The notes beneath the pieces are model-generated. The model worked only from the letters and a program-made list of their open reading frames with translations. It made no database searches and was not told where the DNA came from. Source: Acidimicrobiales bacterium (GTDB lineage: Bacteria > Actinomycetota > Acidimicrobiia > Acidimicrobiales > Iamiaceae). From it: DNA of 64,000 nt. How positions within the stretch are numbered: position 1 is the first letter of the stretch; each line of letters opens with the position of its first letter. This document shows positions 1 to 64,000 of this stretch, piece after piece. Made by a program: the position numbers and the translations under genes. The stretch lies in the NCBI GenBank assembly GCA_020439505.1, contig JAGQSO010000001.1, positions 1 through 64,000 of the forward strand, written 5' to 3'.

Positions 1-3000
1 AATGAGGTGCCCAGCCTGCTTTCAGGGAAACCTCACTCTCGTTGTGACCAAGCTCCCGCCACCCCTGGAACGATCCCTCTGGACCGGGGTTGGCACGAAC
101 CCGCAGCTCGGTACCCTCCCACCAGCCTGCTCTACCGTTCACATCGCGGCAGTTGGGTGGCGATATAACCGAGACCGTTCCGGGACCCTCTGCGGTCAGT
201 CTGGGAGCGGCGAGACAGGACCTTCCGACCAGCGCGACGAGGGAGGTCGGGCCGGTGAGGACCACCTTGATCGAGGATCCGGTCACCCCGGGCCGACCCT
301 CCCACCCGAACAACGACGCACCATGGTACGAGCCGCCAACGACAAGGTTTCGTGACTCGCTCCGCGGGGTGGCGTTCACCGTCACCTCGGTACCCCACTC
401 GAACCACAACCCGCTAGGCCCACAGTTCGGCCGGGGGTCCGTCCAGAAGTCGACCGTACGGGAACCCCCGTGGATATCCGTGTAGCCGAGGGTGAGCGGT
501 ACACAGTCCACCGAGAATGACGCCCTGACCGGGGCCATGCCGGCGTGAGCCCGGACCGTGATGGTTGAGACCGGCCCCTGTCCGGTGCTCCACCCTGTCA
601 ACGTGTGGTACGGGCCAGCGGGAACGGCTCGAAGCGCCACCGTGGTCGCGGTGAGGTATCCGGTTCCGGCGCCGCAGTTCGGTGCGGTCTCGACCAGCAC
701 GGTCCCAGCGTTGGCGGGCGTCGCGCCCACAACGAGTCGGTGGCAACCGCGGGGCGTACCCTGAAGCAGGACTTCGGCGGGATGGGCAGCCGCGCTACCC
801 AGGTACATCACTCGGATCCAGCTGGCAATGCCGTCCGCGCTCGACGGGAAAGTCACATCACAGCTACCAACTCGGGCGGCAACCGTGCAGGCCACACCGT
901 TGGGCGTCCACACCTGGACCAACCCGTCGTCGGCCTGTGTGGTCCATCGGACCGAGACCGGCTCGCCCACCATCCAGGCATCCGGTCCCGGGATCGTCGA
1001 TGCGGCCAATCGGGGGTCCTTCTGGGACACCCACACCGGTAAGCGGCGAGTCGCAGCTTCGAATGAAGGGTCGCCCGGATAAGCGGCATCGAGCCAATGC
1101 GACCCCGACGTCGACCAGACCATGGAGCAGGAACCGGTCGTTACATCGTGAATCGTGCAGGTCATCCCGTCATCGCTGGAGATCAGGACAGGGCCGATCG
1201 GTCCCCCCTGAGGGAACCAACCAGCGAAGGATGCCGTGACCTTTCCAGCTTCTCCCACCACCAATTCGTGAGGATCAATGGTCAAGTTCAGTGCTACCGG
1301 CTGTCCCCCTACCACCTGGTTGAGCGTGGCTGAGGACCCCATGAATCCCGGCGTGGGGACGTACACGGCTTGAACGATGACCGTCCCGCGTTGAAGATCG
1401 CCGACGGTTACCGATGCTCGACCCGTGGCGTCGAGCGCAACCGGATCCAGGGTGCGGTCTCCGATCGTGAACACCACTTGGCCCGCGGGTGACGGGGCGT
1501 CGCTGGTGTTGGCTCGGACCGAGACGGTGAAGGTCGCCGGTCGGCCGGCGATGACGGGGTAGGTCTCAGCGGTGATGGCGGTGGTCGTAGCGACGGCCTC
1601 CACCACGACCACGGTCGAAGCGGCCGACGCGGTGTGGGAGGTATCACCCGAGTAGCCCGCGCTCACCAGGTGGCTGCCGAAGGGGAGCGCAGCGGTGAGG
1701 GTGGCGACCCCGTCGACGAGAGCGGTGACCCCCAAAACGCCGCCGGCGTAGGAGAAGGTGACCGTACCTGTGGGTCCCGGGCCTCCCGAGACCCTGGCCA
1801 TCAGGGTCACGACGCCTCCGAACGGGACAGTGGGTGGCGTCGCGGTGAGCGAGGTTGTGGTGGTCGCCGGACCTACCGGGACCGGTGACGCGGTCGACGT
1901 GCTGGCGGTGTGGTCGACATCACCGCTGTAGGTGGCGGCAAAGGCATGGTCCCCCACCTCGGGCACCACGGTGAACTCGGCATGACCGGTGGCATCGACG
2001 GCAACGACCGCGATCACCGTGTCGTGATCGGTGAACGTCACCGTTCCGGTCGGGATCAACCCGGTGGACCCGGTCACCAGGGCCCCGAGCGTGACCGGCT
2101 CACCGGCCACCACACTCGCCGGCGCGGCGGTCAGATTCAGGGTGGTAGCGGCCTGGACGACACCGAAGGAGAGCGAACCCGACGTGGCCAGGTAGTCGTC
2201 GTCACCGCTGTAGGTCGCGACCAGCAGATGGCTCCCCACCGACACCGTGGAGGTGGACACCGATGCCGTTCCACCGCCGTCGACAGAAGCGGACCCGATG
2301 ATCACCCCGTCAACGGAGAACTGCACCGTGCCCGTAGGTGCGGTGCCAGCGCTCGATGCGATCGCGGCGGTGAAGGTCGTGACCGCCCCGCGTACCACCG
2401 GGTCCATCGACAAGGTGAGAGAGAGCGAGGTGGCTACCGGGTCGACTCCGTATTGGATGCGGCCGATCGACGCCAGCCGGTCGGTATCCCCTCCGTAGCG
2501 GGCCTCGATGGCGTGGTTCCCGCCCCCCAGCACAATGGAGAACTGGGCGCGGCCAGCCCCGTCGAGCGTCGCCACACCGACCGAGGCTCCGTCGACGACC
2601 AACTCGACCGTTCCGGTGGCAGAGCCGCTGCCGGGGGAAACGGTGTCGACTTCGACGGTGAAGGAGACCGATGCCCCTGAACTGCCCGGCGACGGACTCG
2701 CTTGGATGGTTACCGAGGTCGCGGCGCGCTCGACCATGTGATCGACGGGCGAGGAAACCGCAGCACCGAAGGAGAGGTCGCCGCTGAACTCGGCGGTGAC
2801 GGAGTGGAGACCCACCGCGAGGGTGGAGATGGTCAATGCTGCCCTACCCGCGCCGTCGAGGGTGACCGAACCAAGGGGAGAACCTCCAGCCCGGAAGATG
2901 ACGACACCCGTCGCTAGGCCACCGGTCTCGGTGGTGACATCGGCGGTGAAGGTGACCGGCTCTCCCCTCACCGTGTCGGTCTTGTCAGCCGAAAGGGCGA

Positions 3001-6000
3001 CCGTGGCACCCGCCGGGCGCACCTCGTGGCTCACCGGGCCCGCGCTACTCGTCGCAAATCCCGTGCCCGGTTCGAGGGCGGCGGTGATGACGTGGTTGCC
3101 GGCCGGGATCCTCACCTGGTCGAGGGCCGAGGTACCAGCGATGACGGGCGCGGTCCCCACCGCTGTCCCGTCGACGAAGAACCGAACCACACCGGTTGGC
3201 TCCACCGTCGAGTCCGGTGCGGTTACCTGGGCGGTGAATGTGAGGGGGGAAAGCGCCAGTGTCGGCCCGGCTGGGGCTACTGACAAGGCGGTCACGGTCG
3301 TAGCGGGGACGACGGTGTGGCGATGTAGATCGGAGGCTGTCGCCGAATGGGCAGCATCACCGTCATAGGCGGCGATGAGGTCACCCGCCCCTACCGGGAG
3401 CAGCGGGAGAGTGGCCGTCCCCGTTCCGGCGGCGTCCAGGGGAATCGATACGCCCGACCCGTCGATCTGGGCGGTGACGTGGACATTCCCGGTCGGTACG
3501 GGACCGGGGTACAGGGACGTGACGGTGACGGTGACCGAGGCCGGTTGCCCGTACTGGGCGGTGTTCGGGGTGGTGGAGACCGCAACGGTGACCGGCCGTA
3601 GCACCAAGTGGGTGAGCGGGTCAGCGGTGGCCGGTTCATGTTCGGCATCGCCCCCGTAGGTTGCACCGATCTCTCGCTCACCTGGATCGAGATCGCTGGT
3701 GGTGAAGTTGGCGGTACCCGACGGGTCGAGATCGACATCTCCGACCGGAGTCCCATCGACGGTGAAGGTGACGGTACCGGTCGGCGTCGATATGGCGGAG
3801 GAGACCGACGCCGTGAACGTCACCGGTACGCCCACCTCTGACGGACTGGACGGTCCGCTGAGACGAGCGGTGACCTCACCCGCGGTCACGTTCTGGGTGA
3901 TCGGGGTGGAAGTGCTTGGCAACAGGCCTCCACCTCCGCTGTAGGTCGCCGTGATCTCGTAGTCACCGATGGACAGATCCGCGACGGTGAGACGGGCCTC
4001 ACCCGCGGCGTCGACTACCACCGTTGCGAGCTCCACCGGCGCTGGTGGATCTACCGCGTCGGGGTCCACGAGCACCGCGGTGAAGGTGACGGTGCCGGTC
4101 GCAATCACGTCTTCGCTCGGAGCGTCAACCGTCGCTGTCAGGTCGATCGGGATACCGACCGGTGCCGACGGTTGGGCCGATGAAACCGTCACCGTGGTGG
4201 CGGGATCGACCTCATAGGCGCCCACATCGCAGCCTCCGCCCTGGGGTCGTGGGATTCCCCGCTGGTCCTCGGCCGGGCACAAGGCGGGATCAGCGGTATC
4301 CACCGCCGCTCCGTCGGGGTCGACCGGGACAGTCACTGTGACCCCACCGTGATTGCCGGGCATTCCGAGGCCGACATCACCGGGGAGCGAGTTCGGGCAA
4401 GATCCGTCCGAGGCAAGGTTGGAGGTGCCATCGGCAACGCCTTCGCACGCGAATCCCGTCCGGGGTTGCACGATCGAGTTGTCGACCACGAACAGTCCGC
4501 CGTTGTTCACCAACGAATGGCCGTCACCTCCCGAGAACGTGCTGTTGGTGATCGAGGCGCCACCCGATGAATAGACATCGGCGCCACCGACGGCGATTGC
4601 GGCCGCGTTGTCGAGGAAGGTCGAGTTCACGATGGTCACGCTGGCCCCGTGGTTCGCCACCGCTCCCCCGCCGCCCACCGTCGCCCGGTTGCTGCTCAAG
4701 GTCACCCGCTCGAGCCGGATCATCCCGGAGTACGCCAGTATCGCTCCACCACCGTCGGCATCTGTCGCCCGACCATCGGCCAAGGTGAGGTCATAGATCC
4801 GCAACGGTGACTCGGTGCCGGCGAGCGAGAAGATCCGGCTGGCTCCACCACCACTCACGGTCACGCTGCGACCAGAGCCCGAGATCTCGACGCTGCCCAT
4901 CACCGGAATCGGAGCGGCCACGGTGATCGTGCCGTCGACCGCGAACGTCACGCCAACGTCAAGACCCGACGCGCTGGCCGCTTCCTCCATCGCGGCCCGC
5001 AAGGTGCAGGTCCCGGCGCCGGTGCTGCACGAACCATCACCCGGGTTCGAGTCCGACGTGTCGCCCCGATCGTTCACCACGTAGGTGAGGTCGGGCAGGG
5101 CATCAGCCTTCGACGACGAGAGGGGGCTGAAGGCCAGCGAGGCGCCGAGGACGGCCATGGTGAGCACGGCCACCGCGGGAGAACGGAGCGCTGGCATCGG
5201 GCGGTCAGCCACCGGTTCTACGCCGGTCCGAGGTTGTTCCAGGTAGTAGACGGTGAGCGCGGCCAGCGGCAGCCCGGCCAGGGCCAGCTGCACCAGCAGG
5301 ACACCGATCGCTCCCGCCGTGTCGTTCCCCGGGAGCGGCGCGAGCAAGGCACTCACGATCAGCTCGGTCACCAGCCAAGCACCGGTGGCCAGGGTGACGA
5401 GGAGGGCGATCGACCACCAACTGGGTGACGGCTTGGTGATTCGGGCGCTCCTCCGAAGAGCACCAATGGGTCCCCCGGAGTCAACGATCGCGGAGGGCAG
5501 GGCAAGCGCTGATCGGATCGTCCACCAGATCGCTCCCGCCAACGGAACGACTACCAGGGCGGACCTCCGGGCGCTCGGCCACGGCATTCGCGGCCACAAG
5601 TGGGCTGTCACCATGGCTGCCACCGACGGCACAACGAGAACCACCGAGGGGACCAGCAGACCCCGGGCGAAGGTGGCGCTCGCCAAGAGGAGGGTCGTTC
5701 CACCAGCGGCGACCCCGATGGTGAACATACGGCCGCGGCGCTCATGGCGAGCGAGCGACACCAGTGGTGTCAATACCAGGACGACGAAGGCTCCGACCGA
5801 CACCAACGGGGCCGCCACCACCAGAATCGCCCCAACCGCGACGTTCAAGGTGACCACGACACCGGCGACCGGCAGGCGTCGTATCGAGCGGGCCAAGGCT
5901 CGACGAAGTGAGATCTCGACACCGCTGAGGTTTTGGCGGGTCAGCTCAACGATTGCCCCGGCCGACACGGTCAGCGTCGCCAAGCCGACGAGAGTGGCGA

Positions 6001-6247
6001 TGGAGATCGACACGATGGACAGGGTCGTCACATCGTTGATCGGCCCGTCGTAGGGACCCGAGCCAAGACCCGACAGCGACCTGAGCACCGAGGGGAACGC
6101 CAGCAACATCGCCGCGGTGGCGATCAACCCCCAAGCGATCGCACCCCCATACCTCGGGATCTGACGCGGGTAGAAGGTCAGCAGCGTCCGCAGCGATGCT
6201 CGCCACCCACCCCCGGTTCCGGTACTGCGTTCGCCCCGTTGCCCCAC
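1..6247 (-). CDS. Giant membrane-anchored surface protein with CSLREA, beta-helix and Ig-like repeats (C-terminus outside the window)
   Basis: One open frame runs from a GTG at 6247 to the window edge (at least 2082 codons); an in-frame TAA lies at 6263-6265. Residues about 1-345 are hydrophobic, with roughly 8-9 membrane segments and an ALRRSARIT-type motif like GDPD/DUF7847 membrane domains. Residues about 351-385 look like a complete signal peptide (MPALRSP..., then a hydrophobic stretch, then SKADALP). A CSLREA-type motif (CTLRAAMEEA, about residue 413) and right-handed beta-helix sequence follow. From about 4215 to 1020 there are about eleven Ig-like modules of 90-100 residues, each with a PTGTV.F core and an ending like YSGD. 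The last part resembles InlB B-repeats (VRANPG...FQGW). It is probably an adhesin or surface-display protein held in the membrane. Alternatively, two proteins are made, with internal starts at 5209 (GTG) or 5197 (ATG). The frame is seen directly; the topology and function are inferred. Confidence 0.8.
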   Translation of the reverse strand, partial: MGQRGERSTGTGGGWRASLRTLLTFYPRQIPRYGGAIAWGLIATAAMLLAFPSVLRSLSGLGSGPYDGPINDVTTLSIVSISIATLVGLATLTVSAGAIVELTRQNLSGVEISLRRALARSIRRLPVAGVVVTLNVAVGAILVVAAPLVSVGAFVVLVLTPLVSLARHERRGRMFTIGVAAGGTTLLLASATFARGLLVPSVVLVVPSVAAMVTAHLWPRMPWPSARRSALVVVPLAGAIWWTIRSALALPSAIVDSGGPIGALRRSARITKPSPSWWSIALLVTLATGAWLVTELIVSALLAPLPGNDTAGAIGVLLVQLALAGLPLAALTVYYLEQPRTGVEPVADRPMPALRSPAVAVLTMAVLGASLAFSPLSSSKADALPDLTYVVNDRGDTSDSNPGDGSCSTGAGTCTLRAAMEEAASASGLDVGVTFAVDGTITVAAPIPVMGSVEISGSGRSVTVSGGGASRIFSLAGTESPLRIYDLTLADGRATDADGGGAILAYSGMIRLERVTLSSNRATVGGGGAVANHGASVTIVNSTFLDNAAAIAVGGADVYSSGGASITNSTFSGGDGHSLVNNGGLFVVDNSIVQPRTGFACEGVADGTSNLASDGSCPNSLPGDVGLGMPGNHGGVTVTVPVDPDGAAVDTADPALCPAEDQRGIPRPQGGGCDVGAYEVDPATTVTVSSAQPSAPVGIPIDLTATVDAPSEDVIATGTVTFTAVLVDPDAVDPPAPVELATVVVDAAGEARLTVADLSIGDYEITATYSGGGGLLPSTSTPITQNVTAGEVTARLSGPSSPSEVGVPVTFTASVSSAISTPTGTVTFTVDGTPVGDVDLDPSGTANFTTSDLDPGEREIGATYGGDAEHEPATADPLTHLVLRPVTVAVSTTPNTAQYGQPASVTVTVTSLYPGPVPTGNVHVTAQIDGSGVSIPLDAAGTGTATLPLLPVGAGDLIAAYDGDAAHSATASDLHRHTVVPATTVTALSVAPAGPTLALSPLTFTAQVTAPDSTVEPTGVVRFFVDGTAVGTAPVIAGTSALDQVRIPAGNHVITAALEPGTGFATSSAGPVSHEVRPAGATVALSADKTDTVRGEPVTFTADVTTETGGLATGVVIFRAGGSPLGSVTLDGAGRAALTISTLAVGLHSVTAEFSGDLSFGAAVSSPVDHMVERAATSVTIQASPSPGSSGASVSFTVEVDTVSPGSGSATGTVELVVDGASVGVATLDGAGRAQFSIVLGGGNHAIEARYGGDTDRLASIGRIQYGVDPVATSLSLTLSMDPVVRGAVTTFTAAIASSAGTAPTGTVQFSVDGVIIGSASVDGGGTASVSTSTVSVGSHLLVATYSGDDDYLATSGSLSFGVVQAATTLNLTAAPASVVAGEPVTLGALVTGSTGLIPTGTVTFTDHDTVIAVVAVDATGHAEFTVVPEVGDHAFAATYSGDVDHTASTSTASPVPVGPATTTTSLTATPPTVPFGGVVTLMARVSGGPGPTGTVTFSYAGGVLGVTALVDGVATLTAALPFGSHLVSAGYSGDTSHTASAASTVVVVEAVATTTAITAETYPVIAGRPATFTVSVRANTSDAPSPAGQVVFTIGDRTLDPVALDATGRASVTVGDLQRGTVIVQAVYVPTPGFMGSSATLNQVVGGQPVALNLTIDPHELVVGEAGKVTASFAGWFPQGGPIGPVLISSDDGMTCTIHDVTTGSCSMVWSTSGSHWLDAAYPGDPSFEAATRRLPVWVSQKDPRLAASTIPGPDAWMVGEPVSVRWTTQADDGLVQVWTPNGVACTVAARVGSCDVTFPSSADGIASWIRVMYLGSAAAHPAEVLLQGTPRGCHRLVVGATPANAGTVLVETAPNCGAGTGYLTATTVALRAVPAGPYHTLTGWSTGQGPVSTITVRAHAGMAPVRASFSVDCVPLTLGYTDIHGGSRTVDFWTDPRPNCGPSGLWFEWGTEVTVNATPRSESRNLVVGGSYHGASLFGWEGRPGVTGSSIKVVLTGPTSLVALVGRSCLAAPRLTAEGPGTVSVISPPNCRDVNGRAGWWEGTELRVRANPGPEGSFQGWRELGHNESEVSLKAGWAPH

Positions 6248-6284
6248 GGAACAGACAATTGTTTACACCGGTTACTACTGTCAA
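6248..6284 (-). promoter_or_regulatory. Candidate promoter/operator before the giant surface protein gene
   Basis: Read on the minus strand, a TTGACA hexamer (6284-6279) overlaps the stop codon of the TetR gene. It is followed by two short palindromes, ACCGGT (6267-6272) and ACAATTGT (6255-6262), before the GTG start. No good Shine-Dalgarno sequence is visible. The site could be a binding site for the adjacent TetR protein, but no binding motif for it is known. Confidence 0.3.
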
Positions 6285-7006
6285 GGGTCGGTGGTCACAT
6301 CGCCACTCATGGTGAGAAGACCGGCGATCATGCAACGGAGAGCGGCCTCGAAGCGCGTGTCGTCATCGATGCCGAACCGAACCTCGGCGAATGCGACCTG
6401 GCTTGGGGTTGCCCCCTGCTCCTCCAAGAACGCGAAGACATCGCGCCGATGGCTCTGCATGTCTCGGCCGAAGTACTTCGATGAACGCTCCCGGTCCGCC
6501 GTGGCCGAGATCGATCCGAATCCCAGCGTCTGGATGCCCCAGTGGGCCAGAGCCACATCGGGAAACCCACAAGCCTCCAGCACTCCCGACGTGAGGGTCA
6601 CGTAGTGCCAGAAGCGTTCATCGGCCCGAGGAACCGACGCTGCCAGGTGGAACAGGTCCGGATAGTTCAGCCACACCCGCCTGATGGTGAGGTTCACCTG
6701 CACCAGCCATTCGAGAAGGTCACCGTCGAAAGCAGGTACCTCACCGTCGATCTCAGACCAAACCCCGTGCACCATCAACTCGACGAGGGCCGCCTTGTTG
6801 GCGACGTGGCGATACAGGGCCGCGTGGGTGACCCCCAGATCATCGGCCAGTCGGCGCATCGACAACGCATCGAGTCCCACCTCAGCCCGGATGGCCATCG
6901 CCACGTCCACGATCTCATCGAGCTCGAGCGGGCTGACTCGAGCGATCGCGGGGCGCCCGCGGGATCGACGAGTTGTCTCGGGAACAGGCTTCTCGTCGGC
7001 CGGCAT
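6281..7006 (-). CDS. TetR/AcrR family transcriptional regulator
   Basis: A 241-residue protein with an N-terminal TetR helix-turn-helix at about residues 25-75 (LSMRRLADDLGVTHAALYRH, then VANKAALVELMV). A ligand-binding helical domain follows, as in TetR repressors of the TetR_C_33-like type. The ATG at 7006 is the first plausible start. The gene sits 33 bp upstream of the giant surface-protein gene on the same strand, so the two may be co-transcribed or the regulator may control it. The LLM oxidoreductase gene lies 140 bp upstream. The ligand and regulon are unknown. Confidence 0.88.
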   Translation of the reverse strand: MPADEKPVPETTRRSRGRPAIARVSPLELDEIVDVAMAIRAEVGLDALSMRRLADDLGVTHAALYRHVANKAALVELMVHGVWSEIDGEVPAFDGDLLEWLVQVNLTIRRVWLNYPDLFHLAASVPRADERFWHYVTLTSGVLEACGFPDVALAHWGIQTLGFGSISATADRERSSKYFGRDMQSHRRDVFAFLEEQGATPSQVAFAEVRFGIDDDTRFEAALRCMIAGLLTMSGDVTTDP

Positions 7007-7146
7007 GGCTCAGCACGGTACCGGCAGCCCACCGAAATCCACTCGGAGGGACCGGAGCGGGCAGTTCATGTGAACCGTCGGATCGGCAGGGCTATCCAGC
7101 GCCTGTCCGTAGCCAGCTGACGGAGTCGAACAGAACCGAGCCTGGG

Positions 7147-8046
7147 TCAGTGCAGGCCCAGCGCGGCGGCGAAGCGCTCCAGTGAATCCAGATCGAACGG
7201 GGCCCGGACGGCCAGGTTGACCTGGTCGGCGCCGGACTCGACGTAGGCCTGAATGCGTTCGACCACCGCTTGGTCCGAACCACCGAGTACACCGGGGCGG
7301 ACGAACTCGGCGATGGCGCCGAACTGGGACCGGAGGCTGTCGTCGTCCCACGCCAGGCCCAGGTTCACGGCGCGCCGGATCTCACCGGGTGGACGCCCTA
7401 TTGCGGCGCAGTGGTTGTCGAGGACCGCGCCCTTGTGGGCGAAGGTCTCGGGAGCCACGAAGGGGATGTTCCAGCCGTCGGCGTGACGGGCCGCGGTCAG
7501 GAGGGTCTTCTTCTCTCCACCCCCACCGATCCACACCGGAATGTGGTGCTGGACGGGCCGGGGGTCGTTGCGGGCGTCGACCAGGCTGAAATGACGACCG
7601 GAGAACGACGACACCTCCTGGTGCAGCAACGCCTTGACGCAGGCCGCCGCCTCCTCCAGTTGGTCCAGGCGGATACCGGCCGAGGGGAACTCGATCCCGT
7701 AAGCGTCGTATTCGACCTGGGCCCACCCGCCCCCGAGGCCTATGGCGGCGCGCCCACCCGACAACAGGTCGATGGCCGTCACCGCCTTGGCCAAGATCGC
7801 GGGGTGGCGGTAACCAACGGAGTACACCAGGCAACCGACCTCGACCCGGGTGGTGTCGAGCGCCAGGGCGGTGTGCATGGTGACGGCCTCCAGGCATTCG
7901 CTGTCGGTCGGCTCACCGGTTGCTCCGTAGAAGTGGTCCCACACCGAGATCCAGTGGAAGCCCATGTCCTCGATACGCCGCCAGGCGGCGCGCAGGTCCG
8001 CGGGATGGCAGTGCTGAAGGCCAACGTGGACACCGAACTTGGTCAC
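7147..8046 (-). CDS. LLM-class (F420- or FMN-dependent) oxidoreductase
   Basis: A 299-residue luciferase-like monooxygenase family TIM barrel. The start WISVWDHFYG, the central GRAAIGLGGGW and the PVWIGGGGEKKTLLTAARHADGWN region are typical of actinobacterial F420-dependent members. GTG start at 8046. The stop of the SnoaL-like gene lies 9 bp upstream, so these two genes are very likely one operon, with the DsbA-like gene before them. The cofactor (F420 or FMN) and substrate cannot be read from sequence. Cytosolic redox enzyme, probably in catabolism or secondary metabolism. Confidence 0.88.
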   Translation of the reverse strand: MTKFGVHVGLQHCHPADLRAAWRRIEDMGFHWISVWDHFYGATGEPTDSECLEAVTMHTALALDTTRVEVGCLVYSVGYRHPAILAKAVTAIDLLSGGRAAIGLGGGWAQVEYDAYGIEFPSAGIRLDQLEEAAACVKALLHQEVSSFSGRHFSLVDARNDPRPVQHHIPVWIGGGGEKKTLLTAARHADGWNIPFVAPETFAHKGAVLDNHCAAIGRPPGEIRRAVNLGLAWDDDSLRSQFGAIAEFVRPGVLGGSDQAVVERIQAYVESGADQVNLAVRAPFDLDSLERFAAALGLH

Positions 8047-8055
8047 CGACTCACC

Positions 8056-8553
8056 TCAGTCGACAGTCAGGTCAGACCGACCGCCACTACCGAACCAGTC
8101 CCCGGTGATCTGGTAGCCGGCGATGGAGGAATGGGGGTACACCACCTCATAAAGGCGACGGTAGGCGGTCTGGGCGATCGTCCAGGCACCGTCGATGCGT
8201 TCGTAGTGGTCCTCGATGTAGGCCGCTCCCTCCACCACTAGATCCAGATCGGTCAGGATCACCCGATCCGCCATGGCCCAGACCCCGGCGGCCTCGTCGT
8301 CGCCGGTCAGGTCGATCTCGGGATGATGGAAGTGGTGACTTCCCAGAACCGTGCTCACACCGGCCGTGTCACGGACGAACCTCACGATGTCGGTTCGGTT
8401 GGTGAAGCTGTACGCCCCGCCACCGAAGGAGGCCGAGGCATGAGGGGCCAGGCACGCCTCGAAGGTCCTCCAGTCCTTCTGGTCGAGTGCCCGCGCGTAG
8501 CGGTAGCGGAGCCGCTTGATCTCTTCGATCACAACCAGGTCCTCGGGGGTCAC
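8056..8553 (-). CDS. SnoaL-like / NTF2-fold nuclear transport factor 2 family protein
   Basis: A 165-residue protein matching the SnoaL_4-type fold. It has an N-terminal helix ending in RYARALDQKDW, then FVRD and SHHFHHPEI, and strands with DRVIL and YIEDHYERIDGAWTI. Members are small cyclases, isomerases, dehydratases or binding proteins acting on polyketide, steroid or aromatic substrates. I chose the GTG at 8553 because the family N-terminus begins just after it; a longer frame reaches 8697 but its extra residues are low-complexity and overlap the neighbouring gene. It sits 9 bp upstream of the LLM oxidoreductase, suggesting a shared pathway. Confidence 0.78.
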   Translation of the reverse strand: MTPEDLVVIEEIKRLRYRYARALDQKDWRTFEACLAPHASASFGGGAYSFTNRTDIVRFVRDTAGVSTVLGSHHFHHPEIDLTGDDEAAGVWAMADRVILTDLDLVVEGAAYIEDHYERIDGAWTIAQTAYRRLYEVVYPHSSIAGYQITGDWFGSGGRSDLTVD

Positions 8554-8620
8554 CGACCGCACGCTACCGGCGCACCGGCGGCCGTGCTCGCCCGACGGGG
8601 CCGACCCCGTTGCCGGGCGA

Positions 8621-9244
8621 TCAGCCGAAGCAGGCCGACATGAATCGTTCGAACCCCGCCTGGTCCGGAGTGACCTTGAGGGCGCCCGTAGCGTCACGAC
8701 CGACGCTCAGGACTGGGCAGAAGAACGAATCGGTCTCGGTGAAGAAGTGAGGGGACCCGGTGACCTGGCGGCTCACACCCTCGGCGTGGTCGGCGGCGAC
8801 CTGGGTCCGGTCCGCGTCGGTCACCTCGATCGAATGGAGATCGGCCACCTCGGCCAGGACCGATCCGTCGGAGATGTCCTGACCCTTCTCGAAGAGCCGG
8901 TCTCGCAACGCGAGGCTTACCGCCTCTCCGGTGTCGAGGGATCGACGGTAGGCGGCGACGGCCAAGGCCAAGGCCGGGATGGACGTCGACGGCCAGGCCT
9001 GAGGATCGAACCCGGCGAACAGATCGGGCGCCACCTGTTCTTTGATCTCGACCACTTCCTCGGCGATGAAATCGGCCTCCGGTGCGGCTCCGTTCACGAA
9101 CTCCAGCGGCCACGACCGCACCCACAGGCGCACATCTGGTCGAGCACGACCGGCCCGCTGATCGACCAGTCGGCGAAGTCCCACATGGGTGAAGGGACAC
9201 AAGACGTCGGCGAAGACCTCGATGGTGCGGATGGTTGCGGTCAC
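8621..9244 (-). CDS. DsbA-family / FrnE-like thioredoxin-fold protein
   Basis: About 207 residues. The N-terminal IEVFADVLCPFTHVGLRRLV has the DsbA/2-hydroxychromene-2-carboxylate isomerase-like arrangement in which a single Cys remains of the CPxC site. A helical insertion follows, then a cis-Pro-type segment (VTGSPHFF) near residue 165. The GTG at 9244 has a GAGGA Shine-Dalgarno 7 nt upstream, so it is preferred over a TTG at 9268. With one Cys in the active site it is more likely an isomerase, glutathione/mycothiol-dependent enzyme or scaffold than a classical oxidase. It heads the SnoaL/LLM group. Confidence 0.8.
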   Translation of the reverse strand: MTATIRTIEVFADVLCPFTHVGLRRLVDQRAGRARPDVRLWVRSWPLEFVNGAAPEADFIAEEVVEIKEQVAPDLFAGFDPQAWPSTSIPALALAVAAYRRSLDTGEAVSLALRDRLFEKGQDISDGSVLAEVADLHSIEVTDADRTQVAADHAEGVSRQVTGSPHFFTETDSFFCPVLSVGRDATGALKVTPDQAGFERFMSACFG

Positions 9245-9330
9245 GTTCCGTCCTCGACGTTCGATCAATCCCGGTCACACCGGAATGCCAGGAGCATCAC
9301 GGTACCGGCCTACACGCCGGCCACTCCCGG

Positions 9331-12045
9331 TCACAGCCCTGAGGCCAGCAGTGACTGCCCATCAGGATCCCCGGCCCCGGCGGGCACGCCGTCGTCGGAA
9401 CCCACGGCACCATGAGGATGGAGCCGGACCACATGGGCTCCTCCGATGCCTGCGAAGCGACCCGGGTTGCAGGTGAGGACCACCACCTGGCATCGCCGTC
9501 CAGCCAGCGAGATGGCGGCGGCCATCTGGGTGAGCCGGGTGGCATCGGTCCACCCCAGGGTGTCGTCCAGGATCACCGGGGCACCCCCGTCTTCGGCCAC
9601 GAGCATGGCGCAGGCGAGGCGGGACAGAACTCCGAGTTGCTCGCGTGCGCCGGTGCTCAACTGGTCGAAGGAGACGGTGATCCCGTCCAAGGTCCGGGTC
9701 ATGACCTGGAGGTCGTCATCGAGGGCGAGTTCCAGGCTGGGTCCGAAGACCAGGCGAGCGAGCTGTTCGAGCTTGTCCCTGAAGGGAGCCTGATAGCGGG
9801 CACGAGCGGCAGCCCGTCGCGCCGCGAAGGTGTCGTGCAGGAGCAGTGCCACCGCGGCACGGTTCTCGATCCGTTCGAGCTCGGCTCTCAGGTGGCCCCG
9901 CTCGGTGATTGCGGCGTCGAGGCGATTAGCCAGACCGTTCTCGCCCTGGGCTTCCAGTACTGCGGAAAGGGCATCGTGCTCGCGTTGATTGGCGCGGATG
10001 CGCTCGGCCCCGCTCTGGCGAGCAGTGCGGGCGTTCCCCGTCACCTGCCTGAGCATCTCGAGATCGGCACGGTTCAACTCGGCGTTGTGAGCCGACCAAC
10101 GGGACTGCGCGACCTCGAGGGCCGCTCGTGACGCCTCCAACCCGCCGGTCAGGTCGAGATCGCGGTACATCTCCCTGGCCTGAGCAAGGTCTGTCCTGAT
10201 GCGGTCCAAGGCATCACGTTCGGCGTCGACCTGGGCGGCCAGCCCGGCACTGTTGACCGCCGCCTCACTCATGGCGGCGGTCGCATCGGCCAGCGCCGAC
10301 TGCACCTCGGCCAGCGCCGATCGCAGGTCGGCCAAGTGCCCCTCGGCTCGACGAGAGATCTCCTGGGCGGCATCCAGATCGATGGGGATCTCTGGCTCGG
10401 CCGTGCGCTCCGCCTCATAGGTAGCGATGCGCTCGGTGTGACGGGTGATCTTGCGTTCGAGGTCTTCGAGGGTGAGGTCGCGGAGGTCCTGTTGAATTCG
10501 GCCTGCCGCCCCGGAGTGGATCCGTTCCGCTTCGCTCCGCGCCGCGGCCGCGGCCCGAGCCTCGACCAGGTCGGCCACGCCGTAGTCGGCGCAAAGCCGG
10601 GCCAAGTCCGCTTCCGCCCGCTGGAGATCGTCGTGGAGGACTTTGGCCTCGGGTCCGACCTCGATGTTCAAGACAACGGTGCCGGGGATCGAAACCTCGG
10701 AGTCCTCGACCACCAAGATCTGGCGGGAATCACCGACCGCCAGTCGGTGGGCCGAATCCTTCGACACCACCTCCAGGTCGGAGAGGGCGGTGGCGGTAAG
10801 CCGCACGGCTCCACCCGCGGCGCTGGCCTCCGCTCTGACCTGTGCCAGGTAGGCCGTCTCGAACTCGGCCATCACCTTCGAATCGATCCGATTGGACTCC
10901 AGCACCTCCTCGGCGCCAGCCACGGCCTCGAGCTCCAGGCGGACTCGGTCACGTCGTTCGATGAACTGCTCGACCTCGATCTGTTGACGACGGAAGTCGG
11001 TGTCGCCGACAGCGCCGCGGAGGACCTCCTCGGCCGCAGTGACCGACCGGGCGGCCGCCTCGTACTCGTCGCGGAGGGTCGAAACCACCCGCCCGGCCTC
11101 GGCCGCGGCCGGTTCGGCGCTGGCCCGCCTCTCCTCGGCCGCGGTTAGGCGGGCCGACTGGTCCAGCTCCTTGGACACCAGTTCGTCTCGGGCGTCTCGA
11201 AGTTGAACCCATCGCTGGTGATCGGCGCTGGCCGCGTCCCGTTCGGCGGCCAGCTGGGCCACCTGACGGCCCAGCTCCTCGACGACGCTGAGTCGAGCCT
11301 CCTGCTCGGCTTCGCCCTGTTCGAGCTCTCTCTGACGAACCGCCAGCTCGATGGCCTCAGCTTCGAGCCGGGCTATCCGATCGGTCCGGACCTCGAGCTC
11401 CCTCAGCTCACCTTCGATGACGCGGACGCGGTCCTCGGCCTCACGAACCCTGTCGGCAAGCTGTTTGCGGTCCTTGCTGGCCTGGCCGGTGGCCGTCCAG
11501 TACTGGTCCCGTTGATCGACGATGCGGTCCCACAAGGCGTCGTTGTGGAGGTCGTCCTGCCCATCACCCGCCGCCAGGTCCAAAGCGCGCCCCAGCGAAG
11601 GCACTGCGTAGTCGACCTGCTCAAGGTCGGCGCCTTGTTCCAGGCGCAGCGCCCGCCAGAGGTCACCGTCCAAGGTCTCGGCCAGGATTGCCTGGACCCG
11701 TTCGTGGGCTTCCCGGCCGGTCAACTGGGCCCGCTCGGGTTCGAGCACCGTGAGGGTCGTCTGGGCCTGACGGAGCCAGCGCTTGGCGTAACAGATCCGG
11801 TAGGGGCCGGTGGTCAGATCCACCTCGACTTCCGGACCGACGTCGCGGTGCACCGGCTGAACCGCCTTGATCCGCCGGTTCTTCGTGTCGTCACGGAACT
11901 CGAACAGGAGCGAGAGCGCCTCGGCCAGGGAGCTCTTGCCCGCCTCGTTGTCTCCTTCTATGACGGTCACGCCCACCGACGGAAAGGTGACCTCGGCCGA
12001 GGTGACCCCCCGGAAGTTCGTGATGGTGAGCCGGTTGATCTTCAC
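9331..12045 (-). CDS. SbcC/YhaN-like AAA ATPase of an SbcCD-type pair
   Basis: A 904-residue Rad50/SbcC-type SMC-like ATPase. The N-terminus has a Walker A (GDNEAGKSS, about residues 32-40). Long charged coiled coil covers about residues 180-750. The C-terminus has an ABC-like signature (STGAREQLG) and a Walker B (VILDDTLGWTD). I find no CxxC zinc hook in the coiled coil, unlike SbcC and Rad50, so it is closer to YhaN. It starts with GTG at 12045, overlapping the stop of the nuclease gene by 4 nt (GTGA), so the two are translationally coupled. Role: DNA end processing or repair with the partner nuclease. Confidence 0.85.
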   Translation of the reverse strand: MKINRLTITNFRGVTSAEVTFPSVGVTVIEGDNEAGKSSLAEALSLLFEFRDDTKNRRIKAVQPVHRDVGPEVEVDLTTGPYRICYAKRWLRQAQTTLTVLEPERAQLTGREAHERVQAILAETLDGDLWRALRLEQGADLEQVDYAVPSLGRALDLAAGDGQDDLHNDALWDRIVDQRDQYWTATGQASKDRKQLADRVREAEDRVRVIEGELRELEVRTDRIARLEAEAIELAVRQRELEQGEAEQEARLSVVEELGRQVAQLAAERDAASADHQRWVQLRDARDELVSKELDQSARLTAAEERRASAEPAAAEAGRVVSTLRDEYEAAARSVTAAEEVLRGAVGDTDFRRQQIEVEQFIERRDRVRLELEAVAGAEEVLESNRIDSKVMAEFETAYLAQVRAEASAAGGAVRLTATALSDLEVVSKDSAHRLAVGDSRQILVVEDSEVSIPGTVVLNIEVGPEAKVLHDDLQRAEADLARLCADYGVADLVEARAAAAARSEAERIHSGAAGRIQQDLRDLTLEDLERKITRHTERIATYEAERTAEPEIPIDLDAAQEISRRAEGHLADLRSALAEVQSALADATAAMSEAAVNSAGLAAQVDAERDALDRIRTDLAQAREMYRDLDLTGGLEASRAALEVAQSRWSAHNAELNRADLEMLRQVTGNARTARQSGAERIRANQREHDALSAVLEAQGENGLANRLDAAITERGHLRAELERIENRAAVALLLHDTFAARRAAARARYQAPFRDKLEQLARLVFGPSLELALDDDLQVMTRTLDGITVSFDQLSTGAREQLGVLSRLACAMLVAEDGGAPVILDDTLGWTDATRLTQMAAAISLAGRRCQVVVLTCNPGRFAGIGGAHVVRLHPHGAVGSDDGVPAGAGDPDGQSLLASGL

Positions 12046-13178
12046 GAGGCACTCCCGGTCAGACGGACGAGAAGAGACATCGCCTCCTGGGCGCGGACGG
12101 CGTCGGGACCGGACCCTTCGGCCATGGTCTGCAGGTCATCCAGGGCGTCGCGGGCGAAGCCCGACAGCCCCAGCGAGTCGAAATCGGCCTGGTCAGGCAG
12201 GACGATCAGGTCGATCCGGCGTTCCCAACCCTGTAGCGATGCCAGCAGGTCGGCGTGGTGGGTCAGCACGGCGTCGAGCCGGGCCTTCTCGGTGAGCGAC
12301 AGCTGGCCGACCAGGGCCAGCTTCACGATCGTGCGGGCCTTGTCGGTGAGCGAGTCGAGGAAGGTGTCCAACAGGTCCACATCGCCATGACCGGTCAGAT
12401 CGGCCTCGTGACGGACGAAACGCCAGGTTCCGACCTGGTGGGGGCGGACGTCGACCCGGCCGGAATCGTCCAGGTCGACGACGAGCACATGACCCGGGTC
12501 GATCTCACGGAAATCGGTGGGCTCGGGCGCACCGGAGTACCTGACACACCCGGTGCCCCCGACGGAGGTGGCCGAGTGGCGGTCACCCAAAGCCACGTAG
12601 TGAACCCGTCCGTCACCCAGCGCCGCCTCCACCGAGCTCAGAGCGACCAGGGCGGGATTCAGTTCATCGGGCGACATCGCGTCGACCGCGCCGTGCCCGA
12701 CGACCACCCGCCGGGTGCCGTCGGCGGTGAGACCCGCCACCGCCTCCCCGACCAGATCGACGAGAGGGCGCTTGGATGTCCAGGGGGCAGCGACCAACTC
12801 GATCCCCGGTGCAACCGTCAAGGGTTCCTCCGAGGTCAGCACCACCACGTTCGGGGGCTGGTGAGAGGTGAAGGTCGGCGACCGGAACACCGACGAGGCG
12901 TCGAGGGGGTCGTGGTTACCCGGCAGCAGGTAGAAGGTGACCTCAGGTGAGGCCGCCATGGCGTCGAGAGCTCGCACCACCACCTGGCGCTCGACGTGGT
13001 TGGTCTCGAAAACATCGCCGCACACCACCACGAACCGGCAGTCCTTCTCGATGGCCAGAGCACCGATGGTGCGGATCACCTCGATCCGGGCCGCGCTGAA
13101 GCGTGGCTGGGCGTCAGCATCGAGGAAATGCCTGGTCATTCCGAGTTGCCAGTCGGCGGTGTGGATGAAGCGGACCAT
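12042..13178 (-). CDS. SbcD/YhaO-like metallophosphoesterase (DNA repair exonuclease)
   Basis: A 378-residue calcineurin-like phosphoesterase. Metal-binding motifs are in order: FIHTADWQLG (D-x-H site), VVCGDVFE (GD), LLPGNHDP (GNHD) and VVVGHGAVD (GH), then a GDRHSA site. This is the Mre11/SbcD arrangement. The ATG at 13178 puts the first motif at residue 5, as in the family; the longer open frame upstream runs into the promoter of the divergent gene. It is the first gene of the operon with the SbcC-like ATPase. Confidence 0.86.
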   Translation of the reverse strand: MVRFIHTADWQLGMTRHFLDADAQPRFSAARIEVIRTIGALAIEKDCRFVVVCGDVFETNHVERQVVVRALDAMAASPEVTFYLLPGNHDPLDASSVFRSPTFTSHQPPNVVVLTSEEPLTVAPGIELVAAPWTSKRPLVDLVGEAVAGLTADGTRRVVVGHGAVDAMSPDELNPALVALSSVEAALGDGRVHYVALGDRHSATSVGGTGCVRYSGAPEPTDFREIDPGHVLVVDLDDSGRVDVRPHQVGTWRFVRHEADLTGHGDVDLLDTFLDSLTDKARTIVKLALVGQLSLTEKARLDAVLTHHADLLASLQGWERRIDLIVLPDQADFDSLGLSGFARDALDDLQTMAEGSGPDAVRAQEAMSLLVRLTGSAS

Positions 13179-13268
13179 GTACCGAACGTACCGAGGCCCT
13201 GTGACAACGAAGCGGACCCCTCCCGGGTCACCTACCCTTCGGGCCAGCCAACCGGAAGGGGAACAACC

Positions 13269-15971
13269 GTGTCGAGGCTTCTGCCGTTCAGGGATCTGCG
13301 ACGCGTCGGCGCTGCGCTGGCGGTCACCGCCAGTGCCGCCACGCTGATCTCCGGGCTCATCCCCATGAGCGCCGAGGCGGCGCGGACGACCAGTGCCTCG
13401 CCATCGAGGGCCACCGCCGCGGCGGCAATGACGGCTCGGGCCGCCGCGACGGTCGACGACGCCGTCGCCGAACAGGAACCGTTCATCTGCACCACCGAGT
13501 ACAACGGGCTGGGCCAGCCGTCGGTCGACAACCAGGACCGCCGGGGGACACCGGTGTACCCCCTCGACGGTGCGGGCGCCCCCGACCGGGCCCAGGATCC
13601 GCTCGGATGGAGCCGCCGCTGCCAGGTCTCCGACGTCGTCGAGTACCGGTATCGGACCACCGACGGTCAGACCAGGACACTGGCCCCGGGCGCGTCGGCC
13701 CTGCCCGCCGACATCGCCATGCTCGACGTCGACGACATGATCGGCGCCGACCGCCTCGACACCGACGGCGCCTCCCAGATCCCCTACCTGATCCGCTATC
13801 AGCGTGGAACCCTTCCCGAGAACCGGTTCCTGTACAGCATCGCCATGCTGGTCCCGTTCTCGGAGTACCAATCCGGTGTAGGCGCCGACGGTCCGTGGGA
13901 CGACAGCCACTGGAACGGCCGGCTCCTCTACAACTTCGGGGGTGGCGTCGGAATCGGGCACAGCCAGGGTGACCTGAGCACCGGCGCATCGTTGATGCAC
14001 GAGGCGCTGCGACTGGGTCACGCCGTCGTGTACTCCAGCGGGACCCGCACCTCAACCCACTACAACCTGATGCTGGGTGGCCGCACCGCAGTGGAGCTCA
14101 AGGATCGGTTCGTGGCCGACCACGGCTCCCCCCTCTACACGGTGGGGATCGGCGGGTCCGGCGGCGGCATCCAGCAGTACGTGTACGGACAGAACCACCC
14201 CGGGCTGCTCGACGCCGCCATCCCCCAGTACTCCTATCCCGACATGACCACCCAGACCATCAACGTGGGTGACTGCGAGCTGCTCGAGCGCTACATGGAC
14301 GTCACCGACGGCGACAACCCCCGTTGGGACGACTGGGACAACCGCCAGATCATCCAGGGCCAGAACACCATCGAAGGGTTCACCTCGGAGTGGCAGGCCC
14401 GTACCGGTGCCACCGGCTCCAGTGAGTGCATCGAAGGCTGGCGGGGCGCCACCCCTCTGGCCATGAACCCCACCTTCGGACTAGCGGTGGGCATGGACGA
14501 GGTGATCATGCCCTTCGTCGGTGAGCTGCTGGCCAAGCTCGGTGCCGGCCAGCCGGTGTACCCCGACGACTTCCCCGACCTGGGGCGCCTGCTGCGCACC
14601 CACGAAGACCCCGCCCAATGGGTGCAGTGGACCCACTGGGCCGACGTGGAAGAGGTCTACGGAACCGATCCGACCTCTGGTTACGCCCAGGTTCCCTGGG
14701 ACAACGTGGGCGTGCAGTACGGGCTTCGGGCGGTGGCCGACGGCTCCCTGACCCCGGCCGAATTCTTGGACCTGAACGCCAACGTCGGGTCGTGGAAGGA
14801 ACCCGAGGACAACGTGCCAGAGAGCTGCGGCATGGTGCGGGCCATGGTCGGTGACGACCTGGGGGCCTTCGCCGGACTGATCGGGCTGTGCGAAGGCGAC
14901 GAGCTCGACCAGTACTCGGCCCGCCAGATGAACCTCGCTCCCGACGCCGACACCCCCGCCCCCCGTCGGACCGCGGATGTCGCCGCCATCACCAACGCCT
15001 TCACCAGCGGATTGGTGTTCAGCGGTGCGATGCCCCGGGAGATCCCGATCATCGACGCCCGCCACTACCTGGAGGATCAGCTCGACATGCACAACGTGCA
15101 CCAGTCGTTCGTGATCCGCGAACGAATCCGGCGAGCCGAGGGCGACGCCGACAACCAGGTGATCTGGTTCCTCGACGCCCGGCCGGCCGAGGACGAGGCC
15201 GCCACCGATGCCCTCCACGACGAGGGCTTCCGGGTCATGGACCAGTGGGTGCTCAACATCCAGGCCAACCCGTCCCGATCGGTCGCCGACAACAAGCCAA
15301 CCGGGGCCGTCGATCGGTGCTGGAACACGAACGGCACCGAGATCGCCCGGGGCGACGACGTCTGGGACGGGGCCGAGGAACTGGTGGTGTCAGGTCAGGG
15401 CGCGTGGACCGACTCGGCACCCGACGAGGTCGACGGCGTGCGCGTCGGAGCCTGCGCCGCCGCCTTCCCCATGCACTCGACCTCGCGGGTGATCGCCGGC
15501 GGCCCGATCACCAACGACGTGTACAAGTGCCACACCAAGTCGGTGTCCCAGTCGATCGCCGACGGCGACTACGGCGTGTGGGTCCCATCGGCCGATGAGC
15601 AGTCCCGTCTGGAGGAGATCCATCCCGAAGGGGTGTGCGATTACTCCAAGCCCAGTGTCGGCTACCCCGACGGTGGTGTGGTGGCCCCGCCGACCCGGCC
15701 GCCGACCACCGCCCCACCGGCCACGACGACACCCTCGTCGACCACCACCAACCCGATGACGACCTCGACGACCTCGACCACCTCGGCCCCGTCGACCAGC
15801 ATCACCACACCCGGCACCCGCCAACCCGACCAGCCCTACCGGCCCCGGGACGACGGCCACCGGGACGCCCTGGCCCGAACCGGGCTGGGGGTGGTGGGTC
15901 TGGTGGTCAGTGGCCTGGTGCTGGCCGGCAGCGGCTCGGCCCTCCGCCGGGGCGCTCGACGTCGCCGCTGA
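13269..15971 (+). CDS. Secreted, cell-wall-anchored DUF6351 family protein (tannase/alpha-beta hydrolase-like)
   Basis: A 900-residue protein. The GTG at 13269 follows a GGAAGGGG Shine-Dalgarno. Residues 1-38 are a signal peptide ending near SAEA. The body matches DUF6351: NGRLLYNFGGG, a nucleophile-elbow-like GIGGSGGGIQQY, and a conserved Cys/Trp-rich middle. The C-terminus has a Pro/Thr/Ser-rich linker of about 60 residues, then LARTG, a hydrophobic helix and an Arg tail, which is an actinobacterial sortase (LAxTG) signal. It should be displayed on the cell wall as an esterase-type enzyme; the substrate is unknown. No sortase gene is present in this window. Confidence 0.82.
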   Translation: MSRLLPFRDLRRVGAALAVTASAATLISGLIPMSAEAARTTSASPSRATAAAAMTARAAATVDDAVAEQEPFICTTEYNGLGQPSVDNQDRRGTPVYPLDGAGAPDRAQDPLGWSRRCQVSDVVEYRYRTTDGQTRTLAPGASALPADIAMLDVDDMIGADRLDTDGASQIPYLIRYQRGTLPENRFLYSIAMLVPFSEYQSGVGADGPWDDSHWNGRLLYNFGGGVGIGHSQGDLSTGASLMHEALRLGHAVVYSSGTRTSTHYNLMLGGRTAVELKDRFVADHGSPLYTVGIGGSGGGIQQYVYGQNHPGLLDAAIPQYSYPDMTTQTINVGDCELLERYMDVTDGDNPRWDDWDNRQIIQGQNTIEGFTSEWQARTGATGSSECIEGWRGATPLAMNPTFGLAVGMDEVIMPFVGELLAKLGAGQPVYPDDFPDLGRLLRTHEDPAQWVQWTHWADVEEVYGTDPTSGYAQVPWDNVGVQYGLRAVADGSLTPAEFLDLNANVGSWKEPEDNVPESCGMVRAMVGDDLGAFAGLIGLCEGDELDQYSARQMNLAPDADTPAPRRTADVAAITNAFTSGLVFSGAMPREIPIIDARHYLEDQLDMHNVHQSFVIRERIRRAEGDADNQVIWFLDARPAEDEAATDALHDEGFRVMDQWVLNIQANPSRSVADNKPTGAVDRCWNTNGTEIARGDDVWDGAEELVVSGQGAWTDSAPDEVDGVRVGACAAAFPMHSTSRVIAGGPITNDVYKCHTKSVSQSIADGDYGVWVPSADEQSRLEEIHPEGVCDYSKPSVGYPDGGVVAPPTRPPTTAPPATTTPSSTTTNPMTTSTTSTTSAPSTSITTPGTRQPDQPYRPRDDGHRDALARTGLGVVGLVVSGLVLAGSGSALRRGARRRR

Positions 15972-15980
15972 ATCCGCCCC

Positions 15981-16718
15981 ATGCCGATACCCGAGGCGAA
16001 GCTCCTGCCCCCGCCCGCCGGTGGGCGCACCTACACCGGTCACCAGCGGGTCCGCTGGGGTGACGTCGACCCCGGGGCACGGCTCCGCCTCGACGGAACC
16101 GCCCGTTACCTCCAAGACGTGAGCCACGAGGACACCCTCGACAGCGGGACCGCAAGAGCCGGGCCGTGGGTGGTGCGCAGAACCGTGATCGACGTCATCG
16201 TCCCGGCGGTGGCCGACGAAGACCTGACGCTCATCACGTTCTGCGGTGGGCTGGGGGCCCGCTGGGCCGACCGACGAACTTCGATCACCGGCCAGCGGGG
16301 CGCTCGGATCGAGGCCATGTCGTTGTGGATCAGGATCTCCGCCGACACCGGGCGACCGACGCGGCTGGACCCGGCGTTCCTGGACCTCTACGCCGACTTC
16401 ACCGGAGACCGCAAGGTCCCGGCATCGACCACCCACCCCGAACCTCCAGCGGACGCACCCCGCCGACCTTGGCCGTTGCGGGCCACCGATCTGGATCCCA
16501 TGAACCACGTCAACAACGCCGCCACCTGGGAGCCGGTGGTGGACGAGCTGGCCCGCCTGAACCTTCGGCCCCGTCGGGCCGAGGTGGAGTACCGGGCGGC
16601 CATCGATCCCGGTGACGTCGTCGAGATCGCCTCCGCCCGCGACGATGGAGGTTTGCGCATCTGGCTGGAGGTTGAGGGCCGGGTGCGAGCGTCGGCCCTG
16701 GTGCACCTCAGGTCCTGA
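15981..16718 (+). CDS. Acyl-ACP thioesterase-like double hot-dog protein
   Basis: A 245-residue protein with two hot-dog halves. The first has RVRWGDVDPGARLRLDGTAR; the second has RATDLDPMNHVNNAATWEPV, with the Asn/His pattern typical of acyl-ACP thioesterases (FatA/B-like, PF01643 clan). It would release fatty acids from ACP, or act on CoA esters. ATG at 15981, 9 bp after the DUF6351 stop, so it is probably co-transcribed with it. It is convergent with EF-G2 at 16744. Confidence 0.82.
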   Translation: MPIPEAKLLPPPAGGRTYTGHQRVRWGDVDPGARLRLDGTARYLQDVSHEDTLDSGTARAGPWVVRRTVIDVIVPAVADEDLTLITFCGGLGARWADRRTSITGQRGARIEAMSLWIRISADTGRPTRLDPAFLDLYADFTGDRKVPASTTHPEPPADAPRRPWPLRATDLDPMNHVNNAATWEPVVDELARLNLRPRRAEVEYRAAIDPGDVVEIASARDDGGLRIWLEVEGRVRASALVHLRS

Positions 16719-16743
16719 GGAGACGAGCGGTTATCCGCCCTCG

Positions 16744-18795
16744 TCAGGAGCCGGTGACCGAGGCCAGGAGGTTGGCGGGCAGGAGGTCGTAATGGTGGTG
16801 GGTGGCGGTGAAACGCCCTCGGCCACCGGTGAGTGACCGCAGGTCGACCGCGTAGCGAACCGTCTCCGCCGCCGGGACCAGCGCCACGATCTCCTGGAAT
16901 CCGTCCGCGGCGGGGTCGGTGCTCTGCACCCGACCTCGCCTGGCGTTGAGGTCACCGAGGACATCGCCCTGCATCTCCGAAGGGACGAGCACCGTGATCT
17001 GCTCCACCGGTTCGAGCACCACCGAGCCCGCCTGTTCCAACGCCGAGCGGAGGGCAAGGCGGCCGGCGGTCTTGAACGCCATCTCCGAGGAATCGACCGA
17101 GTGCTCCTTGCCGTCGGTCAGTTCGACCTCGATGTCGACCACCGGGAACCCGTGCAAACCGCCCGACGCCATCGCTTCTTCGATGCCCTTCTCCACCGCC
17201 GGGACGTATCCCCGCGAGATCGCTCCGCCCACGATGCGGTCCACGAACCGGAATCCGCCGCCCCGCTCGAGCGGTCGGACGGTGACCGTGCACACGCCGT
17301 ACTGGCCGTGCCCGCCGGACTGCTTCTTGTGACGGCCTTCGGCCTCGGTCTGAGCCGAGATCGTCTCGCGGTATCCGATGCGGACCGGTTCGGTGTCGAT
17401 GTGAACCCCGAACCGGGACTCCAGTCGTTCCAGGGCGACCGACAGGTGGGTCTCCCCGGCGCCGCGCAGGACGGTCTGGCGGGTGTCGGCCGCCCTGATG
17501 ACCGTCAGGCCGGGATCCTCGTCGAGGAGCCGGTGAAGGGCGTCGGCCAGCTTGTCCTCGTCCGCGGGTGTCCGGGCCTTGATGCCGATGCCGAGGGCCG
17601 GCGGAGCGAGCTCGATGCCGGGGGCGCTGACCGGGTGACCCCGGGTCGACAAGGTGTCGCCGGTGCCGGTGGCATTCAGCTTGGCCACCGCGGCGATGTC
17701 ACCGGCCACCACCGACCCGGTGGCCCGGTGTTCGGCCCCCGTCAGCGTGAACAGACCGTGCATCCGTTCGTCGGAACCGCTGCGGTTGTTGATCAGGTGG
17801 TCGTCGCTGCGCACCGTGCCCGAGATGACCTTGAACAGCGACACGTGACCAACGAACTGGTCGGCCACGGTCTTGAACACGAAAGCCACCGCTGGGGCGT
17901 CGACGTCGGGTCGGACCCCGACGCTGATGTCTCCGGCCCGAACCTCCACCGGAGGTCGGTCGAGGGGTGAGGGCCCGATCTCACAGATGAAGTCGAGCAG
18001 CCGGTCCACCGCGATCTCTTTGAGCGCCGACCCGCACACGACCGGGAAGACGGTGGCGTCGTCCACCCCGACCGCCATCGTGTGTTCGAGCTCTTCGACC
18101 GAGGGCACGTCCCCGTCTAGGTAGCGGGCCATCAGGGCGTCGTCGGCGACGACGATCCCCTCCACCAGGTTGTCGTGCACCTGGTGTTCGAGCTCGGCCA
18201 TCTCGTCGGGTATCTCGGTGTGGGTCGCAGTTGCCTGGTCGTAGAGCCAGGCGGTGTCAGAGAGGAGGTCGGCCACCCCCCGGAAGTCGGCCTCAAAACC
18301 GACCGGCAGCTCCAACGGTGCCACCCCGGCCCCGAACCGTGACCTCAGGTCCTCCAGCACCGAGGTGAAATCGGCGCGGTCCCGGTCCAACTTGTTGATG
18401 AAGATCATGCGAGGAAGGTCGTGGGTCACGGCCAGCCGCCACGCCGCCTCGGTCCCCACCTCCACTCCCGACACGGCCGACACCACGAACACCGCCATGT
18501 CCGCCACCCGCATGGCGGCGTGGAGTTCCCCGACGAAGTCGGGGTCTCCAGGGGTGTCGATGAGGTTGATCTTGTGGCCCTTCCACTCGAGTGGAAGGAC
18601 CGACATCGCCAGAGACGAGCCCCGGGCCTTCTCGGCTGGGTCGTGGTCGCTGACCGTCGTTCCGTCCTCCACCCGACCCGGTCGGGCGATGACCCCGGCC
18701 GCGTGCAGCGCCGCTTCGGCCAGTGTGGTCTTGCCCGACCCGCCGTGGCCCACCAGCACCACGTTGCGGAGCTTGTCGGTGGAGAACGTGGCCAT
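16744..18795 (-). CDS. fusA2: Elongation factor G-like protein EF-G2
   Basis: A 683-residue translational GTPase. The G1 motif is GHGGSGKTT (residues 17-25), unlike the GHVDAGKTT of canonical EF-G. G3 is DTPGDPDF and G4 is NKLD. Domains II-V follow to the end, including the domain IV segment KKQSGGHGQYG. This is the actinobacterial EF-G2 subfamily (like FusA2 of mycobacteria), whose role in translation is unclear because it usually lacks full translocase activity. ATG at 18795. It stands alone, convergent with the thioesterase gene, and a 153-bp gap separates it from the TetR gene. Confidence 0.9.
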   Translation of the reverse strand: MATFSTDKLRNVVLVGHGGSGKTTLAEAALHAAGVIARPGRVEDGTTVSDHDPAEKARGSSLAMSVLPLEWKGHKINLIDTPGDPDFVGELHAAMRVADMAVFVVSAVSGVEVGTEAAWRLAVTHDLPRMIFINKLDRDRADFTSVLEDLRSRFGAGVAPLELPVGFEADFRGVADLLSDTAWLYDQATATHTEIPDEMAELEHQVHDNLVEGIVVADDALMARYLDGDVPSVEELEHTMAVGVDDATVFPVVCGSALKEIAVDRLLDFICEIGPSPLDRPPVEVRAGDISVGVRPDVDAPAVAFVFKTVADQFVGHVSLFKVISGTVRSDDHLINNRSGSDERMHGLFTLTGAEHRATGSVVAGDIAAVAKLNATGTGDTLSTRGHPVSAPGIELAPPALGIGIKARTPADEDKLADALHRLLDEDPGLTVIRAADTRQTVLRGAGETHLSVALERLESRFGVHIDTEPVRIGYRETISAQTEAEGRHKKQSGGHGQYGVCTVTVRPLERGGGFRFVDRIVGGAISRGYVPAVEKGIEEAMASGGLHGFPVVDIEVELTDGKEHSVDSSEMAFKTAGRLALRSALEQAGSVVLEPVEQITVLVPSEMQGDVLGDLNARRGRVQSTDPAADGFQEIVALVPAAETVRYAVDLRSLTGGRGRFTATHHHYDLLPANLLASVTGS

Positions 18796-18948
18796 TGCCT
18801 ACCTCCCGGGTGGCGTCGACGGCGTCAACCTACCGAGCGACGACGAGGGGCGTCGGACGTTTCTGCGCCGCCTTGTCCGAGCGGGCGTCGACCGCTCCGC
18901 CTGGGCCGACCCCGCGGGCCGCGGCCTCCTGACGCTGTGAGTCCGGTG

Positions 18949-19548
18949 CTACCGGCCCGATGCCGACAGCACCGCGGCGACCGCGGCATCGATCCGGGGG
19001 CGCAGCGCTCCCCGATCGGCCCCGTTGGTCTCGGCCCGAGCCGCGCCGAGCACGATCCCCGAGATCAGCTCCACACAACCCGCGACCTCGGACGGCTTGA
19101 CGCCTGCCTCCTCCACCACCGCGGTCACCACCGCCATCATCGAGCGGTGGAGGTCGGCGACCTCGGCCCTGGTCGCTTCGTCCAACTGGTCCAGGGCGTC
19201 GGTGAGGGGAGCCACCAAGCTGTGCTCGGGGGTGCGGGCCCACGACAGGTAGGTGTAGGCCCAGCGTTGGAGCCTCTGGTCGGGCGGGTCGTCACCGCTG
19301 ACCGCCTCCTGCCAAGAGGAGATGATCTGGGGGACGGTCCGGCGGTACCACTCGACCAGGAGGTGGGTCTTGTCGGGGACGTAGCGGTAGACGGAGTTGC
19401 GGGCCAGGCCGACCTCGGCCGCGATGTCGCCCAGGGCGACCTCGGTGAACCCCCGTTCGGTGAACAGGCGGACCGCGGCGTCGAGCACCGCCTCGCGTTG
19501 GAGAGCGATGTGTTCGGCGATGTTGTCGGCCTTGATGCGGGGCACCAT
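18949..19548 (-). CDS. TetR family regulator of the adjacent ABC transporter
   Basis: A 199-residue protein with an N-terminal HTH (VALGDIAAEVGLARNSVYRY, then VPDKTHLLVEWY), typical of TetR. ATG at 19548 lies immediately after the ABC ATPase stop (19550-19552), so it is the third gene of a permease-ATPase-regulator operon. It very likely represses the operon from the paired TGTCGACA site upstream of the permease gene. The inducer is unknown. Confidence 0.88.
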   Translation of the reverse strand: MVPRIKADNIAEHIALQREAVLDAAVRLFTERGFTEVALGDIAAEVGLARNSVYRYVPDKTHLLVEWYRRTVPQIISSWQEAVSGDDPPDQRLQRWAYTYLSWARTPEHSLVAPLTDALDQLDEATRAEVADLHRSMMAVVTAVVEEAGVKPSEVAGCVELISGIVLGAARAETNGADRGALRPRIDAAVAAVLSASGR

Positions 19549-19549
19549 C

Positions 19550-20257
19550 TCAGCCTGTCACTGCGGGGGTCGCGGCGACCGGGTCGGGCTGGAGGCGACC
19601 ACCCTCCAGGCGGAGCAGGCGGTCGGCGTGGAGACGGGCCGCGCTGTCGTGGGCGACGACCAGGGTGGCGATTCCGTGTTGGTGGGATGCGGTCCCCAAC
19701 AGGTCGGCGACGCTGGCGGCGCGCTCGGGGTCGAGCGACGCGGTCGGCTCGTCGGCGATCAGAACCGACGGGTCGCCCATCAACGCTCGGGCGATGCCCA
19801 CCCGCTGGCGTTCACCCCCCGACAGTTGGGCGGGTAGCTGCGAGGCCCGCTCGGCGATCCCCAGTTCGTCGAGCAGGTCCATCGCCCGTCGCCGGGTTGT
19901 CGAGGCCCGTTCGCCCCTGATGTGGCCGACCAGTTGGAGCTGCTCCACCGCGGTGAGCGAGGGGAGGAGGTTGGCCGATTGGTACACGAAGGAGATGTGA
20001 CTGCGCCGCAAGGCGGTCATGCGGCGGTCGTTGAGACCGTTCGAGCTGGTGCCAGCAACGGTGATCTCACCGGAGTCGGGACGCCGGAGCAGGCCGGCGA
20101 CGGTGAGAAGAGTCGACTTGCCTGCTCCCGACTCGCCCGACAGGACCACCAGCTCGCCGGGGGCGATGCTCAGGTCGAGGGAATCGAGGATCACCCGCCA
20201 GTCGGGTCCGTCGGGGTAGCTGACGGTGACGTCTTCGAGTTGGAGCGCCGCGGTCAC
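19550..20257 (-). CDS. ABC transporter ATP-binding protein (MacB/LolD type)
   Basis: A 235-residue ATPase. Walker A is GESGAGKST (about residue 41), the Q-loop is FVYQSANLLPS, the signature is LSGGERQRVGIARAL, and Walker B is VLIADEPTASLD. A D-loop and the switch His (VVAHD) are present. The GTG at 20257 overlaps the permease stop by 4 nt (GTGA), so a longer upstream frame is spurious. With the FtsX-like permease it forms a MacB/LolCDE-type exporter; the cargo is unknown. Confidence 0.9.
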   Translation of the reverse strand: MTAALQLEDVTVSYPDGPDWRVILDSLDLSIAPGELVVLSGESGAGKSTLLTVAGLLRRPDSGEITVAGTSSNGLNDRRMTALRRSHISFVYQSANLLPSLTAVEQLQLVGHIRGERASTTRRRAMDLLDELGIAERASQLPAQLSGGERQRVGIARALMGDPSVLIADEPTASLDPERAASVADLLGTASHQHGIATLVVAHDSAARLHADRLLRLEGGRLQPDPVAATPAVTG

Positions 20258-21345
20258 GGTTCCACCCCCAGGGCGATGGCCGGTTCCACCTGGGTGATTC
20301 GGCGCAGGGCCACCAGGCTGCCGATCACCCCTGACACCACCAGGGAGAGCGCCACCGTGGTGATCGCCCTCGGTGACAGCTCGACGGGAGCCGCCCCTCC
20401 GCTGAGGATGGCGACGATCACCGCGCCGAGGCCCACACCGACGGCGGTGGCGAGCACCACCAGCACCGTCATCTGTCCGACGCTGTCTCGGACGATGTAG
20501 GTGTTCGATGCCCCCATGGCTTTGAGAAGGCCGATCTGGCGGGTCCGCTGCACGGTCAGGACCGTGAAGAACGCCCCGATCACCAGGGCCGAGATGACCA
20601 ACAGGAAGGTGCGGATCAGGGTCATGGTGGTGGTCTCGGCGGTGTAGCCGGGTGACCCGGCGTAGGCCTGGGCCTTGGTCATCAAGGTCAGGTCGTGGGC
20701 GTCGGCGACCCCTTGGAGGTCCGACGTGGACCCGCCCCGGATCGCGACGGCCGAGAAGCGGCCGTCGGGTGCGGCGCCGAACTGGATCTTCTGCCACGTC
20801 GCCAGCGAGACGAACCCGATGGGGGCGTGGCCGTAGGTACCGGCGAAGGTGAACCCCAGTACCGGCAGTTCCACGTCGGAGCCACCCAGGGTGTAGCGGT
20901 CGCCGACCTTCACGCCTTCATCTTGGAGCTCGCTGGCCAAGATCAGTCCGGGCGGGCCTTCTAGCGCGGCCCGGGCGTCTGGGCGTTGGACGAGGAAGCT
21001 GTCCCCCGCCACCCCGAACAGGGCCAGGTCGAGGCTCGGCCCTCCCGCGGTGGAGGCGGCGTTGACGAAGCTGGCTCCCAGTGGAGTGGCCTGGACGCCG
21101 TCCACCTTGGCGAAGGCGTCGACGGCGTCGGCGCGGAGGGTGGAGCGGCTGAAAGTGGCGTCTGATCCGTCCTGGAAGGCGAGCCGGTCCATGGGCAGGG
21201 CCCGCAGCCCCGAGATCCCATCGGTCACCAGCCCGGTGGCCAGACCGGACAGCACGGTGGAGAGAAGCCCCACCAGGGCGATGACCACCCCGAGGAGAAC
21301 GAAGCGGCGGGCGCCGCGGCGAAGATCACGAAGGGCGAGAAACAT
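20254..21345 (-). CDS. FtsX-like ABC transporter permease
   Basis: A 363-residue membrane protein with one N-terminal helix (about residues 15-40), a large extracytoplasmic domain (about 45-240, MacB_PCD-like) and three C-terminal helices (about 243-350). The cytoplasmic loop LTVQRTRQIGLLKAMGAS is the FtsX signature. ATG at 21345. First gene of the permease-ATPase-TetR operon. Confidence 0.88.
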   Translation of the reverse strand: MFLALRDLRRGARRFVLLGVVIALVGLLSTVLSGLATGLVTDGISGLRALPMDRLAFQDGSDATFSRSTLRADAVDAFAKVDGVQATPLGASFVNAASTAGGPSLDLALFGVAGDSFLVQRPDARAALEGPPGLILASELQDEGVKVGDRYTLGGSDVELPVLGFTFAGTYGHAPIGFVSLATWQKIQFGAAPDGRFSAVAIRGGSTSDLQGVADAHDLTLMTKAQAYAGSPGYTAETTTMTLIRTFLLVISALVIGAFFTVLTVQRTRQIGLLKAMGASNTYIVRDSVGQMTVLVVLATAVGVGLGAVIVAILSGGAAPVELSPRAITTVALSLVVSGVIGSLVALRRITQVEPAIALGVEP

Positions 21346-21365
21346 CTGGCCCCTCCGTCAATGGT

Positions 21366-21410
21366 CTTGTCGACATCATGTCGCCATGTTAGGGACACGG
21401 TGTCGACAAG
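21366..21410. promoter_or_regulatory. Paired TGTCGACA operator for the ABC/TetR operon
   Basis: Two identical palindromes, TGTCGACA, lie at 21368-21375 and 21401-21408. Together they form an outer inverted repeat (CTTGTCGACA at 21366-21375 and TGTCGACAAG at 21401-21410). The centres are 33 bp apart, about three helical turns. The site is 20-65 bp upstream of the permease start, where a promoter must lie. Binding of the operon-encoded TetR is inferred from position and symmetry. Confidence 0.6.
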
Positions 21411-21445
21411 ACAACCAACTTTCGAGTATTGGCGGCCGGGCCGAC

Positions 21446-21883
21446 TCAACCTCGGCTGAAGGTGACCCTCCAGTCGCCGCCACCGATGTCCTCGGCGGCG
21501 TAGGTGAAGCCCTGCTCACCCAACACGCCCTCGAGGGGAACCGGCTCGAAGGGGGCGTACACCACCAGCACTTCGCCGTCGCCGACCTGGGCGGCAGCGT
21601 CCATGATCTCGGCGAAGGGCTCGCCTCCGGCGGCCAGGGTCGGTCGGGCGTCGACCACCCGGGCCCGGCTGGTGATGTCGATGGCCCACTCCACCGGCCC
21701 CTGCTCGACGTACTCCCACTGGAAGTGGCCGGGACGGGTGGCATCGAGCTGGTAGCGCAACGGTGCGGGATCGTGGTCGTTGACGAGGCGAAGGGTCTCG
21801 CCGGTGGCGAGCTCGTCGAGCCGACCGAAGATGGTCTCGTGACGGACACGAGGCTCCATGGTCCGAACGTCAAGGGTGGTCAT
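21446..21883 (-). CDS. DUF2249 domain protein (tandem, second copy degenerate)
   Basis: A 145-residue protein. Residues about 3-80 match DUF2249: LDVRTMEPRVRHETIFGRLD, LVNDHDPAPLRYQL and the GPVEWAIDI end. Residues about 90-145 look like a second, shortened copy (PFEPVPLE...). ATG at 21883 has a GGAGGAGC Shine-Dalgarno. DUF2249 proteins occur beside hemerythrins, NO reductases and nitrite reductases. Here the gene is divergent from an NnrS-like membrane protein, supporting a role in nitrosative or redox stress. Biochemical function is unknown. Confidence 0.8.
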   Translation of the reverse strand: MTTLDVRTMEPRVRHETIFGRLDELATGETLRLVNDHDPAPLRYQLDATRPGHFQWEYVEQGPVEWAIDITSRARVVDARPTLAAGGEPFAEIMDAAAQVGDGEVLVVYAPFEPVPLEGVLGEQGFTYAAEDIGGGDWRVTFSRG

Positions 21884-22039
21884 TGGTGCTCCTCCTGAGC
21901 CGAGGCGACCACCCGGATTCACCGAAGTCGACCAGAAGGAGCCTCAGCCAGAAGGGGCGGCTGGGACCCGGGCCCGTTCCCGCACGGATGGTCCGCGTTC
22001 TCGGGTCCATCGACTCTGGGGAAACCCAGGCGATCGTGA

Positions 22040-22067
22040 TATCTTCCAACATACGGTAGAAGAAATA
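22040..22067. promoter_or_regulatory. Candidate operator upstream of the NnrS-like gene
   Basis: The imperfect inverted repeat TATCTTC (22040-22046) and GAAGAAATA (22059-22067) has a perfect TCTTC/GAAGA core, 12-bp spacer and dyad symmetry. It sits 15 bp upstream of the GTG at 22082, between divergent genes. An Rrf2/NsrR-type or Crp-type regulator would fit the nitric-oxide context, but no consensus match is claimed. Confidence 0.3.
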
Positions 22068-22081
22068 GCGGAAGGCGTCCA

Positions 22082-23485
22082 GTGTCGGGCCAACCGGTAA
22101 TGCCCAAGTCGATCCCGCCCATGGCGGCACCGTTCATGCCCGGCAACGCCGGATCCACCCCGCCGCCGTCGGTTCCCCTCGGGTTCCTCGCTGCCGCCGG
22201 GCTCGGGCTGTGCGCCTTCGGTTTCGCGGTGGCCCTCGCCGCCGATCGCTTCGTCACCACCCCATCTCACCCTGGGGCGCTGGCCGCGGTCCACGTGGGG
22301 ATGCTGGCATTCCTCACCACCGCGGTCCTCGGTGCCGCCCACCAGTTCTCCCCCGTCGTCGGACGACGCCCCCTGCGATCGGTGACCATCGCCCGCGTCA
22401 CCATGGCCGGGATGATCCTCACGGGATGGCTGATCCCGTCAGGGTTCGCTCACGGACCCGAGGCCCTGGTGGCGGCGGGTGGGGTCATCGGTTCGATCAC
22501 CGTCGCCTTGGCGGCCTGGAACCTCTCGGGGCCCCTGTCGGCCCGCGACGGTGGCGTCCCCCTGGCCGGTCTGCGGCTCTCGGTCGGATTCCTGGTCATC
22601 ACCGTCGCTTTCGGGGTCGTCTACGCCTTCAACCGCCAGACCGGCTGGTTCCCCCTCCTGCCCAACCGGGTCCTGGCCCACGCCCACCTCGGCCTCCTGG
22701 GGTGGCTGGGCATCACCTACGTTGCGGTGGCCGAGAAGCTGTGGCCCATGTTCCTGCTCGCCCACCGCCCCACCGCCCGGGCCGGAGCCTGGGCCGTCGG
22801 CCTGCTGGCGACCGGCACGCCCGTGCTGGCAACGGGCCTCCTGTTCGCCATCACGCCGCTGGGCTGGCTGGGTGGCGTGATCGCGGCCGCCGGAGCGGTG
22901 TGTCACCTGGTCTCCCTCTACACCGCGGTCAAGCACCGGAGGCGAGCCCTGGAGCTGCTCCACGGCTACCTGTTCACCTCGGCGGCCTTCCTGGTCATCG
23001 CCATCGGGCTCGGCGCGCTGGCCGGAGCGGCCGACGTCGACTATGCCACCCGCTCCTCGATCGTGGTGGCCGAGGTCACCGCCCTGGCCGGCTGGCTGTC
23101 GCTGGCCGTCGTCGGCCACGCCCACAAGATCGTCCCCTTCATCAGCTACACCGTCCTGCGGTCCCGGGGCGTCAAGTTCGGGCCCACCGGACGGCCGCTC
23201 ATGTTCGGGGATCTGTTCGACCTCCGATTGGCCCGAGCCAGCCTGGTCACCGGATCACTCGGGTTCACCGCGGCACTGGTCGGAGTACTGGTGCGAAGCT
23301 CCGCCATCGTCAGTGCAGGTGGTTTCCTGGTCGCCGTCACCGGCGTGATCGCCACCACGAACCTGGTCCGAGGTCCGCGCCGCGCCGCCCGCACCTTGTC
23401 GACCGACGCCCGACCGCGGGCGGCCGCCGTTGCGGCTCCGTCAGTTCCCCCCGCCTCCGCCCGACCGACCGTGGTCACGTCGTGA
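22082..23485 (+). CDS. NnrS-like / heme-copper-oxidase-related polytopic membrane protein
   Basis: A 467-residue protein with about 12 hydrophobic segments. Conserved His residues sit in membrane-edge positions: AVHVGML, GAAHQFSPVVG, LAHAHLGLLGWLG, and VVGHAHKIVPF, which could bind heme. The pattern resembles NnrS and the cytochrome-oxidase subunit I-like proteins found with DUF2249 and DUF59 genes. The GTG at 22082 has a GGAAGG Shine-Dalgarno 6 nt upstream. A role in NO metabolism or respiration is inferred. The C-terminal 40 residues are disordered and Ala/Pro-rich. Confidence 0.7.
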   Translation: MSGQPVMPKSIPPMAAPFMPGNAGSTPPPSVPLGFLAAAGLGLCAFGFAVALAADRFVTTPSHPGALAAVHVGMLAFLTTAVLGAAHQFSPVVGRRPLRSVTIARVTMAGMILTGWLIPSGFAHGPEALVAAGGVIGSITVALAAWNLSGPLSARDGGVPLAGLRLSVGFLVITVAFGVVYAFNRQTGWFPLLPNRVLAHAHLGLLGWLGITYVAVAEKLWPMFLLAHRPTARAGAWAVGLLATGTPVLATGLLFAITPLGWLGGVIAAAGAVCHLVSLYTAVKHRRRALELLHGYLFTSAAFLVIAIGLGALAGAADVDYATRSSIVVAEVTALAGWLSLAVVGHAHKIVPFISYTVLRSRGVKFGPTGRPLMFGDLFDLRLARASLVTGSLGFTAALVGVLVRSSAIVSAGGFLVAVTGVIATTNLVRGPRRAARTLSTDARPRAAAVAAPSVPPASARPTVVTS

Positions 23486-23573
23486 ATGGGCTCCGCCAAC
23501 GTCGCCACCCCGGCGACACCCACCCCACCCCCGCAGTGACCCCGAAACCCGTCTCCCCCGAGGTTCACCCGTC

Positions 23574-23903
23574 ATGATCACACCGCCGGACACCGATTGG
23601 GACGCCGAGAACGTTCGCCAGCAGGCCCTCGCCGCTCTCGGAGACGTGTGGGACCCCGAGCTCGGTCTCGACGTGGTCGCGCTCGGCCTGATCTACGACG
23701 TGCGCATCGACGGATCCACCGTCGACATCGACATGACCCTGACCACCCCCGGATGCCCGGTGTCCGAACAGCTCCCGATCGAAGCCGGTGACGCCGTCCG
23801 CCAAGCGCTCCCCCAACACGAGGTCAACATCAACGTGGTGTGGGACCCGCCGTGGACCCCCGAACGTCTCTCCCCCCTCGCCCTCGAACAACTGGGCTTC
23901 TGA
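23574..23903 (+). CDS. DUF59 / MIP18-like metal-sulfur cluster assembly protein
   Basis: A 109-residue protein. VWDPELGLDVVALGLIYDV, MTLTTPGCPVSEQLP (conserved Cys) and the end VVWDPPWTPERLS match DUF59 (PaaD/SufT-like), which aids iron-sulfur cluster insertion. ATG at 23574. It follows the NnrS-like gene by 88 bp on the same strand, a common pairing, so it probably matures a metalloprotein of that pathway. Confidence 0.88.
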   Translation: MITPPDTDWDAENVRQQALAALGDVWDPELGLDVVALGLIYDVRIDGSTVDIDMTLTTPGCPVSEQLPIEAGDAVRQALPQHEVNINVVWDPPWTPERLSPLALEQLGF

Positions 23904-23945
23904 ATACCGCATCGGCTCTGACCGATCAGACGGTACGTTGCCGAC

Positions 23946-24644
23946 ATGGAGTTGGTGCTGGTCCGACATGGTCAACCTCGGTGGGTCGTCGATGGGAAGA
24001 ACCGGAACGATCCCGAATTGACCGACCTCGGTCACCTCCAGGCCACCAACGTTGCCAGTCGGCTCGGTGACCACTCCCGCGATCCGCTCGACGGTCCTGT
24101 CGACCACCTCATCGTGTCCCCGGCCCGCCGGGCGGCCGAGACCGCGGCACCGATCTCCACCGCGTTGGGCGTCGGGTCCGCAACGTTGGACTGGCTGGTC
24201 GAGGTCAAGATGCCCGACGCCTGGGATGACCAACCGATAGAGGTGGTGGAAGAGGCCTTCGCCGCCCAGCAGAACAAGCCGCGCGTTGAATGGTGGGACG
24301 GTCTGGCCGGAGCCGAACCGATGCAGGATTTCCACGACCGGGTGGCCAACGGAATCGACTCGACGCTCACCAACTGGGGTGTCGAACCGTTGGGCGAGAA
24401 CCTGTGGCGTGTCGATCCCGACGCTCCCCGTCGGGTGGTGGCGGTGGCCCACGGCGGCACCAACAGCACGCTCATCGCCCACCTCCTGGGGGTGCAGAAG
24501 GAACCCTGGGACTGGCATCGCTTCGCCATGGGTCACGCCTCGGTGGCGGTGTTGCGCACCCAGCGGATCGCCGGTGCCGCCATCTGGTCGCTCACCGCCC
24601 TCGGAGATGCCGCCCACCTCGATCCCGGCGACCGCACCGCCTGA
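23946..24644 (+). CDS. Histidine phosphatase family (phosphoglycerate mutase-like) protein
   Basis: A 232-residue protein with the RHG motif at residues 7-9 (LVRHGQPRW), where His8 is the phospho-acceptor, SPARRAAETA as the Arg site, and the second catalytic His in VVAVAHGGTNS. This is the branch-1 histidine phosphatase fold. The substrate is not predictable. ATG at 23946, 42 bp after the DUF59 gene. Confidence 0.87.
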   Translation: MELVLVRHGQPRWVVDGKNRNDPELTDLGHLQATNVASRLGDHSRDPLDGPVDHLIVSPARRAAETAAPISTALGVGSATLDWLVEVKMPDAWDDQPIEVVEEAFAAQQNKPRVEWWDGLAGAEPMQDFHDRVANGIDSTLTNWGVEPLGENLWRVDPDAPRRVVAVAHGGTNSTLIAHLLGVQKEPWDWHRFAMGHASVAVLRTQRIAGAAIWSLTALGDAAHLDPGDRTA

Positions 24645-24771
24645 GCCCAGACCGGTCCCGTCGGGCCGTTCGACCCCGGGGTCGGCACCGCTCCAGTCCC
24701 AGGTGGCTCTAACTCGGCGTGCCCAGGAACCGCCCCGCCGTCTGGTCCTGCGTCTGTCGTACGCTCCGGCC

Positions 24772-25440
24772 ATGGCGAGCGACCACACCGCCACTAGGGC
24801 CGAGCCCCCGTACCCTCCGGGCGGGGTCGGGCCGTTCTCGTTCAGCCGACCGCCCCGGTTGGTGTTCCACCTGTTGCTGGTGCTCGCGACCGTGCCACTG
24901 ATCTTTGCTGCCAGCTCTCCTGCGGGCGGATGGTTCCTGTGGGCGTTGGGATCCGGGCTGTTTCTTGCCGCTGCCGGTGTGTTCTGGATGGTGTGGGTGG
25001 GATTGTGGTTCGCCGCTCGACGGCGTGGGTTCGCAGTCGGGTCGGCCCGCTGGTTCGTTGTGGCCCCCGTAACCGGAGTCCTGTTGCTCGTCTTCTTGGC
25101 CCTGGACATCCCTCTCCAACTCCGGTGGTCCCAAGCCCAACCCGCCTTCGACCGGCTCGTGAAGGAAGCCGCGACCCCGGACGGCGTGGAACCTGTCGAA
25201 CTCGAGACCCCCTCGAGGTTGGGCACCTACGCCATTGACCGGGCCGAGAGTCTGGACGGTCAGACGTTCGTGTTCCTCGACACTTCGTCGTCGCCCCGTC
25301 CGTTCCTGACCTCGGCCGGCTTCGCCCACCTACCCGCCGGCCCTCGCCATGACTACCCGGTACTGTGCGTCGTCGGTGGCGAACGAGTCGAGTACCGCCA
25401 CCTGACCGGACCCTGGTACACGTTCGCGGCCTACTGGTAA
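24772..25440 (+). CDS. Hypothetical membrane protein
   Basis: A 222-residue protein with about three hydrophobic segments between residues about 30 and 110 (VFHLLLVLATVPLIFAA, a second GSGLFLAAAGVFWMVWVGLW, a third VAPVTGVLLLVFLALDIPL) and a soluble C-terminal domain of about 110 residues. I do not recognise the family. ATG at 24772, 127 bp after the histidine phosphatase gene. It is the last ordinary gene before the accessory island. Confidence 0.68.
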   Translation: MASDHTATRAEPPYPPGGVGPFSFSRPPRLVFHLLLVLATVPLIFAASSPAGGWFLWALGSGLFLAAAGVFWMVWVGLWFAARRRGFAVGSARWFVVAPVTGVLLLVFLALDIPLQLRWSQAQPAFDRLVKEAATPDGVEPVELETPSRLGTYAIDRAESLDGQTFVFLDTSSSPRPFLTSAGFAHLPAGPRHDYPVLCVVGGERVEYRHLTGPWYTFAAYW

Positions 25441-25588
25441 GCGAAGCACCAGGATCAGAGTGCGGTTCGGAGGGTGCCGCTCGTCCTTGCTGTTTGCCGA
25501 GTGAGGTTCCCTCGGGAGAGTTCGGTTCTCAAGGCCAAACTTGGCAACAGAGGGGTTACCGTGCGGCGAATGTGCGTACACTCGTACC

Positions 25589-25870
25589 ATGGCCACGAAG
25601 GCAGAGACACGGGACGAGCGACTGCACCTGAGGCTCTCACCGACTGATGACTGGCTCATCCGAGCCGCGGCCGAGGCGTCTCACCTGTCGATCACCGAGT
25701 TCGTGGTGCAGGCCGCCCGCGCTTCGGCTGCCGAGACGCTGGCCGACCGCGACCACGTTGTTCTCGATGCGAAGACGTGGGATGCCTTGGAGCGCCGCGT
25801 CTCCCGCAAGGGCCGACGCAATCCGAAGACAGCAGAGCTCTTCGATCGCCCTTCTCCCTTCGAGAAGTGA
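25589..25870 (+). CDS. DUF1778 (TacA-like) antitoxin
   Basis: A 93-residue protein. The N-terminal ribbon-helix-helix (RDERLHLRLSPTDDWLIRAA, then SITEFVVQAA) and Leu/Ala-rich helix to DWALERRV-type region match DUF1778 antitoxins such as TacA, ending in a flexible tail (DRPSPFEK) that would wrap the toxin. ATG at 25589. The stop overlaps the start of the GNAT toxin gene. TacA-type proteins bind DNA as dimers and autoregulate; CGTAC repeats occur near 25577-25588. Confidence 0.85.
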   Translation: MATKAETRDERLHLRLSPTDDWLIRAAAEASHLSITEFVVQAARASAAETLADRDHVVLDAKTWDALERRVSRKGRRNPKTAELFDRPSPFEK

Positions 25871-26364
25871 CCAACCACTTCACGGCGGTCGAGCTGCTTA
25901 CCGCCGGCCATCGCCTCGACAGATTCGATTCCGGCGAACCAGAGCTCGACCAGTGGTTGGTGCGTCGCGCGTTGCGCAACCAACTCGCCGGGTTCTCACG
26001 CACCTACGTCACGACCGATGGCGTCCGAGTCGTGGGGTATCACTCGGTTTCAGCTTTCGCAGTGCTTCGGAGCGGAGCGACAGGTCGTGCTAGACGCCAG
26101 GCACCAAGACAGATCCCCGCGATCCTGCTCGGCCGCCTGGCCGTCGATCGACAAGCTCAAGGTCACGGCGTCGGCGCTGGGCTGCTCAGCCATGCGATGG
26201 ATCTCACCGTCGCCGCGAGCGAGACCATCGGCGTGCGGATGCTTGTGGTCACGGCGCTGCACCCAGAGGCGGCGGAGTTCTACAAGCGGTTCGGCCTCAC
26301 TCGTTCTCCAACGAACCCACTCGATCTGATGATCACGGTTGGCGATATCGAGGCATCTAGATAG
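25867..26364 (+). CDS. GNAT-family toxin (TacT-like)
   Basis: A 165-residue N-acetyltransferase. The acetyl-CoA-binding motif is LGRLAVDRQAQGHGVGAGLL, and the C-terminal FYKRFGLTRSP has the conserved catalytic-Tyr position. TacT-type GNATs acetylate aminoacyl-tRNA and stop translation. GTG at 25867 overlaps the antitoxin stop by 4 nt (GTGA), so the pair is coupled in the canonical antitoxin-toxin order. It lies just left of the tRNA-Ala fragment and is likely island cargo. Confidence 0.85.
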   Translation: MTNHFTAVELLTAGHRLDRFDSGEPELDQWLVRRALRNQLAGFSRTYVTTDGVRVVGYHSVSAFAVLRSGATGRARRQAPRQIPAILLGRLAVDRQAQGHGVGAGLLSHAMDLTVAASETIGVRMLVVTALHPEAAEFYKRFGLTRSPTNPLDLMITVGDIEASR

Positions 26365-26441
26365 CCGCGACGAAAGCGCCGCTGGCTTGTGGCCAACAAC
26401 GCGCACGGCGGTGACCATGAAGTAGCGGTGCTCCAGCCAGA

Positions 26442-26462
26442 TCTCGCGTAGTTTTCGCGGGG
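26442..26462. repeat. Short direct-repeat site, copy 1 (degenerate)
   Basis: This 21-bp motif consists of two near-direct repeats of TCGCGGAG separated by TTT (here TCTCGCGTAG, then TTTTCGCGGGG). It lies about 60 bp outside the tRNA-Ala fragment. It may be an integrase-arm or regulator-binding site. Confidence 0.5.
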
Positions 26463-26520
26463 TGCCGTCTGATTCGCCGCTCGCCGAGGCAGGGCCGCAG
26501 GGCCCTGACCTAGAGGTTTC

Positions 26521-26569
26521 TGGTGGAGACGATGGGAATCGAACCCACGACCCCCTGCTTGCAAAGCAG
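26521..26569 (-). repeat. tRNA-Ala 3'-half fragment (att copy, 49 bp)
   Basis: This 49-bp stretch is identical to 30604-30652, the 3' part of the intact tRNA-Ala gene (anticodon arm through CCA on the minus strand). Upstream parts of the tRNA are absent. Such partial tRNA copies mark the attachment junction of integrative elements, so this is the distal att of the element 26521-30652. Confidence 0.88.
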
Positions 26570-26670
26570 TCCAGGCGGTCGATGTCGTACCTGGTCAGAG
26601 GAGGAACACCCAGGTCACCGCGTCTTTCTGGTTACCTCAGGTATCGCCGAGTACCGCCCCGTACCAGTGC

Positions 26671-26691
26671 TCTCGCGGAGTTTTCGCGGAG
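26671..26691. repeat. Short direct-repeat site, copy 2
   Basis: TCTCGCGGAGTTTTCGCGGA followed by G is a pair of direct TCGCGGAG repeats. The flanking DNA, with GTATCGCCGAGTACCGCCCC just before it, matches DNA before copy 3 at 30507-30525. It lies inside the left end of the element and is a candidate integrase arm site or repressor site. Confidence 0.6.
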
Positions 26692-26705
26692 TGCTACCGG
26701 GTCGG

Positions 26706-27227
26706 TCAGCTGTCATCGGCTGCCAGCCGGCGGAGCTCCTCGAGCGCTGCTCGGTCCTTCGGGCGGTCGGCCCACTCCTTCGACGCGATGATGTCTTCGA
26801 GCGCGGCGACACGGACGGGGACGCCGCCGAAGTCGACCGAACTCGCCCGGACGAGGAGATCCTCGTAGCGGGATCGGCCTCCATCGCGGGTCGGAATCGC
26901 CGTGAGCACGTCGAGATCGCCAGCGTCGGTCCGCCACGTCGAGATGTCCATCCGAGCGAGCGTGGCTCCGTCGAGGTGCACCGGAAGCGCCCGGGCCTCT
27001 TCGTCGGTGAGTCCCTCGACGCGGAGGTAGGCACCGAGCTCACGGAGGGCAATGCCCAACCGGTCGAGGTTCTCCCCCGACGTCTTGGGAAGCGAGTCGA
27101 AGTCGCTCGTAGGGCGGGTTGCACCGTGGAGTTGAGCACCGACTCCACCGACAATCAGGTACTCGACACCGTGGCGGTCGAAGCACTCGGTGATGGTGAG
27201 CCAGTCGACCCGATGGTCCACCGTCAA
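26706..27227 (-). CDS. Nucleotidyltransferase (DUF6036/AbiEii-like), putative toxin
   Basis: A 173-residue protein with a polymerase-beta fold nucleotidyltransferase motif near residue 27: LIVGGVGAQLHGATRPTSDF followed by D (G-G, then S/T-D-x-D), plus a second metal Asp in a DLDVL segment and a C-terminal helical region. Such proteins modify nucleic acids or proteins with nucleotides and occur in abortive-infection and toxin-antitoxin pairs. It starts with a TTG that overlaps the upstream 61-residue gene by 4 nt, so the two are translated together. Target unknown. Confidence 0.75.
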   Translation of the reverse strand: MTVDHRVDWLTITECFDRHGVEYLIVGGVGAQLHGATRPTSDFDSLPKTSGENLDRLGIALRELGAYLRVEGLTDEEARALPVHLDGATLARMDISTWRTDAGDLDVLTAIPTRDGGRSRYEDLLVRASSVDFGGVPVRVAALEDIIASKEWADRPKDRAALEELRRLAADDS

Positions 27228-27409
27228 CGGACCGAGGCAGCGCCGCCCTGGCGCTCGCGCTCGAGCTCACCGAGGAACGCCAGCACCTTCTCCTTGGAAT
27301 CGAGCCGAACACCGTCAGAAGTGATCGACACGTCGTCAGAGGTCGCCGCCGACAGGTCGCGGCTCATCTCCCTGATCTCGTCACGCGAGAAGCGAGCGGG
27401 TACGGCCAT
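27224..27409 (-). CDS. Small protein coupled to the nucleotidyltransferase (antitoxin candidate)
   Basis: A 61-residue acidic/charged protein (MAVPARFSRDEIREMSRD, then a short strand-rich part and a KVLAFLGELERER helix). ATG at 27409; the stop overlaps the nucleotidyltransferase start (TTGA). I do not recognise the family. Position, size and coupling suggest a cognate antitoxin or regulator. The gene is divergent from the SMI1-type gene at 27477, leaving a 67-bp shared promoter region. Confidence 0.6.
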   Translation of the reverse strand: MAVPARFSRDEIREMSRDLSAATSDDVSITSDGVRLDSKEKVLAFLGELERERQGGAASVR

Positions 27410-27476
27410 ACGGAGATTGTACGGCGCGGTGTGAACTCATCGCCGCTGCACCGACGGACCGAGAGATACTGGCGGT

Positions 27477-28082
27477 ATGACCACGGCCGGGTTCGACGAG
27501 CAGTGGACTGCTACCGCCGTCGCTCAGCTCCGTGACCGGGGAGTCGAGTTCGCTTCGGGGATGACCGACTCCGATCGGGCCGCCATCGAGGCCCGCTTCG
27601 AATGCCCGATACCCCCGGAGCTCTCGATGTTCCTACGTGCCGGCGTCCCCGTATCACCGAAGTCGGCTCGCTGGACCGAGGGCACCGACCTCGTGGCCGT
27701 CGAATCCCGGCAGTGGCTCCGCAGGGACCTTCGCCTTCGACATCGAGCACATCGGCTACTGGCACCCCCGCCTCGGACATCGCCCCGAAGACCTCTCCGA
27801 CGCGATCGAGCAGAACTCGCGATCGTGGCCCAGGCGCCGACCCTGTTTCCGATCTGCAGCCACCGGTTCCTTGTGTCGCTCCCGGCCGAAGGGCCACGTG
27901 CAGTGCTGTCCGTGTGGCAGGCCGTCGACTCGATCTTCTACGGCAACGACCTCGCGGACTACCTCGCGACGGAGTTCGGAATCGATCGTCCCGACTGGGC
28001 TGCTGACGAGCCACCTCGCGTACCGGTCTGGGAAGACCTGTTCGATCTGTTCGGTGAGTGGAACACGGATGAGGCGACATGA
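27477..28082 (+). CDS. SMI1/KNR4-like protein with two compensating frameshifts
   Basis: A 201-residue frame. Residues 1-60 (DSDRAAIEARF, then PIPPELSMFLRAGVPV) and the end (FPICSHRFL, then SIFYGNDLADYLATEFG) match SMI1/KNR4 family proteins. Residues about 83-112 (27723-27810) do not. The +1 frame there reads GTFAFDIEHIGYWHPRLGHR, exactly the missing family segment. So one indel near 27720 and an opposite one near 27815 break the middle. This could be gene decay or a sequence error. SMI1/KNR4 proteins include immunity proteins against contact-dependent or polymorphic toxins. The stop overlaps the DUF6228 start (ATGA). Confidence 0.62.
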   Translation: MTTAGFDEQWTATAVAQLRDRGVEFASGMTDSDRAAIEARFECPIPPELSMFLRAGVPVSPKSARWTEGTDLVAVESRQWLRRDLRLRHRAHRLLAPPPRTSPRRPLRRDRAELAIVAQAPTLFPICSHRFLVSLPAEGPRAVLSVWQAVDSIFYGNDLADYLATEFGIDRPDWAADEPPRVPVWEDLFDLFGEWNTDEAT

Positions 28083-28483
28083 CTCGAGAAGCGCGAATCG
28101 TCGGTGAGAACGGTCGATCGGTCATCCTGTCCGGCCCCGCGCCCGATGGGGACGGGGGCTGGAGGTACACGGTCACCCTGGAGTTCGAGACAGGACGAGC
28201 AAGTGTCGAGGTCTGGGACTACGGAGAACCGGCCCTGCCGGGCCTGCTTCGCCGGGTCGCGGACAACTGGCGAGGATTCGACACGCCCATAGCGTTCGCT
28301 TCAATCGAGGGACAGTTCGAGCTGACCCTCACCCACGACGGCAAGGGAACGATCGACTGCGTGGCCACGCTTCGGCAGCCGTGGCCGCCGACGTGGACAA
28401 CGACGATCGACCTCTCGTACGGAGCCGGTGCCAACGCCGAGCAGGTTGCGCGGGACTTCGAGGCGATCTTCCAAGCTCAGTAG
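28079..28483 (+). CDS. DUF6228 family protein
   Basis: A 134-residue protein. Strands around WRYTVTLEFETGRASVEVWD, then NWRGFDTPIAFASIEGQFEL and the LTHDGKG turn, match DUF6228, found with SMI1-type immunity genes. ATG at 28079 overlaps the preceding stop by 4 nt. The Gly/Trp-rich beta structure resembles immunity proteins; no catalytic residues are evident. It is convergent with the next gene (9-bp gap). Confidence 0.7.
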   Translation: MTREARIVGENGRSVILSGPAPDGDGGWRYTVTLEFETGRASVEVWDYGEPALPGLLRRVADNWRGFDTPIAFASIEGQFELTLTHDGKGTIDCVATLRQPWPPTWTTTIDLSYGAGANAEQVARDFEAIFQAQ

Positions 28484-28492
28484 CAACGCGAC

Positions 28493-28852
28493 CTACCGAT
28501 CGAGCCACTCGGCAAGCGGGCCGCTGGTCGGACGACGACGCCACCACCAGCCATCTTTGGTTTCAATCCGGAAGTAGCGACCGACCGCCGCTCCAGCGTC
28601 ATCCACGGTGGCTGCTCGAATCCGTCGATCCGCGCTGGCGATGCGACATTCGACCTCTTGCCGAAAGGGAGGCTCAGCCCACCCCAAGATCTCAGCGAGG
28701 GCGTCGCGGGCGGTGATGTCGTTCGTGTAGTCGTCGATCGTCGCGTCGTACGTGTCGAGCCCATGGGCCACCTGCTCCCAGGTCCTCACCAGATTCTCCG
28801 CCGTGACGTGAGATGCCCACCCTTCGTCGCGTAGCCGATCCTGCGCGTCCAC
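28493..28852 (-). CDS. Hypothetical protein
   Basis: About 119 residues. Readable features are GWASHVTAENLVRTWEQVA, DALAEILGWAEPPFRQEV, DGWWWRRRPTSGPLAEWLD. I do not recognise the family. The start is uncertain: the GTG at 28852 has a poor Shine-Dalgarno, and the first 20 residues overlap the integrase remnant on the opposite strand. The gene may have been cut by the recombination that truncated the integrase. The C-terminal WW-rich end looks like an immunity-type small protein. Confidence 0.5.
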   Translation of the reverse strand: MDAQDRLRDEGWASHVTAENLVRTWEQVAHGLDTYDATIDDYTNDITARDALAEILGWAEPPFRQEVECRIASADRRIRAATVDDAGAAVGRYFRIETKDGWWWRRRPTSGPLAEWLDR

Positions 28853-29152
28853 GTCCTCCCGACCTTCGGCGACAAGCCCATCGCCGCCATCGGGGCTGCC
28901 GACGTCCGTCGGTTCCTCGCCCAGCGAACCAAGGGCGGCGCGGCGCCCGGCACCGTCCGCTCGGCCCGCAAGATCCTGCGACTCGTGCTCACCACCGCCC
29001 AAGCCGATGGCGCGATCCGATCCAACCCGTGCGACGGATCCCGCGTCGCCGCCTCTCCGAAGGCCGAGATGGTGTTCCTCACCGCCGAACAGGTCGAGAC
29101 CCTCACCAAGCGGCTCGACGACCTCCACCGATCGGCTGTCGATAGGCCTTGA
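28835..29152 (+). pseudogene. Truncated tyrosine integrase (phage integrase) remnant
   Basis: With no start codon, a frame open from 28835 to the TGA at 29150-29152 reads LPTFGDKPIAAIGAADVRRF, then a middle RSARKILRLVLTTAQADGA, SNPCD and MVFLTAEQVETLTKRL. This is the SAM-like core-binding domain and the start of the catalytic domain of a tyrosine recombinase. The catalytic Arg, His and Tyr are missing. It is evidence for how the island entered the tRNA-Ala site. Confidence 0.78.
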
Positions 29153-29165
29153 GCCCAGTACGACG

Positions 29166-30050
29166 TCAGCCACACTGCAGGACCAGCCACGCATCGTCGA
29201 CGGCAGCCGCAACGGAGAGCGATTTGCGGATCGTGAAGTAGAGCGTTCCGACGTCTCCCCACATCCATCCGGCGTCGTCATCCGTGTCGAGTTGGATGAG
29301 CAGCCGCCAGTCCGCCTCACGCTCCGCGCTGAACGTCGGCTCGGCGTGGTTCCACTGCTCAGACGTTCCAAGTGGGAGGCCCCTGGAGACCACATCGCAC
29401 TCCCGCCAGATCGGGTTCTGTTGCAGGCGCGGCCAGCCACCGATCTGGTGGTTGGGAGTCGACTCGACGTCGACGACCTCGCTCCAGTCGTGCTGAATGG
29501 AGAAGTACCTCTGCCGCACAGCCTCCGCGTCCGAGCTCCGGTCCTGATGCGGTGGGAACACCGACTCGACGGCCGGTTCCTCCCAACCCGGGATCGAAAG
29601 GGTCTGCTGCGGCACCAGGCCGATCGACGCGAACGCGTCCGCGCCCTCCGGTGGGCTCACCGGTCGCCCCGAAGCGGGGTCGGCGAGGACCACGCGCCAC
29701 CCACCGCGGTGCTCCGGCTCGAAGCCCCACGGCTGTTCCTCGTAGTCGTAGAAGAAGTTGAGCACCCCGCTCGTCGGCAGGTCCGGGTCGGACTCGAACA
29801 GTGCCAGCTCGGCCAGATCGATGACCGCCACGAGTGACAACGGCCGGCCATGCCATCGCGGCCATTGAGCGAGGTCATCGATCAACGCCGCGCCGCCGAG
29901 ATGCGAGCGGAGCGGCTCATCCGAATGACGGAGCCGGATCGCTGGGCGGGCAAGCCCCTCCACAACCCTGGCGACATCAGGCGGCACCCGCCGCGCACAG
30001 ACGTCGGCCAACTGCTGGCGCAACCTCGCGACGTCAACGTTCTTCGTCAC
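29166..30050 (-). CDS. DUF1963 (YwqG-like) family protein
   Basis: A 294-residue protein with motifs typical of DUF1963: an N-terminal helix, LGGAALIDDLAQWPRW-like segment, LVAVIDLAELALFESDPDL, and GVLNFFYDYEEQPWG, then LQLDTD-type region (LLIQLDTDDDAGWMWGDVG) and a final FTIRK strand. Such proteins are beta-rich, of unknown biochemical role, and are repeatedly found in immunity-gene clusters. ATG or GTG near 30050 overlaps the neighbouring stop by 4 nt. Confidence 0.75.
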   Translation of the reverse strand: MTKNVDVARLRQQLADVCARRVPPDVARVVEGLARPAIRLRHSDEPLRSHLGGAALIDDLAQWPRWHGRPLSLVAVIDLAELALFESDPDLPTSGVLNFFYDYEEQPWGFEPEHRGGWRVVLADPASGRPVSPPEGADAFASIGLVPQQTLSIPGWEEPAVESVFPPHQDRSSDAEAVRQRYFSIQHDWSEVVDVESTPNHQIGGWPRLQQNPIWRECDVVSRGLPLGTSEQWNHAEPTFSAEREADWRLLIQLDTDDDAGWMWGDVGTLYFTIRKSLSVAAAVDDAWLVLQCG

Positions 30051-30457
30051 CGCCCAGCCTCATTCACAGGTGCACCCTCGATACCGAACTTCTCCAAGAC
30101 GAACCGCCAGAACAGCGGCACCGCCTCGACCACCGGCCGCTCGACACGGTCGTTTCTCCCGCTATGAGAGAAGTGCTCGATAACCACTGAGCCGGCTGGC
30201 GCCGGCGAAAGGGAGCCCGGTGCCGAGACGCGAAGCATCTCGATCGGCAGACTCGAAATGGGCTGATCCACGACCAGCAGATCATGCATCGACGTCGTCG
30301 CCGCGAGACGGTCCCGACCCGGCGATACTTCGATGCTCCGCACGATGTCGACGAGGTAACCGAACGCCTGGTCCTTCGTCGCCATTCGCTCGTAGAACTC
30401 GCTCAGGTCCGACCAGGGACGCGGCTCGAACTCGTGTCGCCAGGCCATTGACCTCAC
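30047..30457 (-). CDS. Hypothetical small protein upstream of the DUF1963 gene
   Basis: A 136-residue protein, unrecognised. It has a Trp/Arg-rich N-terminus (AWRHEFEPRPWSDLSEFYE), a DRLAATTSMHDLLVVDQPIS middle and a VPLFWRFVLEKFGIEG end. GTG at 30457 has an AAAGGA Shine-Dalgarno; an ATG at 30447 is the alternative. The stop overlaps the DUF1963 start, so the two are co-transcribed. Confidence 0.6.
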   Translation of the reverse strand: MRSMAWRHEFEPRPWSDLSEFYERMATKDQAFGYLVDIVRSIEVSPGRDRLAATTSMHDLLVVDQPISSLPIEMLRVSAPGSLSPAPAGSVVIEHFSHSGRNDRVERPVVEAVPLFWRFVLEKFGIEGAPVNEAGR

Positions 30458-30527
30458 GGCGCCATCCTTTCGTCGAGAGGCTGACGAGCATCGTCTTTAT
30501 CAGGATGTACCGCCGAATACCGCCCTG

Positions 30528-30548
30528 TCTCGCGGAGTTTTCGCGGAG
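30528..30548. repeat. Short direct-repeat site, copy 3
   Basis: It has the same 21-bp sequence as copy 2 (26671-26691). The 5' flank (TACCGCCGAATACCGCCCTG) resembles the flank of copy 2. It lies between the island genes and the tRNA-Ala 3' end, inside the right end of the element. Confidence 0.6.
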
Positions 30549-30603
30549 TCCGGCCTGATCCGGCCGCCGAGGCAAGACAGCAGGCCCCTGGCATGCGTGT
30601 TCT

Positions 30604-30680
30604 TGGTGGAGACGATGGGAATCGAACCCACGACCCCCTGCTTGCAAAGCAGGTGCTCTAGCCAACTGAGCTACGTCCCC
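30604..30680 (-). tRNA. tRNA-Ala (anticodon TGC)
   Basis: It folds as a complete cloverleaf of 77 nt including an encoded CCA. The acceptor stem GGGGACG/CGTCTCC carries a G-U pair at the third position, an alanine identity element. The anticodon loop is TTTGCAA, and the T-loop is TTCGAAT. Its 3' half is the integration site for the element to the left. Confidence 0.95.
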
Positions 30681-30845
30681 GGGTGGGCGCGTCTTCACGT
30701 TCCCGGTCCGGGCAGGCTACCGAGCCGACCGTGGAGGCGCGAAGCCGACACCCGCCGACCGCCAGCCGGGTACTCGACCACTGGCCACCGGGCCAGCGGC
30801 CCTGGCGACGACACGGCACCCGGACCAACCATTAGCGTCGCAGCC

Positions 30846-32048
30846 GTGTCGGCCCCGCCTGTCTTCGTGTCGCGCCTGGTCAGGTTGCCGTTGGTGGACG
30901 GCGACGACGGCCTGGTCGGGCGGGTCCAGGACGTGGTGTTGACCCGAAGCGGTACGACCCTGCGGGTTCTGGGTCTGGTCGCTCAACTCCAGCGGCGGCT
31001 CATCTTCGTGAACATGGCCCGAGTGGCCGAGATCGACCGGTTCGGAGTCCACCTCCGAGGCGGGACCGTCGATACCCGATCCTTCCAGCAGCGTCCTGGT
31101 GAAGACTTGGCCGTGGCCGAGCTCCTGAACACCGCCATCGGCGACGACCACCTCACCGACCTCGCCATCGAACCCGGGCCCGACAAGGCGTTCTGGTTCG
31201 TGACCCAGGCGGCGCTGGCTCGGCGGGGGCCGTTGCGGCGACGCCCACCTCGGGTGGTGCCGTGGGACGAGGTAGCCCGCTATTTCACCACCACCCCGGA
31301 GATGACCGAAGTCGCCGAGATGCGCGACCTCCACCCCACCGACGTCGCGTCACGTCTGCGGTCGCTGCCCCCGGCCCGTCAGCAACAGGTGGTGGCTCTG
31401 CTCGATGACGAGCAGGTCGCCGACCTTCTCGAGGAAATGCCCGAGGAGGAGGCGGTTCGCATCGTCGAACGCCTCGGAGTGGAGCGGGCGGCCCACATCC
31501 TCGAGGAGATGGAGCCCGACGACGCCGCCGACCTACTGGCCGATTTGGCCGAGGCCGACCGTTCCGCCCTCCTGGAGGAGATGCGCCCCGAAGAGTCGAC
31601 ACCGATCCGTCGACTGCTGTCCTACGGGGAAGACACCGCCGGCGGCCTGATGACCCCAGAGCCCGTGGTCCTGAGTCCGAGCACCACCGTGGCCGAAGCA
31701 CTCGCCCACATCCGCCAGCGCGAGACCCCGTCGGTGCTGGCCGCCCAGGTGTTCGTCACCCAACCTCCCCACTCCACTCCCACCGGTCGCTATCTGGGGG
31801 TCATCGGGTTCCAGCGGCTGTTGCGAGAGCCTCCCTCCACCATTCTCGGCGACTGCGTGAACGACACCATCGATCCGGTCAGCACCGACCTACCGGGGCG
31901 GGAGGTGGCCGAGCGCCTGGCCTCCTACGACCTGTTGGGGTTGGCGGTGTGCGACCAGGCCGGTCGTCTGGTGGGAGCGGTGACCGTCGACGACGTGTTG
32001 GACCACGTCCTGCCCGAAGGTTGGCGCCGACGTGCCGCCCGGCGCTGA
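30846..32048 (+). CDS. MgtE N-terminal and CBS domain protein without a membrane channel
   Basis: A 400-residue protein. An N-terminal PRC-barrel-like segment (about 1-90) precedes an MgtE_N superhelix (about 130-250; repeats like ADLLEEMPEEEAVRIVERLG and DDAADLLADLAEADR) and two CBS motifs (LMTPEPVVLSPSTTVAEALAHI and the C-terminal AVTVDDVLDH). The channel helices of MgtE are missing, so it is probably a soluble Mg- or nucleotide-sensing regulator. Start GTG at 30846 is chosen because the upstream frame runs through the tRNA promoter region. Confidence 0.8.
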   Translation: MSAPPVFVSRLVRLPLVDGDDGLVGRVQDVVLTRSGTTLRVLGLVAQLQRRLIFVNMARVAEIDRFGVHLRGGTVDTRSFQQRPGEDLAVAELLNTAIGDDHLTDLAIEPGPDKAFWFVTQAALARRGPLRRRPPRVVPWDEVARYFTTTPEMTEVAEMRDLHPTDVASRLRSLPPARQQQVVALLDDEQVADLLEEMPEEEAVRIVERLGVERAAHILEEMEPDDAADLLADLAEADRSALLEEMRPEESTPIRRLLSYGEDTAGGLMTPEPVVLSPSTTVAEALAHIRQRETPSVLAAQVFVTQPPHSTPTGRYLGVIGFQRLLREPPSTILGDCVNDTIDPVSTDLPGREVAERLASYDLLGLAVCDQAGRLVGAVTVDDVLDHVLPEGWRRRAARR

Positions 32049-32066
32049 GACGGGTCGGGACCGGGC

Positions 32067-33623
32067 GTGAGGTCGGCGGGGGACGGCCATCGTTTGGTCC
32101 AACGAGCACTGGCCGGGTCGATGGCTCTCCTGCTGATCGCCGCCTGCTCTCAAGGTGGTGGCATGGAGGCCTCATCGTCGACCACCCGCTCACCCGCCGA
32201 CCACTCCGGCGACTCCACCGCCGGGTCCACCTCGCCGCCAGGCTCGACCCCGCTTCGAGGTGACGAGCCGGTGGCACCGGTCGAGTGGACCACCTGCGGA
32301 TCGGGTCTTGATTGCGGCAGCGTCATCGTCCCCCTCGATCATTCACAGCCCGACGGCCAGATGATCGAGCTGATGTTGCTGCGCCGCCCTGCCCGCGATC
32401 CCGACGCCCGCATCGGATCGCTGGTGGTCAACCCCGGCGGTCCCGGAGGTTCGGGGCTTGGCCTGGCCGCCGCCCTGACCCTTCCCACAGAGGTCATGGA
32501 CCGCTTCGACATCGTGGGCTTCGATCCCCGCGGCGTCGGGGGCAGCACCCCCATGTACTGCCATTCCCACCTCCCCGCCATTTACGACGTCGACCCCACC
32601 ATGGAGGACCAGGCCGACGTCGACACCTACCGGTCGGTTTCCCAACAGTTCGTGGACGAGTGCGCCGCCAAGTACCCCGAGATGCTCCCGCACATGGGAA
32701 CGGTGGCGGTAGCCCACGACCTCGACCTGATCCGAGCGGCGATAGGCGACGAGAAGCTCACCTTCCTCGGCTACTCCTACGGGACGTCGATCGCCCAGCA
32801 GTACGCCCGCCTGTATCCCGATCGGGTGCGTGCCCTGGTGCTCGACGGCGTGGTCGATCCGTCGATGACCGGCCTGGAAGCGGTCGAGTTCCAAGCCCAA
32901 GGCTTCGAGAATGCTCTCACCACCTACGCCGAAGACTGTGACCGACGCCGGTGTCTCGACTCACCGGCCCTGGAGGTGATCGACCGGGTGATCGCACGGT
33001 CCGAGGCTTCACCGATCGCGGCGCCCCGAGCTGACCGACCCGCCACTCCCGGTGTGTTGGCGCTGGCGATGGCCCAGGCCCTCTACTCCAAGACCCTCTG
33101 GCCCCAGCTGACCCGGGCCCTAACCGACGCCGACGCCGGTAACGGCACCGCGATGGTCCGCCTCGCCGACTCGTATCTGCGACGCGATCCCGACGGCACC
33201 TACCCCAACAGCACCGAGGTCTACTTCGCGGTGAGTTGCCTCGACGCCGATTGGCCCCGTTCCTTCGACGCCGTCCTGACCGAGGGCCGACGCATCGGCG
33301 ACCGGTTCCCCCGCCTGGGAGAGGCCCTGGTCAACGACTACGCCCGCTGCCCGCTATGGCCTGTGCCACCCCAGCCGCTCCAACCCGTTCCCGCCGACAT
33401 CAAAGGCCTCCCCCCGATCGTGGTGGTCAGCACCACCGGCGATCCCGCCACCCCCTACGAGTCGGGGGTGAAGATCGCTGGCCAGATCCCCGACGCCCGG
33501 TTGATCACCAACGTGGGCGAGGGCCACACGGTGGTGGGCCAAGGAAATTCCTGCATCGACGACCTGATCGCCGCCTACCTGGTCGACCTCACCCCACCCG
33601 AGGACAACACCGTCTGCGACTAG
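32067..33623 (+). CDS. Alpha/beta hydrolase lipoprotein (tripeptidyl aminopeptidase-like)
   Basis: A 518-residue protein. The N-terminus has a lipoprotein signal with lipobox IAAC (about residue 26). The hydrolase fold shows an oxyanion stretch VNPGGPGGSGL, nucleophile elbow FLGYSYGTS, catalytic-Asp region in STTGDPATPYESG and catalytic His in GEGHTVVGQ. This matches secreted TAP/SlpE-type peptidases. GTG start at 32067, 18 bp after the CBS gene. Probably exported and lipid-anchored. Confidence 0.87.
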   Translation: MRSAGDGHRLVQRALAGSMALLLIAACSQGGGMEASSSTTRSPADHSGDSTAGSTSPPGSTPLRGDEPVAPVEWTTCGSGLDCGSVIVPLDHSQPDGQMIELMLLRRPARDPDARIGSLVVNPGGPGGSGLGLAAALTLPTEVMDRFDIVGFDPRGVGGSTPMYCHSHLPAIYDVDPTMEDQADVDTYRSVSQQFVDECAAKYPEMLPHMGTVAVAHDLDLIRAAIGDEKLTFLGYSYGTSIAQQYARLYPDRVRALVLDGVVDPSMTGLEAVEFQAQGFENALTTYAEDCDRRRCLDSPALEVIDRVIARSEASPIAAPRADRPATPGVLALAMAQALYSKTLWPQLTRALTDADAGNGTAMVRLADSYLRRDPDGTYPNSTEVYFAVSCLDADWPRSFDAVLTEGRRIGDRFPRLGEALVNDYARCPLWPVPPQPLQPVPADIKGLPPIVVVSTTGDPATPYESGVKIAGQIPDARLITNVGEGHTVVGQGNSCIDDLIAAYLVDLTPPEDNTVCD

Positions 33624-33629
33624 CCGCCG

Positions 33630-33800
33630 TATCCGGCAAACCTCTGCCGGGCTTGGGAGTCGCCTGAACTACACGCTGTCCAGTTCTCGTGGGCCGCCTT
33701 CGGCGGACGATTCCTGGTTCCGTCAAGCCCGGTCCTCACTTCGTTGCGGCGGCTCGACGGCGTTTGCTCAGTGGCTCGCAAGCTCGCAACAGCGCAAACG
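33630..33800 (+). repeat. Intergenic repeat family A, copy 1
   Basis: The sequence from CCGGCA near 33632 (hairpin with TGCCGG) through the CCGCC-TTC-GGCGG hairpin to AACAGCGC near 33797 matches the three other copies. It fills the 253-bp gap between two convergent stops (hydrolase and RF3). Confidence 0.8.
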
Positions 33801-33876
33801 TGCTTGGAAGAACACCAGTGTTTCGGCTGCCGACAGTGAGTGCTGCAAACGTTTCGGGGCCTGGGACCCGGCCTGC

Positions 33877-35466
33877 TCAGGTCGGGTGGTCGCCGGCGAC
33901 GAGGGGTTCCAACACCAACTCGGGCTGTTCGGCCACCAGACGCTCGAGCCAGTACTGGCTCTCGAATACCGCAATGAGGGTGCCGTCGCTGCGGTTCAGC
34001 ACGTCGACGCCGCGCATGGCCCGGAGGGTCGGGGTACTGGCAGCGTCGGTCCGGCGAGCCACCGAATAGGTGGTGGGGCTCAGCTCGACCGGAGCGCCGA
34101 ACTCGGTCTCCAAACGGTGCACGGCAACGTCGAACTGCATCGGTCCTACCGCGGCCAGAACCGGAGCCTGGTCGCCGAGGTCGGGGTCGCGAAGGACCTG
34201 GACCACCCCCTCCTCGTCGAGTTGGGCGATGCCCTTGCGGAACTGCTTGAACCGGCCGGTGTCGCGGACCCGGGCCACCGAGAAGAACTCGGGCGCGAAG
34301 CTCGGGATCCGGGGAAAGGTGACGGCCTCGTCGATCCACAAGGTGTCGCCGACGCGAACGTCGGTGGCGTTGACCAGTCCGACCACGTCGCCGGGGTAGG
34401 CCTCCTCGACCGTTTCACGGTCCGAGCCGAACACCTGGTGGGCGTACTTGGTGGCGAAGGGCTTGCCGGTCTCGGAGTGGGTCACGACCATCCCTCGCTC
34501 GAACCGGCCCGAGCAGACCCGCAAGAAGGCAATCCGGTCGCGGTGGGCCTTGTCCATGTTGGCCTGGACCTTGAAAACGAAGCCGCTGAATGGAGCATCG
34601 AGAGGACGAAGGTTGCCATCGCGATCGGGTCGGGCCGAGGCCGCCGGCGCCAGGTCGATCACGGCGTCGAGCAGGAGACGGACCCCGAAGTTGGTGAGGG
34701 CGGACCCGAAGAACGTCGGTGACAGCTCGCCTCCGAGGAACAGCTCGTTGTCGAAGTCGAGCCCCATCGTCTCCAGCAGCGCCGACTCCTCGACAGCAGC
34801 GGTCCAGGCCGCACCCTCCTCGGCCTCGGCCCGCTCGGCGTCCACGATCTCCTCGGGAGCCTCGGTTGCGCCCCGCGCCGTTCGGGTGAACCGGACGAAA
34901 CGGCCGCCCCCGGCCCGGTCGATCACCCCCCGGAAATCACCGGCGATACCGACCGGCCAGGTGACCGGTGCCGCGGTCACCCCGATCTTGGCGTCGATCT
35001 CGTCGAGCAGTTCCAGAGCCTCCAGGCCGGGCCGGTCCCACTTGTTGATGAAGGTGAGCAACGGCATCTGACGGGCCTTGCACACCTCGAACAACTTGAG
35101 GGTCTGGGGCTCGATCCCCTTGGCCGCGTCGAGGACCATCACCGCGGCGTCGGCCGCGGCCAGAACCCGGTAGGTGTCCTCGGAGAAGTCGCGGTGGCCG
35201 GGGGTGTCGAGCAGGTTCACGACGCAGTCCCGGTAGGGGAACTGGAGGACGGTGGAGGTGATGGAGATGCCGCGCTGTTGCTCCATCTCCATCCAGTCCG
35301 AGGTGGCCGATCGGCGATCGCCGCGCGCCTTCACCGCGCCGGCCCCACCCGACAGTGCGCCGCCGTAGAGGAGGAACTTCTCGGTGAGGGTGGTCTTGCC
35401 GGCGTCGGGGTGGGAGATGATGGCGAAGGTCCGGCGGCGAGCCGCTTCGGTGGCAGGGCTGGTCAC
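33877..35466 (-). CDS. prfC: Peptide chain release factor 3
   Basis: A 529-residue translational GTPase, the same length as Escherichia coli RF3. G1 SHPDAGKTTL (about residue 18), G3 DTPGHRDF and G4 NKWD are present, and the RF3-type domain II/III ends with the QYWLERLV segment. It recycles RF1 and RF2 after peptide release. GTG at 35466 is the family start; a longer frame overlaps the Fur gene. Fur lies 25 bp upstream on the same strand. Confidence 0.93.
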   Translation of the reverse strand: MTSPATEAARRRTFAIISHPDAGKTTLTEKFLLYGGALSGGAGAVKARGDRRSATSDWMEMEQQRGISITSTVLQFPYRDCVVNLLDTPGHRDFSEDTYRVLAAADAAVMVLDAAKGIEPQTLKLFEVCKARQMPLLTFINKWDRPGLEALELLDEIDAKIGVTAAPVTWPVGIAGDFRGVIDRAGGGRFVRFTRTARGATEAPEEIVDAERAEAEEGAAWTAAVEESALLETMGLDFDNELFLGGELSPTFFGSALTNFGVRLLLDAVIDLAPAASARPDRDGNLRPLDAPFSGFVFKVQANMDKAHRDRIAFLRVCSGRFERGMVVTHSETGKPFATKYAHQVFGSDRETVEEAYPGDVVGLVNATDVRVGDTLWIDEAVTFPRIPSFAPEFFSVARVRDTGRFKQFRKGIAQLDEEGVVQVLRDPDLGDQAPVLAAVGPMQFDVAVHRLETEFGAPVELSPTTYSVARRTDAASTPTLRAMRGVDVLNRSDGTLIAVFESQYWLERLVAEQPELVLEPLVAGDHPT

Positions 35467-35491
35467 GAGAGGTTCCGGGTCGTCGGGTGGT

Positions 35492-35923
35492 TCAGTCGCA
35501 GTCGGCGCAACGACCGAGGAGGTCGAGTCGGTGGTGGCGGGTGCGGAAGCCGGTGGCGCTCGCCACCTCGGCGGTGACCGCGGCCAGGTCGGCCTCCAAA
35601 GCATCGGGAACCGTGAAGTCCAGCACGGTTCCACATTCGGTACAGATCAGATGATGGTGGTGGTCGGTGAGGTCCTCGGCCAACTCGAATCGGGCGAGTT
35701 CATCGGTGCCCGCCACCCGGTGGACAACTCCGCAAGCCTCGAGCACCGCCAGGTTTCGGTAGGCGGAGCTGAGCGGAAGCGAACCCGCCGCCAGGATCTC
35801 CGCCGCGGTGAGCGGTCGGGATGCCCGACGAAGCACCTCTACGAGGTTTCGGCGTCCTGTCGTGTAGCGCTGTCCATCGTCGCCGAGCAGTTCGCCGATC
35901 GCCCCGTGAAGATCGTCGCTCAC
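35492..35923 (-). CDS. Fur family metal-responsive regulator
   Basis: A 143-residue protein with an N-terminal winged helix (TTGRRNLVEVLRRASRPLTA), the HHHHLICTECG metal site and C-terminal CADCD, the two Cys pairs of the structural zinc site. FUR, Zur or PerR identity cannot be decided. GTG start at 35923. It precedes prfC, which may be a separate transcription unit. Confidence 0.9.
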   Translation of the reverse strand: MSDDLHGAIGELLGDDGQRYTTGRRNLVEVLRRASRPLTAAEILAAGSLPLSSAYRNLAVLEACGVVHRVAGTDELARFELAEDLTDHHHHLICTECGTVLDFTVPDALEADLAAVTAEVASATGFRTRHHRLDLLGRCADCD

Positions 35924-36019
35924 CTCCGAACCCTACCGGTCACACAGCCGAGCCCGAGTGGCCGAGCCCGGCACACCGACCAGTACTGCCAACACACGAC
36001 AGGACCGTCCCTGGCGCGC

Positions 36020-36202
36020 CACCAGACAACGTTGCGCTGTTGCGAGCTGCGAGCCACTGCACAAACCGTCGAGCCCCCGCAACGAAGTGAGGACCGGGCT
36101 CGACGGAACCAGAAGGCGTCCGCCGAAGGCGGCCCACGAGAACTGGGCAGCGTTGCAGCCCAGGTGAGTCCCAACCCCGGCAAAGGATGCCGGTCAAGGC
36201 AC
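36020..36202 (-). repeat. Intergenic repeat family A, copy 2 (inverted)
   Basis: Read on the minus strand from 36202, GTGCCTTGACCGGCATCCTT then TGCCGG repeats the hairpin of copy 1. The CCGCCTTCGGCGG hairpin and the tail GTGGCTCGCAGCTCGCAACA follow. The first 22 bp after position 36202 (TGCCTTGACC...) are identical to copy 4. It lies in the 481-bp gap between Fur and the M23 gene. Confidence 0.8.
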
Positions 36203-36404
36203 TAGGTCGTTCGACTCACGTTCGGGCACTCAAAGGCCGATGAATCCATGTGGTCTCGACGCCCGGTCCCGTCGTGGACTGGCTCACCCGTCCGGGTGCC
36301 TGGATTCGAGCCCTTTCGTAACGCTATCGTAACAACTCACCGGCGACAGCCAACCGAGGCCCAACCCGCCCCGGGCAACCAAGCCAACAGGAAGTCACCA
36401 CAAC

Positions 36405-37823
36405 ATGACCTGCACCTGCGGTCACCACGACCAGCCCACCTCCGAACACAATCCGGGGGTGATCTCCCGTCGGATGATCCTCGCCACCGGCGCCGCCGCC
36501 GGCGTGGCTCCCCTCCTCCCCGGCTTCGCCGGGGTTGCCTCGGCCAGCGACGGCGAGACCCTCGACGTCCAGAAGGACTTCGGCTTCCTCCCACCCCAGG
36601 CTGCCGACGCCAAGCACGTCCGCCCGATGATGTTCCCCGTCCTCCCCGACCCCGTGCTGGGCAAGGCCTCCTGGTCGGACACCTTCCTGGCCCCACGTAG
36701 CAACGGTCGCAAGCACGAGGGTCAGGACCTGATGGGCAACAAGATGCTCAAGCTCCTGGCCTGCGTCGACGGCACCGTGGCCGAGCTGCGCCACGGATCC
36801 GGCGGCAACTCGCTGTACCTGAAGGGCGACGACGACTGGTACTACTGCTATCTCCACATCAACAACGACACCCCCGGCACCGACGACGGCGCCAACAAGC
36901 TCGAGCAGGCCTTCGCCGCCGGGCTCAAGGAAGGCGACCGGGTGGTCAAGGGCCAGCACCTGGCCTACATGGGTGACAGCGGCAACGCCGAGGGTGCGGG
37001 CTCCCATCTCCACTTCGAGATCCGCATGCCCAACGAGGACATGTGGAAGGCCTCGGCGGTCAATGCCCACTACTCCCTCACCGAAGCCGAACCCGCCAAG
37101 CTCGTCGGCTCCACCGACACCACCGACGACGAGGCCTTCTCCACCACTGGCCCGTTCGTGCCCTTCGCCAAGGCCGAGGACTTCGCCCGCCGCCAGGCCC
37201 TCGACTTCCTGGCCGTCACCCCGACCGCGGCGTGGTTGAGCGACGCCACCGACCGCCTCGAAGGCTCGAAGGTCACCGCCGACCAGTTCATCCTCGAACA
37301 GGTCGGAGCCAGCGCCTGGACCACCGTGGTACCGCCGACCATCCGGCTCTACACCGCCTACTTCCTCCGCCGCCCAGACACCTCGGGCCTGCGCTACTGG
37401 GTGGACCAGGTCCGCGCCGGAACCTCACTGGACAAGATCTCTCAGGACTTCGCCAACTCCGCCGAGTTCAAGAAGCGCTACGGCAAGCTCGGCAACGCCG
37501 AGTTCGTCAACCAGATCTACCAGAACGTGTTCGGCCGCAAACCCGACAACAGCGGATACCTCTACTGGACCTCCCAGCTCGACCACGGCAAGTCCCGAGG
37601 CTGGGTGATGCGCCAGATGTGCGAGTCGCCCGAGTACGTCAACAACAAGGCCCAGGAGGTCGGCGTCGTCTCCGCCTACTTCGGCCTGCTGGGGCGAGCT
37701 CCCTCCGACGGCGAACTGACCGGATGGTCGACCATGGCTCGGGCCAACAGCGGTGCGCTGTCGGTCCTGGTCGGTCAGCTGCGGACCGGTACCGCCTACG
37801 CCGAGCGGGTCAAGACCCTCTGA
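36405..37823 (+). CDS. M23 family metallopeptidase with DUF4214 domain
   Basis: A 472-residue protein with a Tat signal (SRRMILATGAAAG, residues about 24-36). The M23 peptidase domain (about 90-220) has HEGQDLMG as the first zinc ligand site and SHLHFE at the end, so it is probably active on peptidoglycan. The C-terminal 150 residues carry DUF4214-like repeats (LYTAYFLRRPDTSGLRYWVD and FVNQIYQNVFGRKPDNSGYL). Exported. ATG at 36405; the repeat A copy lies just upstream. Confidence 0.88.
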   Translation: MTCTCGHHDQPTSEHNPGVISRRMILATGAAAGVAPLLPGFAGVASASDGETLDVQKDFGFLPPQAADAKHVRPMMFPVLPDPVLGKASWSDTFLAPRSNGRKHEGQDLMGNKMLKLLACVDGTVAELRHGSGGNSLYLKGDDDWYYCYLHINNDTPGTDDGANKLEQAFAAGLKEGDRVVKGQHLAYMGDSGNAEGAGSHLHFEIRMPNEDMWKASAVNAHYSLTEAEPAKLVGSTDTTDDEAFSTTGPFVPFAKAEDFARRQALDFLAVTPTAAWLSDATDRLEGSKVTADQFILEQVGASAWTTVVPPTIRLYTAYFLRRPDTSGLRYWVDQVRAGTSLDKISQDFANSAEFKKRYGKLGNAEFVNQIYQNVFGRKPDNSGYLYWTSQLDHGKSRGWVMRQMCESPEYVNNKAQEVGVVSAYFGLLGRAPSDGELTGWSTMARANSGALSVLVGQLRTGTAYAERVKTL

Positions 37824-37918
37824 GCCGACCCATAAGCACGGCATCGCTAAACCGAGACGAAGCCTCGGTCCGATTACCCTCACAGCGATGAGGACTGGGC
37901 CTACCCGCTAGGTGCCTA
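37822..37918. repeat. Intergenic repeat family B, copy 1
   Basis: The sequence from GAGCCGACCCATAAGCACGG to CCCGCTAGGTGCC matches 58972-59070 (about 97 bp). It has a hairpin CGAGAC-GAA-GCCTCG (with an A-C mismatch) and complementary CATCGCT and AGCGATG arms. It lies between the M23 stop and the HisN start. Confidence 0.65.
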
Positions 37919-37963
37919 AGGGTGACGGTCGGCCGACTGTCACCGTTGCGCGAGGATTGCCCC

Positions 37964-38740
37964 ATGCCCGACGCCATTACCCCCGAGCTTGTCGACACCG
38001 CCGTAGCCCTGCTCCGCCAGGCCGGTGAGCTGACGCTGACCTACTTCCGCAACCCCGACCTGGCCATCGACCGCAAAGGTGATGGAACGCCGGTGACGGT
38101 GGCCGACCGGGCAGCGGAGCGGATGTTGCGTGAGGAGATCGAGAACCGGTTCCCCGACGACGGGATCCTGGGTGAAGAGGAGGCCGAGAAGATCGGTACC
38201 TCGGGGCGACGTTGGATCATCGATCCGATCGACGGGACCAAGGCCTTCACCCACGGAGTTCCGCTCTACACCAACCTGTTGGCGCTCGAGGACTCCAACG
38301 GCATCGCGCTGGGAGTGATCAACGTTCCCGCCCTGGGCGAGACGGTCTACGCCGGCCGGGGCCTCGGCTGCTTCTGCAACGGTGCACCCGCCTCGGTCAA
38401 CGACCACGCCACCGTCGACGGCGCGTACCTCACCTCCAGCGGGCTGTCGCCGTGGTCCGACGACGAGTTGTTGCGGGCCAAGGGAGCCGGGTTCAACCTC
38501 CGGACCTGGGGCGACGGCTACGGCTACGTCCTGGTGGCGACGGGCCGGGTCGAGGCCATGTACGACCCCAAGGCCGAGCTGTACGACGTCGCACCGATGC
38601 CGGTGATCCTGTCGGAGGCCGGCGGACGTTTCACCGCCATCGACGGCGACCCGTCCCCCGCCCGAGGCAGCGGCCTGGCCACCAACGGTCTCCTCCACGA
38701 GTCCACCCTCGCCATCCTGCGGGGCGAACCGACACCCTGA
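37964..38740 (+). CDS. hisN: Inositol monophosphatase family protein, probable histidinol-phosphatase
   Basis: A 258-residue protein. Metal sites LGEEEAE and IDPIDGTKAF (DPIDGT) and a C-terminal DVAPMPVILSEAGG segment match the HisN branch of the IMPase family. It would remove phosphate from histidinol phosphate; inositol or other phosphatase activity is possible. ATG at 37964 has a GAGGA Shine-Dalgarno. Confidence 0.8.
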   Translation: MPDAITPELVDTAVALLRQAGELTLTYFRNPDLAIDRKGDGTPVTVADRAAERMLREEIENRFPDDGILGEEEAEKIGTSGRRWIIDPIDGTKAFTHGVPLYTNLLALEDSNGIALGVINVPALGETVYAGRGLGCFCNGAPASVNDHATVDGAYLTSSGLSPWSDDELLRAKGAGFNLRTWGDGYGYVLVATGRVEAMYDPKAELYDVAPMPVILSEAGGRFTAIDGDPSPARGSGLATNGLLHESTLAILRGEPTP

Positions 38741-38810
38741 CCCTCCGGGTATCACCAGGCCACGACCTTCTGCTCTTGCTCGCCGTTGGCCAACGGGCCG
38801 CTCAGGCCAC

Positions 38811-38833
38811 GGCTCCGGCCTAATGCCGGAGCC
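38811..38833. terminator. Bidirectional hairpin between convergent genes
   Basis: GGCTCCGGC (38811-38819), loop CTAAT, GCCGGAGCC (38825-38833) is a perfect 9-bp stem with no mismatches. It lies between the stops of HisN and the FlgN-like gene. There is no strong T-run, so it may act in both directions without one. Confidence 0.75.
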
Positions 38834-38854
38834 TCCCAGCAGATCGATGGTGTC

Positions 38855-39358
38855 TCAGCGGAGGAAATCGAGCAGGTCCGGCATCCGTAGCCGGCTTGCT
38901 GTCCCCAGAACCGCCTCGAAGGACGCCCCCTGGGCCAATCGGGCGAGTTCTGCGTCGCCCGATCTCGCCGGCTCAGGGCCACCGGCCCCGACGCGGGGCC
39001 GCTGGAGACTCTCCAGGCCCAACCGAGCCTCGTTGGAGTTGCGATGGGCGGTCACCTCGATCTCGGCCACCAGCGTCGTGAGGCGATCGTGATGATCGCG
39101 GAAGATCCCAGGCCACGGCTCGGGTGCCTCGGTCGCCAGATCCCGCAACGTCACACCGGCGCGGTGCTGGGACACGGTCGCCGCCCTCATCAGATCTAGC
39201 TCCCGGGCCCTGGTCCGGGCTCGCTCGACCTCCCTGGTCGCACGCGACAGGAAACCGAGCTCACCGTTCTCCAGCAGCAGCCTGGTGACCACAAGCTTGA
39301 AGAGCAGCGTCTCGAGTACCTCTTCCTCACGTTCGAGGATGACGTTGATGCGCTCCAT
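38855..39358 (-). CDS. FlgN-like protein (flagellar export chaperone candidate)
   Basis: A 167-residue, mostly helical protein: long N-terminal helix (ERINVILEREEEVLETLLFK), a central RATREVERARTRARELDL and a PWPGIFRDHHDRLTTLVAEI helix. The arrangement resembles FlgN, the chaperone for hook-filament junction proteins. It sits 90 bp downstream of the FliA/WhiG sigma gene, on the same strand. No other flagellar genes are in this window, so the role is not secure. The start at 39358 is chosen because the frame upstream is not FlgN-like. Confidence 0.55.
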   Translation of the reverse strand: MERINVILEREEEVLETLLFKLVVTRLLLENGELGFLSRATREVERARTRARELDLMRAATVSQHRAGVTLRDLATEAPEPWPGIFRDHHDRLTTLVAEIEVTAHRNSNEARLGLESLQRPRVGAGGPEPARSGDAELARLAQGASFEAVLGTASRLRMPDLLDFLR

Positions 39359-39448
39359 GGAACACTTCCATCGGCTTCGCCCCATCAGGGGTGAGGTAAA
39401 CCACCGTTTTGGCCCGTCTCCGGGCATCGGATCGGGCGAAATGGCTGG

Positions 39449-40297
39449 TCAGGCCGAGGCGGCTTCTTCGCCGATTCGCTGGTGCCAGGGTGAGGCCTCG
39501 GCGATGGCGCTGGCGTAACCGGCCTTGCGGCGGGCAACCCGGCCCTGGGGGCGCTCGTTGACCGTCTCGGCGTCGTCCGCCCCGTACTGGGCGGTGATCC
39601 CCTCCCGCAGCATCTCGAGCGCCTCGGAGCGGAGCTGGGAGATGCGCGATTCGGTGACGTTCAGGTGGCTGGCCAGCTCCTGGGATTTACGGCCTTCGAG
39701 GAAGTAGCCGGCGACGACAATCCGGTGGCGCTCGGGGAGAAGATGCACCGCGTCACGGAGGTAGGCGTGAAGCTCGCGGTTCTCGAGCTCCTCGGAGGGC
39801 TCACGGGTCGAGTCGTCGGTGAGCACCTCGACCAGGGTCAGGTCCTCGTCGCCGTCGTTGACGTCATACTCCAGGGCCAGGACCACCGACCGGAACATCT
39901 TGTCCTGAAGGCGGCGCAGTTCGTCGGTGCTCACCCCGAGGGCCTCAGCGGTCTCCTCCGCCGACGGCATCCGGCCGAGGTGGGTGGCGAGACGCTGTTC
40001 GATCGACTCCAGGCGACGGGCGAGGTTTCGAACCGACCTCGGTGCCCAGTCGGCGGCCCGAACGGCGTCGAGGATCGCTCCCCGGATGCGTTGTGCCGCG
40101 AACCGGTCGAAAGGAACACCCCGCGACTCGTCGAAACGCTGGGCTGCTTCGACGAGACCGAGGGCGCCGGCCGTGGCCAGTTCCTCGCGATCGACATGAC
40201 GTGGGAAGTTCACCGCCACCTGGAAGACCACGTGGCGAACCAGTGGCAGGTGCTGCTCGATCAGTTGGTGAACGGAATTGTCCCCGGTTCCCTGCAT
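39449..40297 (-). CDS. RNA polymerase sigma factor of the FliA/WhiG type
   Basis: A 282-residue sigma-70 family protein. Sigma2 is LVRHVVFQVAVNFPRHVDRE, then DESRGVPFDRFAAQRIRGAI (region 2.4-like); sigma3 and sigma4 (GYFLEGRKSQELASHLNVTE as HTH) follow. Lengths and the ADWAPRSVR motif match FliA/WhiG (sigma-28). ATG at 40297. It could control motility or development genes, and the FlgN-like gene downstream favours motility. Confidence 0.85.
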   Translation of the reverse strand: MQGTGDNSVHQLIEQHLPLVRHVVFQVAVNFPRHVDREELATAGALGLVEAAQRFDESRGVPFDRFAAQRIRGAILDAVRAADWAPRSVRNLARRLESIEQRLATHLGRMPSAEETAEALGVSTDELRRLQDKMFRSVVLALEYDVNDGDEDLTLVEVLTDDSTREPSEELENRELHAYLRDAVHLLPERHRIVVAGYFLEGRKSQELASHLNVTESRISQLRSEALEMLREGITAQYGADDAETVNERPQGRVARRKAGYASAIAEASPWHQRIGEEAASA

Positions 40298-40607
40298 ATT
40301 TCGCCCTTCCCCTGAGCTCGACCCATGTCCAGTAGGTCATTGGAACTACGGATGATCCATCCGCAGACTTGAGCAGATTGCCGCGGATTCATGAGGAAAA
40401 TCGAGAGGTTCGAGCCCAAATGAGCCGGATGGCCTATCAAGGATCCAACGGTACCCGATACCGGTGTGCTAGCGGGCGTTGCCCAATATCCACCAATTTC
40501 AGCGTGATTCACGCCTTGTCAACCACGATCCGGAGCTGATGCGGCGGGTAGAACACGGTCCGTGGTTGAAATGTTTGCTGAAGTTAGCAGCGGTACGACG
40601 ACCGCTT
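40298..40607. other. Gap upstream of the sigma factor gene
   Basis: This 310-bp gap lies between the sigma factor start and the stop of the Rossmann dehydrogenase. It must contain the sigma gene promoter. I see no coding frame with family features, no tRNA and no clear palindrome in it. Confidence 0.5.
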
Positions 40608-41585
40608 CTAGGGCGCGAAACGGGCGACTTTGACGCCGCGATGAGCCAGAGCGCCGAGGAACGCCGGCGCATCCACCAACGACGCCAGGCCGGCGGCACC
40701 CGAGCGACGGGCTCGTCCCGCACCCAACTCGACGGCAGCCAGAGCGGCCACCGCGCCACCCGCCACACCCGGCCGGTCCATCGCCCCCAGAATCTCGACG
40801 TCGATACCAGCGGGACCGCGCCCTCGAACCTCCACCCGAACCGCACCCAGTCCACCCTCGGGATGGGGACGCCGAGCCATCGGAAACCGGGAGGTAAGGC
40901 GATCGCGCCGGGTCGCGGCCAATCGAGCGGTCACCCGACCCACCCCCGGAAAGGCCGGAACCAGGAGGATGGCGTCGGGCAGTTCGGCTCGGTAGCAGTC
41001 GGCGCCACCGATCGGATCCGGGAACCACACCAACTCACGGCCCGAGCCGGCTCGCCGGTGCTGCCAGCCACCGTCGCGCCAGTCCAGTGCCTCGCCCCCC
41101 AACGCGGCGTGGTGCTGACGGGCGCAGGCGGGTCCCCCGGTACCCAGGCGTGAAACGTGGATCTCGTCGACGGTGTCGAATCGGTCGGCGGCGAAGCGGG
41201 CCAGCACGCAACTGAGCCCCGGAGCGAACCCTGCGCCGACGGCCACGGTCACACCGCGGGCCTCGGCCTCGGGACCCAGATCCAACAACCGCTTGGTCTC
41301 GGCCACCGAATCGGTGGTGCACACCACCGATGAACCCCTCGCCACCAGGGTCTCGGCCAGGGGTGCCTGCGATCCGACCGGGGTGGCCAGGATCACCACA
41401 TCGCCGTCGGGCAGTTCGGCGGCCGAAGAATGGCTTCGTGCCCGTTCGCCGAGCGACGCCACCACCTCGTTCATCCGGTCCGCCTTGGGATCGGACACGA
41501 CGACGGACTCGACCTCAGTGGTGGAGACGACCTGACGGGCCGCCCTGGTACCAACGGCACCCAGGCCGACTACTGCGACCCTCAT
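40608..41585 (-). CDS. NAD(P)-binding saccharopine-dehydrogenase-like protein
   Basis: A 325-residue protein with a Rossmann start (VAVVGLGAVGTRAARQV), conserved TPVGSQAPLAETLVARG and a GAGFAPGLSCVLAR segment, as in the saccharopine dehydrogenase NADP-binding domain family. The substrate is unclear. ATG at 41585 overlaps the stop of the small DLW-39-like gene by one base (TGATG). It lies in the conserved neighbourhood downstream of tRNA-Ile. Confidence 0.75.
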   Translation of the reverse strand: MRVAVVGLGAVGTRAARQVVSTTEVESVVVSDPKADRMNEVVASLGERARSHSSAAELPDGDVVILATPVGSQAPLAETLVARGSSVVCTTDSVAETKRLLDLGPEAEARGVTVAVGAGFAPGLSCVLARFAADRFDTVDEIHVSRLGTGGPACARQHHAALGGEALDWRDGGWQHRRAGSGRELVWFPDPIGGADCYRAELPDAILLVPAFPGVGRVTARLAATRRDRLTSRFPMARRPHPEGGLGAVRVEVRGRGPAGIDVEILGAMDRPGVAGGAVAALAAVELGAGRARRSGAAGLASLVDAPAFLGALAHRGVKVARFAP

Positions 41586-41722
41586 CAGCGAAGCTCAGAG
41601 GGGTCCAGCTCACGCCAGCCTCCTCGCTGAGGCGGTGTGCCACCCGAACCCCGGAGCCGCAGGACCGCTGCCACCCCTCCGGCTACTCCGATGGCCACCA
41701 GCGCTCGGCGGATCAGGGTCAC
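41585..41722 (-). CDS. DLW-39-like small membrane protein
   Basis: A 45-residue protein with a hydrophobic helix (RRALVAIGVAGGVAAVLRL), a basic edge and an acidic end (ELDPSELR). It resembles the DLW-39 family by size, topology and position beside tRNA-Ile near gyrA, although the C-terminal DLW motif is not obvious. GTG at 41722 is the only short start that fits. A longer frame reaches 41788, but it runs into the tRNA gene. Confidence 0.55.
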   Translation of the reverse strand: MTLIRRALVAIGVAGGVAAVLRLRGSGGTPPQRGGWRELDPSELR

Positions 41723-41755
41723 TGAAGTTCTCCCGGGTGGTTCGAAGGTTCCTCG

Positions 41756-41829
<74 letters not shown>

Positions 41830-41902
41830 GAGCGGGTGCCGACGGTAGCGGGTACGAACCCCACCATGCGAACCGTAACGCTCTCCCGTCTGCTGACGGG
41901 CG

Positions 41903-42625
41903 TCAACGCCGACGGCGAGGGCGGGGGTCTTCCTCGATGATCGTGAAGCGAATTCCACCGGTTGCTTCGCTGATCACGTTCACGAGTGCCGTGGTGAGCA
42001 CCGTCACGACAGTGGCCACCAGCACACCGATGGCCCCGATCATGGCGCAGGCCCGCCACATCCGGTCGCCGTAGAAGCGGTAGTTGCCCAGGCCGACGTC
42101 GGCCATGAACGACTGGACCTTGTCGATCTGACCGCTGGAGTAGGCCACCCCCCACACCAAGGCCAAGGTCGCCATCACCGCGGCGTACAGGCAGGTGTAG
42201 AGCACGATGGAGAGCTTCAGAACCGACCACAGGTCGATCCGTCGGACGACGCGGTGAACTCGTCGCCCGGTCCGACGACCGATCTTCACAACATCAGGGT
42301 CGGTCGCCTCCGGGCGGGATCGACGCTGACGTCGAGTCGGCTCGCCCGTCCCGGCTGGTTTCTCGGAGTGGATGACGGCGGTTGACCCCGTGGGAGTGCC
42401 GGCCTCGGTGACCACCGTCGGGTCGGTCTGGGCCACGGCCACGGCGGCTGCGCCCAGCACCACCATGTCCGCTGACGTGGTGTCGGGCTCAGAGAGCACA
42501 CCACCAACACCCTCCGCGGGGGCAGCAGCCTTGCGCTCACCCTTCGGTGGCCGCGGGGGACGTATCGGGCCGGCTGCCGCGGAGGCCTCGGGGCGCGAGG
42601 ATCTGGAACCAGAGGCGGGCGGCAC
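41903..42625 (-). CDS. DUF3566 membrane protein
   Basis: A 240-residue protein. The first 125 residues are low-complexity and probably cytoplasmic. Residues about 128-235 match DUF3566, with two membrane segments: LKLSIVLYTCLYAAVMATLA and AMIGAIGVLVATVVTVL. The IDLWSVLKLS and GGIRFTI pieces are characteristic. These proteins sit downstream of gyrA in Actinobacteria; function unknown. GTG at 42625 is used; a TAG lies just upstream in frame. Confidence 0.88.
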   Translation of the reverse strand: MPPASGSRSSRPEASAAAGPIRPPRPPKGERKAAAPAEGVGGVLSEPDTTSADMVVLGAAAVAVAQTDPTVVTEAGTPTGSTAVIHSEKPAGTGEPTRRQRRSRPEATDPDVVKIGRRTGRRVHRVVRRIDLWSVLKLSIVLYTCLYAAVMATLALVWGVAYSSGQIDKVQSFMADVGLGNYRFYGDRMWRACAMIGAIGVLVATVVTVLTTALVNVISEATGGIRFTIIEEDPRPRRRR

Positions 42626-42700
42626 CGCGTCAGTCTAGGAACCACCATGACGGCCCGGTGCATCACACCGCCCGCCCAGCGGACACCCAGGCGTTGAAGA

Positions 42701-43042
42701 TCAGCCAGGCGGGATGTCGGTGTATCCCGGCTGCCAGCGGGCCCGAGCCACGGCACGGTGACCGGCTCTGACCACCACCACCTCCGCATCGAGGCCGTCC
42801 TGGACGAAGGAGATCAGGCGGGCCTGGTTGGCTTCGGCCACCGTCGTCGCCGCCCTGCGCCCGTCCGCGGCACCAGCCAGGGCCGCGGCATCGGCCGCCG
42901 CCTGGGCAGATGCCGCCCGAGCTTCGGCCGCGCCCAGGCGGGCCAGCCCGAGCCCGATCAGGGCCGCCAGCAACATCACCGTCGCCAGCAGCACACTGAC
43001 CGACCCGCGTTGGGAGCCGGACCTCGGACCAGACCTGAGCAC
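42701..43042 (-). CDS. TadE/TadG-like (Rv3654c-type) secreted small protein
   Basis: A 113-residue protein. A hydrophobic N-terminal helix (SVSVLLATVMLLAALIGLGL) follows a basic stretch, then an Ala-rich AAADAAALAGAADGRRA segment and a short soluble end. It resembles the helicase/secretion-neighbourhood TadE-like proteins. It sits between gyrA and DUF3566, whereas such genes usually accompany tad pilus genes, which are absent here. GTG at 43042. Confidence 0.65.
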   Translation of the reverse strand: MLRSGPRSGSQRGSVSVLLATVMLLAALIGLGLARLGAAEARAASAQAAADAAALAGAADGRRAATTVAEANQARLISFVQDGLDAEVVVVRAGHRAVARARWQPGYTDIPPG

Positions 43043-43083
43043 AGCCCGCTCAGTACCCGAGGCTCGCGCCCCGAAACGACTCC

Positions 43084-45561
43084 TCAGTCCTCGGCGTTGA
43101 GGACAGGAGCCACCGCGGCCACGCTGCGATCCCCTTCCACGTTCATGACCTTGACCCCGGTGGCGTCACGGCCCTGCGAGGAGATGTCGCGCACCGGCAT
43201 GCGGGTGACGACACCGTCGGAGGCGATGGCGAAGATCTCGTCGTCGAGACCGACCATGAACGCCGCGACCACGATCCCCTTCTTGGCGGTGAGCTTGATG
43301 CCGCGCACCCCCTGACCACCCCGGTTCTGGATGTTGAACTTGTCGAGCTGGGTGCGCTTGCCGTAGCCACCGTCGGTCACGATGAGTATGGCGGTGTCGT
43401 CGCGGGCCACGTCGCAGGACACGACCTCGTCGCCAGCCTTCAGCTTCATCCCCCGCACGCCGGCCGTGGACCGGCCCATGGGCCGTACGTCGTCCTGGGC
43501 GTAGCGGATGGTCATCCCGGTCCGGCTGACCATGAAGATCTCGTCGGAGTCGTTGACCGGGATCACCTTCACCAACTCGTCTCCGTCCCGGAGGTTGATG
43601 GCGATGAGACCGGCCCGCAGAGACGAGTCGTACTCGCTGAAACGGGTCTTCTTGACCTGGCCGTCGCGGGTGGCGAAGAACAGGTACTGGTTGGTCTCGT
43701 AGTCGCGGGTGTCGATGATCGCCCGGATCTGCTCGTCGGGTTGAAGCGGCAGCAGGTTGACGATGGCGGTACCGCGGGCAGTCCGATCCTTCATCGGGAT
43801 CTCGTGGGCCTTGAGCCGGTACACCCGTCCCAGGTTCGAGAAGAACAGGAGATAGGCGTGGGCCGTGGTGGTCAGGATGTGGACGATGTAGTCCTCGTCG
43901 CGGAGCTTGGCTCCCGCTACGCCTCGACCGCCTCGGCCCTGGCTCTTGAAGGTGTCCGCCGCCACGGTCTTGACGTAGCCGCGCGCCGACATGGTGACCA
44001 CGAGATCCTCGTCGTCGATCAGATCCTCTATGTCGATGTCGCCCACGTCGAAGGTGATCTTGGACTTGCGGTCCGAGGCGTGCTTGGCACGAACCTCGGC
44101 TAGCTCGTCCTTGATCACCTGGTGCAAGACGCTGCGATCGCTGAGGATTGCTTCCAGCTCGGCGATGGTGGCCCGAAGCTTCGCCATCTCCTCTTCGAGC
44201 TGGGCTCGGCCCAGTCGGGTGAGCCGGTGGAGCTGCATGTCGAGGATGTACTCGGCCTGAACCTCGGAGAACTCGAACGGTGCCGCCTGGAGAGCCGTGC
44301 GGGCGGCGTCCTTGTCGGCCGACGCCCTGATGGTGGCGATGATCTCGTCGATGAGATCGAGGGCCTTGAGCAGCCCCTCGACGATGTGGGCCCGTTCACG
44401 AGCCTTGCGGAGCCGGAACTCCGAGCGCCGGGTGATGACCTCCACCTGGTGCTCGATGTAGTGGAACAGGACCTCGCGGAGGTTCAGGGTTCGGGGTACC
44501 CCGTCGACGAGGGCCACGGTGTTGACCGCGAACGACGTCTGGAGCGGAGTGCGCTTGTAGAGGTTGTTGAGGATGATCAACGCTGGGGCGTCACGCTTGA
44601 GGGTGATGACGATGCGGGTCTGGCCGCCCGAGGACTCGTCGTTGGCATCCGCGATGCCCTCTATCTCGCGGGCCTGTACCAGCTCGCTGATCTTGGCGAG
44701 TACCGACCGGGGGCCCACCTGGTAGGGCAGCTCGGTGATGACGATGCGATCTCCGCCCCGCTTGGTCTCCTCGATCTCACAGACCGCCCGCATCCGGATC
44801 GAACCCCTCCCCGTCCGGTAGGCGTCGATGATCCCCGAGCGCCCCATCAACAGGGCGCCGGTGGGGAAGTCCGGGCCCTTCACGAAGTTCATGAGGTCGT
44901 CGGGCGTGGCGTCGGGGTTGTCCATGAGGTGGACGGTGGCGTCGATCACTTCGCCGAGGTTGTGGGGTGGGATGTTGGTGGCCATGCCCACCGCGATGCC
45001 CTGCCCTCCGTTGACCAACAGGTTCGGGATGCGGCTGGGCAGGACCGACGGTTCCTGGAACTCACCGGAGTAGTTGTCGACGAAGTCGACGGTCTCCTCG
45101 GCGATGTCCTGGAGCATCGACATGGCCAGGGGATCGAGGCGGCATTCGGTGTAGCGGGCCGCCGCCGGTCCGTCGTCGGGAGAACCGAAGTTGCCGTGGC
45201 CCGACACCAACGGATGCCGGAGCGAGTGGGGCTGGGCCATGCGCACCAGGGCGTCGTAGATGGCGCTGTCACCGTGAGGGTGGTACTTGCCCATCACCTC
45301 GCCGGTGACACGGGCGCACTTCATGAAGGGTCGGTCGGGCCGGGCACCGACGTCGTACATCCCCCACAAGATCCGGCGGTGCACCGGCTTGAGCCCGTCG
45401 CGCACGTCGGGAAGCGCCCGGGACACGATGACCGACATGGAGTAGTCGAGGAACGACCTCTCCATCTCCTCCTCGATCTCGATGGGCTCGATCAGACCGA
45501 AGGCGGTCACGGTCGGGTCGGAGCCTTCGTTGTCGGTGATGGGGGTGTCGTCATCGGGCAT
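43084..45561 (-). CDS. gyrA: DNA gyrase subunit A
   Basis: An 825-residue protein. The winged-helix/tower core has [20 protein letters not shown], the catalytic Tyr in AARYTECRL, and a quinolone region [17 protein letters not shown] with Ser and Asp at the resistance positions. The C-terminal beta-propeller blades include [10 protein letters not shown], close to the GyrA-box consensus. ATG at 45561. It follows gyrB by 49 bp, as in most Actinobacteria. Confidence 0.97.
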
Positions 45562-45610
45562 TGCTGGTGAGCTTCCTCGGATCGGGGTGAGCGGGATGGG
45601 GCCGGGTCGG

Positions 45611-47867
<2,257 letters not shown>

Positions 47868-48203
47868 CTACTTCCGGCCGACGCGAACCGAAACCGATCT
47901 CACATCCTGGGACCCCAGCAGGTTCTCGAGCCGGGCGATGATCTCGGGCTCAGCCCACCGGAGATGGCTGGCCCAGGCCGGCCCGTCGGCCACCACCCGT
48001 AGACACCCGTCCTCGATGTTCACCGGATGCACGTGGGCGGCGACCTCCGAGCCGACGACGTCGTCCCACCGGTCGTGCACCAGTAACACGACGTCGGCCT
48101 TCGGGGCCCCCAGCCCGGCCATCACGACATCCAGTAGGTCCGACAGCGCCGCGGGGCCCTTACCCCCGTCTCGGGAAGATGACGGAAGCGGAGCCCATGA
48201 CAT
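47868..48203 (-). CDS. dciA: DUF721 protein, DciA-like helicase loader candidate
   Basis: About 111 residues. The C-terminal half (WDDVVGSEVAAHVHPVNI, DGCLRVVADGPAWASHLRW and an IIARLENLLG helix) is DUF721, the KH-like domain of DciA that loads DnaB in bacteria without DnaC. The N-terminus is disordered, as in the family. It lies between recF and gyrB, its usual actinobacterial position. ATG at 48203; a GTG at 48206 is equally possible. Confidence 0.82.
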   Translation of the reverse strand: MSWAPLPSSSRDGGKGPAALSDLLDVVMAGLGAPKADVVLLVHDRWDDVVGSEVAAHVHPVNIEDGCLRVVADGPAWASHLRWAEPEIIARLENLLGSQDVRSVSVRVGRK

Positions 48204-48234
48204 CACCCCATTCTCGCGACTTCTGCGCCGCCGG

Positions 48235-49314
48235 TCATCCCCGGGTCACCTGGGCCCCGGCCACCTTGAGTATGAGCCCTGGTTCGGTACCGGCCGGGAG
48301 TACCCCCGCGGTCGTCAGGATCGTCTGCCCGGGGGGTAGAGACCTCAAGAGGGCGTCACTCCGGTCCGGGTCCAACTCGGAGAAGACATCGTCGAGGATC
48401 AGCACCGGCGTCGACTCCGTGCGCGCCCGGACGACCTCGTGCGCGGCCAGCCTGAGCGCCAGGGCCAGCGACCTCTGTTCGCCCTGGGAAGCATGGGTGC
48501 GGGCCGGGAGACCGTTGAGGGTCAACTCGAGATCGTCACGATGGGGGCCCACGGTCGACACACCTCGCCGGAGATCGTCGCGACGAGCAGCGGCAAGGGC
48601 CGCCGCCAGACCGCCCTGCATCCAGGTGGGTTCGTAGACGGCCGACACCGGTGACGGGGTCCTGGCCAGCCGACCGTAGGAATCCGAGAGCACCGGAGCC
48701 ATCGCCTCCACCAGACGTCCCCGGGCCGCGGCCAGAGCCTCACCCGCCTCGGCGAGTTTGGCATCGAACACGTCGAGGGTGGTCTCGAGTTCGGCGTTGA
48801 GTCGTCCACCGGCCTGCTTGAGCAGGGCGCCCCGCTGCCTCAGGATTCGATCCAGGTCACTTCGTTGCTGGTCGTGCCGAGGATGCAGGCTCACCAGCAC
48901 GTCGTCGAGCAGGTTGCGGCGCTCCCCCGGCGAGCCCTTGACCAACACCAGGTCATCGGGTGAGAACACCGATACCCGCAAGGCCCCCAGCAGGTCGCGT
49001 GCACGTCGGAGGGGCTGACGGTTCAGTTGAGTGCGGTTCCTGCCGTTGGCGACCAACTCGGCTTCCAACAACAACTGACGCCCTTCACGTTCGGCTTCGG
49101 CTCGAACGATGGCCCGTGGTGTCCCCGATCTGACCAGGGCCTCTCCCGGTGCGCCCCGGAACGAACTCAGGGTGGCCAAGTACGCCACCGCCTCGACCAG
49201 GTTCGTCTTGCCCTGTCCGTTGGCGCCGATGACCGCGGTGAGGCCAGCGTCAAAGGTGACGTCGACCTCCTGGTAGCAGCGGAAGTCAGCCAACCACAGT
49301 CGGTTGATCTTCAA
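48235..49314 (-). CDS. recF: DNA replication and repair protein RecF
   Basis: A 359-residue SMC-like ATPase. Walker A is GANGQGKTN (about residue 30), the signature segment is THASQGEQRSLALALRL, and Walker B is VLILDDVFSELD. It helps load RecA at gaps with RecO and RecR. It starts with TTG at 49314, 60 bp after dnaN, in the classical dnaA-dnaN-recF order. The dciA gene follows. Confidence 0.95.
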   Translation of the reverse strand: MKINRLWLADFRCYQEVDVTFDAGLTAVIGANGQGKTNLVEAVAYLATLSSFRGAPGEALVRSGTPRAIVRAEAEREGRQLLLEAELVANGRNRTQLNRQPLRRARDLLGALRVSVFSPDDLVLVKGSPGERRNLLDDVLVSLHPRHDQQRSDLDRILRQRGALLKQAGGRLNAELETTLDVFDAKLAEAGEALAAARGRLVEAMAPVLSDSYGRLARTPSPVSAVYEPTWMQGGLAAALAAARRDDLRRGVSTVGPHRDDLELTLNGLPARTHASQGEQRSLALALRLAAHEVVRARTESTPVLILDDVFSELDPDRSDALLRSLPPGQTILTTAGVLPAGTEPGLILKVAGAQVTRG

Positions 49315-49374
49315 GCCCTGCTCCTGTCGATCACAGAACGCCTAGGACGCCCAGCGGATCGGTCCGCTCGGCCC

Positions 49375-50472
49375 TCAGGAGACCCGGACCGGCATCAACA
49401 GGTAGAGGAACTCCTCGGCACCCTCGGCGCGGATGACCGCTGGCTTCTGCGCGTCCACGGTGTGAAGGGTGATCTCGTCGCCCGGGGAAACCTCGACCCC
49501 ACTCAGAAGGAAGTCGGGGTTGAAGGCGACCGTCAGTTCATCGCCGGAATACCGAGCGTCGAGTTGCTCGTTGGCCTGGCCCACGTCCTGGGTGATGGCG
49601 ACGAGTTCCAGACCGTCGTCGTTCATCACCAGCCGTACCGGCGTGTTGGGCTCCCGGGCCATCAACTTCACCCGGCGAACGGCCTCGACCAGCGCCTCAC
49701 GCCCGACGGTCAACTGATTGGGATGACTGGCCGGGATGAGACCCCGGTAGTTGGGGAACTCGCCCTCGATGAGGCGGGTGGTCAGGCGCAAGGATCCAAC
49801 CTCGAAGGAGGCCTCCCTCTCACCCAGACGCAGGGTGATCTCGTCATCGCTTCCCAGCAACCGTTCAAGCTCACGCAACGCCCGTGACGGGACCAGAACG
49901 CTCTGACCGTCGCTCATCACCGTCGTACCGGGGATGTCGCGGACCGCCAACCGGTATGAGTCCGTCGCCACAAGTCGAAGGCCTCCCTCCTCGGCAGCGA
50001 GAAGAACACCGGTGAGGATGGGCCGGGCATCGTCCGCGCTGGCGGCGGGAACCACCTGGTGCAGCGCTCCGGCGAACTCCTTGCCCGAGATCGTCACCGC
50101 GTCGTCGGCCGGCATCGCCAGGCGGGGGAATTCATCGGCGGGCAGGAGACGCAGCGACGACTCGAACCGACCAGCGGTGATCGTCGCCTCCTCGCCTTCG
50201 CAAGTGACCTCGACTCGGGGGTCGCCGAGCGACTTGACGACATCGAGGATGATCTTGGACGGAAGGACGGCCACGCCGTCACCTTCACCGGCAACCTCGA
50301 GTCGGGTCTCGATGGTCAACTCGAGGTCACTACCGGTGAGCTTGAGCTCGTTTCCCTTCAGTTCGGCTCGGAGACCGGCGAGGACGGGGAGTGCGCCGCC
50401 ACGGTTTGCGACTGCACGGCCAGCGGCACCGAGGGCCTCGACAAGTCGGTCACGCTCACAACGGAACTTCAC
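49375..50472 (-). CDS. dnaN: DNA polymerase III beta sliding clamp
   Basis: A 365-residue three-domain clamp: MKFRCERDRLVEAL start, LTGSDLELTIE, ATDSYRLAVRD in the second domain, and the final EEFLYLLMPVRVS tail. GTG at 50472 gives the usual N-terminus. It follows dnaA with a 337-bp gap that contains DnaA boxes. Confidence 0.97.
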   Translation of the reverse strand: MKFRCERDRLVEALGAAGRAVANRGGALPVLAGLRAELKGNELKLTGSDLELTIETRLEVAGEGDGVAVLPSKIILDVVKSLGDPRVEVTCEGEEATITAGRFESSLRLLPADEFPRLAMPADDAVTISGKEFAGALHQVVPAASADDARPILTGVLLAAEEGGLRLVATDSYRLAVRDIPGTTVMSDGQSVLVPSRALRELERLLGSDDEITLRLGEREASFEVGSLRLTTRLIEGEFPNYRGLIPASHPNQLTVGREALVEAVRRVKLMAREPNTPVRLVMNDDGLELVAITQDVGQANEQLDARYSGDELTVAFNPDFLLSGVEVSPGDEITLHTVDAQKPAVIRAEGAEEFLYLLMPVRVS

Positions 50473-50809
50473 GTGGACTACTCACTTTCTCCGGAGATTG
50501 CGTGTATCAGATACAGAGGTGGTTGTAGGGGGTGTGGATTGTGGACGACGGTCCAAAACCGCAGGTCATGGTGGGCGCGGAATGGCTTACCGATTTCCCC
50601 AGCGTTCCACAGCAGGTCCGAGCCGAAGGTGATGGGGTGGGAAACGACGCTTGCCGGTCCCCAGCGGGTCCACCTGGGATGCACCGATCCGGTGCAATTA
50701 TCAACACCCCGAGCCGGTGATTACCAGCCGGTACCCCCAGCTGGCTGTGGACAACGGTGGACAAGTGATGTGACGCAGGCCACCTGATTCCAGCATGTTT
50801 CATGGTGTC
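50473..50809. other. Probable oriC region between dnaN and dnaA
   Basis: The dnaA-dnaN gap is the usual actinobacterial origin position. A perfect DnaA box (TGTGGACAA, 50746-50754), a near match 10 bp away (GGTGGACAA, 50756-50764) and a third at 50540-50548 (TGTGGACGA) are present. No coding frame is convincing here. A short AT-rich stretch (ATTATCAACACC near 50697) could be a melting element. Confidence 0.6.
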
Positions 50810-52216
50810 TCAGGTTCCCTTGCGAATCTGTTGCACCAGTTCTGTGACCTGGTCGTAGATCTGTCGGCGCTCACGCATCAAGGCCTTGATCTTCTCGACC
50901 GCGTGGATGACCGTCGTGTGGTCCCGTCCCCCGAACTCCTTGGCGATCGAGGGGTAAGAGAGGTCGGTCAGTTCGCGGAACACGTACATCGCGATCTGGC
51001 GGGCGGTGACCAGGGGGCGTTGGCGGCTCTTCCCCTTGAGCTCGTCGACGGTGAAATCGAACATGGCGGCGGTCGCCTCGAGGATCACCTGAGGTGTGAT
51101 CGGACGGGGTTGACGGTCCCCGAGGATGTCCTGGAGGTGACGCTCCGCCTTCTCGAGGGTCAGGGGCTCCTTGTCGAGGTTGGCCAGCGCCGACACACGG
51201 TTGAGAGCACCTTCGAGCTCACGGATGTTGTCGGTGATGTTGGTGGCGATGAACTCCAACACATCGTCGGGGATCGGGACCTTTTCGCGCTCGGCCTTCT
51301 TGCGGATGATGGCGAGCCGGGTCTCGAGGTCCGGGGGCTGGATGTCGGTGGTGAGACCCATCATGAACCGGCTCCTGAGCCGGTTCTCCAGAGTCGAGAT
51401 CGCGTCGGGAGGACGGTCGGAGGAAAGGACCAGTTGGCGACCGCCGCCGTGGAGGGAGTTGAAGGTGTGGAAGAACTCCTCCTGGGTTTCCTTTCTGTTC
51501 TCCAAGAACTGGATGTCGTCCACCAAGAGGACGTCCACGTCGCGGTAGCGGCGTTTGAACTCGGCCGAGGTCTTGTGCCGGATCGACTCGATGAACTGGT
51601 TCAGGAACTCCTCGCTGGTCACGTACCGGACGACGTAGTCGGGATACATCTCTTCGACGTAGTGACGGATGGCGTGAAGGAGGTGGGTCTTTCCGAGTCC
51701 AGCGTCGCCGTAGATGAACAAGGGGTTGTAGGAACGCCCCGGTGTCTCGGCCACGGCGAGGGCCGCGGCGTGCGCGAACCGGTTCGACGGGCCGATGACG
51801 AATGCCTCGAAGGTGAGGCGGTTGTCCTCCACCGGTGATGGAGCCCGGGTCACGCCTCCCAACGCGGCATCGCTCAGTTCGGGCGAGACGGTCTCCGGGG
51901 CCGAGCCGAGGAGCGCGTCGAGCGGATCCTCGAAGGTGGCGGGTACGGCTGCTCCGGGCAGTACCGCCAACTCGATGGTGAGCCCCTCACCGAAGGCATG
52001 CCGGGCGATGTCCTCTACCAACGAGAGGTACCGGGTCTCCACCCGGTCCTTGACCACCGCGGATGGAACCGCGAGGCGCAGGACGGATCCCTCGAGATCC
52101 AAGGCGGCGACGTCCTGAAACGTCGAGCGCCAGACGGCCTCACTCACCTGCCCCTGCAGAGACGCCTGACAAGTTGTCCACAGATCCTGTAGGTCTAGTG
52201 CCACCTCGTGGACCAT
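50810..52216 (-). CDS. dnaA: Chromosomal replication initiator DnaA
   Basis: A 468-residue protein. Domain I is at the start; the AAA+ domain has Walker A GDAGLGKTH and Walker B VDVLLVDDIQFL; the C-terminal domain IV has GGRDHTTVIHAVEKIK, the DnaA box-binding signature. ATG at 52216 has AGGAGGG close by (1 nt spacing); a GTG at 52204 is the alternative. The gene opens the dnaA-dnaN-recF block and is divergent from rpmH. Confidence 0.95.
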   Translation of the reverse strand: MVHEVALDLQDLWTTCQASLQGQVSEAVWRSTFQDVAALDLEGSVLRLAVPSAVVKDRVETRYLSLVEDIARHAFGEGLTIELAVLPGAAVPATFEDPLDALLGSAPETVSPELSDAALGGVTRAPSPVEDNRLTFEAFVIGPSNRFAHAAALAVAETPGRSYNPLFIYGDAGLGKTHLLHAIRHYVEEMYPDYVVRYVTSEEFLNQFIESIRHKTSAEFKRRYRDVDVLLVDDIQFLENRKETQEEFFHTFNSLHGGGRQLVLSSDRPPDAISTLENRLRSRFMMGLTTDIQPPDLETRLAIIRKKAEREKVPIPDDVLEFIATNITDNIRELEGALNRVSALANLDKEPLTLEKAERHLQDILGDRQPRPITPQVILEATAAMFDFTVDELKGKSRQRPLVTARQIAMYVFRELTDLSYPSIAKEFGGRDHTTVIHAVEKIKALMRERRQIYDQVTELVQQIRKGT

Positions 52217-52262
52217 CCCTCCTGGTTGCCACGTCCACAACTCGTCCACATTCTGTGGAAAA
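52174..52262. promoter_or_regulatory. DnaA-box cluster at the 5' end of dnaA
   Basis: TTGTCCACA is at 52174-52182 (perfect, within the first codons of dnaA), TCGTCCACA at 52242-52250, ACGTCCACA at 52231-52239, and TGTGGAAAA (minus) at 52254-52262. Such boxes upstream of dnaA mediate autoregulation and may form part of a bipartite origin. Confidence 0.7.
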
Positions 52263-52623
52263 GCAAGAGACAGACGGCGATGTGGCGGACATCGTCGTCT
52301 TGGTCGAGGTTCTTATGGCTCTGCCTAGGCAGAGCCAGCTGGAGTGCGGACCGTAGCACCCCGAAATGACAGGGGGAGCAAGGGGGCAAGAAGCATGGTT
52401 CTACCTGCGGATTCGACTCCGTCGACCAGGACTGGACTTGTCGTGACGGCGTGGTAGCCGTGGCTGGCTGGGCCTCCGGTTGCCCGGTGCCCGGTGCGCG
52501 GCGTAGCGTTGTAAGACGTTTCGCAAGCTCGGGCTATCTCCGCGCCTGCGAACCCCTATCAGCCGGTGTCACGTCTGACACCAGGCCGGGCGCCGCCGCT
52601 TGGCCACGAGGAGGACCTCCGAC
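52263..52623. other. dnaA-rpmH divergent promoter region
   Basis: This 361-bp region between divergent dnaA and rpmH must hold both promoters. Besides the palindrome at 52316-52337 and the DnaA boxes at its left edge, I see no coding frame. The rpmH Shine-Dalgarno is GAGGAGGACC near 52608-52618. Confidence 0.5.
52316..52337. repeat. 22-bp perfect palindrome upstream of dnaA
   Basis: The first half TGGCTCTGCCT (52316-52326) is followed without spacer by its exact reverse complement AGGCAGAGCCA (52327-52337). It lies about 100 bp upstream of dnaA. It may be an operator, or a transcription terminator for an unidentified unit. Confidence 0.6.
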
Positions 52624-52758
52624 GTGAAAAGAACCTTCCAGCCCAACGTGCGCAAGCGGGCCAAGAACCATGGCTTCAGGAGCCGCATGTCAACCCGTGG
52701 TGGACGCGCCATCTTGCGCAACCGCCGCCTCAAGGGCAGGGCCAAGCTGTCGGCCTGA
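52624..52758 (+). CDS. rpmH: Ribosomal protein bL34
   Basis: A 44-residue basic protein starting [20 protein letters not shown] and ending in GRAKLSA, the L34 signature. GTG at 52624 follows GAGGAGGACC. Its end overlaps the start region of rnpA. Confidence 0.95.
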
Positions 52759-53105
52759 TCGGATCCATTCGGGATCGTCGGACCTTTCAAGCCCTTCGAC
52801 GTCACGGGCAACGTGTCCGGTTCGGTCCGCTGTCGGCGGTCTACCTACCGGGACCGGCCGATGTCGAGCCCAGGACGCGGGTCGCTTTTGCCATCACCCG
52901 GAAGGTTGGAACGGCCGTGGTGCGCAACCGTCTCAGGAGACGGGTCCGCGCCGTCCTCGAGGAATCCGCTTCCCGGCTCCCCCCCGGTGCGCTGCTGGTG
53001 TCGCTCAGCCCAGGAGCGGTGGAGCGCAGTCCAGCCCAATTGAGAGATGATGTGACCAGTTTGCTGAACAGCCTGGATCGCCAGCTCCACGGAGCGGCGC
53101 GGTGA
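52755..53105 (+). CDS. rnpA: Ribonuclease P protein component
   Basis: About 116 residues. The family pieces are [37 protein letters not shown] (the RNR motif) and a C-terminal amphipathic segment. It binds RNase P RNA. The start is unclear: a CTG at 52755 overlaps the rpmH stop and would give LIGSIRDRR; no ATG or GTG fits the family N-terminus. It is coupled to yidD by a GTGA overlap. Confidence 0.85.
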
Positions 53106-53398
53106 CTTTCTTCACCCGCGTCCTGCGTTCCCTGGTCGTCGGATACCAGACGGTTCGTGCCGGACGTCCGTCGCCGTGCCGGTTCATCCCTTCCTGTTCG
53201 GCCTATGCGGTGGAGGCCCTCGAGGTACACGGTGCGGCCAGGGGATCGTGGCTGGCGGTCCGCCGGGTCTGCCGATGCCACCCCTGGGGAGGGCACGGTT
53301 GGGACCCGGTTCCAGAAACTCCAGACCGACAGCCCGAAGCGGCCCGTGGTCACGGACGCGATAACCCCGACCATCTCCTGGAACGGACTGTTGCCTGA
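53102..53398 (+). CDS. yidD: Membrane protein insertion efficiency factor YidD
   Basis: A 98-residue protein: [36 protein letters not shown] and [20 protein letters not shown] with conserved Cys residues, matching YidD. GTG at 53102 overlaps rnpA. It helps YidC insert membrane proteins. Confidence 0.93.
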
Positions 53399-54474
53399 TG
53401 TACAACGTCATCGCCAGACCACTGCAGTTCTACTACGAGTTGTGGCCCAGCTATGCCGGCGCTATCACCCTGCTCACGTTGACGGTGATGTTGGTGCTCC
53501 TGCCCCTGACGCTCAAGGGCACCCGCTCGATGCTGGCGATGCAAAAGCTCCAGCCCGAGCTGAAAAAGCTGCAGAACAAGCACCGCGACGATCGGCAGAA
53601 GCTGAACGAGGAGGTGATGAAGTTCTACAAGGAGAACAACATCAACCCCCTGTCGGGGTGCATGCCTCTGCTCCTTCAGATGCCGATCTTCATCATCCTC
53701 TACCGGACGTTGCACGACCTGTTGTGGAGGGCATCGTCAGGGTTTGACCTGGGCGCGGCTGCGGCTCGCGCTGCCAACGGAGTGAATGGCGGCGCCTGGG
53801 AACGGTACGGGAACTTCGAACCCAAGCACCTCGACGCCTCATCTCAGCTCTACCAAGATCTGACCAGGACCAACGAGATGTCCTCGCTAGGTATGAACCT
53901 GGCCCAGTCAGCTCAGCAGGCGCTGGGCGATGGAATCGCCAAAGCCGCGCCCTACATCGTCCTGGTGATGGCGGTGGCCGCCACCAGCTACTACCAGCAA
54001 CGCCAGATCGCCGGCCGTCCCGGTGCCGCGCAGGTCAACCCACAGCAGCAGATGCTGCTCAAGGTGATGCCGGTGTTTTTCGCCTTCATCTCGTTGACCC
54101 TGCCAGCCGGTCTCGTCGTCTACTTCCTGGTGTCCAACCTGTTCCGCATCGGGCAACAGGCTCTGATCACCCGCACGATGTACAAAGACCATCCCGACTC
54201 GTCGCCCATCGACACCACCGCTACTGACGAAACGTCAGCTAAATCTGGGGGTGGAATCTTCTCGATGATCAAGGAGCAGGCCAACGCCAGCGCCAAGGCC
54301 CGCGAGGACGTCCAGAAGGCGAAAACGAAAGAACTGACCGACGGCGGATCCAAGTCGACGACCAAGCAGTCCTCGACCGAACCAGGCAGTGGCAGCGCCG
54401 GCAAGGCAGGTGCACCGAGCAGGTCCGCCCCGTCTCAGGCCAATCGCTCCAAAGCCAAGAAGAAGCGCAGGTGA
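53398..54474 (+). CDS. yidC: Membrane protein insertase YidC
   Basis: A 358-residue protein, shorter than proteobacterial YidC because it lacks the large periplasmic domain. It has about 5 membrane segments, a conserved NPLSGCMPLLLQMPIFIILY stretch, and LPAGLVVYFLVSNLFRIGQQ. The last 90 residues are a Lys/Ser-rich cytosolic tail that could bind ribosomes. ATG at 53398 overlaps the yidD stop (TGATG). Confidence 0.94.
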   Translation: MYNVIARPLQFYYELWPSYAGAITLLTLTVMLVLLPLTLKGTRSMLAMQKLQPELKKLQNKHRDDRQKLNEEVMKFYKENNINPLSGCMPLLLQMPIFIILYRTLHDLLWRASSGFDLGAAAARAANGVNGGAWERYGNFEPKHLDASSQLYQDLTRTNEMSSLGMNLAQSAQQALGDGIAKAAPYIVLVMAVAATSYYQQRQIAGRPGAAQVNPQQQMLLKVMPVFFAFISLTLPAGLVVYFLVSNLFRIGQQALITRTMYKDHPDSSPIDTTATDETSAKSGGGIFSMIKEQANASAKAREDVQKAKTKELTDGGSKSTTKQSSTEPGSGSAGKAGAPSRSAPSQANRSKAKKKRR

Positions 54475-54480
54475 TTTCCA

Positions 54481-55383
54481 ATGCAGTGGGTTGAGACCAC
54501 AGGCCGGACGATCGAGGATGCCAAAGAGGCTGCGCTCGACCAACTCGGCATCGATGAATCAGAGGCCGAGTTCGAGATCCTCGAGGAACCTAAGACCGGC
54601 CTGTTCGGGCGGGTTCGTTCCGAAGCACGGGTACGTGCCCGGGTAGTCCCCAAGTCGCCTCGACCAAAGCCGGAACGCCGGACCCGCAAGCCTCGTTCGG
54701 GTCGTGACGACGGTGACAACGCTCGGGGCTCCAAACCGCCAGCAGAGCGGTCCGGTGGAACCAGCCCCTCATCCGCCGGCGGGGCGGGAAAGCCTCAGGG
54801 CGATCGCGGCGGTCGAGGCCGCTCCAAGCCGTCGAGCGCTACGAACCGATCGAACGACGATAAATCAAGCCAGGAAGGTAAGCAGATGAGTGATGAGATT
54901 GTTCCGATCGGCCGGCAGGCAGACGTCATCACCGCGTTTCTGGTTGGACTTCTCGATTCACTCGGTATCGAAGGTCAGGTGAACCGGACCCAAGTGGACG
55001 ACGAGACGATCGAGCTCGATGTCGTTTCGGACAACTCGGATCTGGGACTCCTGATCGGACCCAAGGGACAGACCCTCAGCTCGGTCCATGAGCTGTCACG
55101 AGCGGTACTCCAGCGCCAGGAACCGGGCCAGCACGTCGGACGCGTTCGCATCGACATCGGCAGCTACCGCCAGCGGCGGCGGGAAGCCTTGGCCCGGTTC
55201 GTACGGGATCAGGCTGCCGCGGTCGTGGAGTCTGGTGTTAGCCGTGCCCTCGAGCCGATGAACGCCGTTGACCGCAAGGTGGTTCATGACACCGTGAACG
55301 AGATCGATGGCGTGTCCACGATCTCCGAGGGCCAGGATCCCGGTCGTCGAGTGGTGATCGTGCCGTCCGCTTCCGCGGAGTGA
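54481..55383 (+). CDS. jag: Jag/KhpB-like RNA-binding protein (Jag-N, KH, R3H)
   Basis: A 300-residue protein. Jag_N (residues about 1-50, EEPKTGLFGRV), a low-complexity linker of about 80 residues, a KH domain with the GPKGQTLSSVHEL segment, and a C-terminal R3H (RRREALARFVRDQA, then EPMNAVDRKVVHDTV). It binds RNA with KhpA. ATG at 54481, 6 bp after yidC. Confidence 0.92.
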   Translation: MQWVETTGRTIEDAKEAALDQLGIDESEAEFEILEEPKTGLFGRVRSEARVRARVVPKSPRPKPERRTRKPRSGRDDGDNARGSKPPAERSGGTSPSSAGGAGKPQGDRGGRGRSKPSSATNRSNDDKSSQEGKQMSDEIVPIGRQADVITAFLVGLLDSLGIEGQVNRTQVDDETIELDVVSDNSDLGLLIGPKGQTLSSVHELSRAVLQRQEPGQHVGRVRIDIGSYRQRRREALARFVRDQAAAVVESGVSRALEPMNAVDRKVVHDTVNEIDGVSTISEGQDPGRRVVIVPSASAE

Positions 55384-56015
55384 CCGAGTCCGGCGACGAC
55401 GCGAGCTCGACCCTCTTTGAGGTCCTCGAGCGAAGTCGATCACTGGGGTTTCTCGGCCCTGGGCCCATCGAGACTCATGTATCCCATGCATTGGTGTTCG
55501 GTCGCGCCACCGCAGGCGCTCCGTCCCGGGCTCTTGATCTTGGTGCCGGCGGCGGCCTGCCAGGTCTCGTCCTCCTCTGCGAGATGTGGCCATCCACCGA
55601 ATGGGTATTCGTAGACAGTCAGCAGAAGCGGACCACCTTTCTCTCCGAATCGGTAGAGGTACTGGGCCAATCTGATCGGGTGACGGTCGTGACCGAGCGA
55701 GCGGAGCTGGTCGGCAGGGATCCCAAGTTTCGTGGTGGCTTCGATCTCGTAGTCGCTCGTAGCTTCGCTGCCCCCGCCGTCACGGCAGAGTGTGCCGCTC
55801 CCCTGCTTCGGCCTGGCGGGTTGTTGCTTGTGAGTGACCCTCCAGACGGACCGGCAGATCGGTGGCCAGGGAACCGCCTCTCCCTCGCGGGCCTTGAGCC
55901 AATGGACACGGTTGTGGAGGACGGCGTTCACTTGAGTGTCCTGAAGCGGGATGACAGCGCCATAGACCGACTCCCCCGCCGGGTCGGAATCCCATCAAAA
56001 CGCCCTCTCTGGTGA
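55380..56015 (+). CDS. rsmG: 16S rRNA (guanine527-N7)-methyltransferase
   Basis: A 211-residue Rossmann methyltransferase. The SAM motif is LDLGAGGGLPGLVL; VVARSFA and LVSDPP are family segments. It methylates G527 of 16S rRNA. GTG at 55380 overlaps the jag stop. It normally neighbours parA; here a 3.2-kb decayed region intervenes. Confidence 0.92.
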   Translation: MTESGDDASSTLFEVLERSRSLGFLGPGPIETHVSHALVFGRATAGAPSRALDLGAGGGLPGLVLLCEMWPSTEWVFVDSQQKRTTFLSESVEVLGQSDRVTVVTERAELVGRDPKFRGGFDLVVARSFAAPAVTAECAAPLLRPGGLLLVSDPPDGPADRWPGNRLSLAGLEPMDTVVEDGVHLSVLKRDDSAIDRLPRRVGIPSKRPLW

Positions 56016-56020
56016 GTTAC

Positions 56021-56040
56021 CCCGTTTCACGTGAAACGGG
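56021..56040. promoter_or_regulatory. parS site 1
   Basis: The 20-bp perfect palindrome CCCGTTTCACGTGAAACGGG contains the ParB binding core GTTTCACGTGAAAC. It lies just after rsmG, near the origin. Confidence 0.93.
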
Positions 56041-56222
56041 ACAAGACCTGGGTTACGCGAGTCATTGAGCAGAGCCTCCAGCCATAACCCGATCCTCGGC
56101 CCGAGCTCCCCCTCCCCAGCGGTGGGCAAGAAATGACGGGCGGAATTCCCCCACACTGTCACCCCTCCCGGCCAGAATGAACTGTGCGCCCTCCTTGTTG
56201 GCGCGAGAGAAAGGTGACACTG

Positions 56223-56396
56223 ATGTCTGAAGATATTGCGGACAAGATCATGGACGCTGTCCTGTCGGGTACCGGCGACCCGTAGCTGCTGGCCCAGATT
56301 GAGGAACTCAACAAGGCCGGGATCGAGATTGACATCCCATCGGACTGGCCCAACCCGACATACGAGCTGCACCCTGTAGCCCCCGAGGACGAGTAG
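56223..56396 (+). pseudogene. Small ORF interrupted by an in-frame TAG
   Basis: An ATG at 56223 with an AAAGG Shine-Dalgarno opens a 57-codon frame (MSEDIADKIMDAVLSGTGDP, then LLAQIEELNKAGIEIDIPSD and WPNPTYELHPVAPEDE) that ends in TAG at 56394. Codon 21 is also TAG (56283-56285). Composition and ribosome site look genuine. It is either a decayed gene or a read-through candidate. I do not recognise the protein. Confidence 0.55.
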
Positions 56397-56642
56397 CTCG
56401 GGCACCACGCCTATAGCCGTCGACGTCGCATCGTTGCGGATGAGATTCGATCGGGCGTATTCAGTAACCGATTCCGTCCCATGACAAGTTGGGTCGATTC
56501 GCGCCGATGAAGCGGCTCCCAACTAGTCGGTCGACGCGCCGTTGCACCGACGGCGACCACGGGCGTATGCCGATCGGGCACATCACGACTGCTGTTCCAT
56601 CAGGGGCCTTCCCCGAGGACGAAACAGGCGTACGATGAGCAC

Positions 56643-56864
56643 ATGGGAAAGCCGACTGACAAACTGCTCCTGTTCCGCGACGGGCCACGGAGGATCTTGG
56701 CCTACCAGCATGGAGTTCTCGCCAAGTCGACGGTCAACGGTGTCGACTGGATGGACAGCACCCTCGCCCACGGCGCGATGTTCGACCCCGGCACTGACGC
56801 CGAGCCGATCACCGAGGAGGAAGCTCGGGAGCTGTACCCAGGGCTGGTGCTGCCTACCGCTTGA
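56643..56864 (+). CDS. Hypothetical small protein
   Basis: A 73-residue acidic protein (TDKLLLFRDGPRRILAYQHG, then a VDWMDSTLAHGAM piece and a DAEPITEEEARELYPGLVL end). No family recognised. ATG at 56643 is preceded by GATGAGCAC without a clear Shine-Dalgarno. It lies in the decayed zone between rsmG and parA. Confidence 0.45.
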   Translation: MGKPTDKLLLFRDGPRRILAYQHGVLAKSTVNGVDWMDSTLAHGAMFDPGTDAEPITEEEARELYPGLVLPTA

Positions 56865-57759
56865 GAGCTTGACGGTACCGGCGCACTTCCTTTGCCACGG
56901 ACCTACGCTGTTCCAGGCTGACTATCCGGGTATCGGGGCGGCGCTCAATGTCTCGGGATCGCCCAGCCGGTTGGTCCTGAAGGAGATTTGGCCACATACC
57001 TCCGATCTGGCCGGCATGTTGGTTGCTCCGGCGACGCGTGGGGCTCGGCGTGTCCATGCCCATGAAGGGCCCTCCGCCGGCAACTAGTGCGGGGTGCGGC
57101 GGCCCTTTCGGGGTTTGTACTGACCGATACGGACGCGCTTCGTGTTCTCGTGGGCCGCCCTTCGGCGGGCAATTCCTGGTTCCGTCAAGCCCGGTCCTCA
57201 CTTCGGTGCGGCGGTTCGACGGCGTTTGCCCAGTGGCTCGCAAGCGTGCAACAGCGCCAAAGTTGTCTGTTCCAGCATTAGCGGAGATCGCCCAAGCCCT
57301 GATGAGTATCCAACTTGAGTCCCGGGCACCCCGCGGTGCTCCTCCGTGCAGCAAGTGCTGTGAGCTGGCTTGATCGCTGAGGTTGTCGTACGAAGTAGAA
57401 CGAACCGCCAATACCGCACAGAACACAATCAGTGGGTCGCTCGCCTCAGTAGATAACCAACCTGATGCCGGGCGCCCATACCCCGGGGTCACTGCCCGAC
57501 TGTGATTGGCCCGCCACGGGGGTTCCAACCGGATGGGATGCCTCAGGAGCCCCACCGTTGGAGCGTTGTTGTGCCGACTGGTACCTACGTCCGCTTCGCG
57601 ACGGCCCAACTATTCCGATCCTACCTGTGCCAGGACCAGGACCCCGGTTTGAGTGCCATCATGAATCTTGGTCGGCTACCCGAAGTGCGACCCGGATGTT
57701 CCTCGCCGAGCTCAGGGTGACAGACCTCACCGCCGCGAACCCGGTGGCAGACTGTGGTG
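56865..57759. other. Non-coding decayed DNA around repeat A copy 3
   Basis: Apart from the repeat copy at 57144-57267 I find no convincing gene. A short minus-strand frame ending at 56862 (DTRIVSLEQRRSVAKEV) and a plus frame at 57502-57720 (PTGTYVRFATAQLFRSYLCQ) could be gene fragments, but neither has a family match I can name. Confidence 0.4.
57144..57267 (+). repeat. Intergenic repeat family A, copy 3
   Basis: The tail half of the family is present: GTTCTCGTGGGCCGCCCTTC, then AATTCCTGGTTCCGTCAAGC and the end GTGGCTCGCAAGCGTGCAAC. The first hairpin half seen in copies 1 and 2 is missing or very diverged. Confidence 0.75.
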
Positions 57760-58180
57760 TGATGAGGTGAACTCGGCGATCCGCTCCGACCTGGTCGCGG
57801 ACCCAGCGGAACGGCTGGTCAGCGAACGAGCCGCTGGCACCGTTGCCGTCGCCGCGCGCCCAGATTGGCAAGCTCGTGATCCGCAAGGTGGACCAGCTGA
57901 AGTGCGTCCGGTTCGCATCGGCCCACTACTCGGTCCTGGCCAGTTCACATCGGAAAACAGTTCGAGGTCCGTGTCGCCGGCGGTGTTTGCGGTGGTGATG
58001 CTTGATGTGATCATCGCCGAGTATCAGGTCGTTGCACCGGGCGCAGCGTCGGCCAACGACCACCACTACGACGGGCAACGCCCAGCGTCGGGGCGCGCAG
58101 TCCGACCCAATACCGCAGGCGGGACGCGATCTGCGCGGTTGGTCTGGTCGCCGGTATGGCCTACCCGACCCGAGCGGGCG
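57760..58180 (+). pseudogene. IS21-type istA transposase remnant
   Basis: In shifting frames the sequence reads DEVNSAIRSDLVADPAERLV (57763-57830), IGKLVIRKVDQLKCVRFASA (about 57864-57925) and VVMLDVIIAEYQVVAPGAAS (about 57986-58045), then NDHHYDGQRPASGRAVRP. These are C-terminal IstA segments of the IS21 family. At least two frameshifts and no N-terminal catalytic DDE region remain. Confidence 0.65.
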
Positions 58181-58313
58181 TAGCCCCTGTTGTGGACCTG
58201 CGGGTCGCAGCGGCTCGATTGCTTTCCGCCTGGGATTGGGGAGCGCCCGTGACGCGCAGGCTGCGCTCGCGGATGATCTCCGATGAGGGTTTGCGCCGAA
58301 CTCCCTGGTCGCC

Positions 58314-58625
58314 AGGAAGATCAACCGCTGGCCGCCAGAGGAGTTCCTTCTCACCCTTGTCGAGAGCGAGCTCGCTTCACGCGTCGTATCCAACGCCCAG
58401 CGCGGGCTCAACTCCGTCGTATCCCCGGTGCTCGATACCCTCGACGAGAAGCGATGTGGCTGCATCAGCGGTGTGGCCAACGACGTTCGATTATCTGGCC
58501 GCCGCGAGAGGGTTGCGGCCCAAGAGAACGACTATCTCGTAGGGCCGGCCCGCACCGGTAAGAGTCCCCTGCTGGGCGCCCTGGGCCGCGCCGCGGCCGA
58601 CGCTAGGCACCGGGTCCCCTTCATT
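58314..58625 (+). pseudogene. IS21-type istB helper ATPase remnant
   Basis: Frames give RKINRWPPEEFLLTLVESEL (58314-58373), then ASRVVSNAQRGLNSVV, TFDYLAAARGL in another frame, and NDYLVGPARTGKSPLLGALG (Walker A, from 58531) followed by RAAADARHRVPF. This matches IstB. The rest of the ATPase is missing. Its order after istA fits one decayed IS21 copy. Confidence 0.68.
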
Positions 58626-58681
58626 ACCGCCCGCAACTCGTGCTCACCGTTGGCGAGCGGGCCGCTCGGGTGCGGGATGAT

Positions 58682-58870
58682 GCCTTGACCGGCATCCTTT
58701 GCATGGCTTTGGGCGTCATCGGCCTTGCTCCCGGTCCGGGTCTCGTGGAATGCCTTCGGCGGACGATTCCTGGTTCCGTCGAGCCCGGTCTTCACGTCGT
58801 TGCGGCGGCTCGACGGCTTTGCCAGTGGCTCGCAAGCTCGCAACAGCGCAGACGTTGTCTGTTGCAGCAC
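58682..58870 (+). repeat. Intergenic repeat family A, copy 4
   Basis: GCCTTGACCGGCATCCTTTG at 58683 is identical to the start of copy 2. The tail CGGACGATTCCTGGTTCCGT to CAACAGCGCAGACGTTGTCT follows, but the middle hairpin CCGCC arm is partly lost. Confidence 0.8.
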
Positions 58871-58971
58871 TAGTTGTCAGTCGTCCGGGTTTTCGGGGTC
58901 CAGGAACGCGCAACCACACGATCACTGCTATCACCATGATTTGGGTCCTCGGTTCGATAGAGCTCTTGCGA

Positions 58972-59070
58972 GCCGAGCCGACCCATGAGCACGGCATGGT
59001 TGGATCGAGGCGAAGCCTCGCTCCTGTCGCCTCCGCAGCGACGATGACTGGACCTTGCCGCTAGGACACC
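58972..59070 (+). repeat. Intergenic repeat family B, copy 2
   Basis: It matches 37822-37918: GCCGACCCATGAGCACGGCA, then CGAGGCGAAGCCTCG (perfect hairpin) and GACGATGACTGGACC through GCCGCTAGG. The orientation is the same as copy 1. It lies 47 bp before parS site 2, upstream of parA. Confidence 0.65.
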
Positions 59071-59117
59071 TCGGTGTTTGAGTCGATTGGGTCTCGGTGT
59101 GTGGCCATGGGCTGACC

Positions 59118-59131
59118 GTTTCACGTGAAAC
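59118..59131. promoter_or_regulatory. parS site 2
   Basis: GTTTCACGTGAAAC is the core palindrome of the ParB site, identical to the core in site 1. It lies 80 bp upstream of the parA start, so ParB bound here could also regulate the parAB promoter. Confidence 0.9.
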
Positions 59132-59211
59132 AGTCGGCGATGGTCGGTGAAATCCTGGGTTGGGAGTGCTGGGTGCTTGACCCCCGATGTCTGGGCGGGA
59201 AGGATAGGCAG

Positions 59212-60183
59212 GTGACAGATCTACCGCCGGGAATCGGCACCATCGAGGGGAGGGCGGAGGTGAACACGTCGTCCGGCGTGGAGCCTCAAGTCCCGACCGA
59301 TCCGCTCGTCTCCGCTCAGGCGGATTCGTTTGGCGTGGATGCACGGGTCGATACGACTGAGAACGTCCCCGACGAGCCGGCTGAGGCGGAAAGGCCATCT
59401 GGGCCCGTCCGTCCCCCCCTTCCCCGGATCATCGCTGTTGCGAACCAGAAAGGGGGAGTGGGCAAGACGACCACCGCGGTCAACCTCGGCGCTTGTCTCG
59501 CCGACCTTGGTTACCGGACGCTGGTTGTGGATCTGGATCCCCAGGGAAATGCCAGCACCGGTCTCGGGATCAACATCCGTGGGCTTCAGGCGTCGATGTA
59601 CGACGTCATCCTCAACGATGTGCCGATCGAAGATTGTATCGAGGCGTCGTCGGTCAGGAATCTCTTCGTCGCGCCGGCCAGCCTCGACCTCGCCGGGGCT
59701 GAGATCGAGCTGGTACCCGCCTTCAGCCGTGAGCTCCGGCTCAAGCAGGCGTTGGCCGAAGTTCGGGAGGACTACGACTACGTCCTTATCGACTGCCCAC
59801 CATCGCTTGGACTTCTGACCATCAACGGCATGGCGGCGGCTACCGAGGTACTTGTCCCCATCCAGTGTGAGTACTACGCACTCGAAGGATTGGGACAGCT
59901 GCTTCGCAACGTGGGTCTGGTGCAGAAGAACCTGAATCCCACCCTCGATGTGTCCACGATTGTCCTTGTCATGTACGACGCCAGGACCAAGTTGGCAGAT
60001 CAGGTTGTAACGGAGGTACGTAACCACTTCGGAGACAAGGTGTGCCGCATGATGATCCCGCGGACGGTGCGGTTGTCCGAAGCTCCCTCCTTCGGTCAGC
60101 CGATCATTGCGTTCGATCCGTCCTCCCGCGGTGCCATTGCCTACCGGGAGCTTGCGAAGGAGGTCAGCGGTGGCCCGGCGTAG
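59212..60183 (+). CDS. parA: Chromosome-partitioning ATPase ParA/Soj
   Basis: A 323-residue protein. Residues about 1-75 are a flexible extension. The deviant Walker A is KGGVGKTT, with DLDPQGNASTGLG and the DCPPSLGLL Walker B-like segment. GTG at 59212 has an AAGGA Shine-Dalgarno; a GTG at 59261 with AGGGCGGAG is the alternative. It overlaps parB. It segregates the origin with ParB at parS. Confidence 0.93.
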   Translation: MTDLPPGIGTIEGRAEVNTSSGVEPQVPTDPLVSAQADSFGVDARVDTTENVPDEPAEAERPSGPVRPPLPRIIAVANQKGGVGKTTTAVNLGACLADLGYRTLVVDLDPQGNASTGLGINIRGLQASMYDVILNDVPIEDCIEASSVRNLFVAPASLDLAGAEIELVPAFSRELRLKQALAEVREDYDYVLIDCPPSLGLLTINGMAAATEVLVPIQCEYYALEGLGQLLRNVGLVQKNLNPTLDVSTIVLVMYDARTKLADQVVTEVRNHFGDKVCRMMIPRTVRLSEAPSFGQPIIAFDPSSRGAIAYRELAKEVSGGPA

Positions 60184-61087
60184 TGGACTCGGTCGCGGTC
60201 TTGGTGCCCTGATACCAAGCGAGTTGGCCACGGGGGAGCAGGACTCGTCTCTCCGTGAGTTGGCGGTCAGTCAGATCGATCCCAATCGTCTTCAGCCACG
60301 GGAGAGATTCGACGAAGAGTCCCTGGTTGCCCTGACGGCATCCGTGAGCGAGCTTGGCGTACTTCAGCCGGTGCTGGTTCGACCCGTTGGTGATCGCTTT
60401 GAGTTGATCGCCGGGGAACGTCGCTGGAGGGCAGCCAAGCGGGCCGGCCTTCAGTCGATCCCGGCCGTGGTCAGAACGGTGGACGATACGACATCTCTCG
60501 AACAGGCAGTTGTCGAGAATCTCCACCGTCAGGACCTGAACGCATTGGAGGAGGCTGCGGCCTACCAGCAGCTGATCGAGGATTTCCAGATGTCGCACGA
60601 CGACGTGGCTCGTCGTGTGGGCAAGAGTCGCTCGGCGGTCTCCAATACCCTCCGTCTCCTGCAGCTTCCGCCCACGATCCAGAAGCTGATGGTCGAAGGG
60701 GCTCTTACCGCGGGCCATGCCCGGGCGTTGCTGGCAACCCCTGACCGCGCTTTCCAGGAGGCCTTGGCTCGGAAGGTGGTCAGCGAGCAGCTTTCAGTAA
60801 GAGACGTGGAGGAGGCGGTCAGGGCTAGAGGGGGCCAGACCGACGATGAGCCAACTCCTCAGGGCTCCGGCGACCCGGAAAAGCGCGCCGGGACGGGGAA
60901 CAGCTCATCGAAGTTGCGCCCTCCCGGACTGCTCGAGTTGGAAGAGCTCCTGTCGGATCGACTCGATACCCGGGTGAAGGTGGTGATGGGCGCAAAGCGG
61001 GGCAAGGTCACCATCGACTTCGCCACCCTCGAGGATCTGGAGCGCATCTACCGAGCGATGACCTCACCAGCTCAATCTGCAGAGTGA
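60170..61087 (+). CDS. parB: Chromosome-partitioning protein ParB
   Basis: A 305-residue protein. N-terminal RSGLGRGLGALIP; the CTP-binding part has QPVLVRP, then ELIAGERRWRAAKRAGL (GERRxR); the HTH is SHDDVARRVGKSRSAVSNTL; the C-terminal dimer region has LEELLSDRLDTRVKV. GTG at 60170 has an AAGGAGG Shine-Dalgarno and lies inside parA. It binds the two parS sites nearby. Confidence 0.95.
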   Translation: MARRSGLGRGLGALIPSELATGEQDSSLRELAVSQIDPNRLQPRERFDEESLVALTASVSELGVLQPVLVRPVGDRFELIAGERRWRAAKRAGLQSIPAVVRTVDDTTSLEQAVVENLHRQDLNALEEAAAYQQLIEDFQMSHDDVARRVGKSRSAVSNTLRLLQLPPTIQKLMVEGALTAGHARALLATPDRAFQEALARKVVSEQLSVRDVEEAVRARGGQTDDEPTPQGSGDPEKRAGTGNSSSKLRPPGLLELEELLSDRLDTRVKVVMGAKRGKVTIDFATLEDLERIYRAMTSPAQSAE

Positions 61088-61444
61088 CCATTTGTGACCG
61101 CTTGAGATGCCGGTCACAAGTGCGCCGGTCGGAGACCCGTTTCGCGTGTTGCGCTTCTTCACTTGACCGTTCGCGTCCAGTGAGATCGAGGGTCAAGGAT
61201 CTATGGAGAGCGGTGTGTGACATTCGGCTCACAGTGGAGGTTCAGTGTTGTCCACAGCTTGTGTAGAAGGTTGTGACTTACGAAGAATCTCGACTCTGGG
61301 GTGAGGTAGAGGATCGGCCGGTGAAATCGCCACCGCGAAGGGCGCGGGAATGGTGATTGGCGGGTAGGTCCTGGCGAAGCTCCTGCTAAGGGGCGACCAT
61401 ATTGGCCGTCGTCGTGGTTGAACCGTGAGCCAGGTTGATGATTT

Positions 61445-61465
61445 CAATTGACGTCGCGTCAATTG
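61445..61465. promoter_or_regulatory. 9-bp inverted repeat, operator-like
   Basis: CAATTGACG (61445-61453), TCG, CGTCAATTG (61457-61465) is a perfect 9+3+9 dyad. It lies in a gene-free stretch, so its target gene is unknown. Confidence 0.5.
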
Positions 61466-61640
61466 GCCACCGACCGACCCCCACCGGAGTCTCATGGACC
61501 CCGACGGGGAGGCGGTCCGGCGGGGTGACCTCGTTTCCGGGGATTGGTCACTCGAATTGCGGCCTGCAGTGGCGATTACACCCAAGGCCATGCAAGGGGT
61601 ACTGGATGCGGCACCAGGTCACCTATCCCGAAACGCGAAA

Positions 61641-61668
61641 CGAGGCTGGATCCTTGGATCCAGCCTCG
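61641..61668. terminator. Strong hairpin between parB and trxA
   Basis: CGAGGCTGGATCC (61641-61653), TT, GGATCCAGCCTCG (61656-61668) is a perfect 13-bp stem with a 2-nt loop, followed by CTCCTGAGG. It lies between convergent parB and trxA and probably terminates one or both. Confidence 0.7.
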
Positions 61669-61802
61669 CTCCTGAGGTCGCCGTGGGGGGGAGGGCCGAC
61701 GACCTCAATGGTCATCATACGTTGTTACCGGCGGGTATGCCACCCTCCGTGGTGAAAACCTTTCGGTACGGCGTGAACAGCGTTCACCAAACCTGGCGAA
61801 CG

Positions 61803-62129
61803 TCAGATGTAGGCGTCGAGCTGTTGGAGGAGGCCGGCCTTGCCCGATGCGCCCTGGAAGCGGTGGACCGGTTGTCCCTTGTCGAACACGATCAGGGTGG
61901 GGATGCTCATGATGTCGAACTGGCGGGCGATGTCAGGGTTCTCATCGACGTTGACCTTGGCCACGGTGATCTTGTCCAGGTTCTCGGCCGCCACTTCCTT
62001 GAGGACGGGTTCGAGAGCACGGCACGGACCGCACCACTCGGCCCAGAAATCCACGAGGACGGGCTTGTCGGCGTTGGCCAGCTCCTCGGCGAAGCTGGAC
62101 TGGTTGAGGATGGTGATGGCGTCAGCCAT
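61803..62129 (-). CDS. trxA: Thioredoxin
   Basis: A 108-residue protein with the WCGPC active site (FWAEWCGPCRALEPVL) and the cis-Pro region (MSIPTLIVF). ATG at 62129 has AAGGAG 9 nt upstream. It lies 122 bp downstream of trxB on the same strand, so the pair forms the thioredoxin system. Confidence 0.96.
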   Translation of the reverse strand: MADAITILNQSSFAEELANADKPVLVDFWAEWCGPCRALEPVLKEVAAENLDKITVAKVNVDENPDIARQFDIMSIPTLIVFDKGQPVHRFQGASGKAGLLQQLDAYI

Positions 62130-62251
62130 TTTCTTGTCTCCTTGGAACAACAGGTCGAGGACTGCAACCGCCGGATGATCCGAGTGATTCCCTCGAGGTC
62201 CAGAGCATCTCAGGACGGAGGTACCCGGTCCAACAGCCGGGACCGGCATGG

Positions 62252-63214
62252 TCAGACGTGGACGTTGGCCTCGAGCCACTTCTCAGCGTCCAGGGCCGCC
62301 ATGCAGCCCGACCCGGCGGCGGTGATGGCTTGCTTGTAGGTGTGATCCTGGACGTCACCGGCGGCGAAGACCCCGGCCACGTCGGTGGCGGTACCGGGCC
62401 CCGTCACCAGGTAGCCCTCGTCATCGAGGGCCAGCTGACCTCGGAACAGGTCGGTGTTGGGCCGATGTCCGATGGCGACGAAAAGACCGGTGACGGCCAG
62501 ATCGGTGACCTCACCACTCTGGGTGTTGCGGACCTTGACGCCGCTCAACTTCGTGTCGCCTTCGACCTCGACCACCTCGTGGTTCCAGAGCATCTCCAGC
62601 TTGGGGTTGGCGAAGGCGCGGTCCTGCATGATCTTGGACGCCCGCAACTCGTCACGGCGGTGGATCAGCACGACCTTGTCGGCGAACTTGGTGAGGAAGG
62701 TGGCTTCCTCGACCGCGGAATCGCCACCGCCGACCACTGCAACCGTGTGGCCACGGAAGAAGAACCCGTCGCAGGTGGCGCACGTGGACACCCCGTGACC
62801 CAGCAGCTCACGTTCGCGGTCCAGTCCGAGCATCAGCGACTGGGCCCCGGTCGCCACGATCAGGGAGTGGGCTCGGTAGGTGGGCTCGGCGGCGTCGGGG
62901 TCCCCGACCCAGACCTGGAACGGTCGGATACTGAGATCCACTCGACTGACCTTCTCGAAGCGGGTTTCGGCGCCGAATCGCTGCGCCTGCTCACGGAACC
63001 GCATCATGAGATCAGGCCCCATCACGCCTTCGGGAAAGCCGGGGAAGTTCTCCACTTCGGTGGTGAGCATGAGTTGCCCACCCGGCTGATCAGATGTCGA
63101 CGACGGCTCGCCCTCGAGTACCAGGGGCGAAAGGCTGGCCCGCGCGCAGTAGATGGCGGCGGTCAGCCCTGCGGGGCCTGATCCGATGATGAGGACGTCG
63201 TGGATGTCGGACAC
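62252..63214 (-). CDS. trxB: Thioredoxin reductase
   Basis: A 320-residue flavoprotein: FAD motif IIGSGPAGLTAAIY, redox CATC in STCATCDGFFF, NADPH motif VVGGGDSAVEEATF, and the terminal FAD motif GVFAAGDVQD. GTG at 63214. It reduces TrxA with NADPH. Confidence 0.96.
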   Translation of the reverse strand: MSDIHDVLIIGSGPAGLTAAIYCARASLSPLVLEGEPSSTSDQPGGQLMLTTEVENFPGFPEGVMGPDLMMRFREQAQRFGAETRFEKVSRVDLSIRPFQVWVGDPDAAEPTYRAHSLIVATGAQSLMLGLDRERELLGHGVSTCATCDGFFFRGHTVAVVGGGDSAVEEATFLTKFADKVVLIHRRDELRASKIMQDRAFANPKLEMLWNHEVVEVEGDTKLSGVKVRNTQSGEVTDLAVTGLFVAIGHRPNTDLFRGQLALDDEGYLVTGPGTATDVAGVFAAGDVQDHTYKQAITAAGSGCMAALDAEKWLEANVHV

Positions 63215-63299
63215 GGGAGCTCCATTTCGGACGTGGACGAGGGTGTCAACCCGGAGGGGACCAGGGTTCTTCCGAGATCTGGGTCACCAGCGGCCCAGA

Positions 63300-63644
63300 T
63301 CAGGACGCGGAGGCGGGACCCGGTCGGTTAGCTATGCGGATCAGGATGATCCCAGCGAGGGTGAAGACGACCCCGAGTCCCAAGTAGATCCACCAGACCG
63401 GTCCTGGGACGTAGTTGTCGAGGATCCTGATCAGAACCACCAGGAACAGCACCACGGCTATGCCGGCGACCACGGCCGCCACCAGGCCGTAGACCAGGGA
63501 CCGAGCGGCGATTATCGCCGGTCGGGTTGTCTTGTCGCGGACCTTGCCGATCACGTCGACGACGGTGTCGGCCGCCTGGGCCGGCCAATCGGCAGGAACC
63601 ATCCCGGACTGGGACCCTCCGGGGGAAGACGACGGGTCGGTCAT
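63300..63644 (-). CDS. Small membrane protein, unknown family
   Basis: A 114-residue protein with two hydrophobic helices (YGLVAAVVAGIAVVLFLVVL and WIYLGLGVVFTLAGIILI) after a soluble N-terminus of about 45 residues. It resembles short phage-holin or actinobacterial membrane proteins near trxB. ATG at 63644. Confidence 0.6.
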   Translation of the reverse strand: MTDPSSSPGGSQSGMVPADWPAQAADTVVDVIGKVRDKTTRPAIIAARSLVYGLVAAVVAGIAVVLFLVVLIRILDNYVPGPVWWIYLGLGVVFTLAGIILIRIANRPGPASAS

Positions 63645-63717
63645 GGTGAAGCACCCTACCCGCCGGTGACCCCCCTACCGAAGGGGACTGCTTGTTCGCC
63701 GGTCGCCGGACCGGGGG

Positions 63718-64000
63718 TCAGCGCTGGAAGCTGAGGGTGGGAATACACGTTCTCTCACCCACCGCCACCACGAGGGTGGTGTCGCGGCCGTCATCGGCGC
63801 GGTAGGGGAGCTCGTACACGACGCTGCGCTCGCCGGCGATGGTCGCCAGGCCGACGTGTAGCGGGTCGCTACCGGTGTTGAACATCCCGTCCACCTTGCC
63901 GAGGCACCTGAACGCGGAGTCGAGGTCGACCTCTGATGCCGCCTGGTCCGATCCGGCCTCGGGAAAGGCGTCCTTGAGGTGGATCCTCAAGGCGTCGGCA
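63718..64000 (-). CDS. Partial hypothetical protein (start outside the window)
   Basis: The C-terminal part of a protein; at least 94 codons are visible. Segments include LRIHLKDAFPEAGSDQAA, SERSVVYELPY-type strand (SVVYELPYRADDGRDTTLVV) and a final CIPTLSFQR. The frame is open to the window edge, so the true start is beyond it. No family recognised. Confidence 0.55.
   Translation of the reverse strand, partial: ADALRIHLKDAFPEAGSDQAASEVDLDSAFRCLGKVDGMFNTGSDPLHVGLATIAGERSVVYELPYRADDGRDTTLVVAVGERTCIPTLSFQR

Follow-up and report, generated by a model that had tools for sequence, protein, structure and literature searches.

Organisation of the locus

The analysed window is a stretch of 64,000 nucleotides, and at its low-numbered end the minus strand carries one long open frame, which starts with a GTG at 6247 and runs down to position 2. 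The frame comprises 2,082 codons with zero stops, in agreement with the original prediction of an uninterrupted frame reaching the window edge, and the nearest in-frame stops upstream of the GTG lie at 6265-6283. The features of the frame and of the gene preceding it are the following:

6281-7006, minus strand: TetR-family regulator, ending 33 bases before GTG 6247
5212..6247, minus strand: N-terminal polytopic membrane domain (about residues 1-345), GPDPase_memb/YciC-like, with the motif ALALPSAIVDSGGPIGALRRSARITK..WW
5205..5220, minus strand: other-frame stops before the inner ATG 5197 (TAG at 5220, TGA at 5207)
5099..5197, minus strand: signal peptide MPALRSPAVAVLTMAVLGASLAFSPLSSSKADA with its own ATG 5197 (residue 351) and a signal peptidase I site ADA|LPD, assigned by inspection
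4979..5083, minus strand: CSLREA-like segment CTLRAAMEEA, a weak TIGR04214 match
4208..4978, minus strand: right-handed beta-helix-like stretch and choice-of-anchor Q module (residues 624-680)
1000..4207, minus strand: Big_3_5 Ig-like array with 11 significant stretches (Pfam)
2..999, minus strand: cysteine-bearing C-terminal repeats with GW motifs (PNC...GW), cut by the contig end

Base 1 of the window is also base 1 of contig C195 (132,369 bases); therefore, the 3' end of the frame is missing from the assembly and not just from the window. A search of the other contigs of the genome found neither a 3' continuation nor a paralogue of the frame. The source assembly is the draft of an actinobacterial (Acidimicrobiales) genome, in 288 contigs with 5% contamination, and the gene lies at a contig end.

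Both halves of the frame are coding. Specifically, codon scores are positive in all 240-base blocks from 6247 to 3848, while over the same interval the other frames score zero or negative in nearly every block, and codon usage remains coding-like, smooth and in frame on either side of the junction between the two halves. Judged from how often stops occur in the two other frames of the strand, the 350-codon open stretch that precedes the signal peptide would arise by chance with a probability of about 2e-4.

The junction DNA reads ...TACTACCTGGAACAACCTCGGACCGGCGTAGAACCGGTGGCTGACCGCCCGATGCCAGCG... and, on inspection, contains no homopolymer. Just upstream of the inner ATG, the other two frames each have a stop, TAG 5220 at 23 bases and TGA 5207 at 10 bases from the start codon. 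According to stop counts, chance alone would account for each of them with a probability of roughly 0.2-0.3, and by themselves they are only mildly informative. A single-base indel just upstream of ATG 5197 would turn the frame into a standard two-gene layout, and loss of an in-frame stop would account for a merger equally well.

The gap between the TetR gene and GTG 6247 contains a TTGACA hexamer and the palindrome ACAATTGT, which are possibly the promoter and operator of a membrane gene with a leaderless start. A promoter scan returned zero sites, leaving the TTGACA of this gap unscored.

The N-terminal membrane half

The assignment of residues 1-345 to a multi-helix membrane protein is borne out by both the hydrophobic segments and the coding-like codon usage. 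A Kyte-Doolittle analysis revealed seven strong hydrophobic segments ahead of the CSLREA part, the seventh being the inner signal peptide; on inspection, 8-9 membrane helices likely precede that peptide.

When compared with this front part, the Pfam model GPDPase_memb (PF10110) gave 8.7 bits (E 0.89), short of its cut-off of 29.6. We also built a PF10110-like profile from 17 proteins of the same order, with which the motif region (residues 231-304) scored 18.1 bits; about 3,000 shuffled sequences, made in three ways, gave 12.5 bits at most. In addition, hhalign aligned the same PF10110-type motif, with a probability of only 20%. The ALRRSARIT-type motif noticed in the original prediction corresponds to the RRS motif of the PF10110-like family. 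Helix pattern and the motif alavPsaivd.gg.igALRRSaritk..WW are common to the window protein and to GPDPase_memb/YciC-like proteins. The window protein differs from them in scoring below the Pfam cut-off, in lacking a recognisable counterpart of the C-terminal YxDLRVRKEGFDLELLA motif of the PF10110-like relatives, and in the Ig module that comes after the membrane part. Taken together, these similarities suggest that the front part is likely a very divergent, remote member of the GPDPase_memb/YciC type.

Homologues of the membrane half were sought in 60 relatives, in 397 genomes belonging to the order, in the contigs of the genome collection and on plasmids, and none was found. The matches inspected in the membrane-domain search, namely murA, an NrfD-like membrane protein and unrelated frames, were due to chance. 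An AlphaFold2 model of residues 1-381, calculated without relatives, had a pLDDT of 45, too low for the model to be used.

The signal peptide and the secreted half

A signal-peptide-like segment had been proposed to follow the membrane part, and inspection locates it at residues 351-383, directly before the CSLREA-like domain but internal to the frame. The Ig repeats described for the remainder of the protein are unambiguous: Big_3_5 (PF16640) matched with 455 bits (E 2e-139) in 11 stretches, well above its cut-off, and within these eleven repeats the window protein shows no difference from other Big_3_5 surface proteins. The choice-of-anchor Q model NF041518 scored 57.2 bits against a cut-off of 25 (E 1.5e-15). 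The CSLREA label itself is weaker, since TIGR04214 reached 15.1 bits, or 15.7 in the genome search, where 25 are required. No Pfam model matched the C-terminal repeat region at 2-999, with its paired cysteines and PNC...GW motifs.

A comparison with CSLREA/choice-of-anchor Q proteins nevertheless shows a common layout beneath the sub-cutoff CSLREA score, consisting of signal peptide, D..D..PGDG.C..C[ST]LRAA segment, beta-helix, anchor-Q motif and cysteines with their spacing. The residues D, D, P, G, G, C, C, L, R, A and A mark the columns that do not vary across 17 sequences, that of the window included, and the spacing from the cleavage site to D..D..PGDG.C..CTLRAA is similar to that of the stand-alone proteins L033, L109 and L110. 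In relatives, the CSLREA-like segment directly follows an ordinary or a lipoprotein signal, as in L033 ('...DSASAAVEHQLTVDTT') and L110 ('...VAVAAAADHLVVDTVG'). What sets the window protein apart is that its frame does not begin with the signal peptide.

In two genomes of the same genus, the CSLREA proteins L025 and L027 carry lipoprotein signals (LTGC, LAAC), whereas the signal of the window protein is of the signal peptidase I type. At L025 (4777-7386 and beyond, genome G002), the similarity of a CSLREA lipoprotein runs past an in-frame TAG, which may reflect a disrupted gene or a fault in the assembly.

The two halves in other genomes

We then compared the arrangement of the two halves across other genomes. 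In all 55 CSLREA/beta-helix open frames of the same order, at most two hydrophobic segments precede the match. A scan of the genome collection with a narrower alignment added 80 CSLREA-type loci from many phyla, in which up to three such segments were found, scattered over long frames; in both sets the number is mostly 0-1. The two sets share a few contigs, which brings the total to about 130 loci, and a polytopic N-terminus was present at none of them. Conversely, the 30 PF10110-like loci of relatives encode membrane proteins, mostly with proline/glycine-rich tails, and none shows similarity to Ig repeats. The architecture seen in the window did not recur in another genome at any of the roughly 130 CSLREA loci and 30 PF10110-like loci compared.

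Nor is a pair of neighbouring polytopic and CSLREA genes conserved: a polytopic frame lies directly upstream at 4 of 89 loci, without any pattern. In 12 genomes of the genus, synteny with the upstream TetR gene revealed no locus orthologous to that of the window.

These comparisons bear on several points of the original prediction. Separate homologues, which it had named as evidence against a fusion, are found for the Ig half. As to the membrane half, the only relatives found are remote PF10110-like ones, and none of these is fused. Its alternative that the loss of a stop joined two genes is consistent with the comparative evidence, while that of a natural fusion, in which a membrane domain holds a long stalk, finds no support in any relative. 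The claim of a novel combination is not supported either: both halves are of known kinds, and their union occurs in one draft genome only.

Origin of the fused frame

In all relatives examined, the Ig-repeat protein is encoded by a gene of its own. The frame is therefore probably the outcome of a recent merger of adjacent genes or of a sequencing error, and not a novel type of protein. That two adjacent genes have been joined is suggested by the preserved signal peptide, by a module boundary that falls at the expected gene ends and by the nearby stops in other frames. Our leading explanation, to which we give about an even chance, is a lineage-specific, recent merger of this sort in the genome itself, through stop loss or a small indel. 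The ancestral two-gene state would be read from the Ig half and from remote relatives only, because a stand-alone orthologue of the membrane half was not found.

The junction may instead be an error of assembly or sequencing, with two ordinary adjacent genes in the cell joined on paper by a wrong, missing or extra base near 5200-5240. We regard this as a tentative explanation that still carries appreciable weight. The draft quality of the assembly and the position of the gene at a contig end speak for it, as does the lack of a fused relative among the CSLREA loci examined; moreover, a single indel located after the last membrane helix but before the ATG would bring the membrane gene to a stop at 5220 or 5207. 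Such an error, however, has no homopolymer at the junction to explain it and must be reconciled with the smooth, in-frame codon usage on both sides, and a random chimera would rarely join two modules in frame and exactly at their natural ends. In a further reading, ATG 5197 alone is used and the upstream frame is not translated as a gene. The lack of a clear ribosome-binding site before GTG 6247 and a weak GGTGG 11 bases before ATG 5197 agree with this idea, which we consider very improbable: residues 1-345 show coding-like codon usage, a membrane-helix pattern and the PF10110-type motif, and a missing ribosome site at the GTG also fits a leaderless start. Leaderless starts are reported to be extensive in the actinobacterium Mycobacterium tuberculosis (PMC3898074).

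A genuine product of selection, either a polyprotein cut into a fixed 1:1 pair or an uncut, membrane-held adhesin, appears unlikely. Slightly more doubtful still is a selected fusion in which the polytopic domain serves as a permanent anchor (or as a sensor or channel), the Ig stalk stays uncut and the signal-like inner helix acts as the last transmembrane helix. The frame is indeed intact over more than 2,000 codons, and the charge distribution in the N-terminal loop and in the one preceding the last helix is compatible with a stalk-out topology; yet the signal peptide still begins with an ATG of its own, its ADA|L cleavage site is a standard one, and the arrangement is shared by none of the roughly 130 CSLREA loci or the 30 PF10110-like loci.

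If the merger is real, the most likely working form is a polyprotein. The ribosome would make a single chain, of which the membrane part would insert with its C-terminus inside, as suggested by the positive charge of YLEQPRTGVEPVADRPMPALRS, the loop that precedes the inner signal peptide. This peptide would then re-open Sec export and move the Ig stalk out, after which signal peptidase I is predicted to cut at ADA|LPD, a site judged by eye, thereby restoring both original products. Cells would tolerate the merger because of this cleavage. Independent starts at ATG 5197 may supply additional free secreted protein.

A partial precedent comes from actinobacterial three-helix Rieske proteins (PMC5449189), in which, as in the window protein, several Sec-inserted helices are followed by an inner signal-like helix that exports a domain. 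In such a multi-helix Rieske fusion, the exported domain was made releasable by placing a signal peptidase I site behind the last helix. This precedent was obtained by engineering and depends on Tat, and the Rieske proteins form a conserved family with a cofactor domain, whereas the signal peptide of the window protein is of the Sec type and has a peptidase site, and the protein is not part of such a family.

A real merger would offer a natural snapshot of the process, the retained signal peptide rendering the joined protein harmless. It would also allow one to ask whether signal peptidase I of bacteria cleaves a signal peptide that comes after many membrane helices. An artefact, instead, would be a caution for the mining of domain architectures in draft genomes.

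Other genes in the window

Further along, a gene for an SbcC-like ATPase adjoins one for a calcineurin-like, SbcD-like phosphoesterase (9331-14021, minus strand). This region overlaps a DUF6351 frame (12996-15971) on the opposite strand, probably because the start of the phosphoesterase has been called too early.
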